Below, in pieces: positions 1-64,000 of a stretch of DNA of 64,000 nucleotides (the first letter of the stretch is position 1; each line of letters opens with the position of its first letter). Under the pieces are notes generated by a model. The model had not been told where the DNA came from and made no database searches. It worked only from the letters and a program-made list of their open reading frames with translations. Source of the DNA: Peptostreptococcaceae bacterium pGA-8 (GTDB lineage: Bacteria; Bacillota; Clostridia; Peptostreptococcales; Anaerovoracaceae); assembly GCA_900112915.1 (NCBI GenBank), contig FONK01000011.1, positions 1 through 64,000 on the forward strand, read 5' to 3'. The translations under genes and the position numbers were made by a program.

Positions 1-435
1 TTCATCATCAAAATTCACTGCGAGAACATCTCCCGTACTAAAATACGGCACTCGTTTTATCTTGCATTTCGGCACTTTGACGGGTTTGAGATTTTCACTC
101 TGTAATTGAATTGCTAATTTATCTAAGACCTTTTGTCTTTGTTTTAATGCTTTACTGTCGATTTCAAGCCAAAATTCGTTAGCACCTTTTGCAATCACTT
201 CTAAAGCCCTGTTTTTTATCTCATCATGTAAATGTCCTATTTCCCATAAAGAATAGGCAAGGGAAGTCCAGTAAATCTCTGCGTAAAAATCATTAGAGCA
301 ATAAATTTTTTCGTCTGCCAGCATTTCCGCTATAATTTTTTCTGCACTTACTCCGTCCTTATAGTTTTCTACAACATAGTTGTAAATATCATATCCGTCA
401 TCACTGTCTATTATCTTTACACCGTCTATTGCCAT
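1..435 (-). CDS. conserved protein of unknown function (3' end cut by window edge)
   Basis: An open frame runs from an ATG at 435 to the first base of the window, 145 codons with no stop, so the C-terminus is missing. The start is preceded by an AAGGTGAGAG ribosome-binding site. The N-terminus has an acidic DSDDGYDIYNYV stretch, followed by a helical part with an IYWTSLAYSLWEIGHL motif, then KQRQKVLDKL, and a late TGDVLAV motif. From memory this arrangement resembles a common Firmicutes family of unknown function with a 'W-x-x-G-x-L' helix and a terminal GDVL motif, sometimes found near immunity-type genes. No catalytic motif is visible, so no function is assigned. Confidence 0.7.
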   Translation of the reverse strand, partial: MAIDGVKIIDSDDGYDIYNYVVENYKDGVSAEKIIAEMLADEKIYCSNDFYAEIYWTSLAYSLWEIGHLHDEIKNRALEVIAKGANEFWLEIDSKALKQRQKVLDKLAIQLQSENLKPVKVPKCKIKRVPYFSTGDVLAVNFDDE

Positions 436-531
436 ATATACTCTCACCTTCATTCCAATTTATCATTTATCTATCGAGCATAATTTCAAGCCCTTTCTTT
501 TCATTTTCACTGTAAAGACTCCGAAAAAGCT

Positions 532-700
532 CTATTTCTCAATGTCAAAGCCCAACTTTTTCAAGGCAGCTATTTGTTTTCTTTGATGCTCCGGGATACC
601 ACATGAAGCTGACCCGCAAATTACACTTTGTGGACAATTTTCATAGTTCAAGTGAATTTTCTACGTCCCAAGGTGCAAAGTTCACCAAATGGGTTGGCAT
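532..700 (-). pseudogene. frameshifted remnant of a small cysteine-containing protein
   Basis: An ATG at 700 opens MPTHLVNFAPWDVENSLEL and then stops. Read in the next frame, the same DNA continues as NYENCPQSVICGSASCGIP followed by EHQRKQIAALKKLGFDIEK and a stop at 532-534. The two pieces join smoothly if one base is lost or gained near 640. That is how a recently broken gene, or the tail of one, looks. The cysteine spacing (C-x6-C-x3-C) suggests a former metal site, but I do not recognise the family. No other gene is visible between 436 and 728. Confidence 0.35.
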
Positions 701-728
701 ATTTCTTTAAACTATAAACTGTTAATGT

Positions 729-1223
729 TTATATGAGTTTTAAAGTATATCTCACTTCTCTTAGCTCTTTCCCGGCAATTGTATCTTCCAAATAGTCATT
801 ATCTAACTTAAACCCATATTTTTCGTAAAAATTTCTAGCTCTTTCATTTTCCTCAAGAACCCAAAGGAATGCTTCTGTGTAACCTTGCTCTTTTAGTTGC
901 TCCACCACAAAATCTAAAAGTTGCTTTCCATATCCCAATCCCATGTATTCAGGCAATAAATAGATTGATATCACTTCGCCTAAATCATTATATTTCTCAA
1001 ATCTTGATTTACAAAAGCTACTTGTGCCAATATATTTGCCATCATGAATACATACTACAGTGTTCCAATCTGATATATCAAAAGCTTTGCTCCAATGGCC
1101 TTTTGGTATTTTATCTAAGTACTCTTGCGAAATAATACCTCGATATGCATGTCTCCAACTATCTTCATATATTTTACTAATTAAATTTCTATCATCAAAT
1201 GAAGTAATATACCTTATCTCCAT
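729..1223 (-). CDS. GNAT-family N-acetyltransferase
   Basis: This 164-residue single-domain GNAT protein would transfer an acetyl group from acetyl-CoA to an unknown small molecule or protein in the cytoplasm. The fold shows in the N-terminal strand and helix (YITSFDDRNLISKIYEDSW), the central beta-4 strand (VISIYLLPEYMGLGYGKQLL) with an acetyl-CoA loop of the form Q/R-x-x-G-x-G/A, here MGLGYG, and the C-terminal ENERARNFYEKYGF motif typical of the family. It stands alone between unrelated genes. Its start codon lies inside a 13-bp tandem duplication that creates a second, out-of-frame ATG just upstream, so translation efficiency may be affected. Confidence 0.85.
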   Translation of the reverse strand: MEIRYITSFDDRNLISKIYEDSWRHAYRGIISQEYLDKIPKGHWSKAFDISDWNTVVCIHDGKYIGTSSFCKSRFEKYNDLGEVISIYLLPEYMGLGYGKQLLDFVVEQLKEQGYTEAFLWVLEENERARNFYEKYGFKLDNDYLEDTIAGKELREVRYTLKLI

Positions 1224-1236
1224 ACCTTATCTCCAT
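1211..1236. repeat. 13-bp tandem duplication over a start codon
   Basis: The unit ACCTTATCTCCAT occurs twice back to back at 1211-1223 and 1224-1236, followed by a partial third copy (ACCTTAT). On the minus strand each full copy carries an ATG: the GNAT start at 1223 and an out-of-frame ATG at 1236 that runs into a stop after 13 codons. Confidence 0.9.
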
Positions 1237-1282
1237 ACCTTATTTTCTTTTATAAATATGAATTTTTCAATTGGAATCAGAG

Positions 1283-2599
1283 TCAAGCTTTAATTTTTAT
1301 CTCTATTACCATCTGCTTCCCGTCAGGACTTTTTGCAGTTATATTGCCACGATGATTTTCAGCTATGGCTTTAGCTACGGCAAGTCCTATGCCGTATCCT
1401 CCCGTCTCGCTGTTTCTTGATGACTCAAGTCTGTAGAATCTTTCAAAGATATCATTGTAATCCTTTTTTTCCAGACCTTCAGCCAAATTGCGTATGCCGA
1501 TAAGCACCTCATCTCCCTCGCCTTTGACACTAATGCTGACAGTGCTGTTTTCAATCGAATACTTTGTGGCATTTTCAACTACTATTTCAAGCATTTTTTT
1601 AAAATCGTAAGGATTGCCTGCCAAAACGATATCTTCATTTAAATACTTTTCAATCTTTAATCCTCTATTTGTAAGCATCGACTTAAACCCGGTTACAACA
1701 TCATCTATCTGGCGGTTAAGGGAAAACTCCACTTTATTTTTATCATCTTCCTTCTCTTCCAATTTGGCTAGGGTTATTAGCATGTCGATTAAGTTGTTCA
1801 ATCGTGCTATTTGATTTGAAGTGCTTTTGGTCCACCCTGTTTCGCCCTTTTCCATAACCGTGATATCATTGTTTGCACTTATAATTGATAGGGGGGTTTT
1901 AAGTTCATGACTGATATCAATTATAAACTGCTTCTGTTTATCATAGGCTTTCACAATGGGGGCTACAGCCCTTTTGGACAGAACGCCCGCAACTGACAAA
2001 ACTCCTAAGACGCTTATAATACCTACAATACCTGCTGTCCTGACAAGAAAGTAAAAGTCCTGCAGCTCTTTGCCGCAATCAATAAAGACTATTATCTTTC
2101 CATTAGATGTATCTCCGACGAAATATTTATAGTTATCCGTTATACCCTCTTTTTTTAAAAGCTTGCCATCCTTGACAACTTTATCTGCATATCCTTTGGC
2201 ATCATCTATGTTTATCGCTGCCGTATTTCCGATATTTATCTCCTTTACCTGCAATTCTTCAGACAATTTTACTGTAAAGAATCGGGCAGCGAAGAGAGCC
2301 TCTTTTTCAATTCTTTTATTTATATCCTCCGGCGATGCATTCAGCTCAGCGGCAGCATCTTCACTCACTTGGGATTTATCAGATTCCTCAGGAGCTTTCC
2401 AGATATTTGTGTCCCGTCTCGGATATTGTGCCTTGGGAATAACACCGTCATTTTCAATTATTATCTTTGCTATATTCTCCGCTCTTTCGTTCACCTTCAT
2501 ATAATTTGTAATTAGTATTGAAGATGCTATGAGTATAAACACTATGAGATACGCCGTAAGAGAAAATCCTATGAATTTTCTTCTCAGTTTTCTTTCCAT
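1283..2599 (-). CDS. sensor histidine kinase
   Basis: This 438-residue membrane kinase has a first transmembrane helix at about residues 10-31, an extracytoplasmic sensor of about 150 residues, a second helix at about 183-206, a HisKA domain with the phospho-accepting His231 in DISHELKTPLS, and a HATPase domain with the N box (VVENATKYS) and G box (GYGIGLAVAKA). It should autophosphorylate on an envelope signal and pass phosphate to the response regulator just upstream. The genes are one base apart, and its ribosome-binding site (AAGGGAG) lies in the last codons of that gene, so the two are translationally coupled. The sensor domain is not one I recognise. No clear HAMP domain separates the second helix from HisKA. 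Confidence 0.93.
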   Translation of the reverse strand: MERKLRRKFIGFSLTAYLIVFILIASSILITNYMKVNERAENIAKIIIENDGVIPKAQYPRRDTNIWKAPEESDKSQVSEDAAAELNASPEDINKRIEKEALFAARFFTVKLSEELQVKEINIGNTAAINIDDAKGYADKVVKDGKLLKKEGITDNYKYFVGDTSNGKIIVFIDCGKELQDFYFLVRTAGIVGIISVLGVLSVAGVLSKRAVAPIVKAYDKQKQFIIDISHELKTPLSIISANNDITVMEKGETGWTKSTSNQIARLNNLIDMLITLAKLEEKEDDKNKVEFSLNRQIDDVVTGFKSMLTNRGLKIEKYLNEDIVLAGNPYDFKKMLEIVVENATKYSIENSTVSISVKGEGDEVLIGIRNLAEGLEKKDYNDIFERFYRLESSRNSETGGYGIGLAVAKAIAENHRGNITAKSPDGKQMVIEIKIKA

Positions 2600-2600
2600 T

Positions 2601-3278
2601 CTATTCTCCCTTTACAACCAGGCTGTAACCTATATTTCTGCTGACTTTAATTTCTACATTCGCATTTAGTTTAGAAAGTTTTTTTCTCAAATATGATATA
2701 TAAACCCAGACTACCGACATTTCCGTGTCCGTCTCATACCCCCATATTCTATCCATGAATATATCCGCTGAAATAATTTTTTGAGGATTTGACATAAACA
2801 TCTCCAGCATTTGAAATTCCTTGTTTGCCAAAACAAATTCACCGCTGTCCGTTGATAATGCGAAGGTCGCCCTGTCCAGCCTCACATTTCCCATTGACAA
2901 AATACTATTTGTCATTGCTTCTCCTCTTCTCGTAACAGCTCTTACTCTGGCAAGAAGCTCACGGCTTTCAAAAGGCTTTGTCAGATAATCGTCTGCACCT
3001 GCATCCAATCCTAAAATTTTATCATCTAACTGAGATTTTGCAGTCAGCATTATTACAGGTATCTTATTTCCATTTTTTCTAATTTTTCTCAAAACCTCTA
3101 TTCCATCTATCTTCGACATCATGATATCCAATATGACACAATCGTAATTATCCGCTTCCAAATATTCCAAGGCGGTACAGCCGTCATACACCGCATCTAC
3201 AGAATAGTTGCTGTGCTTCAATATCGCAGCTATTGCAGCTGAAAGCTCTCTTTCATCCTCGCACAAAAGTAATCTCAC
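2601..3278 (-). CDS. OmpR/PhoB-family response regulator
   Basis: The 225-residue protein joins a receiver domain (acidic pocket ED at 7-8, phospho-acceptor Asp51 in VILDIMM, Thr79 in MLTA, Lys101 in LTKPF) to a winged-helix DNA-binding domain ending in ISYLRKKL and NIGYSLV. It is the partner of the histidine kinase downstream. The start is GTG at 3278, chosen because AAGGAG lies seven bases ahead. The regulator lies immediately downstream of the DUF4353/DUF4956/VTC envelope genes but behind its own promoter and a perfect inverted repeat, so the most likely target is that cluster or its own promoter. This is inference. Confidence 0.93.
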   Translation of the reverse strand: MRLLLCEDERELSAAIAAILKHSNYSVDAVYDGCTALEYLEADNYDCVILDIMMSKIDGIEVLRKIRKNGNKIPVIMLTAKSQLDDKILGLDAGADDYLTKPFESRELLARVRAVTRRGEAMTNSILSMGNVRLDRATFALSTDSGEFVLANKEFQMLEMFMSNPQKIISADIFMDRIWGYETDTEMSVVWVYISYLRKKLSKLNANVEIKVSRNIGYSLVVKGE

Positions 3279-3314
3279 GGTATATCTCCTTTTCTTTCGC
3301 TTATGATATTCTAT

Positions 3315-3345
3315 ATTATATCACTTGAATAACCTCTTATGTCAA
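3315..3345 (-). promoter_or_regulatory. candidate promoter for the two-component genes
   Basis: On the minus strand TTGACA (3345-3340) is followed after 19 bases by TATAAT (3320-3315), about 30 bases ahead of the response-regulator GTG. Both hexamers are consensus but the spacing is two bases longer than ideal, as in promoters that need an activator. TTGACA sits in the loop of an inverted repeat. Confidence 0.45.
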
Positions 3346-3362
3346 ACGAATAAGAGGTTATT
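3328..3362. repeat. perfect 13-bp inverted repeat (operator or terminator)
   Basis: AATAACCTCTTAT at 3328-3340 pairs perfectly with 3350-3362 around a nine-base loop. On the minus strand no T-run follows, so it is a weak intrinsic terminator for the gene upstream. One arm fills the spacer of the candidate response-regulator promoter, which is where an operator would lie. Confidence 0.7.
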
Positions 3363-3417
3363 TTCATATATTCTTATATTTTTATTTAATCAAACCTCAC
3401 CTATTGAAAACTGCCTT

Positions 3418-4899
3418 TTATCTCGGTCCTTTTTGCTGAGGAAAGCCTGCTCCTCCCGGACCGCCCTCATGTCCCGCTGTTCCGTATATGAGGCTCGTCA
3501 TTTCAATGCTTTGGCTGTTTCCTCCCGCCTCTAGAGTATAGGTATTTCCCTGTTTAATATCAGGCGTACTCACAACTACCGCTCCATAGGACTTGGTCGG
3601 TGTAAATGCTGCAAGAACATTTCCTGATGAGTCCTTTATGCTCACATTGCCCGAACCGGCTGCACCTAAGCTTATTACTCCCTGTGTTGATGAGCTTCCA
3701 AGGCTCTGTGTCATACCTCCGCTGTCTGTTGCAATCAATATTCCGCCGGTGATTTTTCCCTCGCCGTTGTAATCTATTGCACCGTTTCCTCTTTGTGCAG
3801 GTCCGTCAACATATACCTCTCCTCCTGAAATTTCAAGACTCCCATTTGAATCTATTCCATCACCTTCTGCATTTATATATGTCTTTCCTCCCACAATGCT
3901 GATATATGCAGAGGTATCATTGGACATTTCATCGGTAGAGCTGCTGCTTACTGCATTTATGCCGTCATCTGATGACTCAATGCTCACATCGCCTCCGTTT
4001 ATATCTACTGTCAAAGCCTCTATGCCTTCATAGGATGAGGAAACCTTTACATTACCTCCGTTGATGCTTACATTGCTTATCCCTTTAATGGCGTCATCCC
4101 CGGCTGATATGTTTAATGTTCCGTCCTTTATATAGACAAATCCCAGTCCGGCTTCCTCTTCATTGTCGCTATGAATACCGTCATCTCCTGCCTTAATATC
4201 TATGTCCCCACTTGCAATCCTAACGCTGTCCTTTCCTTCCAAGGCCTTTTCTGAAACATCTATGTTCAAGTCGGTATCCACGACTACTAAATCATCCTTT
4301 GATACGACGCCGTTTCCTGATGATGTACTGATGTCCAATGAACCGCTGCCGTTTATTGTTAAATCATCTTTAGAAAAAATTACTCCGTCTATATTGTTGT
4401 CGCCGTCTGCCTGAAAAGTTCCATCCGATTGCAGCTTATTTGTAGTACCCTCAGCTATGGTTAAAAATACTTTATCAGCTTGCTTTACATATAGTGCAGC
4501 TGTATCCTTAGCCGTAATATTCGCATTCTTCAGGACGATTTTAATTTTATCCCGGTTGTCCCCATTTACAACTATTTGTCCTTCATTGATGGTGCCGCTT
4601 ACGATATAAGTTCCCTCATCTGTAATTTCAACCCTGTTGCCATCAACATTTACATTCTCACCGTCAACGGTGATATCTCCGTTATTGAGAGTAATTTTTG
4701 TCGCATTTTTTGTATCATAGCTTCCGTCCATATCGCTTTTCGTAAACATTTCATCGGTCTTCGCTTCTGCACTGCCTGTCGATGTGCTTATTTTATCACT
4801 TGAACTTCTATTCATAGCGAATGCTACCCCGCTCACACCTATCATCACCGCACATAGAATGGCGGCAACAATGGCTTTCTTCTTATTAGTTATCCTCAT
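3418..4899 (-). CDS. secreted DUF4353 carbohydrate-binding-like beta-helix protein
   Basis: The 493-residue protein starts with a basic tail and a hydrophobic segment (AIVAAILCAVMIGVSGVAFA) that acts as signal peptide or anchor. The rest is a long repetitive array of short Gly/Asp/Ser-rich strands (for example GDDGIHSD, GDDAIKGIS, SSDDGINAV, GDGIDSNG), which is the DUF4353 'carbohydrate-binding domain' pattern and probably a right-handed beta-helix. It ends in a Gly/Pro-rich tail. The start at 4899 is chosen because it forms an ATGA overlap with the DUF4956 gene; an in-frame start 57 bases upstream would lie inside that gene. DUF4353 proteins often occur beside CotH, VTC and DUF4956 genes, as here, but their ligand is not established. 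Confidence 0.88.
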   Translation of the reverse strand: MRITNKKKAIVAAILCAVMIGVSGVAFAMNRSSSDKISTSTGSAEAKTDEMFTKSDMDGSYDTKNATKITLNNGDITVDGENVNVDGNRVEITDEGTYIVSGTINEGQIVVNGDNRDKIKIVLKNANITAKDTAALYVKQADKVFLTIAEGTTNKLQSDGTFQADGDNNIDGVIFSKDDLTINGSGSLDISTSSGNGVVSKDDLVVVDTDLNIDVSEKALEGKDSVRIASGDIDIKAGDDGIHSDNEEEAGLGFVYIKDGTLNISAGDDAIKGISNVSINGGNVKVSSSYEGIEALTVDINGGDVSIESSDDGINAVSSSSTDEMSNDTSAYISIVGGKTYINAEGDGIDSNGSLEISGGEVYVDGPAQRGNGAIDYNGEGKITGGILIATDSGGMTQSLGSSSTQGVISLGAAGSGNVSIKDSSGNVLAAFTPTKSYGAVVVSTPDIKQGNTYTLEAGGNSQSIEMTSLIYGTAGHEGGPGGAGFPQQKGPR

Positions 4900-5573
4900 A
4901 ATTCTCCTCCTGCAAAATCGTTGTTCAATACTATTTCTAAGTTTCCGTTCCTGCACCTGAGCTTATCTATAAACTCCTTTTCCATATCTTTATCCTTCAG
5001 CGTCAGATTGTAGGTAACCTTGAAAAGGCTTCCCATATTGGTAGTCTTGACACCTCTTATCCGACTGCCGGTAGTGTATTCTTTCATTATATCGTCAAAG
5101 GCATTGGTGTAATTTAATGTTTCAGGTATTGTTATAGTCATGGTTTTTTCCGTTTCCTTAATTTCTCCCAACTTGCTTCCGTTGTAAATTACAAGTATTG
5201 CCGACATAATACCGACGAATATGCTTGCGTACATCAGATATCCCATTCCGCAGGCAAGGCCCGCACTCATAGCTAAAAATATAGCTCCGATTTCCTTTGC
5301 CGTACCCGGTGCAGATCTAAATCTCACAAGGGTGAAGGTCCCCGCTACCGCAACTCCTGCGCCGATGCTTCCGTTAACCAGCATTATCACCATCGCCACT
5401 ACTGCCGGTAAGACAGCCAGCGTAACTACAAAGCTTTTTGAATATCTCGTTTTATACATATATACCAATGCCAGTACCAAGCCTATAACGAGTGCTGTCC
5501 CTATATCCATTAAAAATGTACCCATACTCATCTGACTGCTGCTCTGACTCAAAGCCGCTAAAATATTCTCCAT
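4896..5573 (-). CDS. DUF4956 integral membrane protein
   Basis: This 225-residue protein has about four transmembrane helices in its first 135 residues, with the conserved loop TFTLVRFRSAPGTAKEIG between helices, followed by a cytoplasmic alpha/beta tail with MTITIPETLNY and GVKTTNMGSLFKVTY. These are the marks of the DUF4956 family, which is almost always found beside VTC-domain genes. A working view is that it forms the membrane partner or product channel for the polymerase encoded just upstream, by analogy with the membrane part of the yeast VTC complex. That role is inferred. It overlaps the downstream DUF4353 gene by four bases, and its own start has a GGGGG ribosome-binding site. Confidence 0.9.
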   Translation of the reverse strand: MENILAALSQSSSQMSMGTFLMDIGTALVIGLVLALVYMYKTRYSKSFVVTLAVLPAVVAMVIMLVNGSIGAGVAVAGTFTLVRFRSAPGTAKEIGAIFLAMSAGLACGMGYLMYASIFVGIMSAILVIYNGSKLGEIKETEKTMTITIPETLNYTNAFDDIMKEYTTGSRIRGVKTTNMGSLFKVTYNLTLKDKDMEKEFIDKLRCRNGNLEIVLNNDFAGGEL

Positions 5574-5587
5574 AATTTATCCCCCTC

Positions 5588-6361
5588 TTACAGATTTTTC
5601 ATATTCGGAAGTATAATCTTCTTATAGCCTTCTCCGTATTTTGAAAATGAACTTTTATATAATTTTTCCTCATTTAGATATTCCAGCATCCATCCCGGCA
5701 GCCCTTCTTTTGTTTTTATCTCCAAAATCATCTTGTCCTTCGGAAGCAGCAGTATACCGTCGTCTGAGCTTTCAAATCGAAAATCCCTGTCTCTCATCCT
5801 TATATTTCTGTCAACGGTAATTCTGAAGCTGTTATCATCTTTTCCGTAATCAGCCTTCCTGTCATAGGATATCATCGCCGCCAATTTTAGCTTCCCATAG
5901 AAGCTTTGCATATACATAAGCTCATCTAATATCTGTTTTTTCTTGCTTTTTGCTTCCATGTTCTTCATATCATCCCTAGGAAATATGTTATTATCTGATT
6001 TCCGTAAATCTGTGAATTTAGGCATTTTTCCGCTTTCGATAAATTCCATCGCCTCTTCATATGTCATGGATACTCTTCTTTTATACACTGTTTTGTTCAG
6101 CTTCCGCTTTATTTCCAAATACACCTTGTCATCGCCTTTGCCATCACCGTAACTTCTGATTCTCAGCTTTTCCTTGAAAATCGGTTTTTCAATGCTTCTT
6201 CTTACCATCAAATAATCCGGTGTATCTATATATATGCTGTTTATTATACTTTCTCCATATTCATCCGGCACCATATATTTTTTCATTTTCTCCTGTAATC
6301 TCTTTTCCTGTGCTTCATTTAATATGTATTTTATTTCTCTTCTTTCAAAAGTATCTCTCAT
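5588..6361 (-). CDS. VTC-domain protein, putative polyphosphate polymerase
   Basis: The 257-residue protein is a stand-alone VTC catalytic domain: an ERREIKYILN entry motif, the basic strand FKEKLRIRSYG, VYLEIKRKLNKTVYKRR, SYDRKADYG, and a late acidic metal-binding strand MILEIKTKEG. In yeast VTC4 this tunnel domain makes inorganic polyphosphate from nucleoside triphosphate, with basic residues binding phosphates and glutamates binding metal. The key Lys/Arg/Glu positions appear to be present, so activity is plausible. No transmembrane helix is seen, so membrane attachment would come from the DUF4956 protein 14 bases downstream. Start ATG at 6361 has a GGGAGG site nine bases ahead. Confidence 0.88.
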   Translation of the reverse strand: MRDTFERREIKYILNEAQEKRLQEKMKKYMVPDEYGESIINSIYIDTPDYLMVRRSIEKPIFKEKLRIRSYGDGKGDDKVYLEIKRKLNKTVYKRRVSMTYEEAMEFIESGKMPKFTDLRKSDNNIFPRDDMKNMEAKSKKKQILDELMYMQSFYGKLKLAAMISYDRKADYGKDDNSFRITVDRNIRMRDRDFRFESSDDGILLLPKDKMILEIKTKEGLPGWMLEYLNEEKLYKSSFSKYGEGYKKIILPNMKNL

Positions 6362-6365
6362 CTCA

Positions 6366-6788
6366 TCATTCCTCCCTTATCGCAATTTCATTCTTTCCGT
6401 GTAATGTGCTCCTACTGAGCTGCATCATAATTGCACACAACATCATAGGTATGCCCAATGCCAAATAAACTGTAAGCAACGGTGATGTGGTTCCGTATAT
6501 ATCCAAAACTCCCTTTAAAAAGCTTCCCACAAGCAATGTCAATATGCCGAGGGTGTAAACCGCATAGGAAAGCTTGTTTGAAAAAAACTTTTTCCTGGGA
6601 GAGCTTCCTCTCATGCATATGCATATAGGCACTACTCCAAGAATCAGAGGTATTAAAAACATCAGATACATATATGGAGAATACACTCCATGGCTAAAAA
6701 CTTCATATACAAATCCTATCAATGCCGATGACAATGTCATAATGCTGTAGAATTTCAATTTTCTTTTATTAGACGTAAACAATGTCAC
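6366..6788 (-). CDS. small four-helix membrane protein of unknown function
   Basis: The 140-residue protein has four predicted transmembrane helices (about residues 14-32, 40-58, 77-95 and 104-122) and short charged loops (RGSSPRKKFF). I do not recognise the family. The first in-frame start is GTG at 6788, giving a 20-base overlap with the phosphodiester glycosidase gene; a TTG two codons later has better spacing to the GAGAGG site. It lies between an exported glycosidase and the VTC gene in a tightly packed operon, so it probably works in the same envelope process. Confidence 0.75.
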   Translation of the reverse strand: MTLFTSNKRKLKFYSIMTLSSALIGFVYEVFSHGVYSPYMYLMFLIPLILGVVPICICMRGSSPRKKFFSNKLSYAVYTLGILTLLVGSFLKGVLDIYGTTSPLLTVYLALGIPMMLCAIMMQLSRSTLHGKNEIAIREE

Positions 6789-7677
6789 TCACCTCTCTTT
6801 CTTTTATACTTTGTCCGTTTGTCGTAGGATTATTTACAACATTTCCGTTAAAATACATTGTTGAGGATCCGCCGCCGTCCAGATTATATGCCGTTGTTAC
6901 TCCCAGGCCTTTCATAAATTGAGCCAATTCGGATAGGGATAAGCCTTCGCTCTCAGATGTTCTCCCGTCTGAAACTACCAGTACATAGTGATTATCCGAT
7001 ATCCTTCCTATTGCCGTTCTCGGATTGCTGGCCATAGCTTTTCCTACCTCATCGGAGCTGTCAACAATTATCTCACCGTTTTCAATAAGTCCGGGACCGA
7101 ATGAAAATACATTTACGGCACCCTTTTCAAGAAGCTCCTCCGCTGTTATATCTCCTTCTTTTATAATTTCCATATTTCCGTCTTCGTATATAACCAAATC
7201 CTCCTGCTCTGATGATGACATTTCACTTCTCAAAAGCTGCCCGTTTCTGATTACATATCCGCTGTTTCTCGCCCCGTAAAAGTCACCGTTTACAGCTAAA
7301 ACCGCCTTATTCTCATCAGCCGTCTCGGAGGTCGAAGCCTTTATATTTTTCCCATATGTGTTTTGTGCCAAAGCCGTCTTTATGTTTTCTCCCTCATTCA
7401 ATGCAATATCAGCTACATAAACAGTCGTTTCTCCTTCTCTGTAGGTCGTGAGGGTTACCTCCTTATTGGCGTCCTTGTATGTGGTATCCGTTACCTCCGC
7501 ATTCGTGCCGCCGCTTTGGACATCCTTTTGATTTTCACTGGTGGTTTCCAATGCTCCGTATGCCTTTTCTATTACAAAGGTATCCATGAGTACGAAGGTC
7601 GAGAAGCTTACAAGCAGTGCAATATATGCTGCCACAACCCACCTTGCAATTTTCTTTTTCTCTATCATCCTATACAT
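6769..7677 (-). CDS. exported phosphodiester glycosidase (NAGPA-domain) protein
   Basis: After an N-terminal signal-anchor (ARWVVAAYIALLVSFSTFV) the roughly 300-residue protein carries the NAGPA fold: AVNGDFYGARNSGYVIRNG, a central NPRTAIGRI motif, a VVSDGRTSESEGLSL turn, and the closing NLDGGGSSTMY motif. Related bacterial enzymes cleave GlcNAc-1-phosphodiester bonds in exopolysaccharides and teichoic-acid-type polymers on the cell surface, so it may trim or edit a phosphodiester-linked glycan made by this cluster. I place the start at 7677 (MYRMIEKK), where GGAGAGG sits eight bases upstream; the GTG at 7686 is too close to that site. It overlaps the upstream glycosyltransferase gene by eight bases. 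Confidence 0.88.
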   Translation of the reverse strand: MYRMIEKKKIARWVVAAYIALLVSFSTFVLMDTFVIEKAYGALETTSENQKDVQSGGTNAEVTDTTYKDANKEVTLTTYREGETTVYVADIALNEGENIKTALAQNTYGKNIKASTSETADENKAVLAVNGDFYGARNSGYVIRNGQLLRSEMSSSEQEDLVIYEDGNMEIIKEGDITAEELLEKGAVNVFSFGPGLIENGEIIVDSSDEVGKAMASNPRTAIGRISDNHYVLVVSDGRTSESEGLSLSELAQFMKGLGVTTAYNLDGGGSSTMYFNGNVVNNPTTNGQSIKEREVSDIVYV

Positions 7678-8740
7678 ATGTCGCACCTCTCCATTCCTTT
7701 TTTATATCATCTCTACGCTTTTTCACATTGAATACCAGCTTTTTTTGACCTAACCAGCTGAAGATGAAACAAGATGCTTCCGACAAGATCTTGCTCACAT
7801 AAGGGTTGATACCAAGAACGCCGACGCAAAATTGAAGTATCACCGTGTTGCCTATCAATATTGCAAAGGCCAATATGGAATACTTTACAAGGCTTTTAGC
7901 CATCGATTTATCATCCTTGAAGACAACTTTTTTATTTACGGTAAAGTTAAATATACAACTTACAATTCTTGCGGTGACATTAGCAAGTACCGGCCCTGAT
8001 GTGAAAAACATGATAATTGTAAATATGACATAGTCCAGTAAAAATGCCGTAAAGGATGAGGCCGCAAATTTTGCGATTTCCTTATATATTCTCCAAGAAT
8101 CCTTAACCGTATTGAAATGTGAAGCTCTGTTATTTTCTTCGTAAATTGTTTTTATCTTCATCTCATTTATCTCTCTGTTTTCCCTGCACCATTCCATGAG
8201 CATATTCATCTCATACTCGTATTTATCCCCTTTAATACTTATCATCCATTTTAAAAAGCGACTGTGGAAGCCTCTAAGCCCCGTTTGCGTATCTGAAACC
8301 TTCAGTCCCGTAATCAAATGAAAAACTCCTTTTGTCATTTCATTCCCGAACTTGCTTCTCAGAGGTATATTGCTGTCTTTTTGAAATGTCCTGACTCCTA
8401 TAGTCAGCTTTTCTCTGTTCATATTTGTACCTAAAGAAATTTTCAGTATGTCATATACGCTGTGCTGTCCGTCTGCATCTGCCGTAACGACTGTGAAGCT
8501 TTCATCTTTAAATTTGTCGTATATATATTTGAAAGCTGTTTTTAAAGCGGCTCCCTTCCCCTTATTATCGCTGTGGGTAAGAAGCTTAAATGGTTTTGCC
8601 TGTTTAAACACATTCTCATATTCACTTCCGCTTCCATCATCTACCAATACGACTTTAAAATCTCGCTGAGATAGCCCGTCCACTATCTGTATAAGCTTTT
8701 TCTCCGGTTTATATGCCGGAATTACTACAAATCCCTTCAT
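7670..8740 (-). CDS. family-2 glycosyltransferase fused to GtrA flippase-like domain
   Basis: The first ~220 residues are a dolichyl-phosphate-sugar-synthase type GT2 domain (VVIPAYKPEKKL, VLVDDGSG, DADGQH as the metal-binding DxD, TQTGLRGF). The last ~125 residues form a four-helix GtrA domain (FAASSFTAFLLDYVIF onward). Such fusions attach a sugar to a polyprenyl phosphate and help move it across the membrane. The start at 8740 is preferred over an ATG 33 bases upstream because a perfect AGGAGG lies eight bases ahead of it. It is the first gene of the envelope cluster and lies just beyond the terminator of the upstream operon. Confidence 0.9.
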   Translation of the reverse strand: MKGFVVIPAYKPEKKLIQIVDGLSQRDFKVVLVDDGSGSEYENVFKQAKPFKLLTHSDNKGKGAALKTAFKYIYDKFKDESFTVVTADADGQHSVYDILKISLGTNMNREKLTIGVRTFQKDSNIPLRSKFGNEMTKGVFHLITGLKVSDTQTGLRGFHSRFLKWMISIKGDKYEYEMNMLMEWCRENREINEMKIKTIYEENNRASHFNTVKDSWRIYKEIAKFAASSFTAFLLDYVIFTIIMFFTSGPVLANVTARIVSCIFNFTVNKKVVFKDDKSMAKSLVKYSILAFAILIGNTVILQFCVGVLGINPYVSKILSEASCFIFSWLGQKKLVFNVKKRRDDIKKEWRGATYV

Positions 8741-8808
8741 TTTTTTATCCTCCTCTTCTTTTGTTACGGGCATTATATTATCCCAACCTTAAATGAACTT
8801 TAAAGTAC

Positions 8809-8845
8809 AAAAAAAAAGAGAAGCAGTTTATCTATCCACTTCTCT
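8809..8845 (-). terminator. intrinsic terminator after the TPR-like gene
   Basis: On the minus strand a 7-bp stem (AGAGAAG / CTTCTCT, 8817-8845) is followed directly by a run of nine T. It closes the long trmH-pheST-argS operon and separates it from the envelope cluster. Confidence 0.85.
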
Positions 8846-8911
8846 AACCATTATTTTCTAACAATTATTTAATGCATATATACATTAGTACAGTTTTAAC
8901 TCACAGGCTCA

Positions 8912-9931
8912 TTATTGTTTTACCTCTTCAAGGGCTAACGCCTTATCCTTTTCCATATTTCCCTTGATTACGGATATTTTGGTACGATATTTTTCAGCCT
9001 TCTCGCTATTGCCCATAGCATCATAGACCTTAACCAGCTCGTCCATTGACTCTAAATTGCTGGGTGAAAGCTTAAGAACATTTAAAAAGTATCCTTCTGC
9101 CATTTCCAAATATCCAAGCTCTTTATTGGCAACTCCAAGATAGTGCCACAGGGGCCACCATTTATTGAAGTTCTCGTTCTCCGTATAGGGTATCAAAGTG
9201 TCTATGCCCTCCTGAAACCTGCCCGAAACGACCATATTATATCCTGCCTCTATTTTTACCGGCTCCTTCAGCTTAATAATCCACTGAGAAACCTCCTCCT
9301 TCATCTCCTCATTTGCACTTAGCTTAAGGAAGGACTCAAAGGTCAGCTTGGCCTTTACATACATTCCCAAATTCAGATATCCATAGCCCAGGAAGTAAAA
9401 CCCCATATCAAAATCCGGCTTTTTAAGAGTAACCTTTTCAAAAGCCTCCAATGCCTCAGCCTTGAAAAGTCCCACATATTCCTCGCTGTCACCGGCCTCA
9501 TAGCAGTCCTTACAAGCTCTACCATAGCAATATATTGCATCAGCATTTTCATGGTCGATCAAAAAAGCCGCCCTAAAGAGTATGCAAGCATAAAGATAGC
9601 CATTTTTTGTCGCCGAGTCTATGCCTTCGCCTACTAAAAACTTAGCAAAGTCCTTGGTATAATTTCTAATGATAAACTCTATATAGTTGTCCCTATGTTG
9701 AAAATTGACATCGCATCCAATTACAACCGCCATATTTACAGCAAGACTTTTTATAGAAAGCTTTGTAAGCTCCTTCTTATTTACCGGCACCGGAACTCCT
9801 GTAAGAATATCATCAAAGCCATTTTTCTTTAAAAAATTCTCTGAAAGCTCATCGAAAATATATGTATCCAAATGCCCTACCAGGTATTTCCCTATTCTAT
9901 CTTCCAACGTTTCGGTATTTCTATTTGCCAT
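8912..9931 (-). CDS. TPR-repeat-like protein of unknown function
   Basis: The 339-residue soluble protein is rich in paired helices. Segments such as NADAIYCYGRACKDCYEAGD, FYFLGYGYLNLGMYVKAKLT, LWHYLGVANKELGYLEMAEG and SMDELVKVYDAMGNSEKAEK read as tetratricopeptide-type repeats at about residues 128, 176, 264 and 298. The first ~100 residues are a separate helical domain with HRDNYIEFI. No catalytic motif is visible. It overlaps the upstream B12-type radical SAM gene by 11 bases and ends the operon, which suggests a scaffold or partner role for the radical SAM proteins. That is inference from position. Confidence 0.75.
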   Translation of the reverse strand: MANRNTETLEDRIGKYLVGHLDTYIFDELSENFLKKNGFDDILTGVPVPVNKKELTKLSIKSLAVNMAVVIGCDVNFQHRDNYIEFIIRNYTKDFAKFLVGEGIDSATKNGYLYACILFRAAFLIDHENADAIYCYGRACKDCYEAGDSEEYVGLFKAEALEAFEKVTLKKPDFDMGFYFLGYGYLNLGMYVKAKLTFESFLKLSANEEMKEEVSQWIIKLKEPVKIEAGYNMVVSGRFQEGIDTLIPYTENENFNKWWPLWHYLGVANKELGYLEMAEGYFLNVLKLSPSNLESMDELVKVYDAMGNSEKAEKYRTKISVIKGNMEKDKALALEEVKQ

Positions 9932-11453
9932 TAAACATCCAACCTTTCTTGTAAAATTTCTTTACCGCATCAAAATTCATAGTTTCTTCCAAATCTACCT
10001 TTAGAATATTCATTGTCGCTTCGGTGAAATCCTTATACTCAATGGGAAACATCAGCTCCTTTGCCAAAGCGTATCCATACAGAATTCTATAGTTGTCTTC
10101 CTTCTTATGATAGCGGTGCTGATATCCATTTTCGTGATAAAAGCGTGCTAAATCTTCATAGAAATCAAATGGAGACAAATTTGTTCCTTCCATAAGGAAG
10201 CTTAAGGCTCTACCGAATCCGCCTCTATTATAAAAAACATCTAAAACTCTTTCAATCTCCTTCAGGGACACTAATTCCTCTGCAGACATTCCGGCTGTTG
10301 AAATCACCTCATAAGGCGCTTTATGCCTAAACACATAGCCAAACTCATCAGCCTCATCTCTTATTTCAGTTCCTCTAAGCAGCTTTAGAAAGCCTAGCTG
10401 AATCTCATCTGCTCCGGTGCCATAGACCTCATTAAATGAATTGGCAAAGCTTCTCATATCCTCTCCCGGCAGGCCTGCAATTAAATCTACATGAAGCTCT
10501 ATATTGCCCGTCTTTATTAATCTTCGAATATTTTCAAAAAGCTTTAGAGTATTGTCATTTCTGCCAACTGCTTGTAGAACCTGACCGTTTACTGTTTGGA
10601 TGCCTATTTCAAATCGAAAAAGCTCAGGTCGTGCCTTTTCTAAAAGAGCAAAGTCCTCATCCCTTAACAGGTCTCCGCAGATTTCAAAATGAAAATTAGT
10701 GACACCATTGTCATTTTCAATTAGGTATTTCCAAATTTCAGCCGCCCTATCCCTATCATAATTAAAGGTTCTGTCTAAAAGCTTAACCTGCTTAACCTTT
10801 CTGTCATTAAAATACTTAAACTCGTGCTTTACTCTGTCCATAGAAAGGCTGCGTATTCCCTTATCAATAGAAGACAGGCAATATGAGCATCTAAATGGGC
10901 ACCCCCGTGATGTCTCATAATACACAACCTTATCACCATCAAGAGGCAGCCTTGCGTAGGGGAACTGAAGCCTATTCAAATCAATGACACAGGGAAGGCC
11001 GTTGTCAATAATCCTTCCCGCTGCCCCTCTCAGCACTAACCCGGCAATTCCCTCAAGAGGCTTTCCCAAAGTCACATTCTTACAAAACTCAAAAATGCTT
11101 CTTTCCCCTTCTCCTCTGATTATGTAATCACACCAGGGATTTTCCTCCATGAAATCAGCGCAATCAAAAGAAACCTCAGGACCACCCAGCAGTATTTTTA
11201 AACTCGGCTGAGCAGCCTTAAGATTGGCGCAAAGTTCCTTTGTCTTTTCAATATTCCAAATATAGCAGGAAAAACACACCATATCGTAGCCGGGCTTTAA
11301 AATCTCGCCATAGACATAGTCTGCTTCATTGTTAAGTGTAAATTCCTTAAGATCCACCTGAAAGTCTCCCCCTGTAACGGCGTTATAGAGATATTTCAAG
11401 GCCAAATTAGAATGAACATATTTGGAATTAAGTGTCGTTAACAATAGCTTCAT
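9921..11453 (-). CDS. cobalamin-binding-domain radical SAM protein (DUF4080-like)
   Basis: The 510-residue protein starts with a Rossmann-type B12-binding domain (LLLTTLNSKYVHSNLALKYL, LLGGPEVSFD, CDYIIRGEGE), followed by a radical SAM core with a canonical CX3CX2C cluster motif in SRGCPFRCSYCLSS and the barrel strands VKLLDRTFNYDR, FHFEICGD and FEIGIQTVN. A C-terminal helical domain of about 130 residues resembles DUF4080. Class-B members use cobalamin plus SAM to methylate or rearrange unactivated carbons, but this subfamily's substrate is unknown. The ATG shares its base with the stop of the preceding radical SAM gene (TAATG), so the two are coupled. Confidence 0.88.
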   Translation of the reverse strand: MKLLLTTLNSKYVHSNLALKYLYNAVTGGDFQVDLKEFTLNNEADYVYGEILKPGYDMVCFSCYIWNIEKTKELCANLKAAQPSLKILLGGPEVSFDCADFMEENPWCDYIIRGEGERSIFEFCKNVTLGKPLEGIAGLVLRGAAGRIIDNGLPCVIDLNRLQFPYARLPLDGDKVVYYETSRGCPFRCSYCLSSIDKGIRSLSMDRVKHEFKYFNDRKVKQVKLLDRTFNYDRDRAAEIWKYLIENDNGVTNFHFEICGDLLRDEDFALLEKARPELFRFEIGIQTVNGQVLQAVGRNDNTLKLFENIRRLIKTGNIELHVDLIAGLPGEDMRSFANSFNEVYGTGADEIQLGFLKLLRGTEIRDEADEFGYVFRHKAPYEVISTAGMSAEELVSLKEIERVLDVFYNRGGFGRALSFLMEGTNLSPFDFYEDLARFYHENGYQHRYHKKEDNYRILYGYALAKELMFPIEYKDFTEATMNILKVDLEETMNFDAVKKFYKKGWMFNGK

Positions 11454-12325
11454 TACAGCATCCTAAATCTTTCGTCTTTCAGCATTCCGGTGTTTTCCAT
11501 GGCAAGCTTAAGCTCCGCCAGCATTCTGTCCCTGTCCTCGGGCAAATTCCCTCTCAGTGAAATGTAATTAGATGCATGGTTAGACCTAAAGACACATGAC
11601 TTTTCCGGATTTGAATTTTCCAATAAAAGATAAGTTTCTGCAAGAACCTCTTCACCGGAAAGAAGCTCCAAGGCTCCACTATTTATCTCTTCCATAATTT
11701 CAGCCCTGCTGTCAAGCATAAGAGTCAGCAAGCTCACATAGGAAGCGTTCATTTGACTTATCATCTTACCGGTTTCACGAGCATGCTCCTGCCAACCGGC
11801 TTTTCCCGCAAGTCCGGAAATAAAGGTTACTGACATAGGTATGCCTGCAGCCTCGCCCTTTCTTACAGCATCAATTTGCTCCTGAACCGTTACATTCTTT
11901 TTAATTGCCTCAAGAACCCTTTGGCTCCCTGATTCAGCTCCCAGGTATATGATCCCGATTCCGTGTTCTTTAAGTTCTTCAAGCTCTTCAGGAGTCTTTC
12001 TAAGCACATCTTTGGCTGAACCATAAACTCCTACTCTTTTGCACTCCGGAAAAAGCTCGGAAATTTTATCCAATATTATGAGCAGCTTTTTGTTAGAAAG
12101 ACATAGAGCATCTCCGTCACAGAGGAAAATCTTGTCTGCTCTGTTATATGCTCTCCTTGCCATCTCCAAATCAACAATAACATCTCTTAAGTCTCTGACC
12201 CTAAATTGCTTCTCCTTAAACATGGTGCAGAAGGTACATTTATTATGGGAGCAACCTATCGTTACCTGTATTAAAAGGCTATAAGCCTCACTTGGAGGCC
12301 TATAGATATCACCAATATATCGCAT
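11453..12325 (-). CDS. radical SAM protein with CX4CX2C motif
   Basis: This 290-residue protein has a radical SAM barrel whose cluster motif reads GCSHNKCTFC, a CX4CX2C spacing rather than the usual CX3CX2C; I checked this against the DNA. Other core motifs are FLCDGDAL, GVYGSAKDVL, IYLGAESGSQRVL and VTFISGLAG. Similar short proteins are common in Clostridia and are uncharacterised. It starts on the stop codon of argS (TAATG) and ends on the start codon of the cobalamin-type radical SAM gene, so three genes are stitched by one-base overlaps. A shared RNA- or tRNA-linked job is possible but unproven. Confidence 0.87.
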   Translation of the reverse strand: MRYIGDIYRPPSEAYSLLIQVTIGCSHNKCTFCTMFKEKQFRVRDLRDVIVDLEMARRAYNRADKIFLCDGDALCLSNKKLLIILDKISELFPECKRVGVYGSAKDVLRKTPEELEELKEHGIGIIYLGAESGSQRVLEAIKKNVTVQEQIDAVRKGEAAGIPMSVTFISGLAGKAGWQEHARETGKMISQMNASYVSLLTLMLDSRAEIMEEINSGALELLSGEEVLAETYLLLENSNPEKSCVFRSNHASNYISLRGNLPEDRDRMLAELKLAMENTGMLKDERFRML

Positions 12326-14040
12326 TACATTTTCTCCGGAGCATTGATTCCAAGTAGAGCAAGACCGTTCCTAATGCTCTGCTTGGTTGCTAAAACTAAA
12401 GCGAGCTTAGCCAGCTTTTCCTTTTCATCCTCAACCAGTATATGCTCGTCATGGTAGAATCTGTTGAAGGCTTGAGCGATGTTCACAATATGTCTTGTTA
12501 CAATAGATGGCTCGTACTTGTCACCTGCATCCTCAACAACAGTCGGGAACTGATAAATCAGCTTGGCAAGTGCAAAAGAGCTGTCTCCCTGAAGTAAGCT
12601 AAAGTCTAAATCTTTTGCCGCCTTAATATCCTCAGGTGAAATTCCGGCCTTTCTTAAGAGGCTCGCTGAACGAGCATGGGTGTACTGAACATAAGGGCCT
12701 GTCTCACCATCAAAGTTAAGAACCTTATCCCACTTAAATGTATAGTCCTTGATTCTATTGTTGGATAGCTCCTGGAACATGACAGCTCCGATGCCCACAT
12801 CTTTTGCAATCTGGTCTATATCGACACCCTCAGGATTCTTTTCAACCATAATTTCCTTTGTCTTCTCAACAGCTTTGTTAAGAACATCTTCAAGGAAAAC
12901 AACTCGTCCCTCACGAGTGGACATTGTTCCTTCCTCAAGGCTTACAAGACCAAAAGGTACATGAACACAATCTCTGGCCCATTCATAGCCTAAACGCTCA
13001 ACAATTTCAATCCACTGTTGGAAATGCAGGTTCTGCTGAGATGCAACTACATAGATGTTCTTGTAGAAGTCATAGGTTTCCTTTCTATACACTGCAGCTG
13101 CTATATCTCTTGTTATGTACAGAGTTGAACCGTCGCTCTTTGTAATAAGAGCAACTCCAAGACCTGCATCCTCAAGATTTACAATGTGCGCACCCTGAGA
13201 TTCTTCAAGAATTCCTTTTTCCTCCAGCTCCTTAACAAATCTCGGCATCTTGTCTGAATAGAAGCTCTCTCCGTTATATGAATCAAAGGTAATTCCAAGC
13301 ATATCGTATACTCGATTGAATTCCTTAAGACTTTCTTCTCTGAACCACTGCCAAAGCTCAACCTCAGCCGGTTCTCCCTTCTCCAGCTTAGCAAAGATTT
13401 CTCTTGCTTCGTCATCCAATGAAGGATCTTTTTCCGCTTCCTTGTGGAACTTGGTGTAGTATCCTAAAAGAGTCTTAATCGGCTCGTTAACAACATCTTC
13501 CTTATTTCCCCATCTTCTGTATGCACAAATCATCTTACCAAACTGTGTGCCATAGTCCCCCAGATGGTTAATTCTAATTACCTCATAGCCCAGCAATTCA
13601 AAAATCTTATAGATTGAATTTCCTATTACCGTTGAGCGAATATGTCCAATGTGAAAAGGCTTGGCAATATTCGGCGATGAATACTCAACAATCACCTTCT
13701 TGCCCTTACCCTTTTCTGAGCCTCCAAAATGCTCGCCCTCATCTAAAGCTGTAGTAACCGCCTCCTCAACAAGAGCCTTCTTTGATAAGAACATATTAAC
13801 ATAGGCATTGACCTGTTCAACCTTCTCAAAAAGCTGATTTTCTGCCAACTTGCCGGCAATATCCTTGGCAATAAGCGGTGGAGCCTTTCTCAAAACCTTT
13901 GCCAGCTTAAAGCATGGGAATGCATAATCTCCCATCTTCGTATCGGTAGGAACTTCCACCATGGAAAGCGCATCCTCATAAGAAATTCCATCTACATTTT
14001 CTGCAATTATTTTACAAATTTCGTCCTTAAAGTTTATCAT
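12325..14040 (-). CDS. argS: arginyl-tRNA synthetase
   Basis: The 571-residue class I synthetase charges tRNA-Arg. It has the N-terminal Add-1 domain, the HIGH signature in FHIGHIRST, the SSPNIAKP motif just before it, a MSTREGRVV loop in the position of KMSKS (the usual variant in ArgRS), and a C-terminal anticodon-binding domain. The start is the ATG at 14040, seven bases after AAGGAG; a TTG two codons upstream is less likely. It overlaps the DUF523 gene by 14 bases and is coupled to the radical SAM gene downstream. Confidence 0.97.
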   Translation of the reverse strand: MINFKDEICKIIAENVDGISYEDALSMVEVPTDTKMGDYAFPCFKLAKVLRKAPPLIAKDIAGKLAENQLFEKVEQVNAYVNMFLSKKALVEEAVTTALDEGEHFGGSEKGKGKKVIVEYSSPNIAKPFHIGHIRSTVIGNSIYKIFELLGYEVIRINHLGDYGTQFGKMICAYRRWGNKEDVVNEPIKTLLGYYTKFHKEAEKDPSLDDEAREIFAKLEKGEPAEVELWQWFREESLKEFNRVYDMLGITFDSYNGESFYSDKMPRFVKELEEKGILEESQGAHIVNLEDAGLGVALITKSDGSTLYITRDIAAAVYRKETYDFYKNIYVVASQQNLHFQQWIEIVERLGYEWARDCVHVPFGLVSLEEGTMSTREGRVVFLEDVLNKAVEKTKEIMVEKNPEGVDIDQIAKDVGIGAVMFQELSNNRIKDYTFKWDKVLNFDGETGPYVQYTHARSASLLRKAGISPEDIKAAKDLDFSLLQGDSSFALAKLIYQFPTVVEDAGDKYEPSIVTRHIVNIAQAFNRFYHDEHILVEDEKEKLAKLALVLATKQSIRNGLALLGINAPEKM

Positions 14041-14473
14041 CAACAATCTCCTTCTCTGTGATTACAGGTATATTATTCTCCTTCAACAATCTGACAAAGC
14101 AGCCGTCTCCTTGCCGCAGTCTTCCTGAAAAGCTTCCGTCATATATCTGACCGCAGCCACAGGATGGACTGTTAGCCTTAGTAATTGCCAGCTCTATGTC
14201 CTCGCCTCTGCACAAAGCCATCTCCCGGGCAAGCTTCAGGGACCGAACGGCTCCTTGATGAAACTCTTTTGTCACATCCAAGCCATCTCTGTCAATCACC
14301 CTATCCTCAACAAGCTCTGCCGGGCTTCTAGGGCAGCTGAGTCCTCCCTCCATTTCAGGACACACTGAAACATAGGATTTATTTTTGAGAAAAATAACCA
14401 CTTGTTCCTCATAGTTATTCATTCCGTTGTACTTACAGTTTTCTCCTAAAAGACATCTGCTTACAATATACAT
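14027..14473 (-). CDS. DUF523 family protein
   Basis: The 148-residue protein shows the DUF523 pattern: an early CLLGENCKYNG motif, VSVCPEMEGGLSCPR, a basic/acidic helix, then ANSPSCGCGQIYDG and a late GDGC. The seven or so conserved cysteines suggest an iron-sulfur or zinc site; the family's biochemical role is unknown, although DUF523 is sometimes fused to DUF1722. It lies between mutS2 and argS in a continuous operon, with an AAGGAG site overlapping the mutS2 stop. Confidence 0.9.
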   Translation of the reverse strand: MYIVSRCLLGENCKYNGMNNYEEQVVIFLKNKSYVSVCPEMEGGLSCPRSPAELVEDRVIDRDGLDVTKEFHQGAVRSLKLAREMALCRGEDIELAITKANSPSCGCGQIYDGSFSGRLRQGDGCFVRLLKENNIPVITEKEIVDDKL

Positions 14474-14475
14474 AC

Positions 14476-16860
14476 CTACTCCTTCAGCTTAACATTGGTA
14501 GCTCCCTCGCCACCCTCGTTGTACTTTGGTCTTGAAATTGAGGCTACATGGCGATTTGCCTTAAGGGCTGACCTGATGCCTTCTCTCAGAATGCCTTCAC
14601 CTCTTCCGTGAACCACGGTTATATCCCTCAGACCTGCAATAAAGGCATCATCTATGTACTTTTCAACATCGATTAGTGCATCATCCAGGCTCTTACCCCT
14701 GACATCAATTGATGTGGTAACATTCATGGCCTTATGTCTATACATATTACCATACTTTGATGGTTTTTGTACCACTTTATTGAATTTTTTTTCATTTCCG
14801 TCAACAATTATTACTATGTCCTCCAGCTTAGCCTTTATTTTCATATTTCCGATTTGAACCATCAACTCGTTTTTATTATCCGGAAGTGTCAATATGGTTC
14901 CATTTTGGTCCAGGGTAATAAGCTTAACCCTCTGTCCAAGACTCAGCTCATCAGCTGACACAGGATTTGTATTCACTTTTTTTACCATAGGTCTTGAAAG
15001 AGCATTTTCTTTTTCTTTAAGAGTCCTTCTGCTGTTTTCAATGATACGATTTCTTTCATGAGCAGGCATATTCTTTTCAAGACGCCTTAGCTCCTTCTGA
15101 GCTTCCCTGGCGCTTTCTCTTGCCTGCCTTATTATGTCTCTCGCTTCATCCTCAGCCGCTCTTAACATTTTTTCACGCTTGGAGCTTATTTCTTCCAGCT
15201 TTCGTTCCGCCACCTCTTGTTTTTTCTTCATAGCAAGATTTATCATTATAGCTTCATCACGCTCAGCTTCAGCTCGCTTCTTATCCATCTCAATGGCGGT
15301 TAAAACATCTTCAAATTCCATATCCTTAGTCTCAATAAGCCTCGTCGCTCTTTCAATTAAGGATGAATTAAGTCCCAGCTTTTTGCTTATCTCAAAGGCA
15401 TTTGATCTGCCCGGAACGCCTATTATAAGTCTGTACGTAGGGCTGAGGCTTTCCACATCGAACTCCATAGAAGCATTTTCAACCCCCTCAGTAGACAGGG
15501 CATACTTCTTAATTTCATTGTAATGGGTAGTTGCAATAGTTGTGGAGCCTCTTTCCTTCAGACTATCCATTATGGATATGGCAAGGGCAGCACCCTCTGT
15601 AGGGTCAGTTCCCGCTCCCAGCTCATCAAGTAAAACCAAAGACCTTTCGTTGGCTTTATCCATAATTCCAACAATATTTTTCATATGAGATGAAAATGTG
15701 GAAAGGCTCTGCTCGATGCTTTGTTCATCACCAATGTCTGCAAATACACTCTCAAAAATCGAAATATTACTTTTCCCGTCAGCCGGTATGTGAAGGCCGC
15801 TTTGAGCCATTAGGGTCAAAAGACCTGCAGTCTTCAGTGTAACTGTCTTTCCTCCTGTGTTAGGGCCCGTTACGACTAAGGTTTTAACGCTGCCGCCTAC
15901 ATTAAATGTAGTCGGAACCACCTTTTCTCCATCAATCAAAGGGTGTCTTCCCTTTACAATGGAAAGTTCTCCACCATCTGATATACTTGGCTCTTCACCC
16001 AGCTGCTTGCGGCTTAGCTTGCCCTTTGCCATAATATAATCGAGACCTGTTAAAATTCTCTCGTTGTTCATGAGAAAATGAAAGTGCTCGGAAACACCAT
16101 CTGTCAATGCTCTCAAAATTCTGTTAATCTCTGCTGTTTCCTTAAGTTGAGCCTCTCTAAGCTCATTATTCATATTTACAATTACCTGTGGCTCTACGAA
16201 TAAGGTCTGTCCGCCTTTAGACCTATCATGTACAATGCCGGGCATCTTGTAGCCTTGTTCAGATTTTACAGGAATTACATATCTGCCGTCTCTCATGGTA
16301 ACAATGGAATCCTGAAGCAGAGACTTATTGTCCTGAGATGTAATTATCTTGTTTAACTTTATTTTGATATCTTCATTTAAACGAATTATTGACTTTCTAA
16401 TATGCTTCAGCTGACTTGAGGCATTATCTGACATTTCATCTTCGGAAATTATGCATCTGTCTATTTCCTTAGATAGCCTTCTCATATCGGCAAGCAAGGC
16501 TACCATCGATGAAATCCCGGGGATTTCAGGGATATCTCCCTTTAGAAATGTCACCGTGTCGTCAGATGTTTTAATATTTGCGGAAATTTCCAAAAGCTGC
16601 TTCATGGAAAGAGTACTTCCCTTTCTTGCCAGCTCTACGGAAGATCCAATATCGTAAAGATGATATATAGGCAAAGGTCCTTTATGGATAATAAGGTCAA
16701 CCGCTTCCGTGGTCGACCTTAATTCATCCTCTATTATGTGTTTTTCAGCATAGGGAACAAGAGCTTCTATCTTGGCCTTAGCCATAGATGAAACTGCCTC
16801 CTCCTTCAGCAAATCCTTCACCTTATTGTATTCTAAAACTTTAAGGGTTTTTTGATCCAT
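14476..16860 (-). CDS. mutS2: MutS2-type ATPase/endonuclease
   Basis: The 794-residue protein has the MutS core and clamp helices, a Walker A motif GPNTGGKT at 332-339, Walker B in LVLLDELGAGTDP, a coiled-coil region rich in Glu, Lys and Arg (about 520-630), and a C-terminal Smr domain with DVRGKSLDDAL and VVHGRGEGILREG. MutS2 lacks the mismatch-recognition domain; in other Firmicutes it limits recombination or acts as a sensor of collided ribosomes. The position after zapA and pheT is the usual Clostridia order. Confidence 0.96.
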   Translation of the reverse strand: MDQKTLKVLEYNKVKDLLKEEAVSSMAKAKIEALVPYAEKHIIEDELRSTTEAVDLIIHKGPLPIYHLYDIGSSVELARKGSTLSMKQLLEISANIKTSDDTVTFLKGDIPEIPGISSMVALLADMRRLSKEIDRCIISEDEMSDNASSQLKHIRKSIIRLNEDIKIKLNKIITSQDNKSLLQDSIVTMRDGRYVIPVKSEQGYKMPGIVHDRSKGGQTLFVEPQVIVNMNNELREAQLKETAEINRILRALTDGVSEHFHFLMNNERILTGLDYIMAKGKLSRKQLGEEPSISDGGELSIVKGRHPLIDGEKVVPTTFNVGGSVKTLVVTGPNTGGKTVTLKTAGLLTLMAQSGLHIPADGKSNISIFESVFADIGDEQSIEQSLSTFSSHMKNIVGIMDKANERSLVLLDELGAGTDPTEGAALAISIMDSLKERGSTTIATTHYNEIKKYALSTEGVENASMEFDVESLSPTYRLIIGVPGRSNAFEISKKLGLNSSLIERATRLIETKDMEFEDVLTAIEMDKKRAEAERDEAIMINLAMKKKQEVAERKLEEISSKREKMLRAAEDEARDIIRQARESAREAQKELRRLEKNMPAHERNRIIENSRRTLKEKENALSRPMVKKVNTNPVSADELSLGQRVKLITLDQNGTILTLPDNKNELMVQIGNMKIKAKLEDIVIIVDGNEKKFNKVVQKPSKYGNMYRHKAMNVTTSIDVRGKSLDDALIDVEKYIDDAFIAGLRDITVVHGRGEGILREGIRSALKANRHVASISRPKYNEGGEGATNVKLKE

Positions 16861-16901
16861 TTTATTCCTTCTGCTTTATCTATGCAAATCAAATATGCAA
16901 C

Positions 16902-17363
16902 TTATCTCTGCAGCTTTTCCAAAGCACTCTTCAACTTGATGTTCTCCATCTGTAAATCAAAACAGCTGCTCTCATACTCACTGCACTTTTCTTCCAGCTG
17001 CTTCACCAGCTTGTCGTCAGCCTTCTGCTTTGATTTTAATTCAAGCAAGCTTTCTTTGTATTGTGCAAAGCTTCTTTTGGAATCTTCCCACATCTTCAGA
17101 TAATATTTGGCATCGTTTTCCATTTGTGCCTTAGCCTTTTCCGCCTCATTAATCCGGTTCTTGGAATCAAAGTATTCCTCTGCTATGACCATGGATGTTA
17201 AAAGAGCTACACTTCCGGTAGATGAATCTCCGGAAGCCCTGCTTACCACATGCATTTTTTCATCGACATACTGTGCGATTTCAAAAATCTCTTCCTCAGT
17301 CTTCTCTCCTGCTACAGTAAATTCCTGTCCGTAGATTTTAACTTTTACTTTGTTTATTTCCAT
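16902..17363 (-). CDS. zapA: cell division protein ZapA
   Basis: This 153-residue protein begins with the ZapA fold (NKVKVKIYGQEFTVAGEKTE, EIAQYVDEKM, VALLTSMVIAEEYFD), then continues as a long coiled coil of about 90 residues. ZapA binds and bundles FtsZ filaments at the division site. The ATG at 17363 with GGAG nine bases ahead is preferred to an in-frame ATG 15 bases upstream that overlaps the pheT stop and has no ribosome-binding site. Confidence 0.92.
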   Translation of the reverse strand: MEINKVKVKIYGQEFTVAGEKTEEEIFEIAQYVDEKMHVVSRASGDSSTGSVALLTSMVIAEEYFDSKNRINEAEKAKAQMENDAKYYLKMWEDSKRSFAQYKESLLELKSKQKADDKLVKQLEEKCSEYESSCFDLQMENIKLKSALEKLQR

Positions 17364-17377
17364 AACCTCACACTCCA

Positions 17378-19819
17378 TTAATCTCTAAGGGTTGCGTTAA
17401 ACTTATCTTTTAATACCTTTAAAATATCATTATGAACCACCTCAACCTCACTATCGGTTAAAGTCTTGTCATCATGTCTATAAGTCAGATTAAATGCCAT
17501 GGATTTCTTGCCGGTATCAACCTGCTCACCTCTGTAAATATCGAAAAGCTTTACGGTTCTTAAAATCTCATGCCCCTGTCCAAGCATTGCCTTCTTAAGG
17601 TCAGCGGCTGCCACGGCTTCGTCTACCAAAAGTGCGATATCCCTGGATGTTGACGGGTATTTAGGCGGCTGATGATAATGTATCTCCCTATCTGACAATT
17701 CTTCGATAGGGTCAAGCATAAGCTCTGCACAATATACTCTGGTATCGAGCTGATAGTTTTCAGCTACATCCGGATGAACCTCACCCATAATTCCCAGCTC
17801 TACCTGTTCACCGTTGTCTGCATCAGTTACTATCTTTGCACATCTACCCGGATGGTATAAGCCATATTCCTTCTCAGCAACAAACTCAAACTTTTTGATT
17901 CCTAGCTTAGGTAAAAGTGCTGAAATCATACCCTTCAAAGTAAAGAAGTTTTCATTTTCGCCATATACACCGATGGAAAGTGAGAAATCCTCAAATGGTA
18001 ATGCATTAGGATCAATAAAGTTATCCATAAAAGTTGTGCCTATTTCAAAGGCCCTCACATTTTCCACATTTCTGTTAAAGTTTCTTGACAGTACCTCAAG
18101 CATTGAAGGCGTCAAAACAGTTCTCATAACAGAAGTGTCTTCTCCCAAAGGATTTATCAGCTTTACAAAAGCTCTTTCTATGGAGTCTTCATCCAGATTA
18201 ATCTTATCAATCTGAGATGGGCTGACAAAGGAAAAGGTCTGGATTTCATTAGCCCCCATAGCACAGAGGGCATCTGCTGCAATTCCTCTCAGCCTTCTGC
18301 TCTTAGACTGAGCAGTTATATGTCTGCCTGCCGGAAGAGTCATCGGAAGGTTGTCATAGCCGTAAATTCTAGCTATTTCTTCAACGAAATCCACTTCAGC
18401 AAGTAGGTCCTGTCTTACTGTAGGTGGAGTTACCGACATGACATCGCCTTCACCGGATACCTGACATTCCAGGGATTTAAGAATTTTTTCCATATCCTCT
18501 CTCGAAATATCTGTACCGAGAACCTTGTTTATTCTGCTAACTCTGACATCTACCTTCTTTGCCTCATATACCGACTTGTATATGTCAATAGCGCCTCCGA
18601 CTATAGTTCCTGCTTCCAACAGTTCAACCAGATTACAAAATCTATCCGCAGCATCATGACATAAATTAGGATCTATGCCCTTTTCATATCTTCCGGATGC
18701 TTCTGTTCTCAGTCCTATGGTCTTTGAAGTTTTTCTAACGCTGCTGCCGATGAAGTTGGCTGATTCCAAAACGATGACATTGGTATCATCCAGAACCTCT
18801 GAATTCAGTCCGCCCATAACACCTGCCAGTGCTATGGATTTTTTGCTGTCCTTAATCATTAGCATGTCTTCAGTTAAGGTTCTTTCTTTGCCGTCAAGGG
18901 TTGTGAATTTCTCGCCGGCATCAGCTGTGTCAACAACAATCTTTCCACCTTCAATATTTCTAATATCGAAAGCATGTAACGGCTGTCCATATTCCATCAT
19001 TACGAAATTCGTAATGTCAACAATATTGTTAATAGGTCTCATTCCCGCAGACATTAATTTCTTCTGGAACCACCATGGAGACTGAGCAATTTTAACATCC
19101 TTGATTACTCTTGCTGTATATCTGGTGCAAAGGTCCGATTTTACCTCTACCTGTAAATAGTCATTAACATCATCAACAGTTTCTTTACACGCTGTTTCAG
19201 GGTATTTAACCTCTCCACCCAGAGTAGCTGAGGTTTCTCTTGCCATTCCCAGCATAGACAGGCAATCAGGTCTGTTAGGTGTAATCTCAAAGTCTATTGT
19301 ATAATCCTCAAGCTCCAGAGCCTCTGTAAGCTCTGCACCCAGCTTATGAGACCAGTCACCTTCCAAGATCCAAATACCGTCCTTACTAATCAGGGGTGCA
19401 ACCTTCTCATCAAAGCCCAATTCGCCGGCAGAACACAACATTCCAAATGAATCGACGCCCCTAAGCTGACCCTTTGTAATCTTAACTCCGCCTTCCTGCT
19501 TAGGCTGACCGTGAAGAGGTCCCGGTATAATGCTGCCGTCTACACAAACAGGAACGAAGGCTCCTTCAAAAACATTTGGCGCACCTGTAACAATCTGTAC
19601 GGTTTCATTTCCTAAATTGATTTGACATATGACCAGCTTATCCGCATTTGGGTGCTTTTCAATTTTATCTATTCGCCCCAGCTTTACACCTTTAATTCCG
19701 GCACCTACCGGTGTACAAGTTTCAAGATTTGAACCCGACATTATAAGTCTATCGCAAAACTCCTCCACACCAACATTTATATCTATATAATCTTTTAACC
19801 AATTCCATGATACTAACAT
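17378..19819 (-). CDS. pheT: phenylalanyl-tRNA synthetase beta subunit
   Basis: The 813-residue subunit has an EMAP/OB tRNA-binding domain (KHPNADKLVICQI), B3/B4 editing domain, B5 domain with ISREDMEKILKSLEC, the catalytic-like core (TPSMLEVLSRNFNR) and a C-terminal ferredoxin-like anticodon domain (YPSTSRDIALLVDE). With PheS it forms the alpha2beta2 enzyme; this chain removes wrongly attached tyrosine. It follows pheS after 25 bases and starts behind AGGAGG. Confidence 0.97.
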   Translation of the reverse strand: MLVSWNWLKDYIDINVGVEEFCDRLIMSGSNLETCTPVGAGIKGVKLGRIDKIEKHPNADKLVICQINLGNETVQIVTGAPNVFEGAFVPVCVDGSIIPGPLHGQPKQEGGVKITKGQLRGVDSFGMLCSAGELGFDEKVAPLISKDGIWILEGDWSHKLGAELTEALELEDYTIDFEITPNRPDCLSMLGMARETSATLGGEVKYPETACKETVDDVNDYLQVEVKSDLCTRYTARVIKDVKIAQSPWWFQKKLMSAGMRPINNIVDITNFVMMEYGQPLHAFDIRNIEGGKIVVDTADAGEKFTTLDGKERTLTEDMLMIKDSKKSIALAGVMGGLNSEVLDDTNVIVLESANFIGSSVRKTSKTIGLRTEASGRYEKGIDPNLCHDAADRFCNLVELLEAGTIVGGAIDIYKSVYEAKKVDVRVSRINKVLGTDISREDMEKILKSLECQVSGEGDVMSVTPPTVRQDLLAEVDFVEEIARIYGYDNLPMTLPAGRHITAQSKSRRLRGIAADALCAMGANEIQTFSFVSPSQIDKINLDEDSIERAFVKLINPLGEDTSVMRTVLTPSMLEVLSRNFNRNVENVRAFEIGTTFMDNFIDPNALPFEDFSLSIGVYGENENFFTLKGMISALLPKLGIKKFEFVAEKEYGLYHPGRCAKIVTDADNGEQVELGIMGEVHPDVAENYQLDTRVYCAELMLDPIEELSDREIHYHQPPKYPSTSRDIALLVDEAVAAADLKKAMLGQGHEILRTVKLFDIYRGEQVDTGKKSMAFNLTYRHDDKTLTDSEVEVVHNDILKVLKDKFNATLRD

Positions 19820-19844
19820 ATATGATTCCTCCTAAATTTCTATC

Positions 19845-20873
19845 CTACTTAAATTGCTCTATAAATCTCATGTCATTTTCATAGAAATGTCTGATATCCT
19901 CGATACCGTACTTTAACATCGCAATTCTTTCAACACCCATACCGAAGGCAAATCCCGTGAACTTTTCTGTATCCACATCGCCGACGCTATGTACATTAGG
20001 GTGAGTCATTCCACAGCCCAGAATTTCTATCCAACCGCTGCCCTTGCAGACATTACAGCCTTTGCCGCCACATTTAAAACAGCTTACATCCATTTCTGCA
20101 CTTGGCTCAGTAAACGGGAAGTGATGTGGTCTGAATTTAGTCTTAGTTTCAGGCCCAAAAAGACGTTTTGCCATCATATCCAGAGTGCCCTTAAGATCTG
20201 CCATTGTAATGCCTTCATCTACTACCATTCCTTCAATCTGATGAAACATAGGTGAATGAGTTGCATCAGGAGTATCGCATCTAAAGCATCTGCCCGGGCT
20301 TATCATCTTAAATGGAACCGGCTTATCCTTAAGTGTTCTTATCTCAACTGTAGAAGTATGTGGTCTTAAGCATATATCCTTGCCGATATAGAAGGTATCC
20401 GTCAAATCTCTTGAAGGATGAGTCTTAGGTGAGTTTAAACCATCGAAGGCGTTAAAAACCGTATCAACCAATGGTCCCTCAATAACCTCATAACCCATCT
20501 CCTGGAAAATTTCAAGAACCTCATCAATAACCTGTGAAATCGGATGCTTTGTTCCCAAGGATATTGCAACGCCCGGTTCGGTAACATCAATAGCTTCCCT
20601 CTGAAGCCTTGCCTCTTTTTCGGCTTTTTTAAGCATATCGACTCTAGCGTTGATTAAAGCTTCAATGTCCCTCTTAATCAAATTGGCTTCTCTACCGAGA
20701 GTTTTCTTCTCTTCAGGACTTAGCTTACCCATATTTTTTAGAATATCTGTAAGCATACCCTTTTTACCAAGAAATTTAATTCTAAGCTCCTCCATCGTCT
20801 TAAGAGAGGTGGCGCCTTCTAGTTTAATCTTGGATTCTTCTTTAATATTATTCAGCATTTCCTGCATATTCAT
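19845..20873 (-). CDS. pheS: phenylalanyl-tRNA synthetase alpha subunit
   Basis: The 342-residue class II catalytic subunit has an N-terminal coiled coil, motif 2 (RPHTSTVEIRTL and PGRCFRCDTPDATH), the Phe-pocket strands FHQIEGMVVDEGI and FPFTEPSAEMDV, and motif 3 (GFAFGMGVERIAMLKYGI). A short zinc-like loop (CFKCGGKGCNVCKG) is typical of Firmicutes PheS. It lies four bases after the TrmH gene and leads pheT. No T-box leader precedes it because there is no intergenic room. Confidence 0.97.
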   Translation of the reverse strand: MNMQEMLNNIKEESKIKLEGATSLKTMEELRIKFLGKKGMLTDILKNMGKLSPEEKKTLGREANLIKRDIEALINARVDMLKKAEKEARLQREAIDVTEPGVAISLGTKHPISQVIDEVLEIFQEMGYEVIEGPLVDTVFNAFDGLNSPKTHPSRDLTDTFYIGKDICLRPHTSTVEIRTLKDKPVPFKMISPGRCFRCDTPDATHSPMFHQIEGMVVDEGITMADLKGTLDMMAKRLFGPETKTKFRPHHFPFTEPSAEMDVSCFKCGGKGCNVCKGSGWIEILGCGMTHPNVHSVGDVDTEKFTGFAFGMGVERIAMLKYGIEDIRHFYENDMRFIEQFK

Positions 20874-20877
20874 TTAA

Positions 20878-21687
20878 CTAAATCTCCTTATTTCTAACAG
20901 CTTCATACATGAAAATTCCACCTGCAACGGCAACATTCAGGGACTCCAGCCCTCCGGCCATAGGCAGCTTGATTTTCAAATCCGCCATATTTCTTACAGC
21001 TTCACTTACTCCATTGCCCTCATTTCCAAGGACTAAAGCAATACCGCCGGATATGTTCTCCTCATAGTACCATCTATCCCCTGATAAATCTGTAACTACA
21101 AGGCGTTTTCCAAGCTTTTTAACAATATCCTGCAGCATATCATATCCATCAACAGCATAAACAGGCAACCTCATTATTGAGCCTCCCGTTGCCCTGACAA
21201 TTTTAGGCGAAAATATATCCGCTGTTCCTTTGAGGATAATAACCGCCTTATATCCTGCTCCCTCTGCGGTTCTGATCAAGGTTCCGACATTACCCGGATC
21301 CTGCACCCTGTCAAGTACGAGATAATTGTCATCAAGGCGATTTTTAGCATATAAATCTTCCGGCTCCCATTTTGGCTGTTCTGCTACAGCAATTATGCCT
21401 TGTCCATTTTCAGTTTGGCTTATGGAGTTAAAAACATCTGATTTTACTCTTATGACCTGCTCCTTTTCTTGGAGCTTAATAAAGACTGAATCCCCATCGA
21501 TTGTCCTCAAATCATAGACGTCATCTCTCACAAGTATGAAATCCACCTTGAGACCCGAGGAAAGGGCCTCCATAATCTGCTTACTGCCTTCAAGGATAAA
21601 TTTCTTATCTCTGTCCCTGTATTTCTTCTTGGACAAACTAATGCAATATTTAATTTTTTTATTATCCTGAGATAGTATTTCTTTCAA
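20878..21687 (-). CDS. TrmH/SpoU-family RNA 2'-O-methyltransferase
   Basis: This 269-residue SPOUT enzyme has an N-terminal RNA-binding domain (KKYRDRDKKFILEGSKQIME) and the knotted C-terminal domain with motifs 1-3: LDRVQDPGNVGTLIRTAEGA, VLGNEGNGVS and LPMAGGLESLNVAVAGGI. It methylates ribose in rRNA or tRNA, and in Firmicutes such genes commonly precede pheS. The start is TTG at 21687; no ATG fits. It begins just after the ftsZ terminator. Confidence 0.92.
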   Translation of the reverse strand: MKEILSQDNKKIKYCISLSKKKYRDRDKKFILEGSKQIMEALSSGLKVDFILVRDDVYDLRTIDGDSVFIKLQEKEQVIRVKSDVFNSISQTENGQGIIAVAEQPKWEPEDLYAKNRLDDNYLVLDRVQDPGNVGTLIRTAEGAGYKAVIILKGTADIFSPKIVRATGGSIMRLPVYAVDGYDMLQDIVKKLGKRLVVTDLSGDRWYYEENISGGIALVLGNEGNGVSEAVRNMADLKIKLPMAGGLESLNVAVAGGIFMYEAVRNKEI

Positions 21688-21710
21688 AGTCCACTTCCGA
21701 TATAATTACG

Positions 21711-21736
21711 AAAAAGCCGGCAATATAACCGGCTTT
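21711..21736 (-). terminator. intrinsic terminator of ftsZ
   Basis: An 8-bp GC-rich stem (AAAGCCGG / CCGGCTTT, 21713-21736, eight-base loop) is followed on the minus strand by T5. It ends the dcw transcription unit. Confidence 0.9.
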
Positions 21737-21753
21737 CTACTTAGCTCTAACTT

Positions 21754-22881
21754 TTATTTGTTAAGAAAAGTTGGGATATCAAATTTGGAGTCTGTAAGAT
21801 CATCTTCTTTGGCTTCGTTTAAAATATGTTCTAAAGTTACCTCGGTACCTTCCAGCCCCTCTTCTGTAATAACTTTTCTCGGTATTTTACTGTTAAAATT
21901 GGTGTAGTCAATTGGGCTCGCTTCAAGGCCTTCATTGAATCCGGTTGCAATAACAGTAATTGCAATTTCATCATTCATTTCCTCGCTGACAGCGGCGCCG
22001 AAGATTAAGATAGCCTCTTTATCCGCCTGTTCCTGGACAAGGCTGGCAATCTCACTGACCTCAAGCATTCCCAAATCATATCCACCTGAAACATAAAGCA
22101 GAATTGCCTTAGCCCCTGCGATGGTAGTCTCAAGGAGAGGACTTTCAATTGCAGTTCTGACAGCATCCTGCGCTCTTGTCTCGCCGGTTCCTCTGCCAAC
22201 GCCCATATGAGCGACACCTCTATCTGTCATTACAGATTTAACATCGGCAAAGTCTACATTGATCAATGCAAATTCGGATATCAGGTCGGATATTCCCTGT
22301 ACACCCTGTCTAAGCACGTCATCGGCCATGGTAAAGGCTTCAAGAATTGAGGTGTTCTTTCCGCAGTTGATTAACAGCTTATCATTTGGAACTATAACCA
22401 GAGAGTCGACATACTTCTTCAAGAACCCTATTCCAAGCTCAGCCTGATCCATTCTCTTCTTACCTTCAAACTTGAAAGGCTTTGTCACCACGCCCACAGT
22501 CAGGATACCCATATCCTTTGCTGTCTTGGCGATAATAGGTGCTGCACCGGTTCCTGTTCCGCCGCCCATTCCTGCAGTGATGAAAACCATATCGCTGCCT
22601 TCAATTATGTTTGCTATATCATCCAGAGTCTCTTCTGCAGAACGTTGCCCAACCTCCGGGTTTCCTCCTGCACCAAGACCTCTTGTTAATTTCTCGCCTA
22701 TTTGTATTTTAGTATCTGCAGTGCATTTATTAAGTGCCTGCCTATCAGTATTAACACCGACGAAATGAACGCCCTTTAGATTTGACTCCATCATGCGATT
22801 TACCGCATTACAACCGCCTCCGCCGACGCCAATTACCTTTATCACTGCTGCTTTATCCGTTCCGGTTTCAAACTGCAACAT
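21754..22881 (-). CDS. ftsZ: cell division GTPase FtsZ
   Basis: The 375-residue tubulin homologue has the GTP-binding [11 protein letters not shown] loop, the signature [10 protein letters not shown], the catalytic T7 loop [11 protein letters not shown], a variable linker and a C-terminal peptide (FDIPTFL) that binds partner proteins. It polymerises into the division ring. AAGGAGG lies eight bases upstream. It is the last gene of the dcw cluster and has its own promoter in the ftsQ-ftsZ gap; ftsA is absent between them, as is usual for Clostridia that tether FtsZ through SepF. Confidence 0.98.
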
Positions 22882-22913
22882 AAAAACTGCCTCCTTAGTC
22901 CCATATTAGAAAT

Positions 22914-22942
22914 ATTTTACCATATCAACCTGCCCATTGCAA
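22914..22942 (-). promoter_or_regulatory. ftsZ promoter
   Basis: TTGCAA (22942-22937) and TAAAAT (22919-22914) are separated by exactly 17 bases on the minus strand, in the 116-base ftsQ-ftsZ gap, about 30 bases ahead of the ftsZ start. It would allow ftsZ expression independent of mraZ. Confidence 0.65.
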
Positions 22943-22997
22943 GCATTGTATCCATTGAATTATTAATTGTTTTTGCCATTTCTCAGCACAGATGAAA

Positions 22998-23861
22998 TCA
23001 GCTTGGGGAATAGGAAATAAAATCATGATTACCCAGGTTAATTACCCCCTGAACCGTGTTGTCCTTAATCAATCGGTTTACCACCTTCTGCAGATTTCCA
23101 TTTTCTATATTTTTTATCATTTGCTTAGGAGAACCCTTGCAATACAAGCCGTCATAGATATATGCCTTAATTATTTTTTCCGATACGTCGATTTTCTTGA
23201 AGTAAAGATCCCCCTTTTCCATTGAATCAATCATATTCAAGGTGGTCTTGAGGGTCTTTTCCTGTTCGACTTCTATAGGCTCTCCTTGCTTTATCTTGCT
23301 TATATTTAAGCCTGTTAAAAGCGTCAATTTAGGGTCAACATCACTTTTTCTTAAAACCGTTGACTCCTTATCGACTACCACATACTCATCACCATATATA
23401 AATGCTGCCGTCTGTTTCTTCTCAACTACCTTTATGACCAGCTTATCAGGAAGCCTTCTATCGATGGTCACTTGTTCAAAATAAGGATTTTTAACAATTC
23501 TTTTTTTCATATAGCTCATATTGGATCCCCAAAATATGTTGCCTCCAAGCTTTCCATCCGCCATACCTATAATTTCAGTAGGTGTAAAGTAGGTATTCCC
23601 CTCGACCTTTATCTCCTTTACGTCAAAAAAGCCGGATGTTATGAAAGCTATAAATCCTACAAAGCCAATGACTATACCCAAAAATCTAAGCCCATAGTGC
23701 TTTTTTCTGCGTTTGGCTCTAGGTGCTACATCTACATTATTCAGCTGGTCGACAAGCTGCTTCCGTTCTTCCTCTTTTCGCTTCTGGAAGGCGCTTAAGG
23801 TAGACTCATCATCAAGCTTGTTTTCTCTTTCTTCCGCTACTTCTTTTTCCAGTTCTTCCAT
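22998..23861 (-). CDS. ftsQ: division protein FtsQ/DivIB
   Basis: The 287-residue bitopic protein has a charged, Lys/Glu-rich cytoplasmic tail of about 55 residues, one transmembrane helix (GLRFLGIVIGFVGFIAFITS), then an extracytoplasmic POTRA domain (FDVKEIKVEGNTYFTPTEII) and FtsQ beta domain (VTIDRRLPDKLVIKVVEK). It forms the FtsQ-FtsL-DivIC complex that controls septal wall synthesis. Start has GGAG five bases ahead. Confidence 0.93.
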   Translation of the reverse strand: MEELEKEVAEERENKLDDESTLSAFQKRKEEERKQLVDQLNNVDVAPRAKRRKKHYGLRFLGIVIGFVGFIAFITSGFFDVKEIKVEGNTYFTPTEIIGMADGKLGGNIFWGSNMSYMKKRIVKNPYFEQVTIDRRLPDKLVIKVVEKKQTAAFIYGDEYVVVDKESTVLRKSDVDPKLTLLTGLNISKIKQGEPIEVEQEKTLKTTLNMIDSMEKGDLYFKKIDVSEKIIKAYIYDGLYCKGSPKQMIKNIENGNLQKVVNRLIKDNTVQGVINLGNHDFISYSPS

Positions 23862-23893
23862 TTTAACTCCAACTTATTCTACCTGCCAAAATA

Positions 23894-24991
23894 TTATTTA
23901 TCCTCAAATATGCTTCTATAAATAATTTCGGTAGCATCTCCCGAACTGCATCGTCCGCTTTTTTCTTCCATGGTTTTAAGAGCCAAAGGATTTTCCATGA
24001 ATGCCTTAACGACTTGATCCATAGCTTCACAGGTCAGGTCCTTTTCTTCTATGAGAACTGCTCCACCCCTGTCAGCAACGGCTTTAGCATTAAAGTATTG
24101 ATGATTTCCCGTCGCCTTAGGGAAGGGCACCAAAACAGAGGCCTTGCTGCACACTGAGGCTTCCGCAATAGATAGGGCTCCGGCTCTGGTTATCAAAAGA
24201 TCCGCTGCACCTAAATAATTTGGCATATCGTCAATATATGGCAGGATTCTGATGTTATCGCCTAAATTAACTCCGCCTTCCTCTACCAACTCCTTAAAAT
24301 AGGCTTCATAGACATTTCCTGTGGCAAAGATCAGAGTTATACCCTCAATTCCTGAGTATTTTCGCGCAAGCCTGTAGACTTCATCGTTAAGAACCTTAGC
24401 CCCCCAGCTGCCTCCAAATGCCACAAGGAGAAATTCGTCATCTTTTATTGAAATAGCCTCTCTTGCGGCTTTTTTGTCAACCTTAAAAAAACTTTTTCTA
24501 ACAGGGTTCCCTGTGTAAATATGCTTCTGCGGATGTCTGAAATACGGGCTTGCTTCTGCAAATCCCAGGAAGACCTTTTCCACAAATCGTTCAAGAGCTC
24601 TATTAGCCTTTCCCGGATAGGCATTTTGCTCGTGGAGATAGCATTCGGCACCATATTTACTTGCAGAATACATTACAGGAAAGCAGACAAATCCACCGGT
24701 ACCAATTACAACATCGGGCTTAAAGCTTTTCATTATTCGGTTACATTCAAGGATGCCCTTGAATGTGCTTATTCCCGTTTTAGTCAATCCTATTAAGCTT
24801 CGCTCCAGATTTCTTGACGAAACGGTTTTTATTCTATATCCGTGCTTCGGAACAATTTCCTGCTCAAGACCGTCTTTATTCCCTATATACAGAATTTCGG
24901 CATCCGGCTGCTTTTCTTTTATTTTATCTGCAATGGCCAAGGCCGGATAGATATGTCCTCCGGTTCCCCCACCGGTTACAATTACTCTCAT
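23894..24991 (-). CDS. murG: MurG, lipid II-forming GlcNAc transferase
   Basis: The 365-residue GT-B enzyme adds GlcNAc to lipid I on the inner membrane face. The N-terminal loop GGGTGGHIYPALAIAD, the SRNLERSLIG stretch, and the C-terminal UDP-binding region (RAGALSIAEASVCSKASVLV, PFPKATGNHQ) are intact. It lies between ftsW and ftsQ in the dcw operon. Confidence 0.97.
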   Translation of the reverse strand: MRVIVTGGGTGGHIYPALAIADKIKEKQPDAEILYIGNKDGLEQEIVPKHGYRIKTVSSRNLERSLIGLTKTGISTFKGILECNRIMKSFKPDVVIGTGGFVCFPVMYSASKYGAECYLHEQNAYPGKANRALERFVEKVFLGFAEASPYFRHPQKHIYTGNPVRKSFFKVDKKAAREAISIKDDEFLLVAFGGSWGAKVLNDEVYRLARKYSGIEGITLIFATGNVYEAYFKELVEEGGVNLGDNIRILPYIDDMPNYLGAADLLITRAGALSIAEASVCSKASVLVPFPKATGNHQYFNAKAVADRGGAVLIEEKDLTCEAMDQVVKAFMENPLALKTMEEKSGRCSSGDATEIIYRSIFEDK

Positions 24992-24994
24992 AAA

Positions 24995-26128
24995 CTACCT
25001 CGTTCTTACTCTGGTTCGGCTTCTGGATACATTCAGAAGTATTCCTATAGAGCCCATGAAAATCCACAATGCATTACCGCCATAGCTGATAAACGGCAGG
25101 GTGATACCCGTTGGCGGCATGGAGGATGTTACAACGGCCACATTGATTATAACCTGGAACCCTATCATTATTACAATCCCGGCGCTTAACAGCATACCGA
25201 ACAAATCAGCTGCTGCAAGGCATATTCTTATGCCTCTCCATATTAAAATCATGTAGGCTACCATTAAAATAAATATCCCTATGAACCCCAGCTCTTCGCC
25301 AATAATTGCCAGTATGAAGTCATTATGCGGTTCCGGGAGATAAAGAGTTTTTTGTATACTTTTTCCTAAGCCCATTCCGGTTAATCCACCGGAGCCCATG
25401 GCTAAAAGGGATTGAACAACCTGAAAGGCGTCGCCCATAGCATTTGCGAAGGGATCCAAAAAGCTGGTTACACGTTTAAATCGATATCCGTGGGGGTCTG
25501 CAATAATAAGACCTATAATGCCCATACCCCCGGCTATTCCCAAGCCGCCCAGGTATATCCACGGCAAGCCCGCAACAAACATCATTCCGAACACAATAAC
25601 AGCAATAGTTATAGCAATCGACATATTGGGCTGCCACATTATAAATGCGCACAAAATCAATGTGAATACTCCCAACGGAAGCACGCATTTAGAAAAAGAG
25701 CCTATATTGGCAGGCCTTGCAGAAATAAATGACGCGGTAAAAACAATGGCGGCAAACTTGGCTATTTCTCCGGGCATTATGGAGAGAGGTCCAAGTCTGA
25801 GCCATCTTGTTGCACCATTTACAGTGGTTCCAAGAGGAATCAGAGCAATCAACAAAACAATGGTTGCCGGAACAATTATCATGGTGAGAGGTCTCCATGT
25901 ATGATAATCCATCTTAGAAGTAATAAACATAATTATAAAGCCTAAAACGGCATATATAAGTTGATTTCTAAGAACGCTGTAGGGCGATCCGGAAACGTTT
26001 ATTGAACTATAATAGCTGGCACTGAAAACCATGACAACACCAAAAATTACCAATGCCGTTGTCAAAAAAAGCACCGTAAAGTCCACATCACCTTTTATTA
26101 ATTTGAAAAGCTTCCCCTTACTTCTCAT
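24995..26128 (-). CDS. ftsW: FtsW-type SEDS peptidoglycan polymerase
   Basis: The 377-residue protein has about ten transmembrane helices and the SEDS motifs GATRWLRLGPLSIMPGEIAK and PEPHNDFILAIIGEELGF, then a last-helix region PFISYGGNALW. It polymerises lipid II at the septum together with the penicillin-binding protein upstream; a SpoVE role is also possible if the host sporulates. The ATG at 26128 is chosen because it overlaps the murD stop (ATGA) and has AGGAG ahead. Confidence 0.95.
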   Translation of the reverse strand: MRSKGKLFKLIKGDVDFTVLFLTTALVIFGVVMVFSASYYSSINVSGSPYSVLRNQLIYAVLGFIIMFITSKMDYHTWRPLTMIIVPATIVLLIALIPLGTTVNGATRWLRLGPLSIMPGEIAKFAAIVFTASFISARPANIGSFSKCVLPLGVFTLILCAFIMWQPNMSIAITIAVIVFGMMFVAGLPWIYLGGLGIAGGMGIIGLIIADPHGYRFKRVTSFLDPFANAMGDAFQVVQSLLAMGSGGLTGMGLGKSIQKTLYLPEPHNDFILAIIGEELGFIGIFILMVAYMILIWRGIRICLAAADLFGMLLSAGIVIMIGFQVIINVAVVTSSMPPTGITLPFISYGGNALWIFMGSIGILLNVSRSRTRVRTR

Positions 26129-27516
26129 TTTTCTCCTAATCTGTTGACACAATCTTTGAAGTGTCTACCTCGTTGTTCAAAATTATCATACATATCCCAG
26201 CTGGCACATGCAGGTGACAGCAGAACTCTATAGCCGACTTCCGAAACCTCAGCGGCAACTCTAACCGCCTCCTCCATATCCTTTACGAAAATAATATCCT
26301 TGAAGCCGTTGTCTTCAGCTGATTTGGCAATTTCCTTCGCATCTCTGCCAAGAAGTAAAAGCTTCTTAACTCTACCATTCATTTCCTTTACAAAAAAGCT
26401 GAAATCCTGAGATTTCCCATCTCCTCCGGCGATTAAAACTATATTCTCCTCAAGGGCTCTGATGGCTGTAATTGCAGCATCGGTGTTTGTCCCCTTGGAA
26501 TCATTGTAATATTCAACGCCATCTATGGTGCCTGCATACTCTATTCTATGCTCTACTCCTCGAAATGCCTTAACAGTCTCTCCAACAGTATGACTATCTA
26601 TGCCCGAAAAAAAGCAAATTGCCGCAGCTGCCAAAACATTTTCAAGATTATGATCCCCCATAACCTTAAGGTCGGCTACAGAGCAAATGTTATGGAGATT
26701 TCCCGCCTCATCGGAAATAACTATTTCACCTTCATCTACATATGCCCCCGTCTCAAGTCTTTCTTTTCTGCTGAAAGGAATGACTCTTGCCTTAGCATTT
26801 TTTGCCAAGTCCATACACGACTTATCGTCTCTATTAATAATCAAATAGTCGCTTTCAATCTGATTTTGAAAAATCATCGCCTTGGCACTTCCGTATGCTT
26901 CCATGGTGTGATGCCTGTTAAGGTGGTCCGGTGTTAAATTTAAAATGGCAGATAGCTTCGGTTTAAAATATCTGGTAGTTTCCAACTGAAAGCTGGATAC
27001 CTCCGTCACCAACCACTCTGACTCATCTGCCTTTGCTGATGCTGAAATTACAGCAGTGCCGATATTTCCAACCACATAGGTTTTTCTTCCATAGGCCTTA
27101 AAAATTTCCCCAACAAGAGTAGTCGTTGTGGTCTTACCGTTGGTTCCTGTAATTGCTACATAATTACCTTTTCCGATTCTGTATGCAATTTCCAGCTCTC
27201 CTATGATTTCCACACCCTGTTCTTTGGCTTCTACGACCCAATATAGCTCCGGACTCACTCCGGGACTCAAAACAATCATATTAAAGTCGGCTAAATCGTG
27301 AGGAATTCTTTTAAAATAGCATTCTACATTATTAGCCCTCAAAAAAGTTATAAGATTAGGCTCAAGCTCGTATTCGTCCTTCGAGTCCTGCACACTTACA
27401 TCAGCACCCAGCTTTACCAATGCCTGTGCCGCAGCAATTCCGGAGCGACCAAGGCCTACGACCAAAACTTTTTTGTCTTTCAAATTAGCTAGATTTCCAT
27501 TATCAAAGTTGCTCAT
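26125..27516 (-). CDS. murD: MurD, UDP-MurNAc-L-Ala:D-Glu ligase
   Basis: The 463-residue ligase has an N-terminal Rossmann domain (KVLVVGLGRSGIAAAQAL), ATP loop AITGTNGKTTTTTL, HNLENVLAAAA and the C-terminal NDSKGTNTDA and SPACASWDMYDNFEQRG motifs. It adds D-Glu in the cytoplasmic steps of peptidoglycan synthesis. The 42-base gap before it holds two tiny reading frames (two and four codons), the second overlapping the murD ATG. Confidence 0.97.
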   Translation of the reverse strand: MSNFDNGNLANLKDKKVLVVGLGRSGIAAAQALVKLGADVSVQDSKDEYELEPNLITFLRANNVECYFKRIPHDLADFNMIVLSPGVSPELYWVVEAKEQGVEIIGELEIAYRIGKGNYVAITGTNGKTTTTTLVGEIFKAYGRKTYVVGNIGTAVISASAKADESEWLVTEVSSFQLETTRYFKPKLSAILNLTPDHLNRHHTMEAYGSAKAMIFQNQIESDYLIINRDDKSCMDLAKNAKARVIPFSRKERLETGAYVDEGEIVISDEAGNLHNICSVADLKVMGDHNLENVLAAAAICFFSGIDSHTVGETVKAFRGVEHRIEYAGTIDGVEYYNDSKGTNTDAAITAIRALEENIVLIAGGDGKSQDFSFFVKEMNGRVKKLLLLGRDAKEIAKSAEDNGFKDIIFVKDMEEAVRVAAEVSEVGYRVLLSPACASWDMYDNFEQRGRHFKDCVNRLGEK

Positions 27517-27558
27517 AATTCCTCCATGATGTCAGTGCATCACGCCCTCCTTTGCGTT

Positions 27559-28521
27559 CTAGAAGTTTAATATTATAGTAGCTGCAATGCAAGCAATTAC
27601 AGTGATTCCCCAAAACATTGTCACAACGGCGGTTTCCTTCATACCGCCTTCTTCAAAATGGTGATGTATGGGAGCCATGCGAAAAACTCTTTTGCCCCTT
27701 GTCTTAAATGATACCACCTGAATTATTACGGAAACGGCCTCCGCAACATAAATGATGCCGGCAATAGGAAGCAGCAGCTCGGCCTTCATTATTATTGCTG
27801 CTGCAGCTAATCCGCCACCGATTGCCATGGATCCTGTATCTCCCATAAAAATTTGAGCCGGGAATTTATTAAATGCCAAAAACCCTAAGCAAGCTCCCAT
27901 AATTGCAAAGGATATGACACCTGCCGAGGCTGAACCCAACAGAACTGCGGCATATCCAAAGAAAAGTGTAACTATCGCACTTACCCCTGATGACAGTCCA
28001 TCAAGCCCATCAGTAAGATTGACTGCGTTGGCCATTGCAACTACAACAAAGGCTATGAAGGGAATGAAAAACATTCCGAAATCCACATACTGTCCGTAAA
28101 AAGGAATCCATACGGCCGTGCCGTGCTCATTAAAGGTTGCCATATAAACGCCCAGCCCAATACCTAAAAGAATCTGAAGAACCAGCTTCTGCCAAGCTCT
28201 AAGACCTAAATTGTGTTTCTTTGCAATCTTAATGTAGTCGTCCAGAAAACCGATCAGTCCAAATAAAATTAAGACTGCCAATATTACAAAGGTATCCTTA
28301 GTGTAGATTTTTCCCACTATGGTCACCATAATTACGGCTGCGATTATGGCAATGCCGCCCATAGTCGGAGTTCCTGCCTTTGATAAATGAGACTGAGGTC
28401 CGTCCTCTCTTATAAATTGTCCAAACTGCTTGCTTTTTATAATTGGAATTGCCATTGATGTAAAAACCGATGATGCCATCAATCCCAGTGCTGCAAATAA
28501 TAATCCGTGTATAATCTCCAT
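27559..28521 (-). CDS. mraY: MraY, phospho-MurNAc-pentapeptide transferase
   Basis: The 320-residue enzyme has about ten helices with the motifs GTPTMGG, GFLDDYIK, NAVNLTDGLDGL, GDTGSMAIGG and APIHHHFEEGG. It links UDP-MurNAc-pentapeptide to undecaprenyl phosphate to make lipid I. It sits in the conserved murF-mraY-murD order. Confidence 0.97.
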   Translation of the reverse strand: MEIIHGLLFAALGLMASSVFTSMAIPIIKSKQFGQFIREDGPQSHLSKAGTPTMGGIAIIAAVIMVTIVGKIYTKDTFVILAVLILFGLIGFLDDYIKIAKKHNLGLRAWQKLVLQILLGIGLGVYMATFNEHGTAVWIPFYGQYVDFGMFFIPFIAFVVVAMANAVNLTDGLDGLSSGVSAIVTLFFGYAAVLLGSASAGVISFAIMGACLGFLAFNKFPAQIFMGDTGSMAIGGGLAAAAIIMKAELLLPIAGIIYVAEAVSVIIQVVSFKTRGKRVFRMAPIHHHFEEGGMKETAVVTMFWGITVIACIAATIILNF

Positions 28522-28553
28522 GTAATATCACCTGTAGACTTTCTAATTTAATC

Positions 28554-29954
28554 TTATAAGGCTTCAATAGCCTTTACAACTTCTTCCATTTTGAATATTC
28601 TTGAGCCTTTAACCAAAACAGCGTCACCATCCATAAGCAGACCCTTTAACTGCCTGATTACCTGGCTATTTTCCGACATATATATGGAATCCGTTTCTCC
28701 GCCCTTTGCACCTTCAGCAATATTTTCGGCAATATGTCCTACAGCCACAACAAGGCTAACTCCCTTTTTCTTACAGTATTTTCCTAACTCCATGTGAAGA
28801 TCTTCAGATTCTTCACCAAGCCCATTCATTCCTGCAAAAATTACAATATGCCTATTTCCCTCTGTAAGCATCAATGTGTCGACAGCAGCCTTTGCTGCCT
28901 CGGGAAATGAACTATAAGAATCATCAATTATCTTAATGTCCATAAACATAGACTTTTTAATCTGAAGCCTCTTGTCGGTCCTTTCCAGCTTCGTAAGACC
29001 TTTAAGTGCTTCTGATATTCCAATACCCAGCTTACCGACGGCGGCAAGCGCCAAAGCACAGTTGTATGCATTATGGGCCCCGGGCACATCCAACTCTATG
29101 CTATAGTCCCTGCCCCCATGCCAAAGCCTGAAGGCAATTCCTTTGTCCCCGAAGTCCTTAATATCTGTCACCCTATAATCCGGATTAGCTCTGCTTCCAA
29201 CGGTTAATATTTCAAAATCTCCTTTAACCTCAGATCTTATTTTCTCCCTTTCAATTACCGGGCAATTCTCATTTATTATTAGGCTTCCATCATTGCTTAA
29301 AAAATCCACAATTTCCATCTTTGCCTTATAAATGTTTTCCCTGGATCCGAGGGTGTCAATGTGAGTCATGCCCACATAGGTCAACACTCCGATTTCCGGC
29401 TCGATAATCTCTGTAATCTCATGGATTTCTCCCAGACGCTCCATTCCAACTTCCAAAACTGCAACCTCAGTTTCTCGGTTAAATGTAAAGATTGTCATGC
29501 TGATGCCAATTAAGCTGTTATAGTTTTTAATCGGTTTACCGGTCCTATATTTGGTGCTGCTCATTGCATAAATCATGTCTCTGGTGGTAGTTTTTCCCAT
29601 AGAGCCTGTAATTGCAATTTTCTTTAAATTCAGTGTGGACAAATACCATTTAGCCAACATTCCCATAGCGATTTCTGTATTTTCACACAGCACATAGGAT
29701 GCCTCCGGCAGTTCTGAAGCTTCCTTGTTGCTGCTTACAAGAAATGCTCGGCAGCCCTGTTCATAAGCCGATTTGATAAATTTATGAGCATCATGATTCT
29801 CACCGATTATTGCAATGAACAAGTCGCCTTCTCCGGCTTCTCGTGAATCTATAACAACTCCGGTAACCGCATCGGTATCATTGGCAAGAAACAACTTCCC
29901 GCCGGTATATTTAGCCACGTCCTTGAGGCTTATTTTTTCCATGCCTGCTTTCAT
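28554..29954 (-). CDS. murF: MurF, D-Ala-D-Ala adding ligase
   Basis: The 466-residue ligase shows the MurF domain 1 (DSREAGEGDLFIAIIGENHDAHKF), ATP loop ITGSMGKTTTRDMI, HNAYNCALALAA and a C-terminal DDSYSSFPEAAKAAVDTL. It completes the UDP-MurNAc-pentapeptide. In the P-loop-like motif a Ser-Met pair replaces the more usual Ser-x-Gly. It directly follows the penicillin-binding protein; murE, often found between them, is not present. Confidence 0.96.
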   Translation of the reverse strand: MKAGMEKISLKDVAKYTGGKLFLANDTDAVTGVVIDSREAGEGDLFIAIIGENHDAHKFIKSAYEQGCRAFLVSSNKEASELPEASYVLCENTEIAMGMLAKWYLSTLNLKKIAITGSMGKTTTRDMIYAMSSTKYRTGKPIKNYNSLIGISMTIFTFNRETEVAVLEVGMERLGEIHEITEIIEPEIGVLTYVGMTHIDTLGSRENIYKAKMEIVDFLSNDGSLIINENCPVIEREKIRSEVKGDFEILTVGSRANPDYRVTDIKDFGDKGIAFRLWHGGRDYSIELDVPGAHNAYNCALALAAVGKLGIGISEALKGLTKLERTDKRLQIKKSMFMDIKIIDDSYSSFPEAAKAAVDTLMLTEGNRHIVIFAGMNGLGEESEDLHMELGKYCKKKGVSLVVAVGHIAENIAEGAKGGETDSIYMSENSQVIRQLKGLLMDGDAVLVKGSRIFKMEEVVKAIEAL

Positions 29955-29958
29955 CTAA

Positions 29959-31749
29959 CTAGTTCCCGCTTTCCGCAAATTTAGTTTGAACTCCTAAATA
30001 TGGAAGTCCGTTTTGTAGAAATTCCTTTACAATAGGAGCGGCAGCTAAAACACCGTATTTAACAGTCTTAGGGCTGTCTACAGCTACCAATACAACTATT
30101 TTAGGATCATCCATAGGTGCCATCGCAATAAATGAGCCATAGGTATCAGTGGTATATTTTCCGTCTCGTACAACCTCCGAGGTACCTGTTTTGCCGCCAA
30201 TTCTTACACCTTCAATTCTGGCGATACGTCCGCCGCCTTCGTTAACCTGAAATTCCATTATATCACGCATTTCGGCAGCTGTCTCTTTTGACATAACCTT
30301 TCGCACCTGTGTAGGCTTAAATTCCTTAACAGTCTTGCCGTCTTTGTTTTCTAAGGAACGAACAAAGTGAGGCTGCATCAGGATGCCGTCATTTCCTATT
30401 GAGCAAACAGCTGATACCAATTGAATCGGTGTTATTGAAAAACCTTGTCCAAAGTACATTGTAGCCATATTTACAGGATTGAAATTGGTTCTGTCAGTTA
30501 GCACCGGCAAAGCCTCTGCAGGATAATCCACCCCCGTCGGCCTTGTGATTCCAAACATATCCATATATTCAAAGTACCTTTCAGCTCCAATGTTGGCACC
30601 AAGCTGCATTTGAATACAGTTGCAGGATTCAGCCACCGCTTTTTTAACATTTATACTTCCATGTACATTCTTGTCAAAACAGAAAATGTCAACTCCACTA
30701 ATATTCTCATGGCCTCTACAGGTAAGAACAGTGTCCGGTTTTGCTATACCCTCTTCTAAGGCAACTGATGTGGTGAGAAGCTTAAAGGTGGAGCCCGGTT
30801 CATAAACGTCATTTATTGCCGCGTTTCGCCACATATTGCTCAGGTACTCCGTTTTCTCAGTTTCATTCATTTTTTTGAACTTCTCTTTATCCTCTTTAGC
30901 CGGCTCCATAGGCTTGTTAGGATCAAAATTAGGGGTATTGGTCATCGCCAGGATTTCACCGGTCTTCGGATCCATAGCAACCGCAGTAATCCTTGCAGCC
31001 TTTGTTTTCTCCATACCTGTTGCAACCGCCTTTTCCAGATAGTGCTGCAACACCTCATCCAGAGTGGTTGTAACATTAAGCCCATCCTCTGCCCCGTAAT
31101 ATTTATCAGATCCGAAAGACAAAGGATTTCCATTAATATCTGAATTTCTAATCCATCTGCCGGATACGCCGCTTAAGTATTGGTCATATTCCAACTCAAG
31201 TCCGCTTCTTCCAACATTATCGTCATTTACACTGCCGAGAACCTGGGATGCAAAGCTTCCCATTGGATAAAATCGCTTTGTTGTAGAGGATACACTTATT
31301 CCGGAAATTCCCAGTTCATTAACCTTATCAACCACCTGTTTATCCTGATATTCAGCCAATTTGACGATGGTGGACTTGCTCCTGAAGGACTTCAGTATAT
31401 CGTCTCGTGACTGGCTTAAAATAGGAGCTAAATCCTCTGCATAATCCGCAATTTTTGAATCACTATAGTATTTTTTAGCCTCTGCCGGCATAAGCCAAAT
31501 ATGGTAACTGGTAGCACTGGATGCCAGTTCCTTGCCGTTTCTGTCGAAAATAGTGCCTCGCTTTGCCTCAATGGGAACATCTCCCTTTTGTTGGTTAACG
31601 GCCAGCTCTGTATACTCATCAGCCTTTACTATCTGAATCCATGCTACTCTGAATAAAAGAAGGCACATCAAAAGAAGTATTACAAAAAATACCATCATCA
31701 TCCTTTTCTTATTCATAACCTTTATTCTGTCGTTTTCTCTTACTAGCAT
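29959..31749 (-). CDS. penicillin-binding protein 2 / FtsI-type transpeptidase
   Basis: The protein of about 596 residues has one N-terminal transmembrane helix (MMMVFFVILLLMCLLLFRVA), a dimerisation domain (RGTIFDRNGKELA) and a transpeptidase domain with the active-site STFK tetrad, SCN and KTGTSE. No PASTA repeat follows, so it looks more like the vegetative FtsI/PBP2B partner of FtsW than a PASTA-bearing SpoVD. The start is uncertain: an in-frame TTG at 31773 lies in the T-tract of a terminator hairpin, so I favour ATG 31749; ATG 31716 is possible. Confidence 0.93.
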   Translation of the reverse strand: MLVRENDRIKVMNKKRMMMVFFVILLLMCLLLFRVAWIQIVKADEYTELAVNQQKGDVPIEAKRGTIFDRNGKELASSATSYHIWLMPAEAKKYYSDSKIADYAEDLAPILSQSRDDILKSFRSKSTIVKLAEYQDKQVVDKVNELGISGISVSSTTKRFYPMGSFASQVLGSVNDDNVGRSGLELEYDQYLSGVSGRWIRNSDINGNPLSFGSDKYYGAEDGLNVTTTLDEVLQHYLEKAVATGMEKTKAARITAVAMDPKTGEILAMTNTPNFDPNKPMEPAKEDKEKFKKMNETEKTEYLSNMWRNAAINDVYEPGSTFKLLTTSVALEEGIAKPDTVLTCRGHENISGVDIFCFDKNVHGSINVKKAVAESCNCIQMQLGANIGAERYFEYMDMFGITRPTGVDYPAEALPVLTDRTNFNPVNMATMYFGQGFSITPIQLVSAVCSIGNDGILMQPHFVRSLENKDGKTVKEFKPTQVRKVMSKETAAEMRDIMEFQVNEGGGRIARIEGVRIGGKTGTSEVVRDGKYTTDTYGSFIAMAPMDDPKIVVLVAVDSPKTVKYGVLAAAPIVKEFLQNGLPYLGVQTKFAESGN

Positions 31750-31763
31750 AGTCGTCTTCTCTC

Positions 31764-31809
31764 TAAAAATCAAAAGCCGGACAAGTCCATAATATTCAGT
31801 TGCCCGGCT
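31764..31809 (-). terminator. terminator-like hairpin between ftsL and the PBP gene
   Basis: On the minus strand a 10-bp stem (31809-31800 with 31784-31775, one G-T pair, 15-base loop) is followed by TTTTGATTTTT. It has the form of an intrinsic terminator but lies inside the dcw operon, so it may limit read-through to the wall genes. Confidence 0.75.
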
Positions 31810-31837
31810 ACCATCCTCTTTTATGAAATTTTTCGTC

Positions 31838-32164
31838 TTAATTATAAGCTTGTGTTTTCAATGTTGCAGCAAAATTGCCGCCAGGATGTTCTTCTTCCCC
31901 TAAGTAAATGCATTTGCTGGCATCCGGATAAACCATCCCCAGCTTACCTGTGGCTACCTTCTCAATGTGCTCCACATTATTGGCACTTTTAATCTTTACC
32001 TTTAAGGTGTCGATTTCCCCTTGAAGTGTCGAATTGGAGCGGATATAGTCATTGTTTTCAACTCTAAGTCCCGCAGAGTAAGCAGCAAGAAGAACCAGGA
32101 TAATACTTGCTATCCCAACTATAACAACTAATGTAAGACTTTTTTTCTTATCCTGAATGTTCAT
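31838..32164 (-). CDS. ftsL: FtsL-like bitopic division protein
   Basis: This 108-residue protein has a short basic cytoplasmic tail, one transmembrane helix (LTLVVIVGIASIILVLLAAYS) and a coiled-coil-like external part (NSTLQGEIDTLKVKIKSANN), followed by a conserved-looking KLGMVYPDASKCIYL motif. Size, topology and place between rsmH and the PBP gene identify it as FtsL, although the sequence is weakly conserved. The ATG at 32164 has GAGG six bases ahead; an upstream GTG does not. Confidence 0.8.
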   Translation of the reverse strand: MNIQDKKKSLTLVVIVGIASIILVLLAAYSAGLRVENNDYIRSNSTLQGEIDTLKVKIKSANNVEHIEKVATGKLGMVYPDASKCIYLGEEEHPGGNFAATLKTQAYN

Positions 32165-32181
32165 CCCATACCTCAACACAT

Positions 32182-33144
32182 TTATATTTTTTCACAAACC
32201 CTCAGCTTTGCACTTCTGGACCTGTGGTTTGCCTCAATTTCCCCCTTTGACGGCAATACAGGTTTTCCGGATATCTTTTTGATATCAGCCACCTTCCCGC
32301 ATACGCATACAGGAAAGTCCTTAGGGCAGGTGCAAGGGTTCGCCCTTTTGCTAATTACTTCCTTTGCTATTCTGTCTTCAAGAGAATGGAAGGAAATTAC
32401 ACAAAGCCTTCCGCCTCTCCCTAGGACGTCGCAAAAGTTTTCTAAAGCTGTCTCCAATAGTCCCAGCTCGTTGTTTACCTCTATTCGTATGGCCTGGAAA
32501 GTTCGCTTTGCCGGATGCGGTCCCTCTCTGCGAACAGCCTTTGGAACAGCCGCCTTAATGACATCAACCAGCTCCTGAGTAGTTTCAAGAGGCTTCACCT
32601 TTCTCGCCTCTACGATGAACTTGGCAATTCGCTTTGCCCATCTTTCCTCACCATATTTAGAAATAATATATGCTATATCTTTTTCACTATATTCATTAAT
32701 CAGTTCATATGCAGAGAACTCATCCTCCTGATTCATTCTCATATCAAGAGGAGCATCCTGCATGTATGAAAACCCTCTTTCCTGATTATCCAGCTGAAAT
32801 GAGGAAACTCCTAAATCGAGAACAGCCCCATCAATTTTATTTCTTGGAATCTTGCCCTCTTCATAGAGCTCTTCAACTACTTCCTTAACATCAGCATAGT
32901 TGCTATGGACAAAAATCTTCTTGCACCTATAGGGCTCCAAGCGTTTACCGACAGCCTCCAGCGCATCTGTATCTCTATCTATGCCAATCAGTACCCCATC
33001 AGCATGGAGATTTTTACATATTTCCTCTGAATGACCGCCCCCGCCTAAGGTTCCATCTACATAAATCCCGTCAGGCTTTATGTTCAAGTTCTCAATGGTT
33101 TCCTCCAACAAAACAGTCACATGGCTATATTTCTTCTCACTCAT
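32182..33144 (-). CDS. rsmH: RsmH, 16S rRNA m4C1402 methyltransferase
   Basis: The 320-residue SAM methyltransferase has the motifs [50 protein letters not shown] and [11 protein letters not shown]. It modifies C1402 of 16S rRNA. It follows mraZ by 12 bases, the normal dcw order. Confidence 0.97.
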
Positions 33145-33156
33145 GACTTGACCTGC

Positions 33157-33588
33157 TTAGAAATTGTAGCTTGCAAGGGTATCATTGAATTCATCATGAT
33201 CCATTTTCATACCGTTATCAGGGTTATCCCAGACTTCCTTGCTCCAAATTTCAATCTTTGTCATGGCACCAAGGGTAACCAGCTCCTTGGTAATCTGTGC
33301 ATATTCCTTAAGCTCGGCCGGGATGACTATTCTTCCCTGCTTGTCAAACTCACATTCAGTTGCATTGGCAAAAAAGTGTCTTATAAACTTTCTTACCTGC
33401 ATATCAGACTGTGGCAATTGAGAAATCTTCTCCATTTGCTTTTCCCAATCCGACATGGAGTAAATATACAGACAATCATCCAAACCCTTTGTTAACACGC
33501 ACTTTCCGCCCAGCTGATCTCTGTGCTTACTTGGAACAATGAATCTGTTCTTGGCATCTATTGAGTTGTAATAAGTCCCCATGAACAT
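33157..33588 (-). CDS. mraZ: transcriptional regulator MraZ
   Basis: The 143-residue protein has two AbrB-like MraZ repeats, each with a DxxxR core (NSIDAKNRFIVPSKHR and CEFDKQGRIVIPAELK). MraZ binds direct repeats in front of its own gene and controls the dcw operon; matching repeats are present at 33641-33690. The ATG at 33588 has AGGAGG eleven bases upstream. Confidence 0.96.
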   Translation of the reverse strand: MFMGTYYNSIDAKNRFIVPSKHRDQLGGKCVLTKGLDDCLYIYSMSDWEKQMEKISQLPQSDMQVRKFIRHFFANATECEFDKQGRIVIPAELKEYAQITKELVTLGAMTKIEIWSKEVWDNPDNGMKMDHDEFNDTLASYNF

Positions 33589-33621
33589 ATAGTTCCAAGC
33601 CTCCTAGTTTTAGTTAGGTTA

Positions 33622-33650
33622 ACTATACCACTATTATCCCCCACTTTCAA
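33622..33650 (-). promoter_or_regulatory. dcw/mraZ promoter
   Basis: TTGAAA (33650-33645) and TATAGT (33627-33622) are 17 bases apart on the minus strand, with a short leader before the mraZ ribosome-binding site. The -35 box lies between the two AAAGTGG repeats read by MraZ. Confidence 0.8.
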
Positions 33651-33690
33651 CCACTTTAATGCTTTTTTCACCCATTTTACACCACATTTT
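33641..33690 (-). promoter_or_regulatory. MraZ operator boxes
   Basis: On the minus strand AAAGTGG occurs at 33657-33651 and 33647-33641, exactly 10 bp apart. Related AAAATGGG (33678-33671) and AAAATGTGG (33690-33682) lie upstream. AAAGTG-type or TGGG-type direct repeats with one-turn spacing are the known MraZ targets, so autoregulation is expected. Confidence 0.75.
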
Positions 33691-33784
33691 TGAATTTTTT
33701 CATCACAAGCCCTTCACTTTAGCCTTTTTTACAACATATAGTGCAAACTTATGTTCTTGCCGCAAAATATAGTAATTCTGCAAT

Positions 33785-33870
33785 AAAAAAGACGCAAAAG
33801 CAATTGCTGTTCCTCCTCATATCATGCTGCTTTACATAACTGAAGAGACTTTCATAATCACTTAAGCGTC
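33785..33870 (-). terminator. long-loop terminator-like structure after the nucleotidase gene
   Basis: On the minus strand 33870-33861 pairs with 33800-33791 (GACGC/GCGTC, an AA/AA internal loop, then AAG/CTT), followed by T6. The 60-base loop contains the palindrome AGCAATTGCT and an AGGAGG. It probably ends the nucleotidase transcript. The rest of the 33589-33905 gap holds the MraZ operator and promoter; no gene is evident. Confidence 0.5.
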
Positions 33871-33905
33871 CATTTGTTTTATGTAATTTTAAATTTATTC
33901 ACAAA

Positions 33906-36068
33906 CTACCATTTGCTGGTATATTTGCTCTTCGATCCTCTAAAAATGCTGCCTTTTTTCTTGACATATCCACGATATATCCCTCCGCCGCCGGGTCCGA
34001 AAATATCAGTTCCATTGCGAGTTCTTCTCCTTAAGAAGATTCTCCTGATGAGTTTAACAATCAGTACTATGATGAGTATTAAAATTGCAAGTACAAGAAC
34101 AATTACACCGATTGCCATCAAGAACAGCTTGTTAGGATTTCTAAAGAATGAAACTATACTCTTTGAGTCGTTGACAACCTTTCTATATTCCGGCGCCTGA
34201 TACCTCAATGGGAATGTATCATCCGGAAAAGAATCCACATAGCTGGTAACAGCATACCATTCCTTCAATTCCTTGCCGTTTTCTCTATAAATTATATGGT
34301 CCTCAAAGTTCTTTATCTCCTTGCCGTCCTTATCCTTAGGTGTAATAGAAAGAAGACCTTTTGACTGAGCCCCTACAGAGCCTATCATCTGACAAGAGTA
34401 AAGATCTCCTACAACTCTATATAGCTTATCTGAGTCAAGCTTTTCAACAGTCTTCTCATTTTCAGCCTTTTCAATGGCAGCGTCAACCTTATCACTACCT
34501 ATATCTCCGGCTTGATAAGGAATTGGTGCATGCTCAACAGTAGGATCTCCATTTACCTTGTAGATTTCCTCTACCCTGTTTAAAAACATTCTGTTGGGAT
34601 TAACGGTGTACATTAAACCTGAGGTGAAAAGTCTTGCAGGCTGCATCATTTCAGATACGCTGGCATCAACCTCCGCTAAATATCTCAGCTCGCCTCCCGT
34701 AAGGTATATCGAAACAAGGGGGTATCCCGGCTCTCCATCTTTGCCGGTACCTAAGGAAAGTGAATTATATGCATCAGCAACCGTAACGTCCCCGGCATTA
34801 AAGGTTCCTCTAACAATTCCCGCCGGCAGCACGGTTACATCGACAGGCACATATTTATCACCTTCTGCCACCTTTGTTCCATAGACAAAAGAGTCAGCCA
34901 GCATATTGCCCAAAGCGTCATCACCTTGCTCCATAGCGAAATTTGCTGTAGGAGTAAAGTCCGTGCTGCTTCTTGCGATTACCTGATCCCACTTCCAGCC
35001 TTCAACTCCAAAGAAGTTTTCATCCACCAGCTTCTTGAATTTCTCAACTTCCTTGGCTACTTCCTTCTTTTCCTCTGCAGCTTCCACAGCTTTGATTTCA
35101 TAATTTGTAAGCTTAAACTTGCCATCCTGTCTTGTGAACCTTACAATTCCTGTATGCTGCGCATACTCACCCGTAGATGCAATTAATGTATTATTTACGA
35201 TTAATGGCTTAGTATACATTGTGTGGCTATGACCGCTTACAATCATGTCAATGCCATCCACATTTTTTGCCAAAATTTCATCTTCCGATTTTGCTTTATC
35301 CTTGGGATTAGTTCCACTGTGAGACAAGCAGACAATCAAATCCGGGGCAGCCTCCTTCTTGATCTTTGCGACCACCTTCCTTGCCGTTTCTACCGGATCC
35401 AGGAAATAGGTACCGCTTTCAGGAGCATAGTCTGCACTCTCCTTGCCGAAAATTCCAAAGAAGGCAACTCTCTTGCCGTTCTTCTCAATTACAGTATATG
35501 ACTGAGCTCCGTAGTTTGCCAAAGCGGCTTGTAATGCCTCTCCGTCTGTCTTTAGCTTCTTTTCCTTGAGGGTCTTATCCCAATCTATATTGGAAATTAC
35601 CAGCTGTGGCAATTTCATATTCGCTTTTTTCTTCTCCGGCAGCTTGGCGTCAGCCTCATCAGATGCTTTTTTTGCATCAACAGCTCTATTGAGCATGGCT
35701 GACAGGCCTGCGGATCTGAAGTCAAACTCATGATTTCCCAAAGTAGTTACATCGAAGCCCAGGTAGCCTAACATTCTCAGCTCTGCAGCCTCTGTTTTGT
35801 AAATAGTTTGAAATGGAGTCCCCATTGCAAAATCCCCGGCATCCACCACGTAGGTATCCGGATCCGATTTTTTCTGTTCATCAATTATCGTGCCTAATCT
35901 TGCAAATCGCTCTAAATGAGAGTGCATATCATGATTGAATACAAAAGAGATTTCATCCGGATTACTTTTTACTTCTTCCTTCTCTTCTCCAAAGCTCATC
36001 ATCGTAGGCACTAACATAGTCAAGCCAACAATAAGTATAAGTAAAACGACTAATACCTTCTTTAACAT
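33906..36068 (-). CDS. surface-anchored metallophosphatase / 5'-nucleotidase family protein
   Basis: This 720-residue UshA-type protein has an N-terminal signal (VLVVLLILIVGLTMLVPTMM), a metallophosphatase domain with HDMHSHLE, DAGDFAMGT, TTLGNHEFD, CLSHSGT and VSGHSHTM, and a C-terminal nucleotidase domain. A C-terminal transmembrane helix (about 660-682) is followed by a basic, Gly-rich cytoplasmic tail (RRRTRNGTDIFGPGGGG). It likely dephosphorylates extracellular nucleotides or related esters while fixed to the membrane. The ATG at 36068 with GGAAGG ahead is chosen; an upstream GTG overlaps the promoter. Confidence 0.9.
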   Translation of the reverse strand: MLKKVLVVLLILIVGLTMLVPTMMSFGEEKEEVKSNPDEISFVFNHDMHSHLERFARLGTIIDEQKKSDPDTYVVDAGDFAMGTPFQTIYKTEAAELRMLGYLGFDVTTLGNHEFDFRSAGLSAMLNRAVDAKKASDEADAKLPEKKKANMKLPQLVISNIDWDKTLKEKKLKTDGEALQAALANYGAQSYTVIEKNGKRVAFFGIFGKESADYAPESGTYFLDPVETARKVVAKIKKEAAPDLIVCLSHSGTNPKDKAKSEDEILAKNVDGIDMIVSGHSHTMYTKPLIVNNTLIASTGEYAQHTGIVRFTRQDGKFKLTNYEIKAVEAAEEKKEVAKEVEKFKKLVDENFFGVEGWKWDQVIARSSTDFTPTANFAMEQGDDALGNMLADSFVYGTKVAEGDKYVPVDVTVLPAGIVRGTFNAGDVTVADAYNSLSLGTGKDGEPGYPLVSIYLTGGELRYLAEVDASVSEMMQPARLFTSGLMYTVNPNRMFLNRVEEIYKVNGDPTVEHAPIPYQAGDIGSDKVDAAIEKAENEKTVEKLDSDKLYRVVGDLYSCQMIGSVGAQSKGLLSITPKDKDGKEIKNFEDHIIYRENGKELKEWYAVTSYVDSFPDDTFPLRYQAPEYRKVVNDSKSIVSFFRNPNKLFLMAIGVIVLVLAILILIIVLIVKLIRRIFLRRRTRNGTDIFGPGGGGIYRGYVKKKGSIFRGSKSKYTSKW

Positions 36069-36100
36069 AGCTAATAATCCTTCCTTATTAAAGTCGTATA

Positions 36101-36129
36101 ATTTTATCACATTAATGAGTTTTTTTCAA
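36101..36129 (-). promoter_or_regulatory. promoter of the nucleotidase gene
   Basis: TTGAAA (36129-36124) and TAAAAT (36106-36101) are 17 bases apart on the minus strand, about 35 bases ahead of the chosen ATG. The gene is therefore its own unit. Confidence 0.7.
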
Positions 36130-36208
36130 TTATAAGACCGGCTGCCTTTGACCACATATTCATCATATAAATTCCTCATATCATGTATATTTTCTATATT
36201 TTCTATAC

Positions 36209-38743
36209 TTACTCTACAGCCTTCAGAGATTCTGTCATGCTTATTCGCTTCAGCTTAAAATAGAAAATGAAGTTTACAAAGCCTGCAAATGCTAAGGTTA
36301 TGGCAACGGCTGCCAGATAACTCCAAGGGCTTATCCTAATTTGAAAATATATTAAATCCACCTTTATCCTGGTCATCACAAAAGCATGTAAAAGCTTTCC
36401 CAGTCCTAAGCCGGCACCGGCTCCCATCAGAGTTAAGAAGAAATTCTCCCTAAATACATAAAGCGCCGTTTCTACAGGATAGAATCCTAAAACCTTAATA
36501 GTGGCTATTTCCCTCACCCGCTCTGTAATGTTTATATTAGTTAAATTGTACAAGACGATGAAGGCTAAAGCCCCTGCAGAGAATATAACTAAAGCAACCA
36601 CAGAGTCCAAGCTGCCCATCATTTTGCTGATTCTATTGAGCATATCAACATTCACCAGGGTTCCCAGAACTTCATCGTTCTCCATGGTTTTAGCCGCTGA
36701 CTTATGAATTTTGTCCTCAATTTCATCATCCGTAAGCCGGTCATCTTCACCGATGCCCCTTACATTGACAAGGGCTGTTTTCAGCTCCGGCTTATGCCCG
36801 AAGCCGCTTTCGTAGGTAGCTTCTGATATATAGACATAATTATACACATAGTTCTGACATATTCCTGCAATTTCAACAGACAGGTCCTTATGTTCGCTGT
36901 CTTTGAGCTTTATGGTATCTCCAACCTTATAATTAAAGGTTTCTGCCAGTTTTTCGCATATTACAGCCTTTCCCTTATCGGGGAATTTGATTTCTTCCTT
37001 GCTATTATGAAGATCTATAAAGCTTTTAAAATCCTCACCATCAGAAACAATAAGTTTTACCTCTTCATGTTTTTTCTTTGAAATTACATCAACAGATGCT
37101 TCATGGATAAATGCAGCCTTGTCCACATGGCTCTTTACAGAGTCCAGAAATTCTCCTTTTCCGGATGCCATATCACTTTGGAAGCTTACACTATAATCGT
37201 AAAGCATTATCTCATCAAACTGAAATGCCGCAATATTTTTAATTGAGTCATTTATTCCAAATCCTGTCAGAACCAGGGCAGTACAGCCACTTATTCCCAT
37301 AATCATCATAAAGAATCTTTTCTTATATCTGAAAATATTTCTGCAGCTGACCTTATACAAGAAGCTTAGCTTTTCCCATATAAATGGGATTCGTTCAAGC
37401 AATATTCTCTTACCGTTCTTAGGTGATTTTGGTCTTATGAGTTGCGCCGGAACTATTCTGAAATCGCTTTCGCAGGAAAACCATGTGGCCCCCATCGAGC
37501 CGGCTAAGGCGACTAAAATACATCCGATGCCCATTGCCTTATCAAAGATAAACTCAATGTTGTTATTGAAGTCATACATTATTCCGTAGGCATTCCAAAT
37601 TACCCTTGGGAAAAGATAGCTGCCTCCGACGAAGCCTATTACGGCTCCAAGGAAGGCTGCGCTGCCTGCATAAAACAAATATTTTGATAGAACAGCATTA
37701 TTCCCATATCCTAAAGCCTTTAAAACTCCTATTTCGGTTCGCTTTTCATCTACCATTCTTGCCATGGTTGTCATGCAGACAAGGGCCGCAACCAAGAAGA
37801 AAAAAGCGGGAAAAACCTTTGCAATCCCATTTACTATATCTGAGTCGCTTTCAAATGCCATATATCCCGGGTTCGTATTTCTCTCCAGATTATAGGTTGC
37901 AGGTTTCTCCGGCTCCGGAAGGTCCATAGTCTCTACCGGCAGACCCATAAGCTGTGCAACGGCATATTTCTCCTTAGCCTCTGATATTTCCTCCTTCAGC
38001 CGATTGTATCGCTTATTTGCAACTTCATCTAATTTATCAGATACCTCAGGTGCCGTCTTATCCCTATATTTTTCATAGGCTCTTGAATAAATGGGATTAT
38101 ACTTGTCCAGGGTGGCATAAATTCCTGTATATTCCTTTGCAGTGAAGCTTTCAACAGGGGTGTATATGAAGGATGAAATTGACCCGCTTCCAATTTTAGT
38201 ACTCCCTCTCTCATAATTTAAATATAAAGGAGAAGTAACTATACCTACTATCTCAAACTTATTGACAGAAAAGCTGTCGATGGTTTCCTTGCTGTTTACA
38301 GAGGCAATTTTAATCTGAGACCCTATGTCCGCTCTTGTGAAGCCTCTTTTGTCCACAAGGCATTCACCCGGATTTTCAGGCATTCGACCTTCAATCAGGC
38401 TCACCTTATTAATATTCTTTGGAAGAGAAATAGCTTTGAGAACCTTTTCAACCTTATCACTGCCAAGATAGATGAAATCCGACTCTTTTGTGCCTTCCGC
38501 CTCTCCAATAGTATCAATGCTTTTAATTTCTTCCACATCCTCGTCTGTAAATCCGAGGGTTGAAATCAAATTATAGTCGAAGAGATTTTGCTTTTTCAGG
38601 TACTCATCTGCCGTTTTGACCATAGCCTCCTTGCTCACCTTAAGTCCGGCAAAAAAGCCCACACCCAGTGCTACTATTGCAAAGATTGCCAAATAACGAC
38701 CTAGGCTGTTCTTAATTTCTCTAAGTGTCATTTTAGTAAACAT
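36209..38743 (-). CDS. ABC transporter permease, FtsX/MacB-like with two FtsX domains
   Basis: The protein of about 844 residues has an N-terminal transmembrane helix, a long extracytoplasmic domain (about residues 45-290), a three-helix FtsX domain (VFPAFFFLVAALVCMTTMAR onward), then a second helix-plus-extracytoplasmic unit and a final FtsX domain ending ISMTESLKAVE. The EKRTEIGVLKALGYG and VREIATIKVLGF motifs are typical coupling loops. Such permeases work as mechanotransmitters or exporters of peptides or lipoproteins with a MacB/LolD-type ATPase, the gene just upstream. The ATG at 38743 lies five bases after the ATPase stop codon; an earlier TTG would fall inside the ATPase gene. Confidence 0.9.
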   Translation of the reverse strand: MFTKMTLREIKNSLGRYLAIFAIVALGVGFFAGLKVSKEAMVKTADEYLKKQNLFDYNLISTLGFTDEDVEEIKSIDTIGEAEGTKESDFIYLGSDKVEKVLKAISLPKNINKVSLIEGRMPENPGECLVDKRGFTRADIGSQIKIASVNSKETIDSFSVNKFEIVGIVTSPLYLNYERGSTKIGSGSISSFIYTPVESFTAKEYTGIYATLDKYNPIYSRAYEKYRDKTAPEVSDKLDEVANKRYNRLKEEISEAKEKYAVAQLMGLPVETMDLPEPEKPATYNLERNTNPGYMAFESDSDIVNGIAKVFPAFFFLVAALVCMTTMARMVDEKRTEIGVLKALGYGNNAVLSKYLFYAGSAAFLGAVIGFVGGSYLFPRVIWNAYGIMYDFNNNIEFIFDKAMGIGCILVALAGSMGATWFSCESDFRIVPAQLIRPKSPKNGKRILLERIPFIWEKLSFLYKVSCRNIFRYKKRFFMMIMGISGCTALVLTGFGINDSIKNIAAFQFDEIMLYDYSVSFQSDMASGKGEFLDSVKSHVDKAAFIHEASVDVISKKKHEEVKLIVSDGEDFKSFIDLHNSKEEIKFPDKGKAVICEKLAETFNYKVGDTIKLKDSEHKDLSVEIAGICQNYVYNYVYISEATYESGFGHKPELKTALVNVRGIGEDDRLTDDEIEDKIHKSAAKTMENDEVLGTLVNVDMLNRISKMMGSLDSVVALVIFSAGALAFIVLYNLTNINITERVREIATIKVLGFYPVETALYVFRENFFLTLMGAGAGLGLGKLLHAFVMTRIKVDLIYFQIRISPWSYLAAVAITLAFAGFVNFIFYFKLKRISMTESLKAVE

Positions 38744-38747
38744 AATA

Positions 38748-39449
38748 CTACCACTCAATATCCTCGACGGGAACGATGTTGGAATTTTTTTCAATAGATG
38801 TCACTGTCCCGTTTTTAACTTTAATTATTTCATCTGCCATTGCAGTGAGAGCTGAGTTATGGGTTATCATAATAACTGTCATTCCACCATCCCTACAGGT
38901 GTCCTGAAGAAGCTTAAGAATTTGCTTTCCCGTATTGTAGTCCAAAGCTCCTGTCGGCTCATCACAAAGAAGCAGCTTAGGATTTTTCGCCAAAGCTCTC
39001 GCAATTGCCACACGTTGCTGTTCTCCACCTGAAAGCTGAGCCGGAAAATTCTTAAGTCTATGGCTGAGGCCCACATCTTCTAAGGTTTTTAGTACATCAA
39101 GAGGATTTCCGGAAATCTGCGTCGCCAGACTGACATTTTCCACAACAGTAAGATTTTGTATCAGGTTATAAAATTGAAATACAAAGCCAATATCAAACCT
39201 TCGGTATTTAGTCAAGGCCTTTGTGCTCATAGCGGAAATTTCATTGCCATCCAGCATCACCCTGCCACTTGTCAAGGTTTCCATTCCGCCAAGAATGTTG
39301 AGCAAGGTTGTCTTGCCGGCACCTGAAGGTCCTACAATCACTGCAAACTCGCCCTTCTCCACCTGAAATGTGGCATCTCTTAAGGCTTCAATTTCAACCT
39401 CACCCATCTTGTATATTTTTTTAACATCCTGAAATTCAACAAAGCTCAT
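38748..39449 (-). CDS. ABC transporter ATP-binding protein (MacB/LolD type)
   Basis: The 233-residue ATPase has Walker [13 protein letters not shown]-loop FQFYNL, signature [15 protein letters not shown], Walker [13 protein letters not shown] and the H-loop ITHNSAL. It powers the large permease encoded immediately downstream. The substrate is not evident; neighbouring genes give no clue to a peptide or drug. Confidence 0.95.
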
Positions 39450-39461
39450 TTAAATTCCCCT

Positions 39462-40115
39462 CTATTTTCCTTCAGTAATTCTCGGCAGATTCCACTTAAA
39501 ATGTGCTGCCAAGACTCTAATAAAAATGGTTACTGCAAAGCCTGCAATTAACGCCGTATTCATCCCGGTAACCCTGTACACCATCAAAACACCCGTAGTC
39601 AAAGCTCCTGTAAGAGACGCCAAGGCATAAACATGCTTAACAAAGACATAGGGCATTTCACATGCCATCATATCTCTTATAATTCCTCCGCCTACTCCGG
39701 TCACTACACCGAGAAACACTATGAGAAATAAGTTGGACATGCTGTCTGAATTAAATCCTGCACCGGCTCCATCCACTGAAAATGCAGCAAGTCCCATAGT
39801 GTCGAACCAAAAAAACGCCCTTTCCGGAACTATTGCAAAGCTATCGTGAATCTTATCTCTTCTTTTCAGCATAACCAGGAATGCTATATTAGCTGTAATC
39901 AGGGAAAGTATCAAATATATAGGATTTTGAAATGCCATCGGCGGTACCTTCCCGATAACCACATCTCTTATTATTCCGCCGCCTGTCGCCGTCACCAGAG
40001 CCAGGATATTAATACCGAAGATATCCATCCCTTTTCTCGCTGCAACAGCGGCCCCTGATATGGCAAATGCTATCGTGCCGATAATGTCCATTACATCTAT
40101 AAACGAAACTGTCAT
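39462..40115 (-). CDS. TRIC-type (UPF0126/YicG) membrane protein
   Basis: The 217-residue protein has seven predicted helices built from two repeats, each with the conserved glycine-rich turn (TATGGGIIRDVVIGKVPP and TGVGGGIIRDMMACEMPY). Bacterial members form trimeric cation channels of the TRIC fold. It precedes the ABC pair by 12 bases and may be co-transcribed, but a functional link is not apparent. Confidence 0.9.
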   Translation of the reverse strand: MTVSFIDVMDIIGTIAFAISGAAVAARKGMDIFGINILALVTATGGGIIRDVVIGKVPPMAFQNPIYLILSLITANIAFLVMLKRRDKIHDSFAIVPERAFFWFDTMGLAAFSVDGAGAGFNSDSMSNLFLIVFLGVVTGVGGGIIRDMMACEMPYVFVKHVYALASLTGALTTGVLMVYRVTGMNTALIAGFAVTIFIRVLAAHFKWNLPRITEGK

Positions 40116-40169
40116 TTAACTTCTCCCTGTGACCTTTTATATTTAAAATACTTTATTAACTGTCTTTAC

Positions 40170-41429
40170 TTAGCTTGCCTTTCCTTTTTTGTGCTTTTCC
40201 AGCATTAAGGCATCTCGAGTGACCTCTGTAGCCTCCATCCACTTTTTCGGATTAATGCCTTTCCTATCCAAGCTTTCCTTGATATAAAATGTGGTAATGG
40301 AATATATCACCGAGCATAATGGAATAAACACAATCATTCCCAATGCACCCATTAGACTCGCACCCATAACCACAGCCATCAATACCCATATAGACGGAAG
40401 GCCTATGGAATTCCCAACTACGAAAGGATATATCAGGTTCCCCTCAATTTGCTGTAAAACTAAGAATAAAATTATAAATATCAACGCTTGACTCGGATTT
40501 ATCATCAATATCAACAGCGCTCCGAATACGCAGCCTATTGACGAACCGATAAGAGGTATTAGAGATAGAAGTGCTATCATTACACTTATCATCAATGAAT
40601 ATGGAATTCCGATAACGCTCATAGACAGGAAAAACATAGTTCCCAAAATACATGCCTCCAAGCACTGACCTGTTAAAAACTTTGCAAAAGTGTTATTTGT
40701 AAGGCTTAAAATATAGATTACTCTATCAGCAGCGCTTTCTGAAAATATTCCATATAAAAGCTGTTTACCCTGAGAGGCAAGCTTTTCCTTTTGCAGCAGG
40801 ATGTATATTGCAAAGATAAGGCCAATTAAAAATGATACAAATCCGCTTATAATACCTGATACCGTGCTAAATCCCGAGCTTACGAGACCTTTTCCCCATT
40901 TCTGCAAGGTTCCTGACAGATTGGCGGCAATTTCACTGCTCTTTATGTTGAATTTGTCACCCAGCTTTGATATGGCATTAAATGTTGCTCCTTGAGAACT
41001 AATCCATTCTTCTGCCCGGCTGATTGCATCGGGTATTTGCTTTGCTATAGCTTCCATAGTTTTAGACAGCTGCGGTACAACTATGTTCATTGCAATTGCC
41101 ATTACTCCTATTACAATAATAAAGGTTACAAAAAAGCTTACAGGTCGCTTTGCAGCATTAACTAAAGCCCGCAGCCTTGGTTTTTTATCAAACTTTGATA
41201 TAAAGCCCTCTGAAAACAGGAAGTTTTCAACTCTTGCCATCGGCACATTCAACATGAATGCAATTGATGCTCCAATTATAAATGGCATAAACAGCCCTAT
41301 AAGCCTGCTCAGTGCTTCACTCACCACACCTATATTTTTTAAGGCTAAAAAGAAAACAATGCACACAAAGGCTAAAAAGATAATAGTTCGTTTAGTTTTT
41401 TTGTCGAAATCCAAATTAATGTTCTCCAA
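40170..41429 (-). CDS. AI-2E family transporter
   Basis: The ~415-residue membrane protein has about eight helices and the family motifs GASIAFMLNVPMARVE, LIPLIGSSIGCVFGAL and LQQIEGNLIYPFVVGNSIGL. Family members have been linked to AI-2 export or to Na+/Li+-proton exchange, so the substrate remains open. The first start is TTG at 41429 without a ribosome-binding site; TTG at 41414 with GGAG nine bases ahead may be the true one. Confidence 0.88.
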   Translation of the reverse strand: MENINLDFDKKTKRTIIFLAFVCIVFFLALKNIGVVSEALSRLIGLFMPFIIGASIAFMLNVPMARVENFLFSEGFISKFDKKPRLRALVNAAKRPVSFFVTFIIVIGVMAIAMNIVVPQLSKTMEAIAKQIPDAISRAEEWISSQGATFNAISKLGDKFNIKSSEIAANLSGTLQKWGKGLVSSGFSTVSGIISGFVSFLIGLIFAIYILLQKEKLASQGKQLLYGIFSESAADRVIYILSLTNNTFAKFLTGQCLEACILGTMFFLSMSVIGIPYSLMISVMIALLSLIPLIGSSIGCVFGALLILMINPSQALIFIILFLVLQQIEGNLIYPFVVGNSIGLPSIWVLMAVVMGASLMGALGMIVFIPLCSVIYSITTFYIKESLDRKGINPKKWMEATEVTRDALMLEKHKKGKAS

Positions 41430-41468
41430 TTCAAAATTTTTTCATATCGCTATAACGGTTTCTTAAAT

Positions 41469-43745
41469 CTATTTCTTAAAAAATTTCAATCTCAAGGCAT
41501 TCATTACCACACAAACGCTGCTCATGCTCATGGCTGCCGCCCCCATCATAGGATTAAGAACTATGCCGAAGGATGGAAAAAGGACCCCTGCTGCCACAGG
41601 AATCAGTATACTGTTGTAGAAAAATGCCCAGAACAGGTTTTCCTTAATATTTCTGATTACAGCCTTAGACAGCTCAAGAGCTTTGACCCCATCTGAAATA
41701 TCGCTTTTCATAAGCACGACATCGGCACTTTCAATAGCAACATCAGTACCTGCACCAATTGCAATTCCCACATCTGCTCTGACAAGGGCAGGTCCATCAT
41801 TTATGCCGTCACCAATCATGGCAACTTTCTTACCCTCCATCTGAAGCCTTAAAATTTCTCTTTCCTTGTCCTGAGGCATAACATCTGCAACAACACGGCT
41901 TATTCCAAGCCTGTTGGCAATTGCCTTACCGGTTCTTTCATTGTCGCCGGTAAGCATTACCACCTCAATACCCTGATTTACAAATTTAGAAATTGCAGCT
42001 TTGCTGGTCGGCTTCTCTACATCTGCCATGGCAATAATTCCCAGAAGCTCGTCCTGAGAGAAGAACAAAACAGGAGTTTTCCCTGCCTCTGCCATTTCCT
42101 CAAGGGTTTTCAACGCTCTTGGCAATATACCTTCATCGCCCCTGAAGTTTTCCTGAAAATATTTGTAGTTCCCGGCAAAATATAAAGTGGCATTTATGCT
42201 GCCCTGAACACCTTTTCCAAAGACTGCCCGGAAATTTTCAACCTCCAACGGCTCTATGCCATCTGACCTTAGAGTTGTCACCATTGCCTGCCCCAGCGGA
42301 TGCTCGCTGCCCAATTCAAGAGAAAGAGCAACTTTTTTGAGCAAGTCTGCCCTGTCTTCATCCTGAAAATCGGCAATCACATCTGTAACCTGCGGCTTTC
42401 CTTCTGTAATTGTTCCGGTTTTATCCATTACAACAGTATCCACTAAATGTAAAGTTTCGAGGGCTTCACCACTTTTAATCAAGACACCGTTTTCCGCACC
42501 CTTTCCGGTTCCCACCATAATTGCCACCGGTGTAGCCAGACCTAAAGCACAAGGGCATGAAATAACAAGTACGCTGACAGCACAGTTAAGTGCAAAGTCC
42601 ACCTGTGCACCTGCAAGGATCCATATTATAAATGTAATTATAGAAATTCCGATTACCACCGGCACAAAAATTCCGGCAACCTTATCTGCAATTTTAGCAA
42701 TTGGAGCTTTGCTGGATGATGCCTCTTCAACTAAAGCTATTATTTGATTTATGGCTAAATCGGCATATGCCTTTTCAGCTCTGATTTTTATAAAGCCCGA
42801 TAGATTTATAGTTGCAGCTATTACATGATCCCCCTCCGACATATCAACAGGTATGCTCTCCCCTGTCACAGCGGCTTGATCAACTGTAGTGCTGCCTTCC
42901 AAAATTACTCCGTCTGCACCGATGATTTGTCCCGGTCTTATTAAAAGAATATCGCCTACAACCAGCTCTTCAGCCGGAATTGATTTTTCCTCATCGCCTC
43001 TAAGCACAATTACTGTTTTAGGCGCTAAATCCATCAGTTTTTCAATAGCTGAAATCGTTTTGCCTTTGGACTTGGTTTCAAGATATTTCCCCAAAGTAAT
43101 AAGGGTTAAAATCATCGCTGCTGATTCAAAATATATGTGACCGGCTTCAAGGCCGTAAATCATTCTGAACATGGTATATATGCCATATATTGTTGAAATT
43201 ACAGCACCCATGGCTACAAGACTGTCCATATTAGGACTTCCTCTGAACAGTGCCGGTAACCCATTTACAAAATACTTTCTGTTCAGATAGATAATTGGAA
43301 TCAACAAAATAAATTGAGCCAAGCTGTTTGCCAGTGGCAAACCTGTTGGCAGACTGTGGCTTATCATGTGCCCCATACTGAAGTACATCAGTATTATAAG
43401 CAATCCGAATGATATCAGCAATCTGCTTTCCATTGAGGCGGTTTCATCCTCTGCAAATTTTGAAGCTCTTCCGTTTTTGCCTGCTGCAGAATTGTCTTTC
43501 CTCTTTGAAGCATCACCCTTTTCATTATCCTCGTCCTCAGACTTAGCTCCATAGCCTGCCTTTACTACAGCTTGTACTATTGCCTCCCTGTCCAAGGAAT
43601 TCTCATCGTACTCTACATTCATTGCTCCGGTCAGAAGATTGACTGAAACTGTATTCACACCCTCCAGCTTGGACACTACCTTTTCAACCCTTGATGAGCA
43701 TGCCGCACAAGACATGCCCGTAACAACAAATTTTTCTTTTATCAC
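41469..43745 (-). CDS. copA: copper-type P1B ATPase
   Basis: The 758-residue pump has one N-terminal heavy-metal domain (GMSCAACSSRVEKV), an acidic/basic linker, eight transmembrane helices with the ion-binding CPC motif (ISCPCALGLATP), the phosphorylation motif DKTGT, the HP motif (SEHPLGQA) and GDGINDGPAL. The CPC plus CAAC motifs fit Cu(I) export. It starts with GTG overlapping the thioesterase stop (GTGA), so it is translated from the thioesterase mRNA, an odd pairing. No copper regulator is seen nearby. Confidence 0.94.
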   Translation of the reverse strand: MIKEKFVVTGMSCAACSSRVEKVVSKLEGVNTVSVNLLTGAMNVEYDENSLDREAIVQAVVKAGYGAKSEDEDNEKGDASKRKDNSAAGKNGRASKFAEDETASMESRLLISFGLLIILMYFSMGHMISHSLPTGLPLANSLAQFILLIPIIYLNRKYFVNGLPALFRGSPNMDSLVAMGAVISTIYGIYTMFRMIYGLEAGHIYFESAAMILTLITLGKYLETKSKGKTISAIEKLMDLAPKTVIVLRGDEEKSIPAEELVVGDILLIRPGQIIGADGVILEGSTTVDQAAVTGESIPVDMSEGDHVIAATINLSGFIKIRAEKAYADLAINQIIALVEEASSSKAPIAKIADKVAGIFVPVVIGISIITFIIWILAGAQVDFALNCAVSVLVISCPCALGLATPVAIMVGTGKGAENGVLIKSGEALETLHLVDTVVMDKTGTITEGKPQVTDVIADFQDEDRADLLKKVALSLELGSEHPLGQAMVTTLRSDGIEPLEVENFRAVFGKGVQGSINATLYFAGNYKYFQENFRGDEGILPRALKTLEEMAEAGKTPVLFFSQDELLGIIAMADVEKPTSKAAISKFVNQGIEVVMLTGDNERTGKAIANRLGISRVVADVMPQDKEREILRLQMEGKKVAMIGDGINDGPALVRADVGIAIGAGTDVAIESADVVLMKSDISDGVKALELSKAVIRNIKENLFWAFFYNSILIPVAAGVLFPSFGIVLNPMMGAAAMSMSSVCVVMNALRLKFFKK

Positions 43746-44533
43746 ACTTTTTTCCTTTCCCTGGTGCCTACTACCGCCTCCATGTTTATTCCTTTGCTTA
43801 CATAGCTCTTGAAAAAATAAAGCTTATCAGCCTCTTTGTCACCATATTCTTTAAACCATTGCTTATCCTCTTCACCGACTCCCATCTCCGCCAACTCGAT
43901 TCGAACCTCTTCCCCTAAAGGCGCCTCGGTTCTGAAATGAAGATTTATGGATGTAATCTGCTTATTTTCCGCTTCAGGTAATCTGTCGCAAACCATTCTT
44001 CCGTAGTTGGTATTATTTAAATGCATGTTCATATCACAATCGGAATAGTGAACCGTCTTGCCTTCCACTTCAGAAAAATTCAAGGTTCTCGGCAACCTAA
44101 ATCTGACAGGTATATTTAAATTCAGCGGTGCCTCCGCCTCGTACCCCGAGAAATCCTCTTCCATTACCTTGCATATTCGCTTTGTAGCAATTTCAACCAT
44201 CGCCCATAGGGCATGGCCTCTTGCAACTATTTCTCCTCTGTTTATAATCTCATAGCACCTGATAAAAGAAAGCCCCTTGCCATTCCGATCACTTTGCCAG
44301 GTGCGTACAGATATATTGTCGTACATTCCAATATGTCCTGTAATTTCAACGGAAAATCTCGTAAGAATAAAGGTCTTCCCCTTTTCAAAAAACAACTCCT
44401 GAAAGGTTGGACGTCTATCCCTCATCTGGTGATCTGCCGTTTCTTGCATAAATCGCAGCACCATATGAGGTCTGATTTGATTATTTGTATCAACTTCATG
44501 GGATGTAACTGTATAATTCTCTATATATTTCAT
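43742..44533 (-). CDS. acyl-ACP thioesterase
   Basis: The 263-residue double-hotdog protein resembles plant and bacterial FatA/FatB-type thioesterases: an N-terminal hotdog with RPHMVLRFMQETADHQMRD and an AMVEIATKRICKV strand, then a second with HYSDCDMNMHLNNTNYGRMV. It releases fatty acids from ACP and sets chain length, in keeping with the fab operon next to it. The ATG at 44533 (MKYIENYTV) is chosen because AGAGG lies ahead; an earlier in-frame ATG overlaps the promoter. Confidence 0.88.
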   Translation of the reverse strand: MKYIENYTVTSHEVDTNNQIRPHMVLRFMQETADHQMRDRRPTFQELFFEKGKTFILTRFSVEITGHIGMYDNISVRTWQSDRNGKGLSFIRCYEIINRGEIVARGHALWAMVEIATKRICKVMEEDFSGYEAEAPLNLNIPVRFRLPRTLNFSEVEGKTVHYSDCDMNMHLNNTNYGRMVCDRLPEAENKQITSINLHFRTEAPLGEEVRIELAEMGVGEEDKQWFKEYGDKEADKLYFFKSYVSKGINMEAVVGTRERKKV

Positions 44534-44564
44534 ATTTTTCCTCTTTATATCTGTTCTACATAAC

Positions 44565-44593
44565 ATTATATACCCTTTAGTCCAATATGTAAA
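44565..44593 (-). promoter_or_regulatory. promoter of the thioesterase-copA unit
   Basis: TTTACA (44593-44588) and TATAAT (44570-44565) are 17 bases apart on the minus strand, about 30 bases ahead of the thioesterase ATG and downstream of the MarR terminator. Confidence 0.75.
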
Positions 44594-44647
44594 AAATATT
44601 ATGACGAAACTGTATTTGGCGGCCATACTTGTCGCAATTCTTCTGCA

Positions 44648-44674
44648 TAAAAATAAGGCTTTATATCAAAGCCT
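44648..44674 (-). terminator. terminator after the MarR gene
   Basis: On the minus strand the 7-bp stem AGGCTTT / AAAGCCT (five-base loop) is followed by TATTTTTA. It closes the fatty-acid operon plus regulator and separates it from the thioesterase unit. Confidence 0.8.
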
Positions 44675-44737
44675 GCTCACGCAAGCTGATGATTTAAAAC
44701 CTCATTACTCTCATTATATCTTTATTTTCAAGGCCGA

Positions 44738-45211
44738 CTACTTCAAATCATCCTGAATATAATGATTTCTATACAGTCTGCGAAAATACAACAAAATAGA
44801 CTCGATGCTATTGTTGAATATTTCAGCATCCCTTGGATTTAAGCCTTCTACAGCCTTATCAATCAGTTCTTCGTGAAACTCATCGTGAATTGCCAGAACA
44901 TCTAAGGCCTTGTCTGTAATTTTAATCCTGGAAATGCGCTTATCGCCTTCATCCTTATATTTTTCCAGGTAGCCCTTCTTTATCAGCTTTACTGAATTTA
45001 CTGATAAGGTACCTTTAGTAATCATCATATTTGCAGCAATACTGCTCATATTGTTGTTCTTCGCATTCCGTACATTTTCCAAAAGGTGAACCTCGGACAT
45101 TGTAAGGGAAATTCCCTTAGCCTTAAGGTTTCTTTCTTCTATATATAAAATATAGTTAAACAGCTTTACTAAAAGCTCATTTAGGGTCTCTCTGGTTTTT
45201 TCCGTGCTCAT
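44738..45211 (-). CDS. fabT: MarR-family regulator, probable FabT
   Basis: The 157-residue dimeric winged-helix protein has the MarR core: a helical N-terminus, LTMSEVHLLENV, the recognition region MSSIAANMMITKGTLSVNSV, and a wing KDEGDKRISRIKITDKA. It is the last gene of the fatty-acid operon, and two perfect palindromes matching the streptococcal FabT box lie over the acpP promoter. FabT represses fab genes with long-chain acyl-ACP as corepressor. The 83-base gap before it has a half-box-like AACTTGATTATAG and a TATAAT, so separate expression is possible. Confidence 0.8.
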   Translation of the reverse strand: MSTEKTRETLNELLVKLFNYILYIEERNLKAKGISLTMSEVHLLENVRNAKNNNMSSIAANMMITKGTLSVNSVKLIKKGYLEKYKDEGDKRISRIKITDKALDVLAIHDEFHEELIDKAVEGLNPRDAEIFNNSIESILLYFRRLYRNHYIQDDLK

Positions 45212-45294
45212 AATGTCTTCTCTTTCTTAAAATAGCATCAAATTTTTAAAATACTATAGCTATTATATACCATAACCACCCCTCTATAATCAAG

Positions 45295-45726
45295 TTAATT
45301 CTCAACTGCACAAATTATTTCACCGGTGACGGCAAGCCGGTCATCTACATAGGCATTAACAGCAGCAAAAAAGACGTTGCCTCTTTCTTTTGTAAGCTCA
45401 ACCGAAAGTGTCATAATGTCTCCGGGAATTACCTGGTGCTTAAATCTGACCTTATTAATGCCTCCGAAAAGAGCTATTTTGCCTTTATTTTCCTCTCTGC
45501 TTAATAGTAAAACCGCTCCGGTTTGTGCTAAGGCTTCTACAATCAGAACTCCCGGCATCACATGCTTCTCGGGAAAATGTCCCATAAAGCACATTTCTCC
45601 TGCAGTTACACTTTTTTGTCCGACTATCTTAGTTTTTTCCGGATTGATTTCCAGTATCCTGTCTACTAACAGAAAAGGAAATCTATGGGGGATTATCCTT
45701 TGAATATCATTTGAATTGTACAGCAT
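45295..45726 (-). CDS. fabZ: FabZ, 3-hydroxyacyl-ACP dehydratase
   Basis: The 143-residue hotdog enzyme has the motifs [14 protein letters not shown] (catalytic His), [20 protein letters not shown] (catalytic Glu) and the [10 protein letters not shown] strand. It dehydrates hydroxyacyl-ACP in each elongation cycle. The ATG at 45726 is chosen for its GGGAG site and its position just after the fabF stop; the longer reading frame would overlap fabF by 50 bases. Confidence 0.95.
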
Positions 45727-45727
45727 A

Positions 45728-47002
45728 TTACTTTTCTCCCTCCCAACGTTTAAACACCAGGCTTCCATTATGTCCGCCAAAGCCCAAGGAATTGCTCATA
45801 GCATAGGTCATATCCTGTTCATAGCCATTATTTGCAACTATGTTCAGATCACATTCATCATCGTAAATCCTATGATTAACAGTAGGCGGCACAAAGCCTT
45901 CCTTTAGGGATAGAATTGTAATTATCGCCTCAATTGCACCACTTGCGCCTAAAAGATGACCGGTATTTGACTTTGTAGACGATACGGCAAGGTTTTCTGC
46001 GTGGTCGCCAAAGGCTTTTTTTATGGCCAGAGTCTCTATCTTATCATTCATAGGAGTTCCGGTTCCGTGCGCATTAATATATGAAATCTGCTCAGGAGCA
46101 ATACCTCCATCCTTTAAAGCATTTTCCATAGCCAATGCACCGCCGGAACCATCATCTATAGGAGCAGTAATATGAAAAGCATCGCAGCTGTCTCCATAGC
46201 CTACAATTTCTCCATGAATTTTAGCCCCTCTGTTTCGAGCATGCTCTAATTCTTCCAGAATTATAACCCCTGCACCCTCACCCATTACAAATCCGCCTCT
46301 TTCTTTATCAAAAGGTATGCTTGCTCGCATCGGATCAGTGCCTTCGTTTAAGGCTCTCATACTTGCAAAGCCTGCAATAGCAAGAGGAGTAATACTTGCT
46401 TCACTTCCACCGGATACCATTATATCCGCATATCCATCTCTAATTTTTCTAAAAGCTTCACCGATGGCATTAGTTGACGCCGCACAGGCTGTAACTATGC
46501 TGCTGCAATGTGCATTGGCACCTAAATCAATGGCAACGCTGCCTGCGGCAAGGTTAACCAGGCACATCGGAATGAAGTACGGCGAGACCTTTCCCGGGCC
46601 ACGCTGCTCAAGTACCTTTTCTGCGTTTTCAATAGATGCAATTCCACCTATTCCACTGGAAAGTATTACTCCCATTCTATCGCTATCAGGCAGTTTGCCG
46701 TGATCATCGGCAGTTTCTGTCAGACCTGAGTCCTGAAACGCCTGTTTAGCGGCAATTCTAGCAAATTTTGTAAATCTATCGTTGAACTTCAGCTCACGCT
46801 TATCAAAGTAAGCATCCATATCGATGTCCTTAACCTCTGCAGCCAATTTAACTCTTTGATTTTCAACATTAAAAGCTGTGATGTAGCCAATTCCACACTT
46901 TCCATCCAGTATGGATTGCCACAATTCGTCACAATTATTTCCGATAGGAGAGATTGCTCCCATTCCGGTTATTACTACTCTTCGTTTCACTGTATTACTC
47001 AT
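45728..47002 (-). CDS. fabF: FabF, beta-ketoacyl-ACP synthase II
   Basis: The 424-residue condensing enzyme has the active-site cysteine in [14 protein letters not shown], the first histidine in [11 protein letters not shown] and the second in [12 protein letters not shown]. It extends acyl-ACP with malonyl-ACP. It is the only elongating synthase in the operon (no FabB), so it would also have to extend unsaturated intermediates. It starts on the fabG stop codon (TAATG). Confidence 0.96.
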
Positions 47003-47757
47003 TACATTACCATCCCGCCGTCTACATTTATAACCTGCCCTGTTATATAGCTGCTTTCTTCTCCGGCAAGGAAGCTTACCAATTTAGCAACATCCTCCGG
47101 TTTTCCCCAAGCTCCCAAGGGAATAGTTTTCAAAATTTCTCCCTGTACCGTCTCAGGCAAGATTTCCGTCATATCAGTTGCTATAAAACCCGGAGCTACG
47201 GCATTACATCTGATATTTCGAGGAGCTGCCTCTTTCGCAATAGACTTTGTGAAGCCTATGACCCCCGCCTTGCTGGCGGCATAATTGCTTTGTCCCATAT
47301 TTCCAACCTCGCCGACCACGCTGGCTATATTTATAATCGAGCCGCTTTTTTGCTTCATCATAATTCTTAAAATATGCTTGGTACAATTAAATACGCCCTT
47401 TAAGTTGGTATCGATTACACTATCAAAATCAGCTTCACTCATTCTAAGCATAAGATTGTCCTTAGTGATGCCTGCATTGTTGACCAATACATCAATTCGC
47501 GGAAATTTCTCAATAACCTGAGAGATAAGGTTTTTTGCCTGCTCAAAGGATGAAACATCAGCCCTTACAGCCAGGAAATCGCTTCCATTGCCCCTGCAAA
47601 TCCTCTCAAGCTCATTTACACTCTCACTATGACTTCTAAAGGTAACCGCCACATCATAGCCTTCCTCACTAAGCTTAATAGCTATAGCCCTTCCTATACC
47701 TCTGTTGCCACCTGTAACTAAAGCAACTTTTTTTTCCTCATTACCTGTCCTGTTCAT
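47002..47757 (-). CDS. fabG: FabG, 3-ketoacyl-ACP reductase
   Basis: The 251-residue short-chain dehydrogenase has TGGNRGIGRAIA, NNAG, catalytic Ser in IINIASVVGEVG and Tyr/Lys in NYAASKAGV, with the C-terminal PGFIATDMT loop. It reduces 3-ketoacyl-ACP with NADPH. It overlaps fabD by 17 bases and fabF by one. Confidence 0.96.
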   Translation of the reverse strand: MNRTGNEEKKVALVTGGNRGIGRAIAIKLSEEGYDVAVTFRSHSESVNELERICRGNGSDFLAVRADVSSFEQAKNLISQVIEKFPRIDVLVNNAGITKDNLMLRMSEADFDSVIDTNLKGVFNCTKHILRIMMKQKSGSIINIASVVGEVGNMGQSNYAASKAGVIGFTKSIAKEAAPRNIRCNAVAPGFIATDMTEILPETVQGEILKTIPLGAWGKPEDVAKLVSFLAGEESSYITGQVINVDGGMVM

Positions 47758-48658
47758 TGATTAACTCCACCGTCCTTTCGATTGTATCAAAACCGTCCAC
47801 TGCAAATACTCTCACATTTTTGTCTATCTGCCTTATAAATCCGCTTAAAACCCTACCCGGACCTATCTCAATAAAGGTGTCCACACCCTCTTCAATCATA
47901 TACTCTATAGATTGCATAAATTTAACACTTGACTGAATTTGCCGTTCCAGGATCTCCGATAAATTGCTGTCCTCGACCTTTCCTGAAGCATTAAATACAA
48001 CCGGTATTTCGGGACTGTGCAATTCATATTTATCAATTACTTTTCTGAGCTTTCTTCCTGCTTCTTTGAGCAATGAACAGTGGAATGCGCCACTGACATT
48101 CAGCTTAATGCATCTGACCTTTCTGTCTTTAAACAAAACAATTGCCCTGTCTAGGCTCTCTGCTTCGCCGGTAATTACTATTTGCTTAGGGCTGTTATAA
48201 TTGGCTATTTCCAACACCCCTCCGGCTTGACAAATCACATCCTCTATCATATCAAGACTTGCTCCCATGACCGCCGCCATAGCTGAAGTCCCCTCAGATA
48301 AGGCCTCTGACATAATGACGCCTCTTTGCTTCACTATATCTATGGCATCATCAACAGTCATAGCCTTGGCATAGGCTAGAGCTGAATATTCACCCAGGCT
48401 AAGGCCTGCAGCATAATCACATTTAACACCTCTTTTTTCCAATTCTCTTGCCGCCGCTATGGAGCAGGTCACTATACAGGGCTGAGCATTGGCAGTATCT
48501 CTTAAGGCCTCCTCCGGACCATTGAAGCAAATTTCCTTTAGTACACTTCCAAGACTGTTGTCAAATAACTCGGCAGCGTCCTCTGAAGCCTCATACAGCG
48601 ACTTACCCATCCCTACATATTGAGTGCCCTGTCCGGCAAAAATAAATGCTGTTTTCAT
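47741..48658 (-). CDS. fabD: FabD, malonyl-CoA:ACP transacylase
   Basis: The 305-residue enzyme has the early FIFAGQGTQYVGMG motif, the nucleophile Ser in AGLSLGEYSAL (GLSLG in place of the usual GHSLG), the ISGAFHCSLL-type motif as VSGAFHCSLL, and a late EIGPGRVLSGFI. It loads malonate onto ACP. Co-directional with both neighbours and five bases from the FabX-like gene. Confidence 0.95.
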   Translation of the reverse strand: MKTAFIFAGQGTQYVGMGKSLYEASEDAAELFDNSLGSVLKEICFNGPEEALRDTANAQPCIVTCSIAAARELEKRGVKCDYAAGLSLGEYSALAYAKAMTVDDAIDIVKQRGVIMSEALSEGTSAMAAVMGASLDMIEDVICQAGGVLEIANYNSPKQIVITGEAESLDRAIVLFKDRKVRCIKLNVSGAFHCSLLKEAGRKLRKVIDKYELHSPEIPVVFNASGKVEDSNLSEILERQIQSSVKFMQSIEYMIEEGVDTFIEIGPGRVLSGFIRQIDKNVRVFAVDGFDTIERTVELINEQDR

Positions 48659-48663
48659 ATCTA

Positions 48664-49713
48664 TTACCTCTTTGTTCGAAATTCATCGATTAATTCTTTA
48701 ACAGAAACAATCTTGTCAATTTTGTAGGCTTTACTTCCACAGAAAAACACTCCCTTTTCCCTGTCACCCTTTGCTGCTGAAAAGAGGGCCTTGCTTATGC
48801 AGTAAGGCGTATTTGAAGGATTGCAGGGTGTAAGACAGTTAATACATTCCTTGACCACCGTGTTTCCCCTTTCCCTTGCCTTCCTTACAAAACTGCTGAT
48901 TATACCCCTTGCGGGAAGACCTACGGGACTTCTGAGAATTCCCAAGTCCTCCTCTTTACATTCCACAATCATATTTTTAAAGCCGTCAGATGCATCACAT
49001 TCATGGGTAGCAATAAACCGACTCCCTATTTGAACACCGTCAGCGCCTGATTCAAGACATGCATCCATGTCTGTTTTGTCGAAAACCCCGCCTGCACCGA
49101 AGAGTGGAATATGGTAATTATATTTTTCTTCAAAGGGCTTAACGACCCTTCTGATATCTTTGATTATTTCCAAAAGAGAGCGACATTTGCCATTTTCTAG
49201 ATCATCAAGCTTAAATCCCAGATGCCCGCCTGCTTCTGAGGATTCGGCGACTATAAAATCCGGAATACAATTGTAACGCTTATCCCATACTCTGCATATA
49301 AGCTCTATTGCCTTTCCACCGGAAACAATAGGTGCCATCAGAGTCTTTCCCTTGGCGTATTTTGGCAAATCAAGAGGAAGTCCTGCTCCGGATATAACTG
49401 CATCTGCTCCTGCACGAATTATAGCTTCGGCATAGGTACCGTATCCCTTTGTAGCACACATAAGATTTACTCCTAAAAGTCCCTTGCCCTCACTTAAGCT
49501 TCTAGCCTTCTCAACTTCTTCTTCAATGGCAATCAGATTAGCTCTTTCAGGATTTGCATCAAAATCCTCTCTCATAAAGCCGGGGTGGGCGGCACTTATA
49601 ACACCCATGCAGCCTTCCTTCATTACAGCTCCTGCTAATCCTCCAAGGGAGATTCCAACACCCATACCACCTTGTATAAGGGGAAAATCTAAAATTTTAT
49701 CTCTGATATTCAT
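48664..49713 (-). CDS. FabX-like / nitronate-monooxygenase-family flavoprotein with cysteine cluster
   Basis: The 349-residue FMN TIM-barrel protein opens with PLIQGGMGVGISLGGLAG and has SSEAGGHLGFK, GAGGVFDKTD and GADGVQIGSRFI for flavin binding. Near the C-terminus a CX2CX3CX7C motif (residues CINCLTPC to YC) is followed by GDREKGVFFCG. From memory this closely matches the pattern of Helicobacter FabX, an FMN/[4Fe-4S] enzyme that introduces the double bond of unsaturated fatty acids. It is distinct from the FabK next to it, which lacks these cysteines. Annotation pipelines would call it nitronate monooxygenase; the operon context argues for a fatty-acid role. Confidence 0.75.
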   Translation of the reverse strand: MNIRDKILDFPLIQGGMGVGISLGGLAGAVMKEGCMGVISAAHPGFMREDFDANPERANLIAIEEEVEKARSLSEGKGLLGVNLMCATKGYGTYAEAIIRAGADAVISGAGLPLDLPKYAKGKTLMAPIVSGGKAIELICRVWDKRYNCIPDFIVAESSEAGGHLGFKLDDLENGKCRSLLEIIKDIRRVVKPFEEKYNYHIPLFGAGGVFDKTDMDACLESGADGVQIGSRFIATHECDASDGFKNMIVECKEEDLGILRSPVGLPARGIISSFVRKARERGNTVVKECINCLTPCNPSNTPYCISKALFSAAKGDREKGVFFCGSKAYKIDKIVSVKELIDEFRTKR

Positions 49714-50654
49714 TGCAAATCTCCCAGTTTCTCACCTATGCAATCCATTACCTTCATTCCATTGCCTATAATATCCTCGAGGATTTCTGCAATGGTCCTT
49801 TCTTCATTACAAAGACCTGCAATCTGTCCCATCATAACTGACCCATCATCTATATCCCCTTCAAAAACCGCTCTCCGCAGCGAACCCAAGGTAAGCCTTT
49901 CCATCTCTTCCTTGCAATCAATTTCTTTTTCCAGCTGCAAATATTTCCTGCTCATTCTATTCTTCATTACTCTAACAGGCATATTCAGACTCCGACCCGT
50001 GACAGTAGTACTGCTGTCCTTTGCCTTTATCACAGCCTTTTTATAGCTTTCATGAATTGGACATTCTTTAGACACAAGTAGGGATGTCCCTATCTGCACC
50101 CCATCAGCGCCTAAGCTTAAGGCTGCTATAAAGCCTCTGCTGTCTGCAATACCACCGGCTGCAATTACCGGAATCTTTACAGCATCTCTAATCTGCGGTA
50201 TAAGTGTCATAGTAGTCATCTCACCAATATGACCGCCGGCTTCACAGCCCTCTGCGATTAATCCGTCAACGCCTAATCTTTCCATCCTGATTGCCAGTGC
50301 AACACCGGCAACTACAGGAATTATCTTGGCTCCACTTTCCTTCAGCATAGCCACATATTTGCCCGGATTTCCTGCGCCGGTTGTTACCACCGCTACCTTT
50401 TCCTCTGTAATTACCTTCATAATTTCATCAGTATATGGATTTACCAGCATTACATTAATTCCAAAAGGCTTATCGGTTAATTCCTTGCACTTTCTGATTT
50501 CTGCCCTTGCCTGCTCTCCATCCATAGCACCTGCTCCTATGACGCCGAGACCACCAGTATTAGATACGGCAGCTGCAAATTCTGCCGTTGCTATGTTTGC
50601 CATAGCTCCTTGTATTACAGGATATTTAATTTTCAACAATTTATTTATCAACAT
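49710..50654 (-). CDS. fabK: FabK, enoyl-ACP reductase II
   Basis: The 314-residue FMN enzyme has KYPVIQGAMANIATAEFAA, GAGAMD, EGCEAGGHIGEMTTMTL and GADGVQIGTSLLVSKEC. It performs the last reduction of each cycle with NADH/NADPH and replaces FabI, which is not present. It overlaps the FabX-like gene by four bases (ATGA). A strong AAGGAG lies only two bases before the ATG, so the adjacent TTG could also be used. Confidence 0.93.
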   Translation of the reverse strand: MLINKLLKIKYPVIQGAMANIATAEFAAAVSNTGGLGVIGAGAMDGEQARAEIRKCKELTDKPFGINVMLVNPYTDEIMKVITEEKVAVVTTGAGNPGKYVAMLKESGAKIIPVVAGVALAIRMERLGVDGLIAEGCEAGGHIGEMTTMTLIPQIRDAVKIPVIAAGGIADSRGFIAALSLGADGVQIGTSLLVSKECPIHESYKKAVIKAKDSSTTVTGRSLNMPVRVMKNRMSRKYLQLEKEIDCKEEMERLTLGSLRRAVFEGDIDDGSVMMGQIAGLCNEERTIAEILEDIIGNGMKVMDCIGEKLGDLQ

Positions 50655-50669
50655 GGCTCCTTAATTCTC

Positions 50670-51641
50670 CTATATTTGAAATATGGCTGCGCCCCAAGTC
50701 ATACCGCCTCCAAAGGCTGCCGCAATGACCTTATCACCTTTTTCAAGCCTGCCTTCCTCTACAGCCTCACACAAAGCAATGGCAGTGCTGGCTGCAGCGG
50801 TGTTTCCATACTTTTGAAGATTAATGTAAAATTTCTCCCGGTCAATGCCCATCTGCCTTCCGACTCTGTATATTATTCTATAATTAGCTTGATGAGGAAT
50901 TATCAGCTTAATGTCATCTATATCATCTCCGCTTATCTTCAGAATTTCTTCAATAGAGCTCCCTAACGCTTTGAGCGCAAATTTGAATACCTCACTTCCC
51001 TCCATCTTTAAGAATTCTCCTATAAGCTGTCTGTTATCCATATGTGTATTCATAGCTGCACTTTTAGCACATAGAAATTGATCATTCCCCATTGAATTTG
51101 TGTAGAAGAAAATCTCTTCAGAGTAGTCGGCATCCTTTTCCATAATTATCGCTCCTGCTCCATCGCCGAATAAAACGCAGGTATTATTATCATTAAAATC
51201 TATAATTCTGCTGAGGGTTTCTGCACCTATAACCAAGGCACATCTATGCTCCTGGGCCTTAATCAGACTATATGCAGCCTTAGCGGCGTATATAAAACCT
51301 GTACATGCTGCGTTTACATCAAAAGCTGTAACACTCTTATCATTTATGCCTAAATGATTCTGCACCATACATGCCACAGAAGGCACAAAATTATCCGGTG
51401 TAGTTGTTGCGCATATGATTAAATCTATATCTTCAGGAACCTTGCCGGCATTTTTTAAAGCCGCCCTGGCTGCTCTTACAGCCAGCTCCGTAGTTGTTTC
51501 ATCAGAAATCCTTCGCTCTCTGATTCCCGTTCTCTGCACTATCCATTCATCGGTGGTTTCAACCATTTCTGACAACTGACTGTTAGTAACTATATTGCTT
51601 GGAAGTGCCTTGCCAAATCCTGAAATTCTAATTTTTCCCAT
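50670..51641 (-). CDS. fabH: FabH, beta-ketoacyl-ACP synthase III
   Basis: The 323-residue initiating enzyme has the nucleophile Cys in DVNAACTGFIYAAK, His in IPHQANYRII and Asn in QKYGNTAAAS, plus the late AAAFGGGMTWGA. It condenses a primer acyl-CoA with malonyl-ACP. The ATG at 51641 overlaps the accA stop (TGATG) with AGGGG seven bases ahead. Confidence 0.96.
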   Translation of the reverse strand: MGKIRISGFGKALPSNIVTNSQLSEMVETTDEWIVQRTGIRERRISDETTTELAVRAARAALKNAGKVPEDIDLIICATTTPDNFVPSVACMVQNHLGINDKSVTAFDVNAACTGFIYAAKAAYSLIKAQEHRCALVIGAETLSRIIDFNDNNTCVLFGDGAGAIIMEKDADYSEEIFFYTNSMGNDQFLCAKSAAMNTHMDNRQLIGEFLKMEGSEVFKFALKALGSSIEEILKISGDDIDDIKLIIPHQANYRIIYRVGRQMGIDREKFYINLQKYGNTAAASTAIALCEAVEEGRLEKGDKVIAAAFGGGMTWGAAIFQI

Positions 51642-52474
51642 CAATATACCCCTATTTTTCTGTATTTTTCGTATCTTTTGTTGACAAGCTCCTTGATTTT
51701 AACAGCCTTGGCTTCTCTCAGTGCTTTGTATATAGCCTCATCCAGCCTTCTAATTACAGTAAAAAATGACTCATCACGACACCTGCCACTTTCTTTAATT
51801 GCATCACCTTCAGACACCTTGCCTTGGGACTCATCAATAATCTCATCTACTATTCCGGCCTCTTTAAGGTCTTTAGCAGTAAGCTTCATCAGCTGACTTG
51901 CTCTAGGTGCCAAGGTTTCATCCTTCCATAATATGGATGCCATTCCTTCCGGAGAAAGCACTGAATATATGGCATTTTCCAGCATAATGATCCGGTCCCC
52001 CACCGTTAAAGCCAAGGCTCCGCCACTGCCGCCTTCGCCGACCACCACACAAATAATTGGCGTTTTCAAATCTGAAAACTGATAAAGGCATCGGGCTATA
52101 GCCTCTGCCTGACCTCTTTCCTCCGCACCTCTTCCTGGAAATGCACCTGCTGTATCAACAAAGGTAATGATCGGTCTGTTGAATTTTTCTGCCTGCTTTG
52201 CTGCTCTTAAAATTTTTCTGTAGCCCTCGGGGTTGCTCATGCCGAAATTTCTCTCTATATTCTCTTCTATATTTTTTCCTTTGCTCTGAGCCATTACGGT
52301 AACCGGCTCACCGTGGAACATTCCCAAACCAACGGTTATCGCCTTATCATCTCCAAAGCATCTGTCGCCGTGAATCTCAACAAAATCATCAAACAGTACT
52401 GCCACATAATCCCTACCCTTAGGTCTTTCTGCCTTTCTGGCTTTCTTTACAATTTCCCATGCTAAGTATTCCAT
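51641..52474 (-). CDS. accA: acetyl-CoA carboxylase carboxyltransferase subunit alpha
   Basis: The 277-residue subunit has GDRCFGDDKAITVGLG, FVDTAGAFPGRGAEERGQ and VVVGEGGSGGALAL, the carboxyltransferase motifs that bind carboxybiotin and acetyl-CoA with AccD. The start ATG overlaps the accD stop (TGATG) and is preceded by GGAG. Confidence 0.96.
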   Translation of the reverse strand: MEYLAWEIVKKARKAERPKGRDYVAVLFDDFVEIHGDRCFGDDKAITVGLGMFHGEPVTVMAQSKGKNIEENIERNFGMSNPEGYRKILRAAKQAEKFNRPIITFVDTAGAFPGRGAEERGQAEAIARCLYQFSDLKTPIICVVVGEGGSGGALALTVGDRIIMLENAIYSVLSPEGMASILWKDETLAPRASQLMKLTAKDLKEAGIVDEIIDESQGKVSEGDAIKESGRCRDESFFTVIRRLDEAIYKALREAKAVKIKELVNKRYEKYRKIGVY

Positions 52475-53343
52475 CACTTTACTCCATGCACCTTTAATAG
52501 CCTTGATATGGTGTCCTTCAGATGCTGACGCTTTACAATCATATCGATAAAGCCCTTTTCCAATAAAAACTCGCTTCTCTGAAATTCAGGCGGCAAGCTT
52601 TCCTTTATAGTTTTTTCAATGACACGCTTTCCGGCAAAGCCTATTAGGGTTCCCGGCTCGGCAATAATCACATCGCCCAGCATTGCAAAACTGGCACTGA
52701 TGCCGCCCGTTGTCGGATCTGTAAGCAGGGAAATGTACAAAAGCCCTGCATTTCCATGCCTTTTGACTGCCGCTGAGGTTTTCGCCATCTGAAAAAGAGA
52801 GTTAACTCCTTCCTGCATTCTGGCACCGCCACCTGTTGATGCAATGAGAACCGGCAGCTTTTTTTCAGTAGCATATTCAACTATTTTAGTGATTTTTTCA
52901 CCAACCACACTGCCCATGCTGCCCATCATAAATCTGCTGTCCATAACAGCAAGAGCCATTTTCATACCGTCTATAGTTCCAACACCGCAAATGACGGCCT
53001 CTTTTAGCCCTGTATGTTCTTTACTCTGTAGAAGCTTTTCCTCATATCCGGGAAAAACATCCTTCGGCTCTGTTGTAAGTCGCCCGTAATACTCCACAAA
53101 GGAGCCGTTGTCGCAAAGCTGCCTTATTCTCTCATAGGCTCCTATGCGCATGTGGTGACCACATACAGGACAAACATATAGATTGTCTCGCCAAAGGCTT
53201 ATCCGTATTGGTTCTTTGCAGCCGCTGCACCCCTTAACAATATCGACGGGAATTTCTTTAGGTCGGAAGACGACCTTTCTCCTCAAGGATAAAAGATCTG
53301 CCACCTTTTCCCTTCTGTTTTTAAATATGGTCTCTATTTTCAT
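52474..53343 (-). CDS. accD: acetyl-CoA carboxylase carboxyltransferase subunit beta
   Basis: The 289-residue subunit has the N-terminal zinc ribbon (KGCSGCKEPI, VCPVCGHHMR) and the crotonase-type core with MDSRFMMGSMGSVVGEK, STGGGARMQEG and LTDPTTGGISAS. It forms the carboxyltransferase with AccA. It overlaps accC by 23 bases, with GGAG six bases ahead. Confidence 0.96.
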   Translation of the reverse strand: MKIETIFKNRREKVADLLSLRRKVVFRPKEIPVDIVKGCSGCKEPIRISLWRDNLYVCPVCGHHMRIGAYERIRQLCDNGSFVEYYGRLTTEPKDVFPGYEEKLLQSKEHTGLKEAVICGVGTIDGMKMALAVMDSRFMMGSMGSVVGEKITKIVEYATEKKLPVLIASTGGGARMQEGVNSLFQMAKTSAAVKRHGNAGLLYISLLTDPTTGGISASFAMLGDVIIAEPGTLIGFAGKRVIEKTIKESLPPEFQRSEFLLEKGFIDMIVKRQHLKDTISRLLKVHGVK

Positions 53344-54697
53344 TCAGCTCTCCAATAAATTCCTCCACGGTTTTAGTAGTATATCTGCCGCTTACAAATT
53401 TTTTGTTGTGCATCAAAAGATAATTAAACTCAATGTTTGTCTTAATACCTGTCATAATGAGCTGCTCCAAAGCTATTCTCATCTTTTTAATGCACTCTCT
53501 TCTAGTCGGAGCAAAAGCTATGAGTTTCATAATCATAGAGTCATAAAAGGGCTTAACCGTATATCCGCTGTAAACCATGGTATCGATTCTTATACCATTG
53601 CCTCCCGGAACGTTTAAGAAATTTATTTTTCCCGGAGACGGCATAAAGTTATTTTCAGTATCTTCAGCTATAATTCTACATTCAATGGCGTGGAAAATCC
53701 TTCTGATATCCTTCTGTCTAATGCTTAATGCCAATCCGGAGGCTGCTCTTATTTGCTCTTTAATGATGTCCACTCCTGTTACAGCTTCACTTACAGGATG
53801 TTCAACCTGAATCCTTGTATTCATCTCCATGAAAAAGAAGTTCCCATCTCTATCAACTAAAAATTCCATGGTTCCCACAGAATCGTATCCGATATCCTTA
53901 CAGGCCTTGGTGGCTGTCTTAATGAGAGCAGCTCTGGTAGTCTCGTCCAGAAAATGGCAAGGTGCCTCCTCTATAATTTTCTGCTTATTTCTCTGCAATG
54001 AGCAATCTCTCTCGAAAAGATGCACTACATTGCCTTTATTATCACAAACTAGCTGAACCTCAATATGCTTTGGGGAATCAATGAATTTCTCCATATATAC
54101 TCTCTCATCTCCAAAGCATGCTTTAGCTTCACTTTTTGCCAAGTTAAAGCTATCCTCCAGTTCATCAACCGCTTCAACAAGTCTCATTCCTTTTCCGCCG
54201 CCACCGGCAGTAGCCTTTATCAACAGCGGAAAGCCTATATTTTCGCTTTCTAAAATTGCATCCTCCAGGGAATCGATGCTTTTTTTACTGCCGGGAACAA
54301 TGGCAACGCCTATGCTGTCCATGTAGGCTCTTGCAGCTTCTTTGTCCCCTAAAAGCCTAATGTACTTTGGACTCGGACCTATGAATATTAGTCCACAGGC
54401 TTGAGCAAATTCAGCGAAGTCCGGATTTTCGCTGAGAAACCCGAAGCCGGGATGAATGGCATCACAGCCACTGCCACATGCCGCTTGAATTATATTATTT
54501 ATGTTTAAGTAAGAATCCGCCGCACCGGCAGGTCCGATGCATATAGCTTCATCAGCCAAATTAACATGAAGCTCATCAATATCAGGCTGGGAGTAGACAG
54601 CTACTGTCCTAATTCCCATTTCCTTACAGGTTCGAATGATTCTTACAGCAATTTCACCTCTATTGGCAATTAAAACCTTTTTAATCACTTTTTTCAC
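53321..54697 (-). CDS. accC: biotin carboxylase
   Basis: The 458-residue ATP-grasp enzyme has IANRGEIAVRIIRTC, the glycine-rich ATP loop TAGGGGKGMR, EKFIDSPKHIEVQ, ERDCSLQRNKQK, FFMEMNTRIQVEHPV and the C-terminal domain GVKTN-like TGIKTNIEFN. It carboxylates biotin on AccB using bicarbonate and ATP. Confidence 0.97.
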   Translation of the reverse strand: MKKVIKKVLIANRGEIAVRIIRTCKEMGIRTVAVYSQPDIDELHVNLADEAICIGPAGAADSYLNINNIIQAACGSGCDAIHPGFGFLSENPDFAEFAQACGLIFIGPSPKYIRLLGDKEAARAYMDSIGVAIVPGSKKSIDSLEDAILESENIGFPLLIKATAGGGGKGMRLVEAVDELEDSFNLAKSEAKACFGDERVYMEKFIDSPKHIEVQLVCDNKGNVVHLFERDCSLQRNKQKIIEEAPCHFLDETTRAALIKTATKACKDIGYDSVGTMEFLVDRDGNFFFMEMNTRIQVEHPVSEAVTGVDIIKEQIRAASGLALSIRQKDIRRIFHAIECRIIAEDTENNFMPSPGKINFLNVPGGNGIRIDTMVYSGYTVKPFYDSMIMKLIAFAPTRRECIKKMRIALEQLIMTGIKTNIEFNYLLMHNKKFVSGRYTTKTVEEFIGELNENRDHI

Positions 54698-54724
54698 CGT
54701 AAACTTCCTTAACCGTAGACTTCC

Positions 54725-55177
54725 TTAGTCTATGGAAATCAAATGCTGGCCGAATTCAACAAGCTGACCATTATCAACCGCAATGGATTTTACTGTTCCG
54801 CTTTTAGGCGCCTTGATTTCATTCATAATTTTCATGGCTTCCAGGATACATAGGGTATCCCCTTCCTTTACTTGGCTGCCTACTTCAACAAAGGGTGGTT
54901 CATTTTCTTTTCCACCGGTATAAAATACTCCGACAAAAGGCGCCTTTACCCAGGTCCCGGCTTCCTCAAAGTTATCAGCTTTTTCTTCGTTGCCTTCAGC
55001 TTCAGCAACAGGCTCCGTAGATTTCACAATTAATTGAGCCGGGTCCATTCCTGATGCCGCTGAAGCAGTAGCTTTATTCATGCTCAGCTTTATATCGTCC
55101 ACTTCTAAGGTTAAAGTCTCCAGATTGGAAGCTTGAAACATTTCAATAATCTGCTTAACACTTTCTACATGATTCAT
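54725..55177 (-). CDS. accB: biotin carboxyl carrier protein
   Basis: The 150-residue carrier has an N-terminal helix, an Ala/Glu/Pro linker and the biotinyl domain with the lysine in ILEAMKIMNEIKA. No ribosome-binding site precedes its ATG; instead the ATG overlaps the stop of a 65-codon upstream frame (ATGA), and an AAGGAG lies 30 bases away. This suggests coupling to that frame or a structured leader. Confidence 0.95.
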   Translation of the reverse strand: MNHVESVKQIIEMFQASNLETLTLEVDDIKLSMNKATASAASGMDPAQLIVKSTEPVAEAEGNEEKADNFEEAGTWVKAPFVGVFYTGGKENEPPFVEVGSQVKEGDTLCILEAMKIMNEIKAPKSGTVKSIAVDNGQLVEFGQHLISID

Positions 55178-55277
55178 ATATTTAAATCAAAGAGATATAC
55201 CTCTCTGCTCCTTACATCTGCATTTAATGTATTTAGGCTTATATAAGGGCAGCCTATAGCCCAAATCAAAATGTCCA

Positions 55278-55335
55278 CGCACCGAGCAATCCTATCTTCT
55301 AAGCTGAAACAAAAGCATCTGCGACTGTCGGTGCG
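55278..55335. repeat. inverted repeat in the acpP-accB gap
   Basis: CGCACCGA at 55278-55285 is perfectly inverted at 55328-55335 around 42 bases. It lies in the 174-base gap between acpP and accB, which also holds a smaller GGGC/GCCC hairpin and an AGAGA/TCTCT hairpin next to accB. No T-run follows, so it is not a simple terminator. Confidence 0.6.
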
Positions 55336-55351
55336 GTGTGACCACATCCGG

Positions 55352-55579
55352 TTATGCTGTTTTCTTCTCAATTAAGTCTATAATGTCCTGAACGGTTACA
55401 AGTGCTTCCAATTCTTCATCAGAAATGGAAATATCAAAGCTGTTTTCAAGTTCAAGTGATAACTCAACCGCTGCCAAAGAATCTATTGCCAAGTCCTCAT
55501 TAAGTCTCGCTTCCGGCTTTACCTCTTCCGGGCTTACGTTTATAGCCTCAACTAATACGTCTCTGATTTTTTCTAGCAT
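55352..55579 (-). CDS. acpP: acyl carrier protein
   Basis: The 75-residue acidic helical protein carries the phosphopantetheine serine in AIDSLAAVEL. It holds the growing acyl chain. The ATG at 55579 with GGAG eight bases ahead is chosen; a longer frame would run through the promoter and FabT boxes. It is the first gene of the fatty-acid operon. Confidence 0.96.
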   Translation of the reverse strand: MLEKIRDVLVEAINVSPEEVKPEARLNEDLAIDSLAAVELSLELENSFDISISDEELEALVTVQDIIDLIEKKTA

Positions 55580-55615
55580 TTTACTATCTCCTTTACAAAT
55601 TAATTGTCTGTTTTT

Positions 55616-55632
55616 AGTTTGATAATCAAACC
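55616..55632. promoter_or_regulatory. FabT-type operator, downstream copy
   Basis: TTTGATAATCAAA (55618-55630) is a near-perfect palindrome identical, read on the minus strand, to the core of the streptococcal FabT box (TTTGATTATCAAA). It lies just after the predicted acpP transcription start. Confidence 0.8.
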
Positions 55633-55639
55633 TTGGCAC

Positions 55640-55668
55640 ATTATACATAGTTTGATAATCAAAGTAAA
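55640..55668 (-). promoter_or_regulatory. acpP / fatty-acid operon promoter
   Basis: TTTACT (55668-55663) and TATAAT (55645-55640, preceded by TG one base upstream) are 17 bases apart on the minus strand. The second FabT box fills the spacer, so repressor and polymerase should exclude each other. Confidence 0.75.
55649..55665. promoter_or_regulatory. FabT-type operator, promoter-spacer copy
   Basis: A second identical TTTGATAATCAAA (55651-55663) lies between the -35 and -10 boxes of the acpP promoter. The two copies start 33 bp apart, close to three helical turns, so two dimers would bind on the same face. Confidence 0.8.
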
Positions 55669-55699
55669 GCCTTTTTTTGAAAATTTCCAGAAATTTCCT

Positions 55700-55783
55700 A
55701 AAAAAAAGAAGTTGAGCATAAGCTAAATCTCTGGTTTATATGGAGGGCAAACCATTTATTGAGATAAGCATATGCTCAACTTC
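55700..55783 (-). terminator. long-loop terminator after ferritin
   Basis: A perfect 13-bp stem (55708-55720 with 55771-55783) encloses 50 bases that contain a further 5-bp GGTTT/AAACC hairpin; on the minus strand T8 follows. It ends the ferritin transcript and insulates the acpP promoter. Confidence 0.75.
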
Positions 55784-55815
55784 CAACAATATGAAACAAG
55801 CTTATTTTATCTAAA

Positions 55816-56331
55816 TTATTCTGCTGACTTTGCCGGAGGATTATATACCCTTGCCTTCAGCTCATTATTTAGTGCATAAAGGCTGTTAGGGTCGCTTCCA
55901 AACAGCTCATATTTGGTTATTAAATCCTTAGCATTAACTTCTTCCTCAGCCTGTTCTTCGATGAACCAGTGCAGATATTGACAGGTTCTGAAATCCTTAA
56001 GCTTCTCCGCTTCTTCGTAAAGCTTGTCAATTAAGCTCGTAACATAGATTTCATGCTTAAGTGCTTCCTTCAAAATACCGATTGCATCTTTCCAGTTTCT
56101 TTCAGGCTTGGCAATGGCATCAAGCACAACCTCTTCATCACCATCGTGAAGATAATTATAGAACATCATTGCGTGATCCATTTCTTCTTTTGCCTGAATG
56201 CTGTACCAATTTGCAAAGCCATCAAGACCTATATTATTAAAGTAGTTTGAAAAGTCTAAATACAAATATGCCGAGTACATTTCTGCGTTAACCTGCTCAT
56301 TTAAGAGCTTTACCACTTCTTTTTTTAACAT
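55816..56331 (-). CDS. ferritin
   Basis: The 171-residue four-helix protein has the diiron ferroxidase ligands in NEQVNAEMYSAYLYL (Glu17) and AKEEMDHAMMFYNYL (Glu50/His53), then a later Glu in EEQAEEEVNAKDL. It oxidises and stores iron in a 24-mer shell and is FtnA-like. It ends in a long-loop terminator. No Fur-type operator was recognised upstream. Confidence 0.94.
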   Translation of the reverse strand: MLKKEVVKLLNEQVNAEMYSAYLYLDFSNYFNNIGLDGFANWYSIQAKEEMDHAMMFYNYLHDGDEEVVLDAIAKPERNWKDAIGILKEALKHEIYVTSLIDKLYEEAEKLKDFRTCQYLHWFIEEQAEEEVNAKDLITKYELFGSDPNSLYALNNELKARVYNPPAKSAE

Positions 56332-56386
56332 CTCATATCCCCCTAAAAAGATTCTAATCCACTAAAACTAAACCGCACTCGGATGC

Positions 56387-56776
56387 TTATTTCTTAAGCA
56401 AATCTCTAATTTCAGTCAGAAGCTGAATATCTGCTGCCGGTGCTTCAGGTTCAGCCGGTGCTTCCTCCTCTTTTCTCTTCATGCTGTTAATACCCTTTAC
56501 TATCATGAAAATAACAAATGCTATGATCAGGAAATTAATTACAGCCTGAATAAATGCTCCATACATTACCTGAGCTCCTCCAATACCGAAGCTTAACGTG
56601 CTGAAATCCATTCCGCCTAAAATAAGTCCGATAATAGGCATCAAAATATCGTTTACAAGAGAAGTTACAATTGCAGTAAATGCTCCGCCTATAATTACGC
56701 CGACTGCCAAGTCAATTACATTGCCCTTGGAGATAAACTCTTTAAATTCTCCCATTAGACCCTTTGATTTTTCCAT
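56387..56776 (-). CDS. mscL: large-conductance mechanosensitive channel
   Basis: The 129-residue protein has the amphipathic start ([20 protein letters not shown]), the pore helix TM1, a short periplasmic loop, TM2 ([20 protein letters not shown]) and a C-terminal bundle ([11 protein letters not shown]). It opens under membrane tension on osmotic downshock. AGGAGG lies seven bases ahead of the ATG. Confidence 0.96.
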
Positions 56777-56868
56777 TTTACATTCCTCCTAAAAATTTTA
56801 CAATAATCTATTCACAATAACTATACCCCAAAAACAGATAATTAACATCTATTTTCATATATTAAATT

Positions 56869-57804
56869 CTATTTCAGCTTGTCCAGTTTTCCCAGCTTTT
56901 CCGCCCAATAGCTCCAGCCCTGCGTCATAAGCTTTCTTCCTGCAAACATAGCAGTAAGGCTAGGATCCAGCGGCGGTGCGATCTCAACAATATCGAAGCC
57001 GATTACATTTAAATGAGTAAATAGCTTATCCAAAAGCTTTAATGCCATCCTTGCATTTATACCGCCAAATTGAGGAGTGCCGGTTCCGGCCGCAAAGCCG
57101 GGGTCTAAGGCATCAATATCAAAGGTAATATATACCTTATTGAATTTCTTCATTTTTTCAATGCAGGCATCAGCTACAGCTTCAATACCCTCATCGTAGC
57201 ACTCTGCAGCTGTTTTGATATTAAATTCTCCCTCTCTTACCAAGTCAAATTCATCCTTTTCAATGCTCCTAATTCCTATAAAATAGAGATTTTCAGGGCC
57301 GGTAATATTTTCCAATTCAAGAGCTCTTCTCTCTGTACAGCCGTGGCTTAACTTGTCTCCACCCATTTCATCGCAAAGGTCTAAATGAGCATCAATATGG
57401 ACAATTCCAAATTCCTCTGAAAGTGCCTTGTTAATTCCTCTGTGCACCGGAATTGTAACACTATGGTCACCACCGATCATTGTAAAGGGCTTGCCCATTT
57501 TTACAAGAGATTCAACATAGTCTTCAACCTCTTTAAATATAACTTCTCTGTCAGTGCCTCTGAAATCTCCTCCATCTACTATCTTAAATCTATCAAAAAA
57601 GTCAAGCTGCTCATTGCAAGGTGTAGAGGTTAAGGTATTTCTTCTGAGCATATCCGGTGCTTCTGCTGCTCCGCTTCTATAGCTAACACTTCCATCATAT
57701 GGAATTCCAAAGATTACAGCATCAGCCTGAGACTCCTCTAAATCCGGTCTGTTAAGCCCACACCAAGTTTCTGTCAGCTCTGAATATCGGTCTTTATTTC
57801 TCAT
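56869..57804 (-). CDS. agmatinase/arginase-family ureohydrolase
   Basis: The 311-residue enzyme has the binuclear manganese motifs GGDHSVT, DAHLDLCDE and FDIDALDPGFAAGTGTP. The last motif and length fit agmatinase (SpeB), which makes putrescine and urea, better than arginase or formiminoglutamase, but substrate is not certain. It stands alone with AAGGAGG ahead of the ATG. Confidence 0.88.
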   Translation of the reverse strand: MRNKDRYSELTETWCGLNRPDLEESQADAVIFGIPYDGSVSYRSGAAEAPDMLRRNTLTSTPCNEQLDFFDRFKIVDGGDFRGTDREVIFKEVEDYVESLVKMGKPFTMIGGDHSVTIPVHRGINKALSEEFGIVHIDAHLDLCDEMGGDKLSHGCTERRALELENITGPENLYFIGIRSIEKDEFDLVREGEFNIKTAAECYDEGIEAVADACIEKMKKFNKVYITFDIDALDPGFAAGTGTPQFGGINARMALKLLDKLFTHLNVIGFDIVEIAPPLDPSLTAMFAGRKLMTQGWSYWAEKLGKLDKLK

Positions 57805-57861
57805 ATTGCCCTCCTTAATATTGTCTATAGGCTATAATAACATATATACACAAAAAATGGA

Positions 57862-57912
57862 TAATATAAAATGGAGACAGAGAATCTTTTAATTTCATTC
57901 GCCGCCTCCATT
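57862..57912 (-). terminator. terminator-like hairpin after the surface protein gene
   Basis: AATGGAG / CTCCATT (57870-57876 with 57906-57912) forms a 7-bp stem with a small inner GAAT/ATTC hairpin; on the minus strand TTATATTA follows. The T-run is weak. Confidence 0.5.
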
Positions 57913-57959
57913 CTCACATACCAAAGTATATTTTACACGAAAATTATAAATTTGTCTTC

Positions 57960-60900
57960 TTACTTATATTTTTTGTTAAATGTAAAGATTGCTAATGAAG
58001 CGAACAGCAGCATGGCAAATAAGGCAATACTATTTTCATCGCCGGTCTTTGAGCTTCGCTGCGCAGCTTCAAGCTTATCCACTTTTACCTTGGATATATT
58101 CCCATTTGAATTATTTTGTTCCGGATTTTTCTGTCCAACAATCGGGGCATCCGGCTTCTTCGGTTCATCGGGTTTAGGATTTTCAGGTTCGTCAGCAGGA
58201 GGCTCCGGTTGTTTAATAACCTTAAGCTTGCCCATGGCAAATCCGGTAGCGGTATTCATTTTTACATCGTAATCCCCCTCAGGCAGTTCTTCTATAGCTT
58301 GTGATTTTAGATTTACAATTATGCTGCCTTCTTTTGCTTCATAATCATCTGTACCTAAAGTTTTTCCATCTAATTCTACAGATAGCAGCTGATTCAAATG
58401 TAATCCCTTTATTCTAAAGGCTGCCCCTTTAGAGATGCCTTTAGTATATACTACCTTATTTCCTTCACATTCAACATTGTTATCCTTGTTTATCCCACCA
58501 ACCGTTTCAACTTCAGACTCTCCACGAACCACTACAGTTGCATATGGTCTGGATACGTCTAATTTACCATCTACAAAGGCTGATACCTTATAGACTCCGG
58601 GGCTATTGAACGTATATGAGATTTTTCCATTTCTATCAGTCTTATCTTCACTTACAAATTCGCCGTTGTTAAATTCCAAGGTTGCATTGCTGATAGGAAA
58701 ATGCGGCTTATCTTGGAAGATGAGATATCCCATTAAGGTGAATTCCACTTTCTCACCTTTTTTAATTTCATAGTCCTTTTCCTTGAAATATTGGAAGGTT
58801 GTCGGCTGCTGCCAGTCATCGTCATAGAAGATGCACAAGTCATCCAACTCATTAAGGTGTAGCCCGTTAACAAGCTTGTTCGACATTTCGTCATTGCATG
58901 TAAACAAAAAGCTTCCATTTTGAGTTTTAGGTGACCACAGGTTCGGTCCCAATTCCTTCATCCATCCTGCGTTGTCCCCGCAGTCGAACTGCGCCCTGTC
59001 CGCAGTATTTATACCCTTTTCCCTCAAAACCTTTTCCATAGCCAGTACAGGAACAGGTGCATCAAAGTCCACGTTGGTATAATAATCTACACCCTTTGTA
59101 AAATATAGCTTATCTATGACTACGGCTGTTTTGTCGACGACAGATTTGCCTATGTCCTCCATCCTGACATATACCTTAACCGGCTGAACCTCCACCTGCA
59201 CTTCGGATCTAATGTCGGAATGACCCTTTACCTCTGCAATCAGCTTGGTGTTTCCTGCCTGAAAGCCCTTTACCATACCCTTTTCTTCATCTATCAGCAG
59301 ATGTTTTCCTGACTCCAGGTGAATATCCAGGTCTGACCTTGGCAGCTTTATTGTCTTGCCGCGATAGCTTAATGTGAAGCCTACATTCTCACCCAGTGTC
59401 AGAGCTGTTTTGTCCATGGTAAGTCGGAAATCATTTTCCGGAGCTCCATCGCTGTAAACGGCTTTCACCACTGTATCTCCATCTAAAACAAAGCTGCCTG
59501 TATAAGCTACTCCACCTCGTTTAAGCTCTGCTGTAATGTCTTTTTCATTGACTAAAAGCTTATCTAAGGTTTTTCCACTCGGTTCAACAACGGAAATATC
59601 AACGGTTCTGCCATCGCTAATCTGACCCGGAGCAGGGTTACAGGCTATACCTTCTCCTTCAACGCTAAGATTAACTTTTGCAGCTTCCTTGTATGTGAAT
59701 ACAACCTCATTGTCATCCTTAGATATGGTTTTGGTAATTGCTTCAGGTGTAATATATCCACCTATGTAGGTAGGCTTAAATTCATAGCTTTTACCTTCTG
59801 TATAGAAGTTTTCACCAATGATAGCTTCTGTTACATTATCCTTCAGATAAATATTTGTTACATAGCTCGGCTCTTCTTCGCTGTATCTAAGAACATAGTC
59901 CTTATAATAATGTCCATCGCCCGGCTTATATTTGAATTTGTTTTTGTATGTTTCTTTGGAATCAATCCATGGTATATTTTTTTCATATCCTACAACAGTC
60001 TCGGATGGAGCTATATCTTTGCCATTTTCATCTTGATATTTAATCGTTACAGGCTGTGGATTAACCACACCCCTTGTATTAATTGTCGTAGCTTTCCCTG
60101 ATTTATCATATACCTTAGTTAGTCTGACTTGACCCTTGGAGCCTATGCCTGAAGGGTCCTCCTTTTTTATGAAATTTCTGAATAGGAATCCCTTGGAGCC
60201 TTCCTTTCCATTGTTCATAACATTTATCTTTTCAATGCCCTCAGGAATATTGAACTCTTCAAGCATGGCCAGATTAAATGCATCAGCACCGATTACCTTT
60301 AAATTTTCAGAAAATTTGATTGATTTCAGCGGAGTTCCTGAAAAGCAGTCTACTCCAATTTCAGTAATATAGTCCGGAAGTGTTATTTCTTCAATAGCTG
60401 TTTGGGCAAAGGTTGATGTTCCCGTTGATTTAAACTTGCCGTTTTCCGGGAAGTTTACCTTGGATAGCTTATTGTTGCCCCAAAAAGCCCTGGTTCCTAA
60501 GTCGGTCAAGGTAGACGGCAGAGTAATCTCCTTTATGTCATTACCTTGAAATGCCCATTCTCCCATGCTCTCTAAGCCTTCCGGCAGGGTAAGCTTGGTT
60601 ATTTTATTCTTAACCTTGGTGTCATTTGGTCTATCAGAATATCTGAAAGCATCCTTCCCAAAGGTTCTTACCTTAACGCCGTCTATTTCCGCCGGAATTA
60701 TAACCTCCGTAGGATTGTCCTTGTTCTTAAAGCCGTTGAGGCTGCCGGTTTTCTTATCAAACTTCCATATGGACGGGTCCTTGATACTTACATAAAGTAC
60801 TGCTGATGCGCCATCCTTGTCCTTCAAGGTAATTGACGTTGTGCCTTCTTCTTTTCCTTTAACGGTAAGCACATCTTTTTCTGCGCTTGCATCTAAGTAT

Positions 60901-61517
60901 TTCTTAGCATAATTGGACATTTCCACCGAAAGGGTCGGCGCTATCTCTTCTTTCCCTTCAGTATATCCTTTAATTTTAAATTGCTTTGTCTCACCTATCA
61001 GGACTATAGCATCTATATCCTTGACATCTAAGGTTTTAACCTTAGGTATTACCGGTGTCTCCGGTTCTGTAACCTTTGCGGTAATAACAAGAGGCTTTAC
61101 ATCAATATTATTTATCTTGCTGCCATAGGTTACCGTAATAGTGTGATTGCCGGGTTTTTTAGCTGTTACTGAATTGTGAGTCCCTTCGGTTTTTTTTAAA
61201 AGCAGTCCGTCATCGCTTTGCCATCTGATATCAGTATAGCGTGGCTCTTCATCACCAAAGTCTTCATCAAGCCAATTGTATTCAAATCCCTTTTTATCTA
61301 CAACGGCTGCTCCTATATTGATGCTTTCTCCAACTTTAATTTCAAAGGGATTAGAATCTGTCTTCGGAGCTGTCAGCTCTGACTTTGACCGCATCTGTAA
61401 ATTGTAATCACTTTCATATTTTGCCTCCTTGGCAAAAGACTCAGTGGTCAATACCGGTGCCAGAAGCGAACATACCAGCACTAAGCATAGCAATCTACTA
61501 AAAATTTTCTTCGCCAT
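57960..61517 (-). CDS. B12-riboswitch-linked surface protein: Ig-like, LRR and transcobalamin-like domains
   Basis: This protein of about 1,185 residues has a signal peptide, two Ig-like (BIG2-type) segments at about 55-245, BspA-like leucine-rich repeats at about 255-430 (KLTLPEGLESMGEWAFQGN, EITLPSTLTDLGTRAF), MucBP-like strands at about 490-620 (VTIKYQDENGKDI), another Ig-like stretch, and at about 780-930 a segment patterned like the DUF4430 transcobalamin-type domain (VKVYVRMED, PVLAMEKVLREKGI, DYEIKKGEKVEFTL) with three cysteines. A Pro-rich spacer and a SKTGD-hydrophobic-KKYK tail resemble a degenerate sortase signal. A cobalamin riboswitch precedes it, so a role in capturing B12 at the surface is likely. 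The ATG at 61517 follows AAGGAGG. Confidence 0.85.
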   Translation of the reverse strand: MAKKIFSRLLCLVLVCSLLAPVLTTESFAKEAKYESDYNLQMRSKSELTAPKTDSNPFEIKVGESINIGAAVVDKKGFEYNWLDEDFGDEEPRYTDIRWQSDDGLLLKKTEGTHNSVTAKKPGNHTITVTYGSKINNIDVKPLVITAKVTEPETPVIPKVKTLDVKDIDAIVLIGETKQFKIKGYTEGKEEIAPTLSVEMSNYAKKYLDASAEKDVLTVKGKEEGTTSITLKDKDGASAVLYVSIKDPSIWKFDKKTGSLNGFKNKDNPTEVIIPAEIDGVKVRTFGKDAFRYSDRPNDTKVKNKITKLTLPEGLESMGEWAFQGNDIKEITLPSTLTDLGTRAFWGNNKLSKVNFPENGKFKSTGTSTFAQTAIEEITLPDYITEIGVDCFSGTPLKSIKFSENLKVIGADAFNLAMLEEFNIPEGIEKINVMNNGKEGSKGFLFRNFIKKEDPSGIGSKGQVRLTKVYDKSGKATTINTRGVVNPQPVTIKYQDENGKDIAPSETVVGYEKNIPWIDSKETYKNKFKYKPGDGHYYKDYVLRYSEEEPSYVTNIYLKDNVTEAIIGENFYTEGKSYEFKPTYIGGYITPEAITKTISKDDNEVVFTYKEAAKVNLSVEGEGIACNPAPGQISDGRTVDISVVEPSGKTLDKLLVNEKDITAELKRGGVAYTGSFVLDGDTVVKAVYSDGAPENDFRLTMDKTALTLGENVGFTLSYRGKTIKLPRSDLDIHLESGKHLLIDEEKGMVKGFQAGNTKLIAEVKGHSDIRSEVQVEVQPVKVYVRMEDIGKSVVDKTAVVIDKLYFTKGVDYYTNVDFDAPVPVLAMEKVLREKGINTADRAQFDCGDNAGWMKELGPNLWSPKTQNGSFLFTCNDEMSNKLVNGLHLNELDDLCIFYDDDWQQPTTFQYFKEKDYEIKKGEKVEFTLMGYLIFQDKPHFPISNATLEFNNGEFVSEDKTDRNGKISYTFNSPGVYKVSAFVDGKLDVSRPYATVVVRGESEVETVGGINKDNNVECEGNKVVYTKGISKGAAFRIKGLHLNQLLSVELDGKTLGTDDYEAKEGSIIVNLKSQAIEELPEGDYDVKMNTATGFAMGKLKVIKQPEPPADEPENPKPDEPKKPDAPIVGQKNPEQNNSNGNISKVKVDKLEAAQRSSKTGDENSIALFAMLLFASLAIFTFNKKYK

Positions 61518-61563
61518 CATTTCCTCCTTTTTCACTTACTACGAAATATGGCTTAGAAGGTTG

Positions 61564-61597
61564 AAAATAAAAATTGCAGCCTACAAGAAGCTGCAAT
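61564..61597 (-). terminator. riboswitch expression-platform terminator
   Basis: An 8-bp stem (ATTGCAGC / GCTGCAAT, 61573-61597, nine-base loop) is followed on the minus strand by TTTTTATTTT, between the cobalamin aptamer and the surface-protein start. It should stop transcription when B12 is bound. Confidence 0.85.
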
Positions 61598-61688
61598 TAG
61601 ATACTACCATAGAACAAAACATGAAGCGCAAAATGTTCTGTCATAGAAACCTAATAATCCATCGCTCGTAGATTTAGATTTTACCGGA

Positions 61689-61774
61689 CAACATAGGCAA
61701 TCTGGCTTTAGGATGTTTAGTTCCTTCACAGTGGCGGGACCGCTTAAGATTTTCACTTAATTCCCCTATTGTTG
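61689..61774 (-). ncRNA. cobalamin riboswitch aptamer core
   Basis: The minus strand carries the conserved B12 elements in order: a CAACAATAGG arm, GGGGAATTAAGTGAAAATCT, GGTCCCGCCACTGTGA, a small AGGA/TCCT stem, AAGCCAGATTGCCTAT (B12-box equivalent) and the closing CCTATGTTG arm that pairs with the first. A promoter lies directly upstream and a terminator hairpin downstream at 61564-61597. The bounds given are the recognisable core; peripheral helices may extend to about 61640. Confidence 0.92.
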
Positions 61775-61794
61775 CTCTATTGAATTGTAGTAAG

Positions 61795-61823
61795 ATTTTA
61801 TCATAAATACTCAAAGTGTTCAA
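61795..61823 (-). promoter_or_regulatory. promoter of the riboswitch transcript
   Basis: TTGAAC (61823-61818) and TAAAAT (61800-61795) are 17 bases apart on the minus strand, about 20 bases before the aptamer core. Confidence 0.78.
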
Positions 61824-61938
61824 TGAAATAAATCTCATTTATTTATTTATTTTATGCTCATCCGGACATGTTCATTCAATTTAATATGCGCACGGTATTA
61901 ATTACTCGTCGATAAACTCCCAGACGGGAGGGCATAAC

Positions 61939-61976
61939 AAAAAACTCATAACTGTTGATTTTCCAACAATTACGAG
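61939..61976 (-). terminator. tRNA-Glu terminator
   Basis: A 13-bp stem with two G-T pairs (61945-61957 with 61964-61976, six-base loop) is followed on the minus strand by T6, right after the tRNA. Confidence 0.88.
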
Positions 61977-61988
61977 CTTCTCAAAACT

Positions 61989-62063
61989 TGGTATCGCCTA
62001 GGGGAGTCGAACCCCTGATTCAGCCGTGAGAGGACTACGTCTTGACCACTTGACCAAGGCGAC
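61989..62063 (-). tRNA. tRNA-Glu (anticodon CTC)
   Basis: The 75-base gene has a 7-bp acceptor stem (GTCGCCT / AGGCGAT), anticodon loop CTCTCAC with CTC at 62030-62028, a T-arm GGGGTTCGACTCCCC and an encoded CCA end. The overall pattern matches tRNA-Glu. CUC-anticodon tRNA reads GAG only; a UUC partner must be elsewhere. Confidence 0.95.
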
Positions 62064-62085
62064 ACATATTAAGTTAAAATAGCAA

Positions 62086-62114
62086 TTGAAATGCTACGAA
62101 AGATATTATATACT
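62086..62114 (+). promoter_or_regulatory. thrC promoter
   Basis: TTGAAA (62086-62091) and TATACT (62109-62114) with a 17-base spacer, 68 bases ahead of the thrC ATG. Its -10 box overlaps the -10 box of the opposing tRNA-Glu promoter. Confidence 0.75.
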
Positions 62115-62133
62115 TAAATGAAAATTATGTCCA
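62105..62133 (-). promoter_or_regulatory. tRNA-Glu promoter
   Basis: On the minus strand TGGACA (62133-62128) and TATAAT (62110-62105) are 17 bases apart, about 35 bases ahead of the tRNA 5' end. Confidence 0.7.
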
Positions 62134-62182
62134 GTATTATTTTCACCGGCATTGAAAATTTTCAAAGAAAGAGGTAGAAACT

Positions 62183-63655
62183 ATGAACAAGTACATTAGC
62201 ACCAGAGGAACAAAAGAAGCCTTGACAGGATCTCAAGCCATTATAAAGGGAATTGCCACAGACAAAGGTCTATATGTACCTGAATCAATTCCGCCACTAC
62301 CCTTTACAATAGAAGAAGCTGTGGGCAAATCTTATCAAGAAATTGCCTTTGACATCATACACAGCTTTTTTGACGACTTCACAGATGAAGAAATGGAAGC
62401 CTGCATAAAAGGTGCCTATGACGAAAAATTCCGGAACAAAAAAATCGCTCCCATTACCCAAGCCGGCTCAGCATACTTTCTCGAGCTTTATCATGGCAAA
62501 ACAGCCGCATTTAAAGATATGGCTTTGAGCATACTTCCATATCTGCTAACTACATCAATGAAAAAAGAAAATGAAGACAAGAAGATTTGCATACTTACTG
62601 CAACCTCCGGAGATACCGGGAAAGCGGCACTTGAGGGATTTGCAGATGTGCCCGGAACTGAAATAATTGTTTTTTATCCGAAGAACGGCGTCAGCCAGGT
62701 TCAAGAACGACAAATGATCAGCCAGACAGGTGAAAATACCCATGTCATCGCCATTGAAGGGAACTTTGACGATGCACAAACCGGCGTTAAAAAGATATTC
62801 GCAGACGACTCTTTTGCGGAAAAGTTAAGCGCTAAAAGCATTAAGCTCAGCTCTGCAAATTCCATTAACATAGGTAGACTTGTCCCACAGGTTGCCTACT
62901 ATGTTTATGCCTATGTCAAGCTTATTGAAGACGGCGCCCTTGAAGTCGGAAAGCCTATGAATGTAGTAGTTCCAACAGGGAACTTCGGGAATATTTTGGC
63001 GGCATTCTACGCTAAAGAGATGGGTGTCCCAATTAAGCGATTTATTTGCGCTTCCAATGAAAACAAGGTTCTGACCGACTTCATAAGCACCGGAGTCTAC
63101 GATATCAATAGAGAGTTCTATTTAACCAACTCTCCATCGATGGATATTCTGATTTCAAGCAATTTAGAGAGACTCTTATATCACCTTAGCAATGGACAGA
63201 AGGTTGAAGCCCTTATGGCGGCCCTTGAGGCAGAAAAAAAGTACAAGGTCAGTGACCAAATAATGGAAAAAATGGCTGATTTCCGGGGCGGATACTGTAC
63301 CGTAGAAGATACAAAAAAAACGATTTTCAGCCTGTACAGAAAGCACGGTTACCTTGTAGACACTCATACTGCTGTAGCTTATAAGGTTTACGAGGACTAC
63401 AAAAAAGCCACCTGCGATGAGACTCCTACAGTCATTGCTTCTACTGCAAGCCCATATAAGTTTGCTGAATCTGTAGCATCTGCCATTATGATTGATGCCG
63501 GAGAAGATGGATTCTCCGCTGTTAAAGCCCTTAATGAAGCAACCGGTGTTCCTGTCCCTTATGGATTGGTGGATCTTGATAAAAAGCCGATAAACCACAC
63601 AAAAGTTATCAAAAAGGAAGAGATGCCGGAGGCTATTGAGGAAATTTTTGCTTGA
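62183..63655 (+). CDS. thrC: threonine synthase
   Basis: The 490-residue PLP enzyme converts O-phosphohomoserine to threonine. It has the N-terminal STRGTKEALTGSQAI segment, the PLP lysine in HGKTAAFKDMAL, the phosphate loop TATSGDTGKAALEG, SSANSINIGRLVPQ and a C-terminal ASTASPYKFAESV. Length and motifs fit the long ThrC subgroup. GAGG lies eight bases ahead of the ATG. It is the only protein gene of the window on the plus strand. Confidence 0.96.
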   Translation: MNKYISTRGTKEALTGSQAIIKGIATDKGLYVPESIPPLPFTIEEAVGKSYQEIAFDIIHSFFDDFTDEEMEACIKGAYDEKFRNKKIAPITQAGSAYFLELYHGKTAAFKDMALSILPYLLTTSMKKENEDKKICILTATSGDTGKAALEGFADVPGTEIIVFYPKNGVSQVQERQMISQTGENTHVIAIEGNFDDAQTGVKKIFADDSFAEKLSAKSIKLSSANSINIGRLVPQVAYYVYAYVKLIEDGALEVGKPMNVVVPTGNFGNILAAFYAKEMGVPIKRFICASNENKVLTDFISTGVYDINREFYLTNSPSMDILISSNLERLLYHLSNGQKVEALMAALEAEKKYKVSDQIMEKMADFRGGYCTVEDTKKTIFSLYRKHGYLVDTHTAVAYKVYEDYKKATCDETPTVIASTASPYKFAESVASAIMIDAGEDGFSAVKALNEATGVPVPYGLVDLDKKPINHTKVIKKEEMPEAIEEIFA

Positions 63656-63657
63656 TA

Positions 63658-63685
63658 TTGATATGAAAATATGTTAAATTATATT
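63658..63685 (+). promoter_or_regulatory. candidate tRNA-Ser promoter
   Basis: TTGATA (63658-63663) and TATATT (63680-63685) with 16 bases between, right after the thrC stop. A perfect 12-bp palindrome GCACAGCTGTGC (63688-63699) lies between it and the tRNA. Confidence 0.5.
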
Positions 63686-63702
63686 GGTGCACAGCTGTGC
63701 GT

Positions 63703-63790
63703 GGAGGATTGACCGAGTGGCTAAGGAGCCTGATTGGAAATCAGGTAAGGTGTAACAGCCCCGTGGGTTCGAGTCCCATGTCCTCCGCCA
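63703..63790 (+). tRNA. tRNA-Ser (anticodon GGA)
   Basis: The 88-base class II tRNA has acceptor GGAGGAT / GTCCTCC, anticodon loop TTGGAAA (GGA), a long variable arm, the T-arm GTGGGTTCGAGTCCCAT and an encoded CCA. Confidence 0.96.
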
Positions 63791-63796
63791 ATATTT

Positions 63797-63839
63797 AAAA
63801 AGCTATACGCCTTATGTCTCAAGGTGTATAGCTTTTTTT
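63797..63839 (+). terminator. bidirectional terminator after tRNA-Ser
   Basis: A 17-bp stem with one G-T pair (63797-63813 with 63821-63837, seven-base loop) ends in T7 on the plus strand and, read the other way, also in T5, so it can serve the tRNA and the converging gene. Confidence 0.9.
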
Positions 63840-63859
63840 CTTTGTGTGGCGGTGTTATC

Positions 63860-64000
63860 TTATTGCATAACTTCCTCTAAGGCATCCCCTATGTCTCCAT
63901 CTATACAAATGCTCCTGGCTTCAATTTCTTTCGGGCAAAAAGCCTCTCCATAGTTTACACAAGCATATACAGCTTTTTCATTTTCCCTCGTCATCTGCCA
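63860..64000 (-). CDS. C-terminal part of a small cysteine-containing protein (cut by window edge)
   Basis: An open frame enters from the right edge and stops at 63860-63862, giving at least 46 residues with three cysteines (ACVNYGEAFC, RSICIDGD) and an acidic end. An internal ATG at 63994 could start a 44-residue protein, but the upstream context is outside the window. The family is not recognised; the cysteines suggest a metal site. Confidence 0.5.
   Translation of the reverse strand, partial: WQMTRENEKAVYACVNYGEAFCPKEIEARSICIDGDIGDALEEVMQ

Follow-up and report, generated by a model that had tools for sequence, protein, structure and literature searches.

Why should a gene for a leucine-rich repeat (LRR) surface protein stand behind a cobalamin riboswitch, and what might such a protein do for the cell that makes it? 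The question arises from one end of a 64,000-nucleotide stretch of DNA of Peptostreptococcaceae bacterium pGA-8 (hereafter the window), in which an original prediction had noticed a riboswitch-led LRR surface protein and read it as a protein that captures B12. The observation is confirmed here, and the reading is partly supported by the comparisons reported below. The extracellular capture of B12-type vitamins is little studied in Gram-positive anaerobes, and this locus and its relatives bring together components that are regulated and can be tested, from the riboswitch through the beta domain and the toroid lipoprotein to an ABC transporter and possibly a remodelling enzyme.

A cobalamin riboswitch precedes the gene

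Three elements were located in the leader:

61795..61823, minus strand: promoter-like site, TTGAAC-17-TAAAAT, its second hexamer preceded by TG (9/12, weak)
61644..61788, minus strand: adenosylcobalamin riboswitch aptamer (RF01482 and RF00174 covariance-model matches)
61572..61598, minus strand: intrinsic-terminator-like hairpin, likely the expression platform (11 pairs and a T-run)

The claimed B12 aptamer upstream of the gene is borne out by the Infernal check: in a cmscan of the whole window, RF01482 was matched over its full length (model positions 1-149 of 149) and scored 58.8 bits, the gathering score being 50 (E 3.1e-8), and RF00174 was also above threshold at 61815-61675 (37.1 bits, cut-off 31.5). 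A promoter and a terminator had likewise been claimed. The latter is backed by the hairpin at 61598-61572, which forms in the centroid structure of the leader as well as in the minimum-energy one, and 2 terminator-like sites were found in an 801-base stretch for 0.3 expected; the promoter evidence is weak, because 6 such sites were found for 2.7 expected. As a whole, the leader does not fold more stably than its shuffles (z -0.44), a comparison that does not probe the aptamer itself.

Architecture of the surface protein

The gene lies in a single long frame (ORF 61535-57960, minus strand), with GGAGG directly 5' of the ATGs at 61520 and 61517, and its product can be divided as follows:

57960..61520, minus strand: coding sequence of the LRR surface protein, 1,185 residues from the ATG at 61517 (1,186 from that at 61520)
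61428..61517, minus strand: signal peptide, residues ~1-30 (from the sequence, by eye)
60801..61040, minus strand: probable Ig-like Big_2 domain, residues 160-239 (19.6 bits, below the cut-off of 22.8)
60273..60605, minus strand: BspA-type LRRs, best stretch at residues 305-415 (LRR_5, 142 bits, cut-off 27.7)
58803..59186, minus strand: divergent DUF4430/transcobalamin-beta-like (SLBB) domain, residues 778-905 (via homologues)
58518..58805, minus strand: Ig-like domain after the SLBB domain, residues 905-1000 (alignment and confident part of an AlphaFold model)
58188..58496, minus strand: small domain, given no type, residues ~1008-1110 (common to six other places in the genome)
57984..58052, minus strand: cell-wall sorting signal, residues 1156-1178 (TIGR03063, 18.4 bits, cut-off 18.15)

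A secreted and anchored protein of about 1,185 residues had been foreseen, which agrees with the signal peptide and with the sorting signal, the latter of sortase-B type (SKTGD, a hydrophobic stretch, then KKYK; motif read by eye). The BspA-like LRRs and Ig-like domains were also found as claimed: the LRR part additionally matches solved BspA-type LRR proteins, and a PKD match at residues 94-131, ahead of Big_2, exceeds its cut-off (26.3 versus 23.5 bits) when Big_2 stays below its own. LRR_5 repeats above cut-off, secretion (judged by eye), and a sorting signal are thus combined on one chain, as in BspA-type LRR surface proteins.

A probable, divergent relative of the transcobalamin beta domain

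Sequence comparison through homologues supports residues 778-905 as a probable distant relative, of the DUF4430 kind, of the C-terminal beta domain of transcobalamin. A DUF4430-like segment had originally been spotted by eye at this place, and its kinship now appears through homologues, the copy in the window itself being missed by Pfam: a search with E values up to 10 did not list PF14478 (DUF4430) for the window protein, and the module protein of contig C4 likewise fails PF14478. Since the cut-off is not reached, we call the domain a divergent relative and not a PF14478 member. DUF4430 is matched at E up to 0.01 (best 6.9e-19) by 9 of 10 aligned module sequences, a set that leaves out partial matches (L025, L056, L057, L058, and others) and whose single exception is the window's own; in all 10, an Ig-like domain comes after the SLBB domain. 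As for the full-length orthologues, that of genome G002 reaches 27.6 bits with PF14478, over the cut-off of 23.8, and that of [Eubacterium] infirmum stays under it (20.7 bits, E 5.6e-4).

When the window domain and its two full-length LRR orthologues were aligned by hhalign with 21 DUF4430 domains, the probability was 97.2% (E 3.4e-11), versus 0.9% for an unrelated profile and at most 3.0% for 100 column shuffles. In turn, human transcobalamin-1 (4kki) comes first among the PDB matches of the pure DUF4430 profile (set A10), through its C-terminal domain (E 0.12), with an hhalign probability of 88.8% against at most 7.4% in 100 shuffles. The kinship of the window domain to transcobalamin is transitive, because their direct comparison yields nothing (0.23%, shuffles reaching 5.2%); transcobalamin was also not among the PDB matches listed for whole-module or mixed-set (A8) profiles. 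Members of the window group have F or Y in place of the W of the GWMYxVN signature, an alignment register that the match reported by Pfam confirms. In the two orthologues, the LRR part is conserved as well as the domain (43-46% versus 41-51%), so the domain is not set apart by its conservation. Matches of the segment to indole-3-glycerol-phosphate synthase were weak and far below cut-off, and were taken as chance.

Structure models were built from three sequences only (window, L060, and L061). The AlphaFold model of the module (mean pLDDT 61.8) is confident in its Ig part alone and poor over the domain, where the SLBB kind would call for a beta-grasp with a hairpin insert behind the helix; the model of the domain alone (mean pLDDT 49.0) is poor as well. 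When the module model was run through VIA-align, its residues 140-256 were matched mainly to folds of Ig type; transcobalamin is absent among the 50 matches listed, which does not count against it, and Foldseek of the domain-alone model gave no match at E <=0.001.

Recurrence of the module behind cobalamin riboswitches

Module matches were found at 12 loci in 9 of 99 genomes, and a cobalamin riboswitch lies upstream on the same strand at 10 of these loci, no more than 350 bases from the module gene at 6 of them; no riboswitch was found in the DNA fetched at the other two (G075:C17 and G054:C17). The two closest homologues (42% and 38% identical) are full-length LRR-plus-DUF4430 orthologues lying 165 and 72 bases past a cobalamin riboswitch, and the conjunction of riboswitch, LRR, and domain also exists in [Eubacterium] infirmum and in one same-genus genome. 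The own genome not counted, the module is present in only 1 of 4 genomes of the genus, and no relatives were found in the viral contigs scanned. More broadly, 26 of 66 DUF4430 matches have a riboswitch on their own strand no more than 10 kb upstream, when 0.58 would be expected (~45 times the expected rate); for the remaining 40, none is listed within that distance.

The toroid half and other B12 genes

Transcobalamin, which carries B12 in the blood and saliva of animals, joins an alpha/alpha toroid and a beta domain on one chain. The window protein carries no recognizable toroid (the toroid profile does not hit it, even with E values as high as 100), when 10 ORFs of related genomes bear both halves, the chains of relatives within the order reaching 3,915 residues; in distant relatives, the module sits on giant proteins that also have toroid domains. 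The genome of pGA-8 encodes toroids separately, as a 311-residue lipoprotein in a riboswitch operon (contig C22) and a paralogue (C10). Among 18 toroid sequences chosen from 30 matches, 11 match Prenyltrans, 10 SQHop_cyclase_C, and 2 Cobalamin_bind. Their joint profile matches squalene cyclases and prenyltransferases, with transcobalamin not among the matches listed, and the toroid protein alone has no PDB match and only DUF4488 in Pfam (E 0.088).

One operon, on C4, has a riboswitch and encodes a PF01497 binding protein, ABC components (identified by eye), and a further copy of the module; NEAT-like domains were suspected in C4 surface proteins and no search supported them. Contig C22 also holds a BtuH-like gene, and further B12-riboswitch genes (C16:1-1326 and C8) encode surface proteins without a recognizable alpha or beta domain. 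The organism's need for B12 had been argued from one gene of the window:

9921..11453, minus strand: B12-binding radical SAM protein (PF02310 and PF04055)

The gene is indeed there. The argument drawn from it is weakened by the finding that the genome encodes much of its own B12 pathway (cbiD-cbiL, cbiF, cbiH, a cbiG-like gene, cobT, and cobS), so that it is probably no simple auxotroph and external cobamide may not be essential to it. A CbiR-like gene adjoins cobT.

A predicted role in cobamide capture

A riboswitch ahead of a wall-attached protein that carries a relative of one transcobalamin half suggests a protein that helps to catch B12-type vitamins at the surface, and we consider it probable that the gene product is anchored in the wall and serves to capture cobamides. 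At low intracellular adenosylcobalamin, transcription would pass the terminator and the protein be made; at high levels, it would stop. Sortase would hold the secreted protein in the wall through the observed sorting signal, the Ig-like and LRR parts possibly serving as stalk and adhesive part. Residues 778-905 would act as the beta (SLBB) half in a site of the transcobalamin type, and the toroid (alpha) half may come from the C22 lipoprotein of the same regulon or from its C10 paralogue. Acting jointly, both halves would retain a cobamide on the cell surface until it passes to the ABC transporter that the C4 riboswitch operon encodes along with its binding protein, after which captured cobamides could be used or remodelled, the latter perhaps through the CbiR-like protein. 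A bolder version, which we put forward tentatively, is a split, wall-anchored transcobalamin, whose LRR-borne beta half in the wall and toroid half on a membrane lipoprotein would belong to one riboswitch regulon and close on cobamide only when they meet; with the BtuH-like protein and the riboswitch-controlled ABC operon, it would amount to a full Gram-positive equivalent of the system by which Bacteroides handles B12 at its surface.

The same protein could instead be a B12-regulated adhesin, whose LRR and Ig-like parts bind host or neighbour surfaces, for which the B12 level is only a cue of location, and whose SLBB-like domain has given up cobamide binding and persists in a structural or sugar-binding capacity. 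LRR_5 being the strongest domain match, the even conservation of LRR part and domain, the F or Y that stands for the signature W in the window group, the window copy's escape from Pfam, and the riboswitch-led surface proteins with neither half (C16:1-1326 and C8) would all fit such a role, which we nevertheless judge unlikely, given that riboswitches precede the module at 10 of 12 loci, one of them an operon that also encodes a PF01497 binding protein and ABC components, and that the giant module proteins of distant relatives also carry toroids. Much less probable still is a receptor for carrier-bound cobalamin (the carrier being, for instance, host salivary haptocorrin or the B12 proteins of other bacteria), its LRRs gripping the carrier and its SLBB domain receiving the vitamin, even if one wall protein combines LRRs with a ligand-type domain and the closest named relative with the gene, [Eubacterium] infirmum, is an oral species. 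Another soluble ligand (a cobalt-free tetrapyrrole, a metal complex, or a sugar), with B12 control coming only through the regulon, would accord with the diverse ligands proposed for SLBB domains and with the suggestion that archaeal carriers possibly bind something else, both made in PMC1796856; however, the strong linkage of DUF4430 to riboswitches and the existence of toroid partners make this improbable, if slightly less so than the carrier receptor.

Comparison with known systems

Compared with animal transcobalamin, haptocorrin, and intrinsic factor, the likeness lies in the C-terminal beta domain (transitively) and in a toroid family encoded in the genome, whereas the window protein differs by its wall anchor, its LRRs, the lack of a toroid on its chain, and the lack of a direct sequence signal. 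BspA-type LRR surface proteins share its LRR_5 repeats, secretion, and anchoring, and it sets itself apart from them by the B12 riboswitch and the SLBB-like domain. Our literature searches, in which subscription journals were thinly covered, found no paper tying cobalamin riboswitches to LRR surface proteins or to DUF4430.

The Firmicutes are less well understood, according to PMC8941943. BtuG and BtuH of Bacteroides (PMC8941943; see also PMC6143338) are riboswitch-linked surface proteins that catch B12 ahead of transport, as proposed here, and BtuH2 also has Ig-like domains; they differ by their binding domains, their outer-membrane system, and their lipoprotein anchor. The original prediction that the window protein is built differently from them is only partly right, the same genome having a BtuH-like gene.

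The closest precedent is the 2007 prediction, from domain and operon context, of extracellular transcobalamin-like SLBB proteins in low-GC Gram-positives (Burroughs et al., PMC1796856). These proteins share with ours the SLBB domain, signal peptide, Gram-positive anchor, and Ig-like fusions; common to both are also CbiO/CbiQ-type operons, a suggested role in B12 scavenging, and the presence of an alpha/alpha toroid within the family of systems. As that paper noted, the carriers usually are without key B12 biosynthesis genes, whereas the present genome keeps cbi genes; riboswitch and LRR are unmentioned in its text, when here the cobalamin riboswitch recurs and the domain is fused to BspA-type LRRs; and the window domain, unlike theirs, has diverged beyond Pfam's reach, with the toroid on a separate lipoprotein. 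This kind of protein was thus already predicted by Burroughs et al., and the window protein is a variant of it.

Riboswitch Leader and Architecture of the Encoded Protein

The original prediction placed a promoter, a B12 aptamer and a terminator ahead of a single gene for an LRR surface protein of about 1,185 residues, and most of this anatomy is confirmed by the features of the locus:

61823-61795 (-): promoter-like site, 9/12 match with a TG extension
61788-61644 (-): adenosylcobalamin aptamer, RF01482, full model, 58.8 bits against a gathering score of 50, E 3.1e-8
61598-61572 (-): terminator-like hairpin with T-run, 3' of the aptamer
61520 and 61517 (-): ATGs preceded by GGAGG, 3' of the hairpin
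57960 (-): stop end of the single open frame that begins after the riboswitch leader
57804: start of the first ORF downstream

From the ATG at 61517, the frame counts 1,185 residues. The promoter is the less certain element: the site is present, but promoter-like matches are common in this stretch (6 seen vs. 2.7 expected). The description of the product as a secreted, anchored, BspA-like LRR protein also holds:

N-terminal: signal peptide (by eye)
PKD and Big_2 matches (Pfam; Big_2 under its cut-off)
BspA-type leucine-rich repeats (LRR_5, 142 bits)
Middle stretch: weak MucBP match
Residues 745-1010: module of an SLBB/DUF4430-like domain (residues 778-905) and an Ig-like domain
Small domain common to six other places in the genome
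C-terminal part: sortase-B-type sorting signal, barely over its cut-off (18.4 vs. 18.15 bits)

Two sortase matches are found in the genome, and the solved structures matching the protein are BspA-type and other LRR proteins, all other rows having E of at least 0.27.

Relationship of the SLBB-Like Domain to DUF4430 and Transcobalamin

The segment had also been read as DUF4430-like, and here the outcome is divided. A Pfam search of the window protein reports no DUF4430 even with E allowed to reach 10, so that this protein, taken alone, would not be placed in the family. Nevertheless, PF14478 is recognised, at E 0.01 or better and with a best E of 6.9e-19, in nine of ten aligned module sequences (partial matches excluded), the window's own being the only one of the ten without a match at that threshold. 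The full-length orthologue from G002, an uncultured Eubacteriales bin of the same genus, passes the cut-off of 23.8 bits (27.6 bits), and that from [Eubacterium] infirmum falls below it (20.7 bits, E 5.6e-4); the module protein on contig C4 of the window's own genome has no DUF4430 match in Pfam. When a profile of the window domain and these two orthologues is aligned with one of 21 DUF4430 domains, the probability is 97.2% (E 3.4e-11); an unrelated profile reaches 0.9%, and 100 column shuffles no more than 3.0%. A direct-homologue profile run on 222 ORFs retrieved, in round one, a stand-alone DUF4430 lipoprotein of the same genome (C12, E 6.9e-9). Two alignments differ in register near FDCGDNAGWM; the Pfam match of G002 (residues 867-896 to profile positions 42-71) favours the register with F or Y at the signature tryptophan in the window group.

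Among 177,635 PDB sequences, the top match of the DUF4430 profile is residues 348-427 of transcobalamin-1 (4kki, E 0.12), with an hhalign probability of 88.8% (100 shuffles, at most 7.4%), whereas a direct comparison of transcobalamin-1 with the window group yields no signal (0.23%, with shuffles reaching 5.2%). As judged from these profiles, the window domain is thus related to transcobalamin transitively, through DUF4430. Two AlphaFold runs, from three sequences only, reached mean pLDDT of 61.8 and 49.0, with low confidence over the SLBB-like domain. Structure searches with these models returned mostly Ig-type folds, over the Ig part, for the first and no match at E 0.001 or less for the second.

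Distribution of the Module and Its Linkage to Cobalamin Riboswitches

The module is present in 9 of 99 related genomes (own counted) and, among four other same-genus genomes, only in G002. Its closest relatives, in [Eubacterium] infirmum (G015, NCTC12940; like the window's genome a member of the Anaerovoracaceae, Peptostreptococcales) and G002, are 47% and 39% identical and lie in full-length orthologues (42% and 38% across ~1,000 residues), both with LRR_5 and DUF4430; the remaining matches are 21-36% identical and mostly within larger proteins.

Twelve loci with a module match were fetched and scanned, and ten have a same-strand upstream cobalamin riboswitch (G000 is the window's own genome):

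Riboswitch no more than 350 bases ahead of the module gene: G000:C14 (window), G015:C2, G015:C1, G002:C11, G080:C60, G006:C36
Intervening genes: G000:C4, G075:C8, G063:C3, G074:C6
No cobalamin riboswitch in the fetched DNA: G075:C17, G054:C17

DUF4430 itself is widespread (42/61 genomes). Of its 106 matches, we kept the 66 in genomes with a listed riboswitch and excluded the other 40; a same-strand riboswitch lies within 10 kb upstream of at least 26 of the 66 (0.58 expected) and within 3 kb of at least 13 (0.18 expected), these matches not being independent because they cluster in operons. For 40 of the 66, none of the riboswitches listed lies within 10 kb upstream.

The B12 Regulon of the Genome

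Nine riboswitches of the genome exceed the RF00174 cut-off; a tenth, on C18, scores 45.6 bits with RF01482, below that cut-off of 50. Targets were assigned by position.

Targets of the ten cobalamin riboswitches, by contig
C14: window gene
C4: secreted 382-aa protein, PF01497 binding protein, ABC genes (by eye), two surface proteins, of which one carries the module
C22, one of two: MoxR/DUF58/transglutaminase-like set (Transglut_core and TgpA_N matched, others by eye), with a 311-aa lipoprotein (by eye) as its last member
C22, the other: 432-aa protein (marginal DUF4430-profile match, E 0.0084) and 2,364-aa LRR protein
C16, one of three: similar set (Transglut_core), ending in a DUF4430-like 428-aa protein (22.0 bits vs. 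cut-off 23.8; above cut-off in another scan)
C16, one of three: DUF285/Flg_new surface protein, broken off at the contig end
C16, one of three: PerR- and rubrerythrin-like ORFs (by eye)
C8: 151-aa secreted ORF
C6: PcrA-like helicase (by eye)
C18: dipeptide/nickel-type ABC set (by eye)

An alpha or beta domain is encoded in the operons behind five of these ten riboswitches, one of the five being marginal. Sets of the MoxR/DUF58/transglutaminase-like kind (partly by eye) adjoin DUF4430-like or toroid proteins in three fetched stretches (L026:3226-7356, L023:1520-5720, L135:9256-13468), and two such sets directly follow cobalamin riboswitches in the window's own genome. An unusual target is that of a strong C16 riboswitch (98.9 bits, L026:10888-12426), 410 bases before the PerR/rubrerythrin-like ORFs. 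On C8, a 551-aa recombinase-like ORF starts 43 bases after the 151-aa ORF (L027:7773-10336), which by eye looks like a B12-regulated surface gene interrupted by a mobile element. On C6, the riboswitch lies 295 bases ahead of the helicase gene (L024:6323-6816); because [Eubacterium] infirmum has a CbiR-like gene between the two (L134:11760-15217), such a gene may have been lost here.

Use and Synthesis of B12

The organism uses B12: PF02310 has six matches in the genome, five of them above the cut-off, and among them is the window's radical SAM gene, from which a need for the vitamin had been argued. Use stands, but the need is weakened, as synthesis genes are encoded too. CbiD-CbiL, CbiF and CbiH on C2 exceed their cut-offs, a CbiG-like protein is under its own, and CobT and CobS are encoded on C12; RF00174 and RF01482 scans matched neither contig. 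On C2, the cbiD-cbiL fusion, cbiF, cbiG-like gene and cbiH form a single riboswitch-free run with haem-type genes (by eye; L129:9675-20000). The riboswitches are mostly on surface and transport genes. From its gene content, the organism is likely a B12 prototroph, so scavenging would spare cost and permit remodelling rather than fill an absolute need. Beside cobT, a TIM-barrel gene (L131:9769-10572) has CbiR as best NCBIfam match (45.2 vs. cut-off 105 bits), as does, well under cut-off, one in same-genus G004 (L133:10718-11470); both possibly encode divergent cobamide-remodelling enzymes.

The Toroid Half

Transcobalamin holds the vitamin between an alpha/alpha toroid and a beta domain, according to Burroughs et al. 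(PMC1796856). A toroid-profile search gave no match in the window protein. Members of the protein family of the 311-aa C22 lipoprotein occur in 36 of 99 related genomes (own counted), and the own genome carries a second copy on C10. Among 18 members scanned (chosen from 30 available), 11 match Prenyltrans, 10 SQHop_cyclase_C and 2 Cobalamin_bind (PF01122, best E 0.0026), the 311-aa protein itself matching none of these, and the family profile finds squalene cyclases in the PDB (~1e-8). Toroid and DUF4430-profile matches share a chain in ten ORFs, among 278 proteins of selected loci, which are no survey. The 3,915-aa protein of G080:C60 (L055:3539-15286), 336 bases after a cobalamin riboswitch, carries seven toroid matches (two adjacent, perhaps one domain) and two beta (DUF4430-like) matches. 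In G004, the CbiR-like gene has genes for a DUF4430 protein and a toroid protein as neighbours, with ECF-type genes (by eye) ahead.

A 680-aa secreted protein of the window's own genome (L022:206-2248, i.e., C22:206-2248) matches BtuH2, a B12-binding protein from Bacteroides (7biz_A, E 3.3e-11, 125 residues), and adjoins a protein of 2,101 aa that contains a DUF4430-like domain; it is a putative BtuH relative in a Gram-positive, and BtuH homologues were earlier recorded in three Firmicutes species (PMC8941943).

Discussion

We consider it probable that the system serves surface cobamide capture in general: the riboswitch would control a wall-held protein that captures cobamide. That the beta domain acts with a separate toroid partner, in a split two-protein form, is a possible but doubtful refinement. 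There are three chief rivals. One, judged unlikely, is an adhesin cued by B12 and carrying a disused domain. The LRR part is conserved as well as the SLBB-like part in [Eubacterium] infirmum and G002 (46% and 43% vs. 51% and 41%). The other two seem improbable: that the SLBB-like domain binds another ligand altogether, and that the cobamide is captured from carrier proteins.

Cobamide capture at the surface would not be a new kind of system, having been predicted in 2007 (PMC1796856). The carriers described there usually lack key B12 biosynthesis enzymes, unlike the present genome, which keeps B12 synthesis genes. Neither the available part of that paper nor the literature searched holds a cobalamin-riboswitch link, an LRR fusion, a divergent Pfam-negative copy or a separated toroid. 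These four features would be what is new here, and the system is thus best described as a variant of a known, predicted kind.
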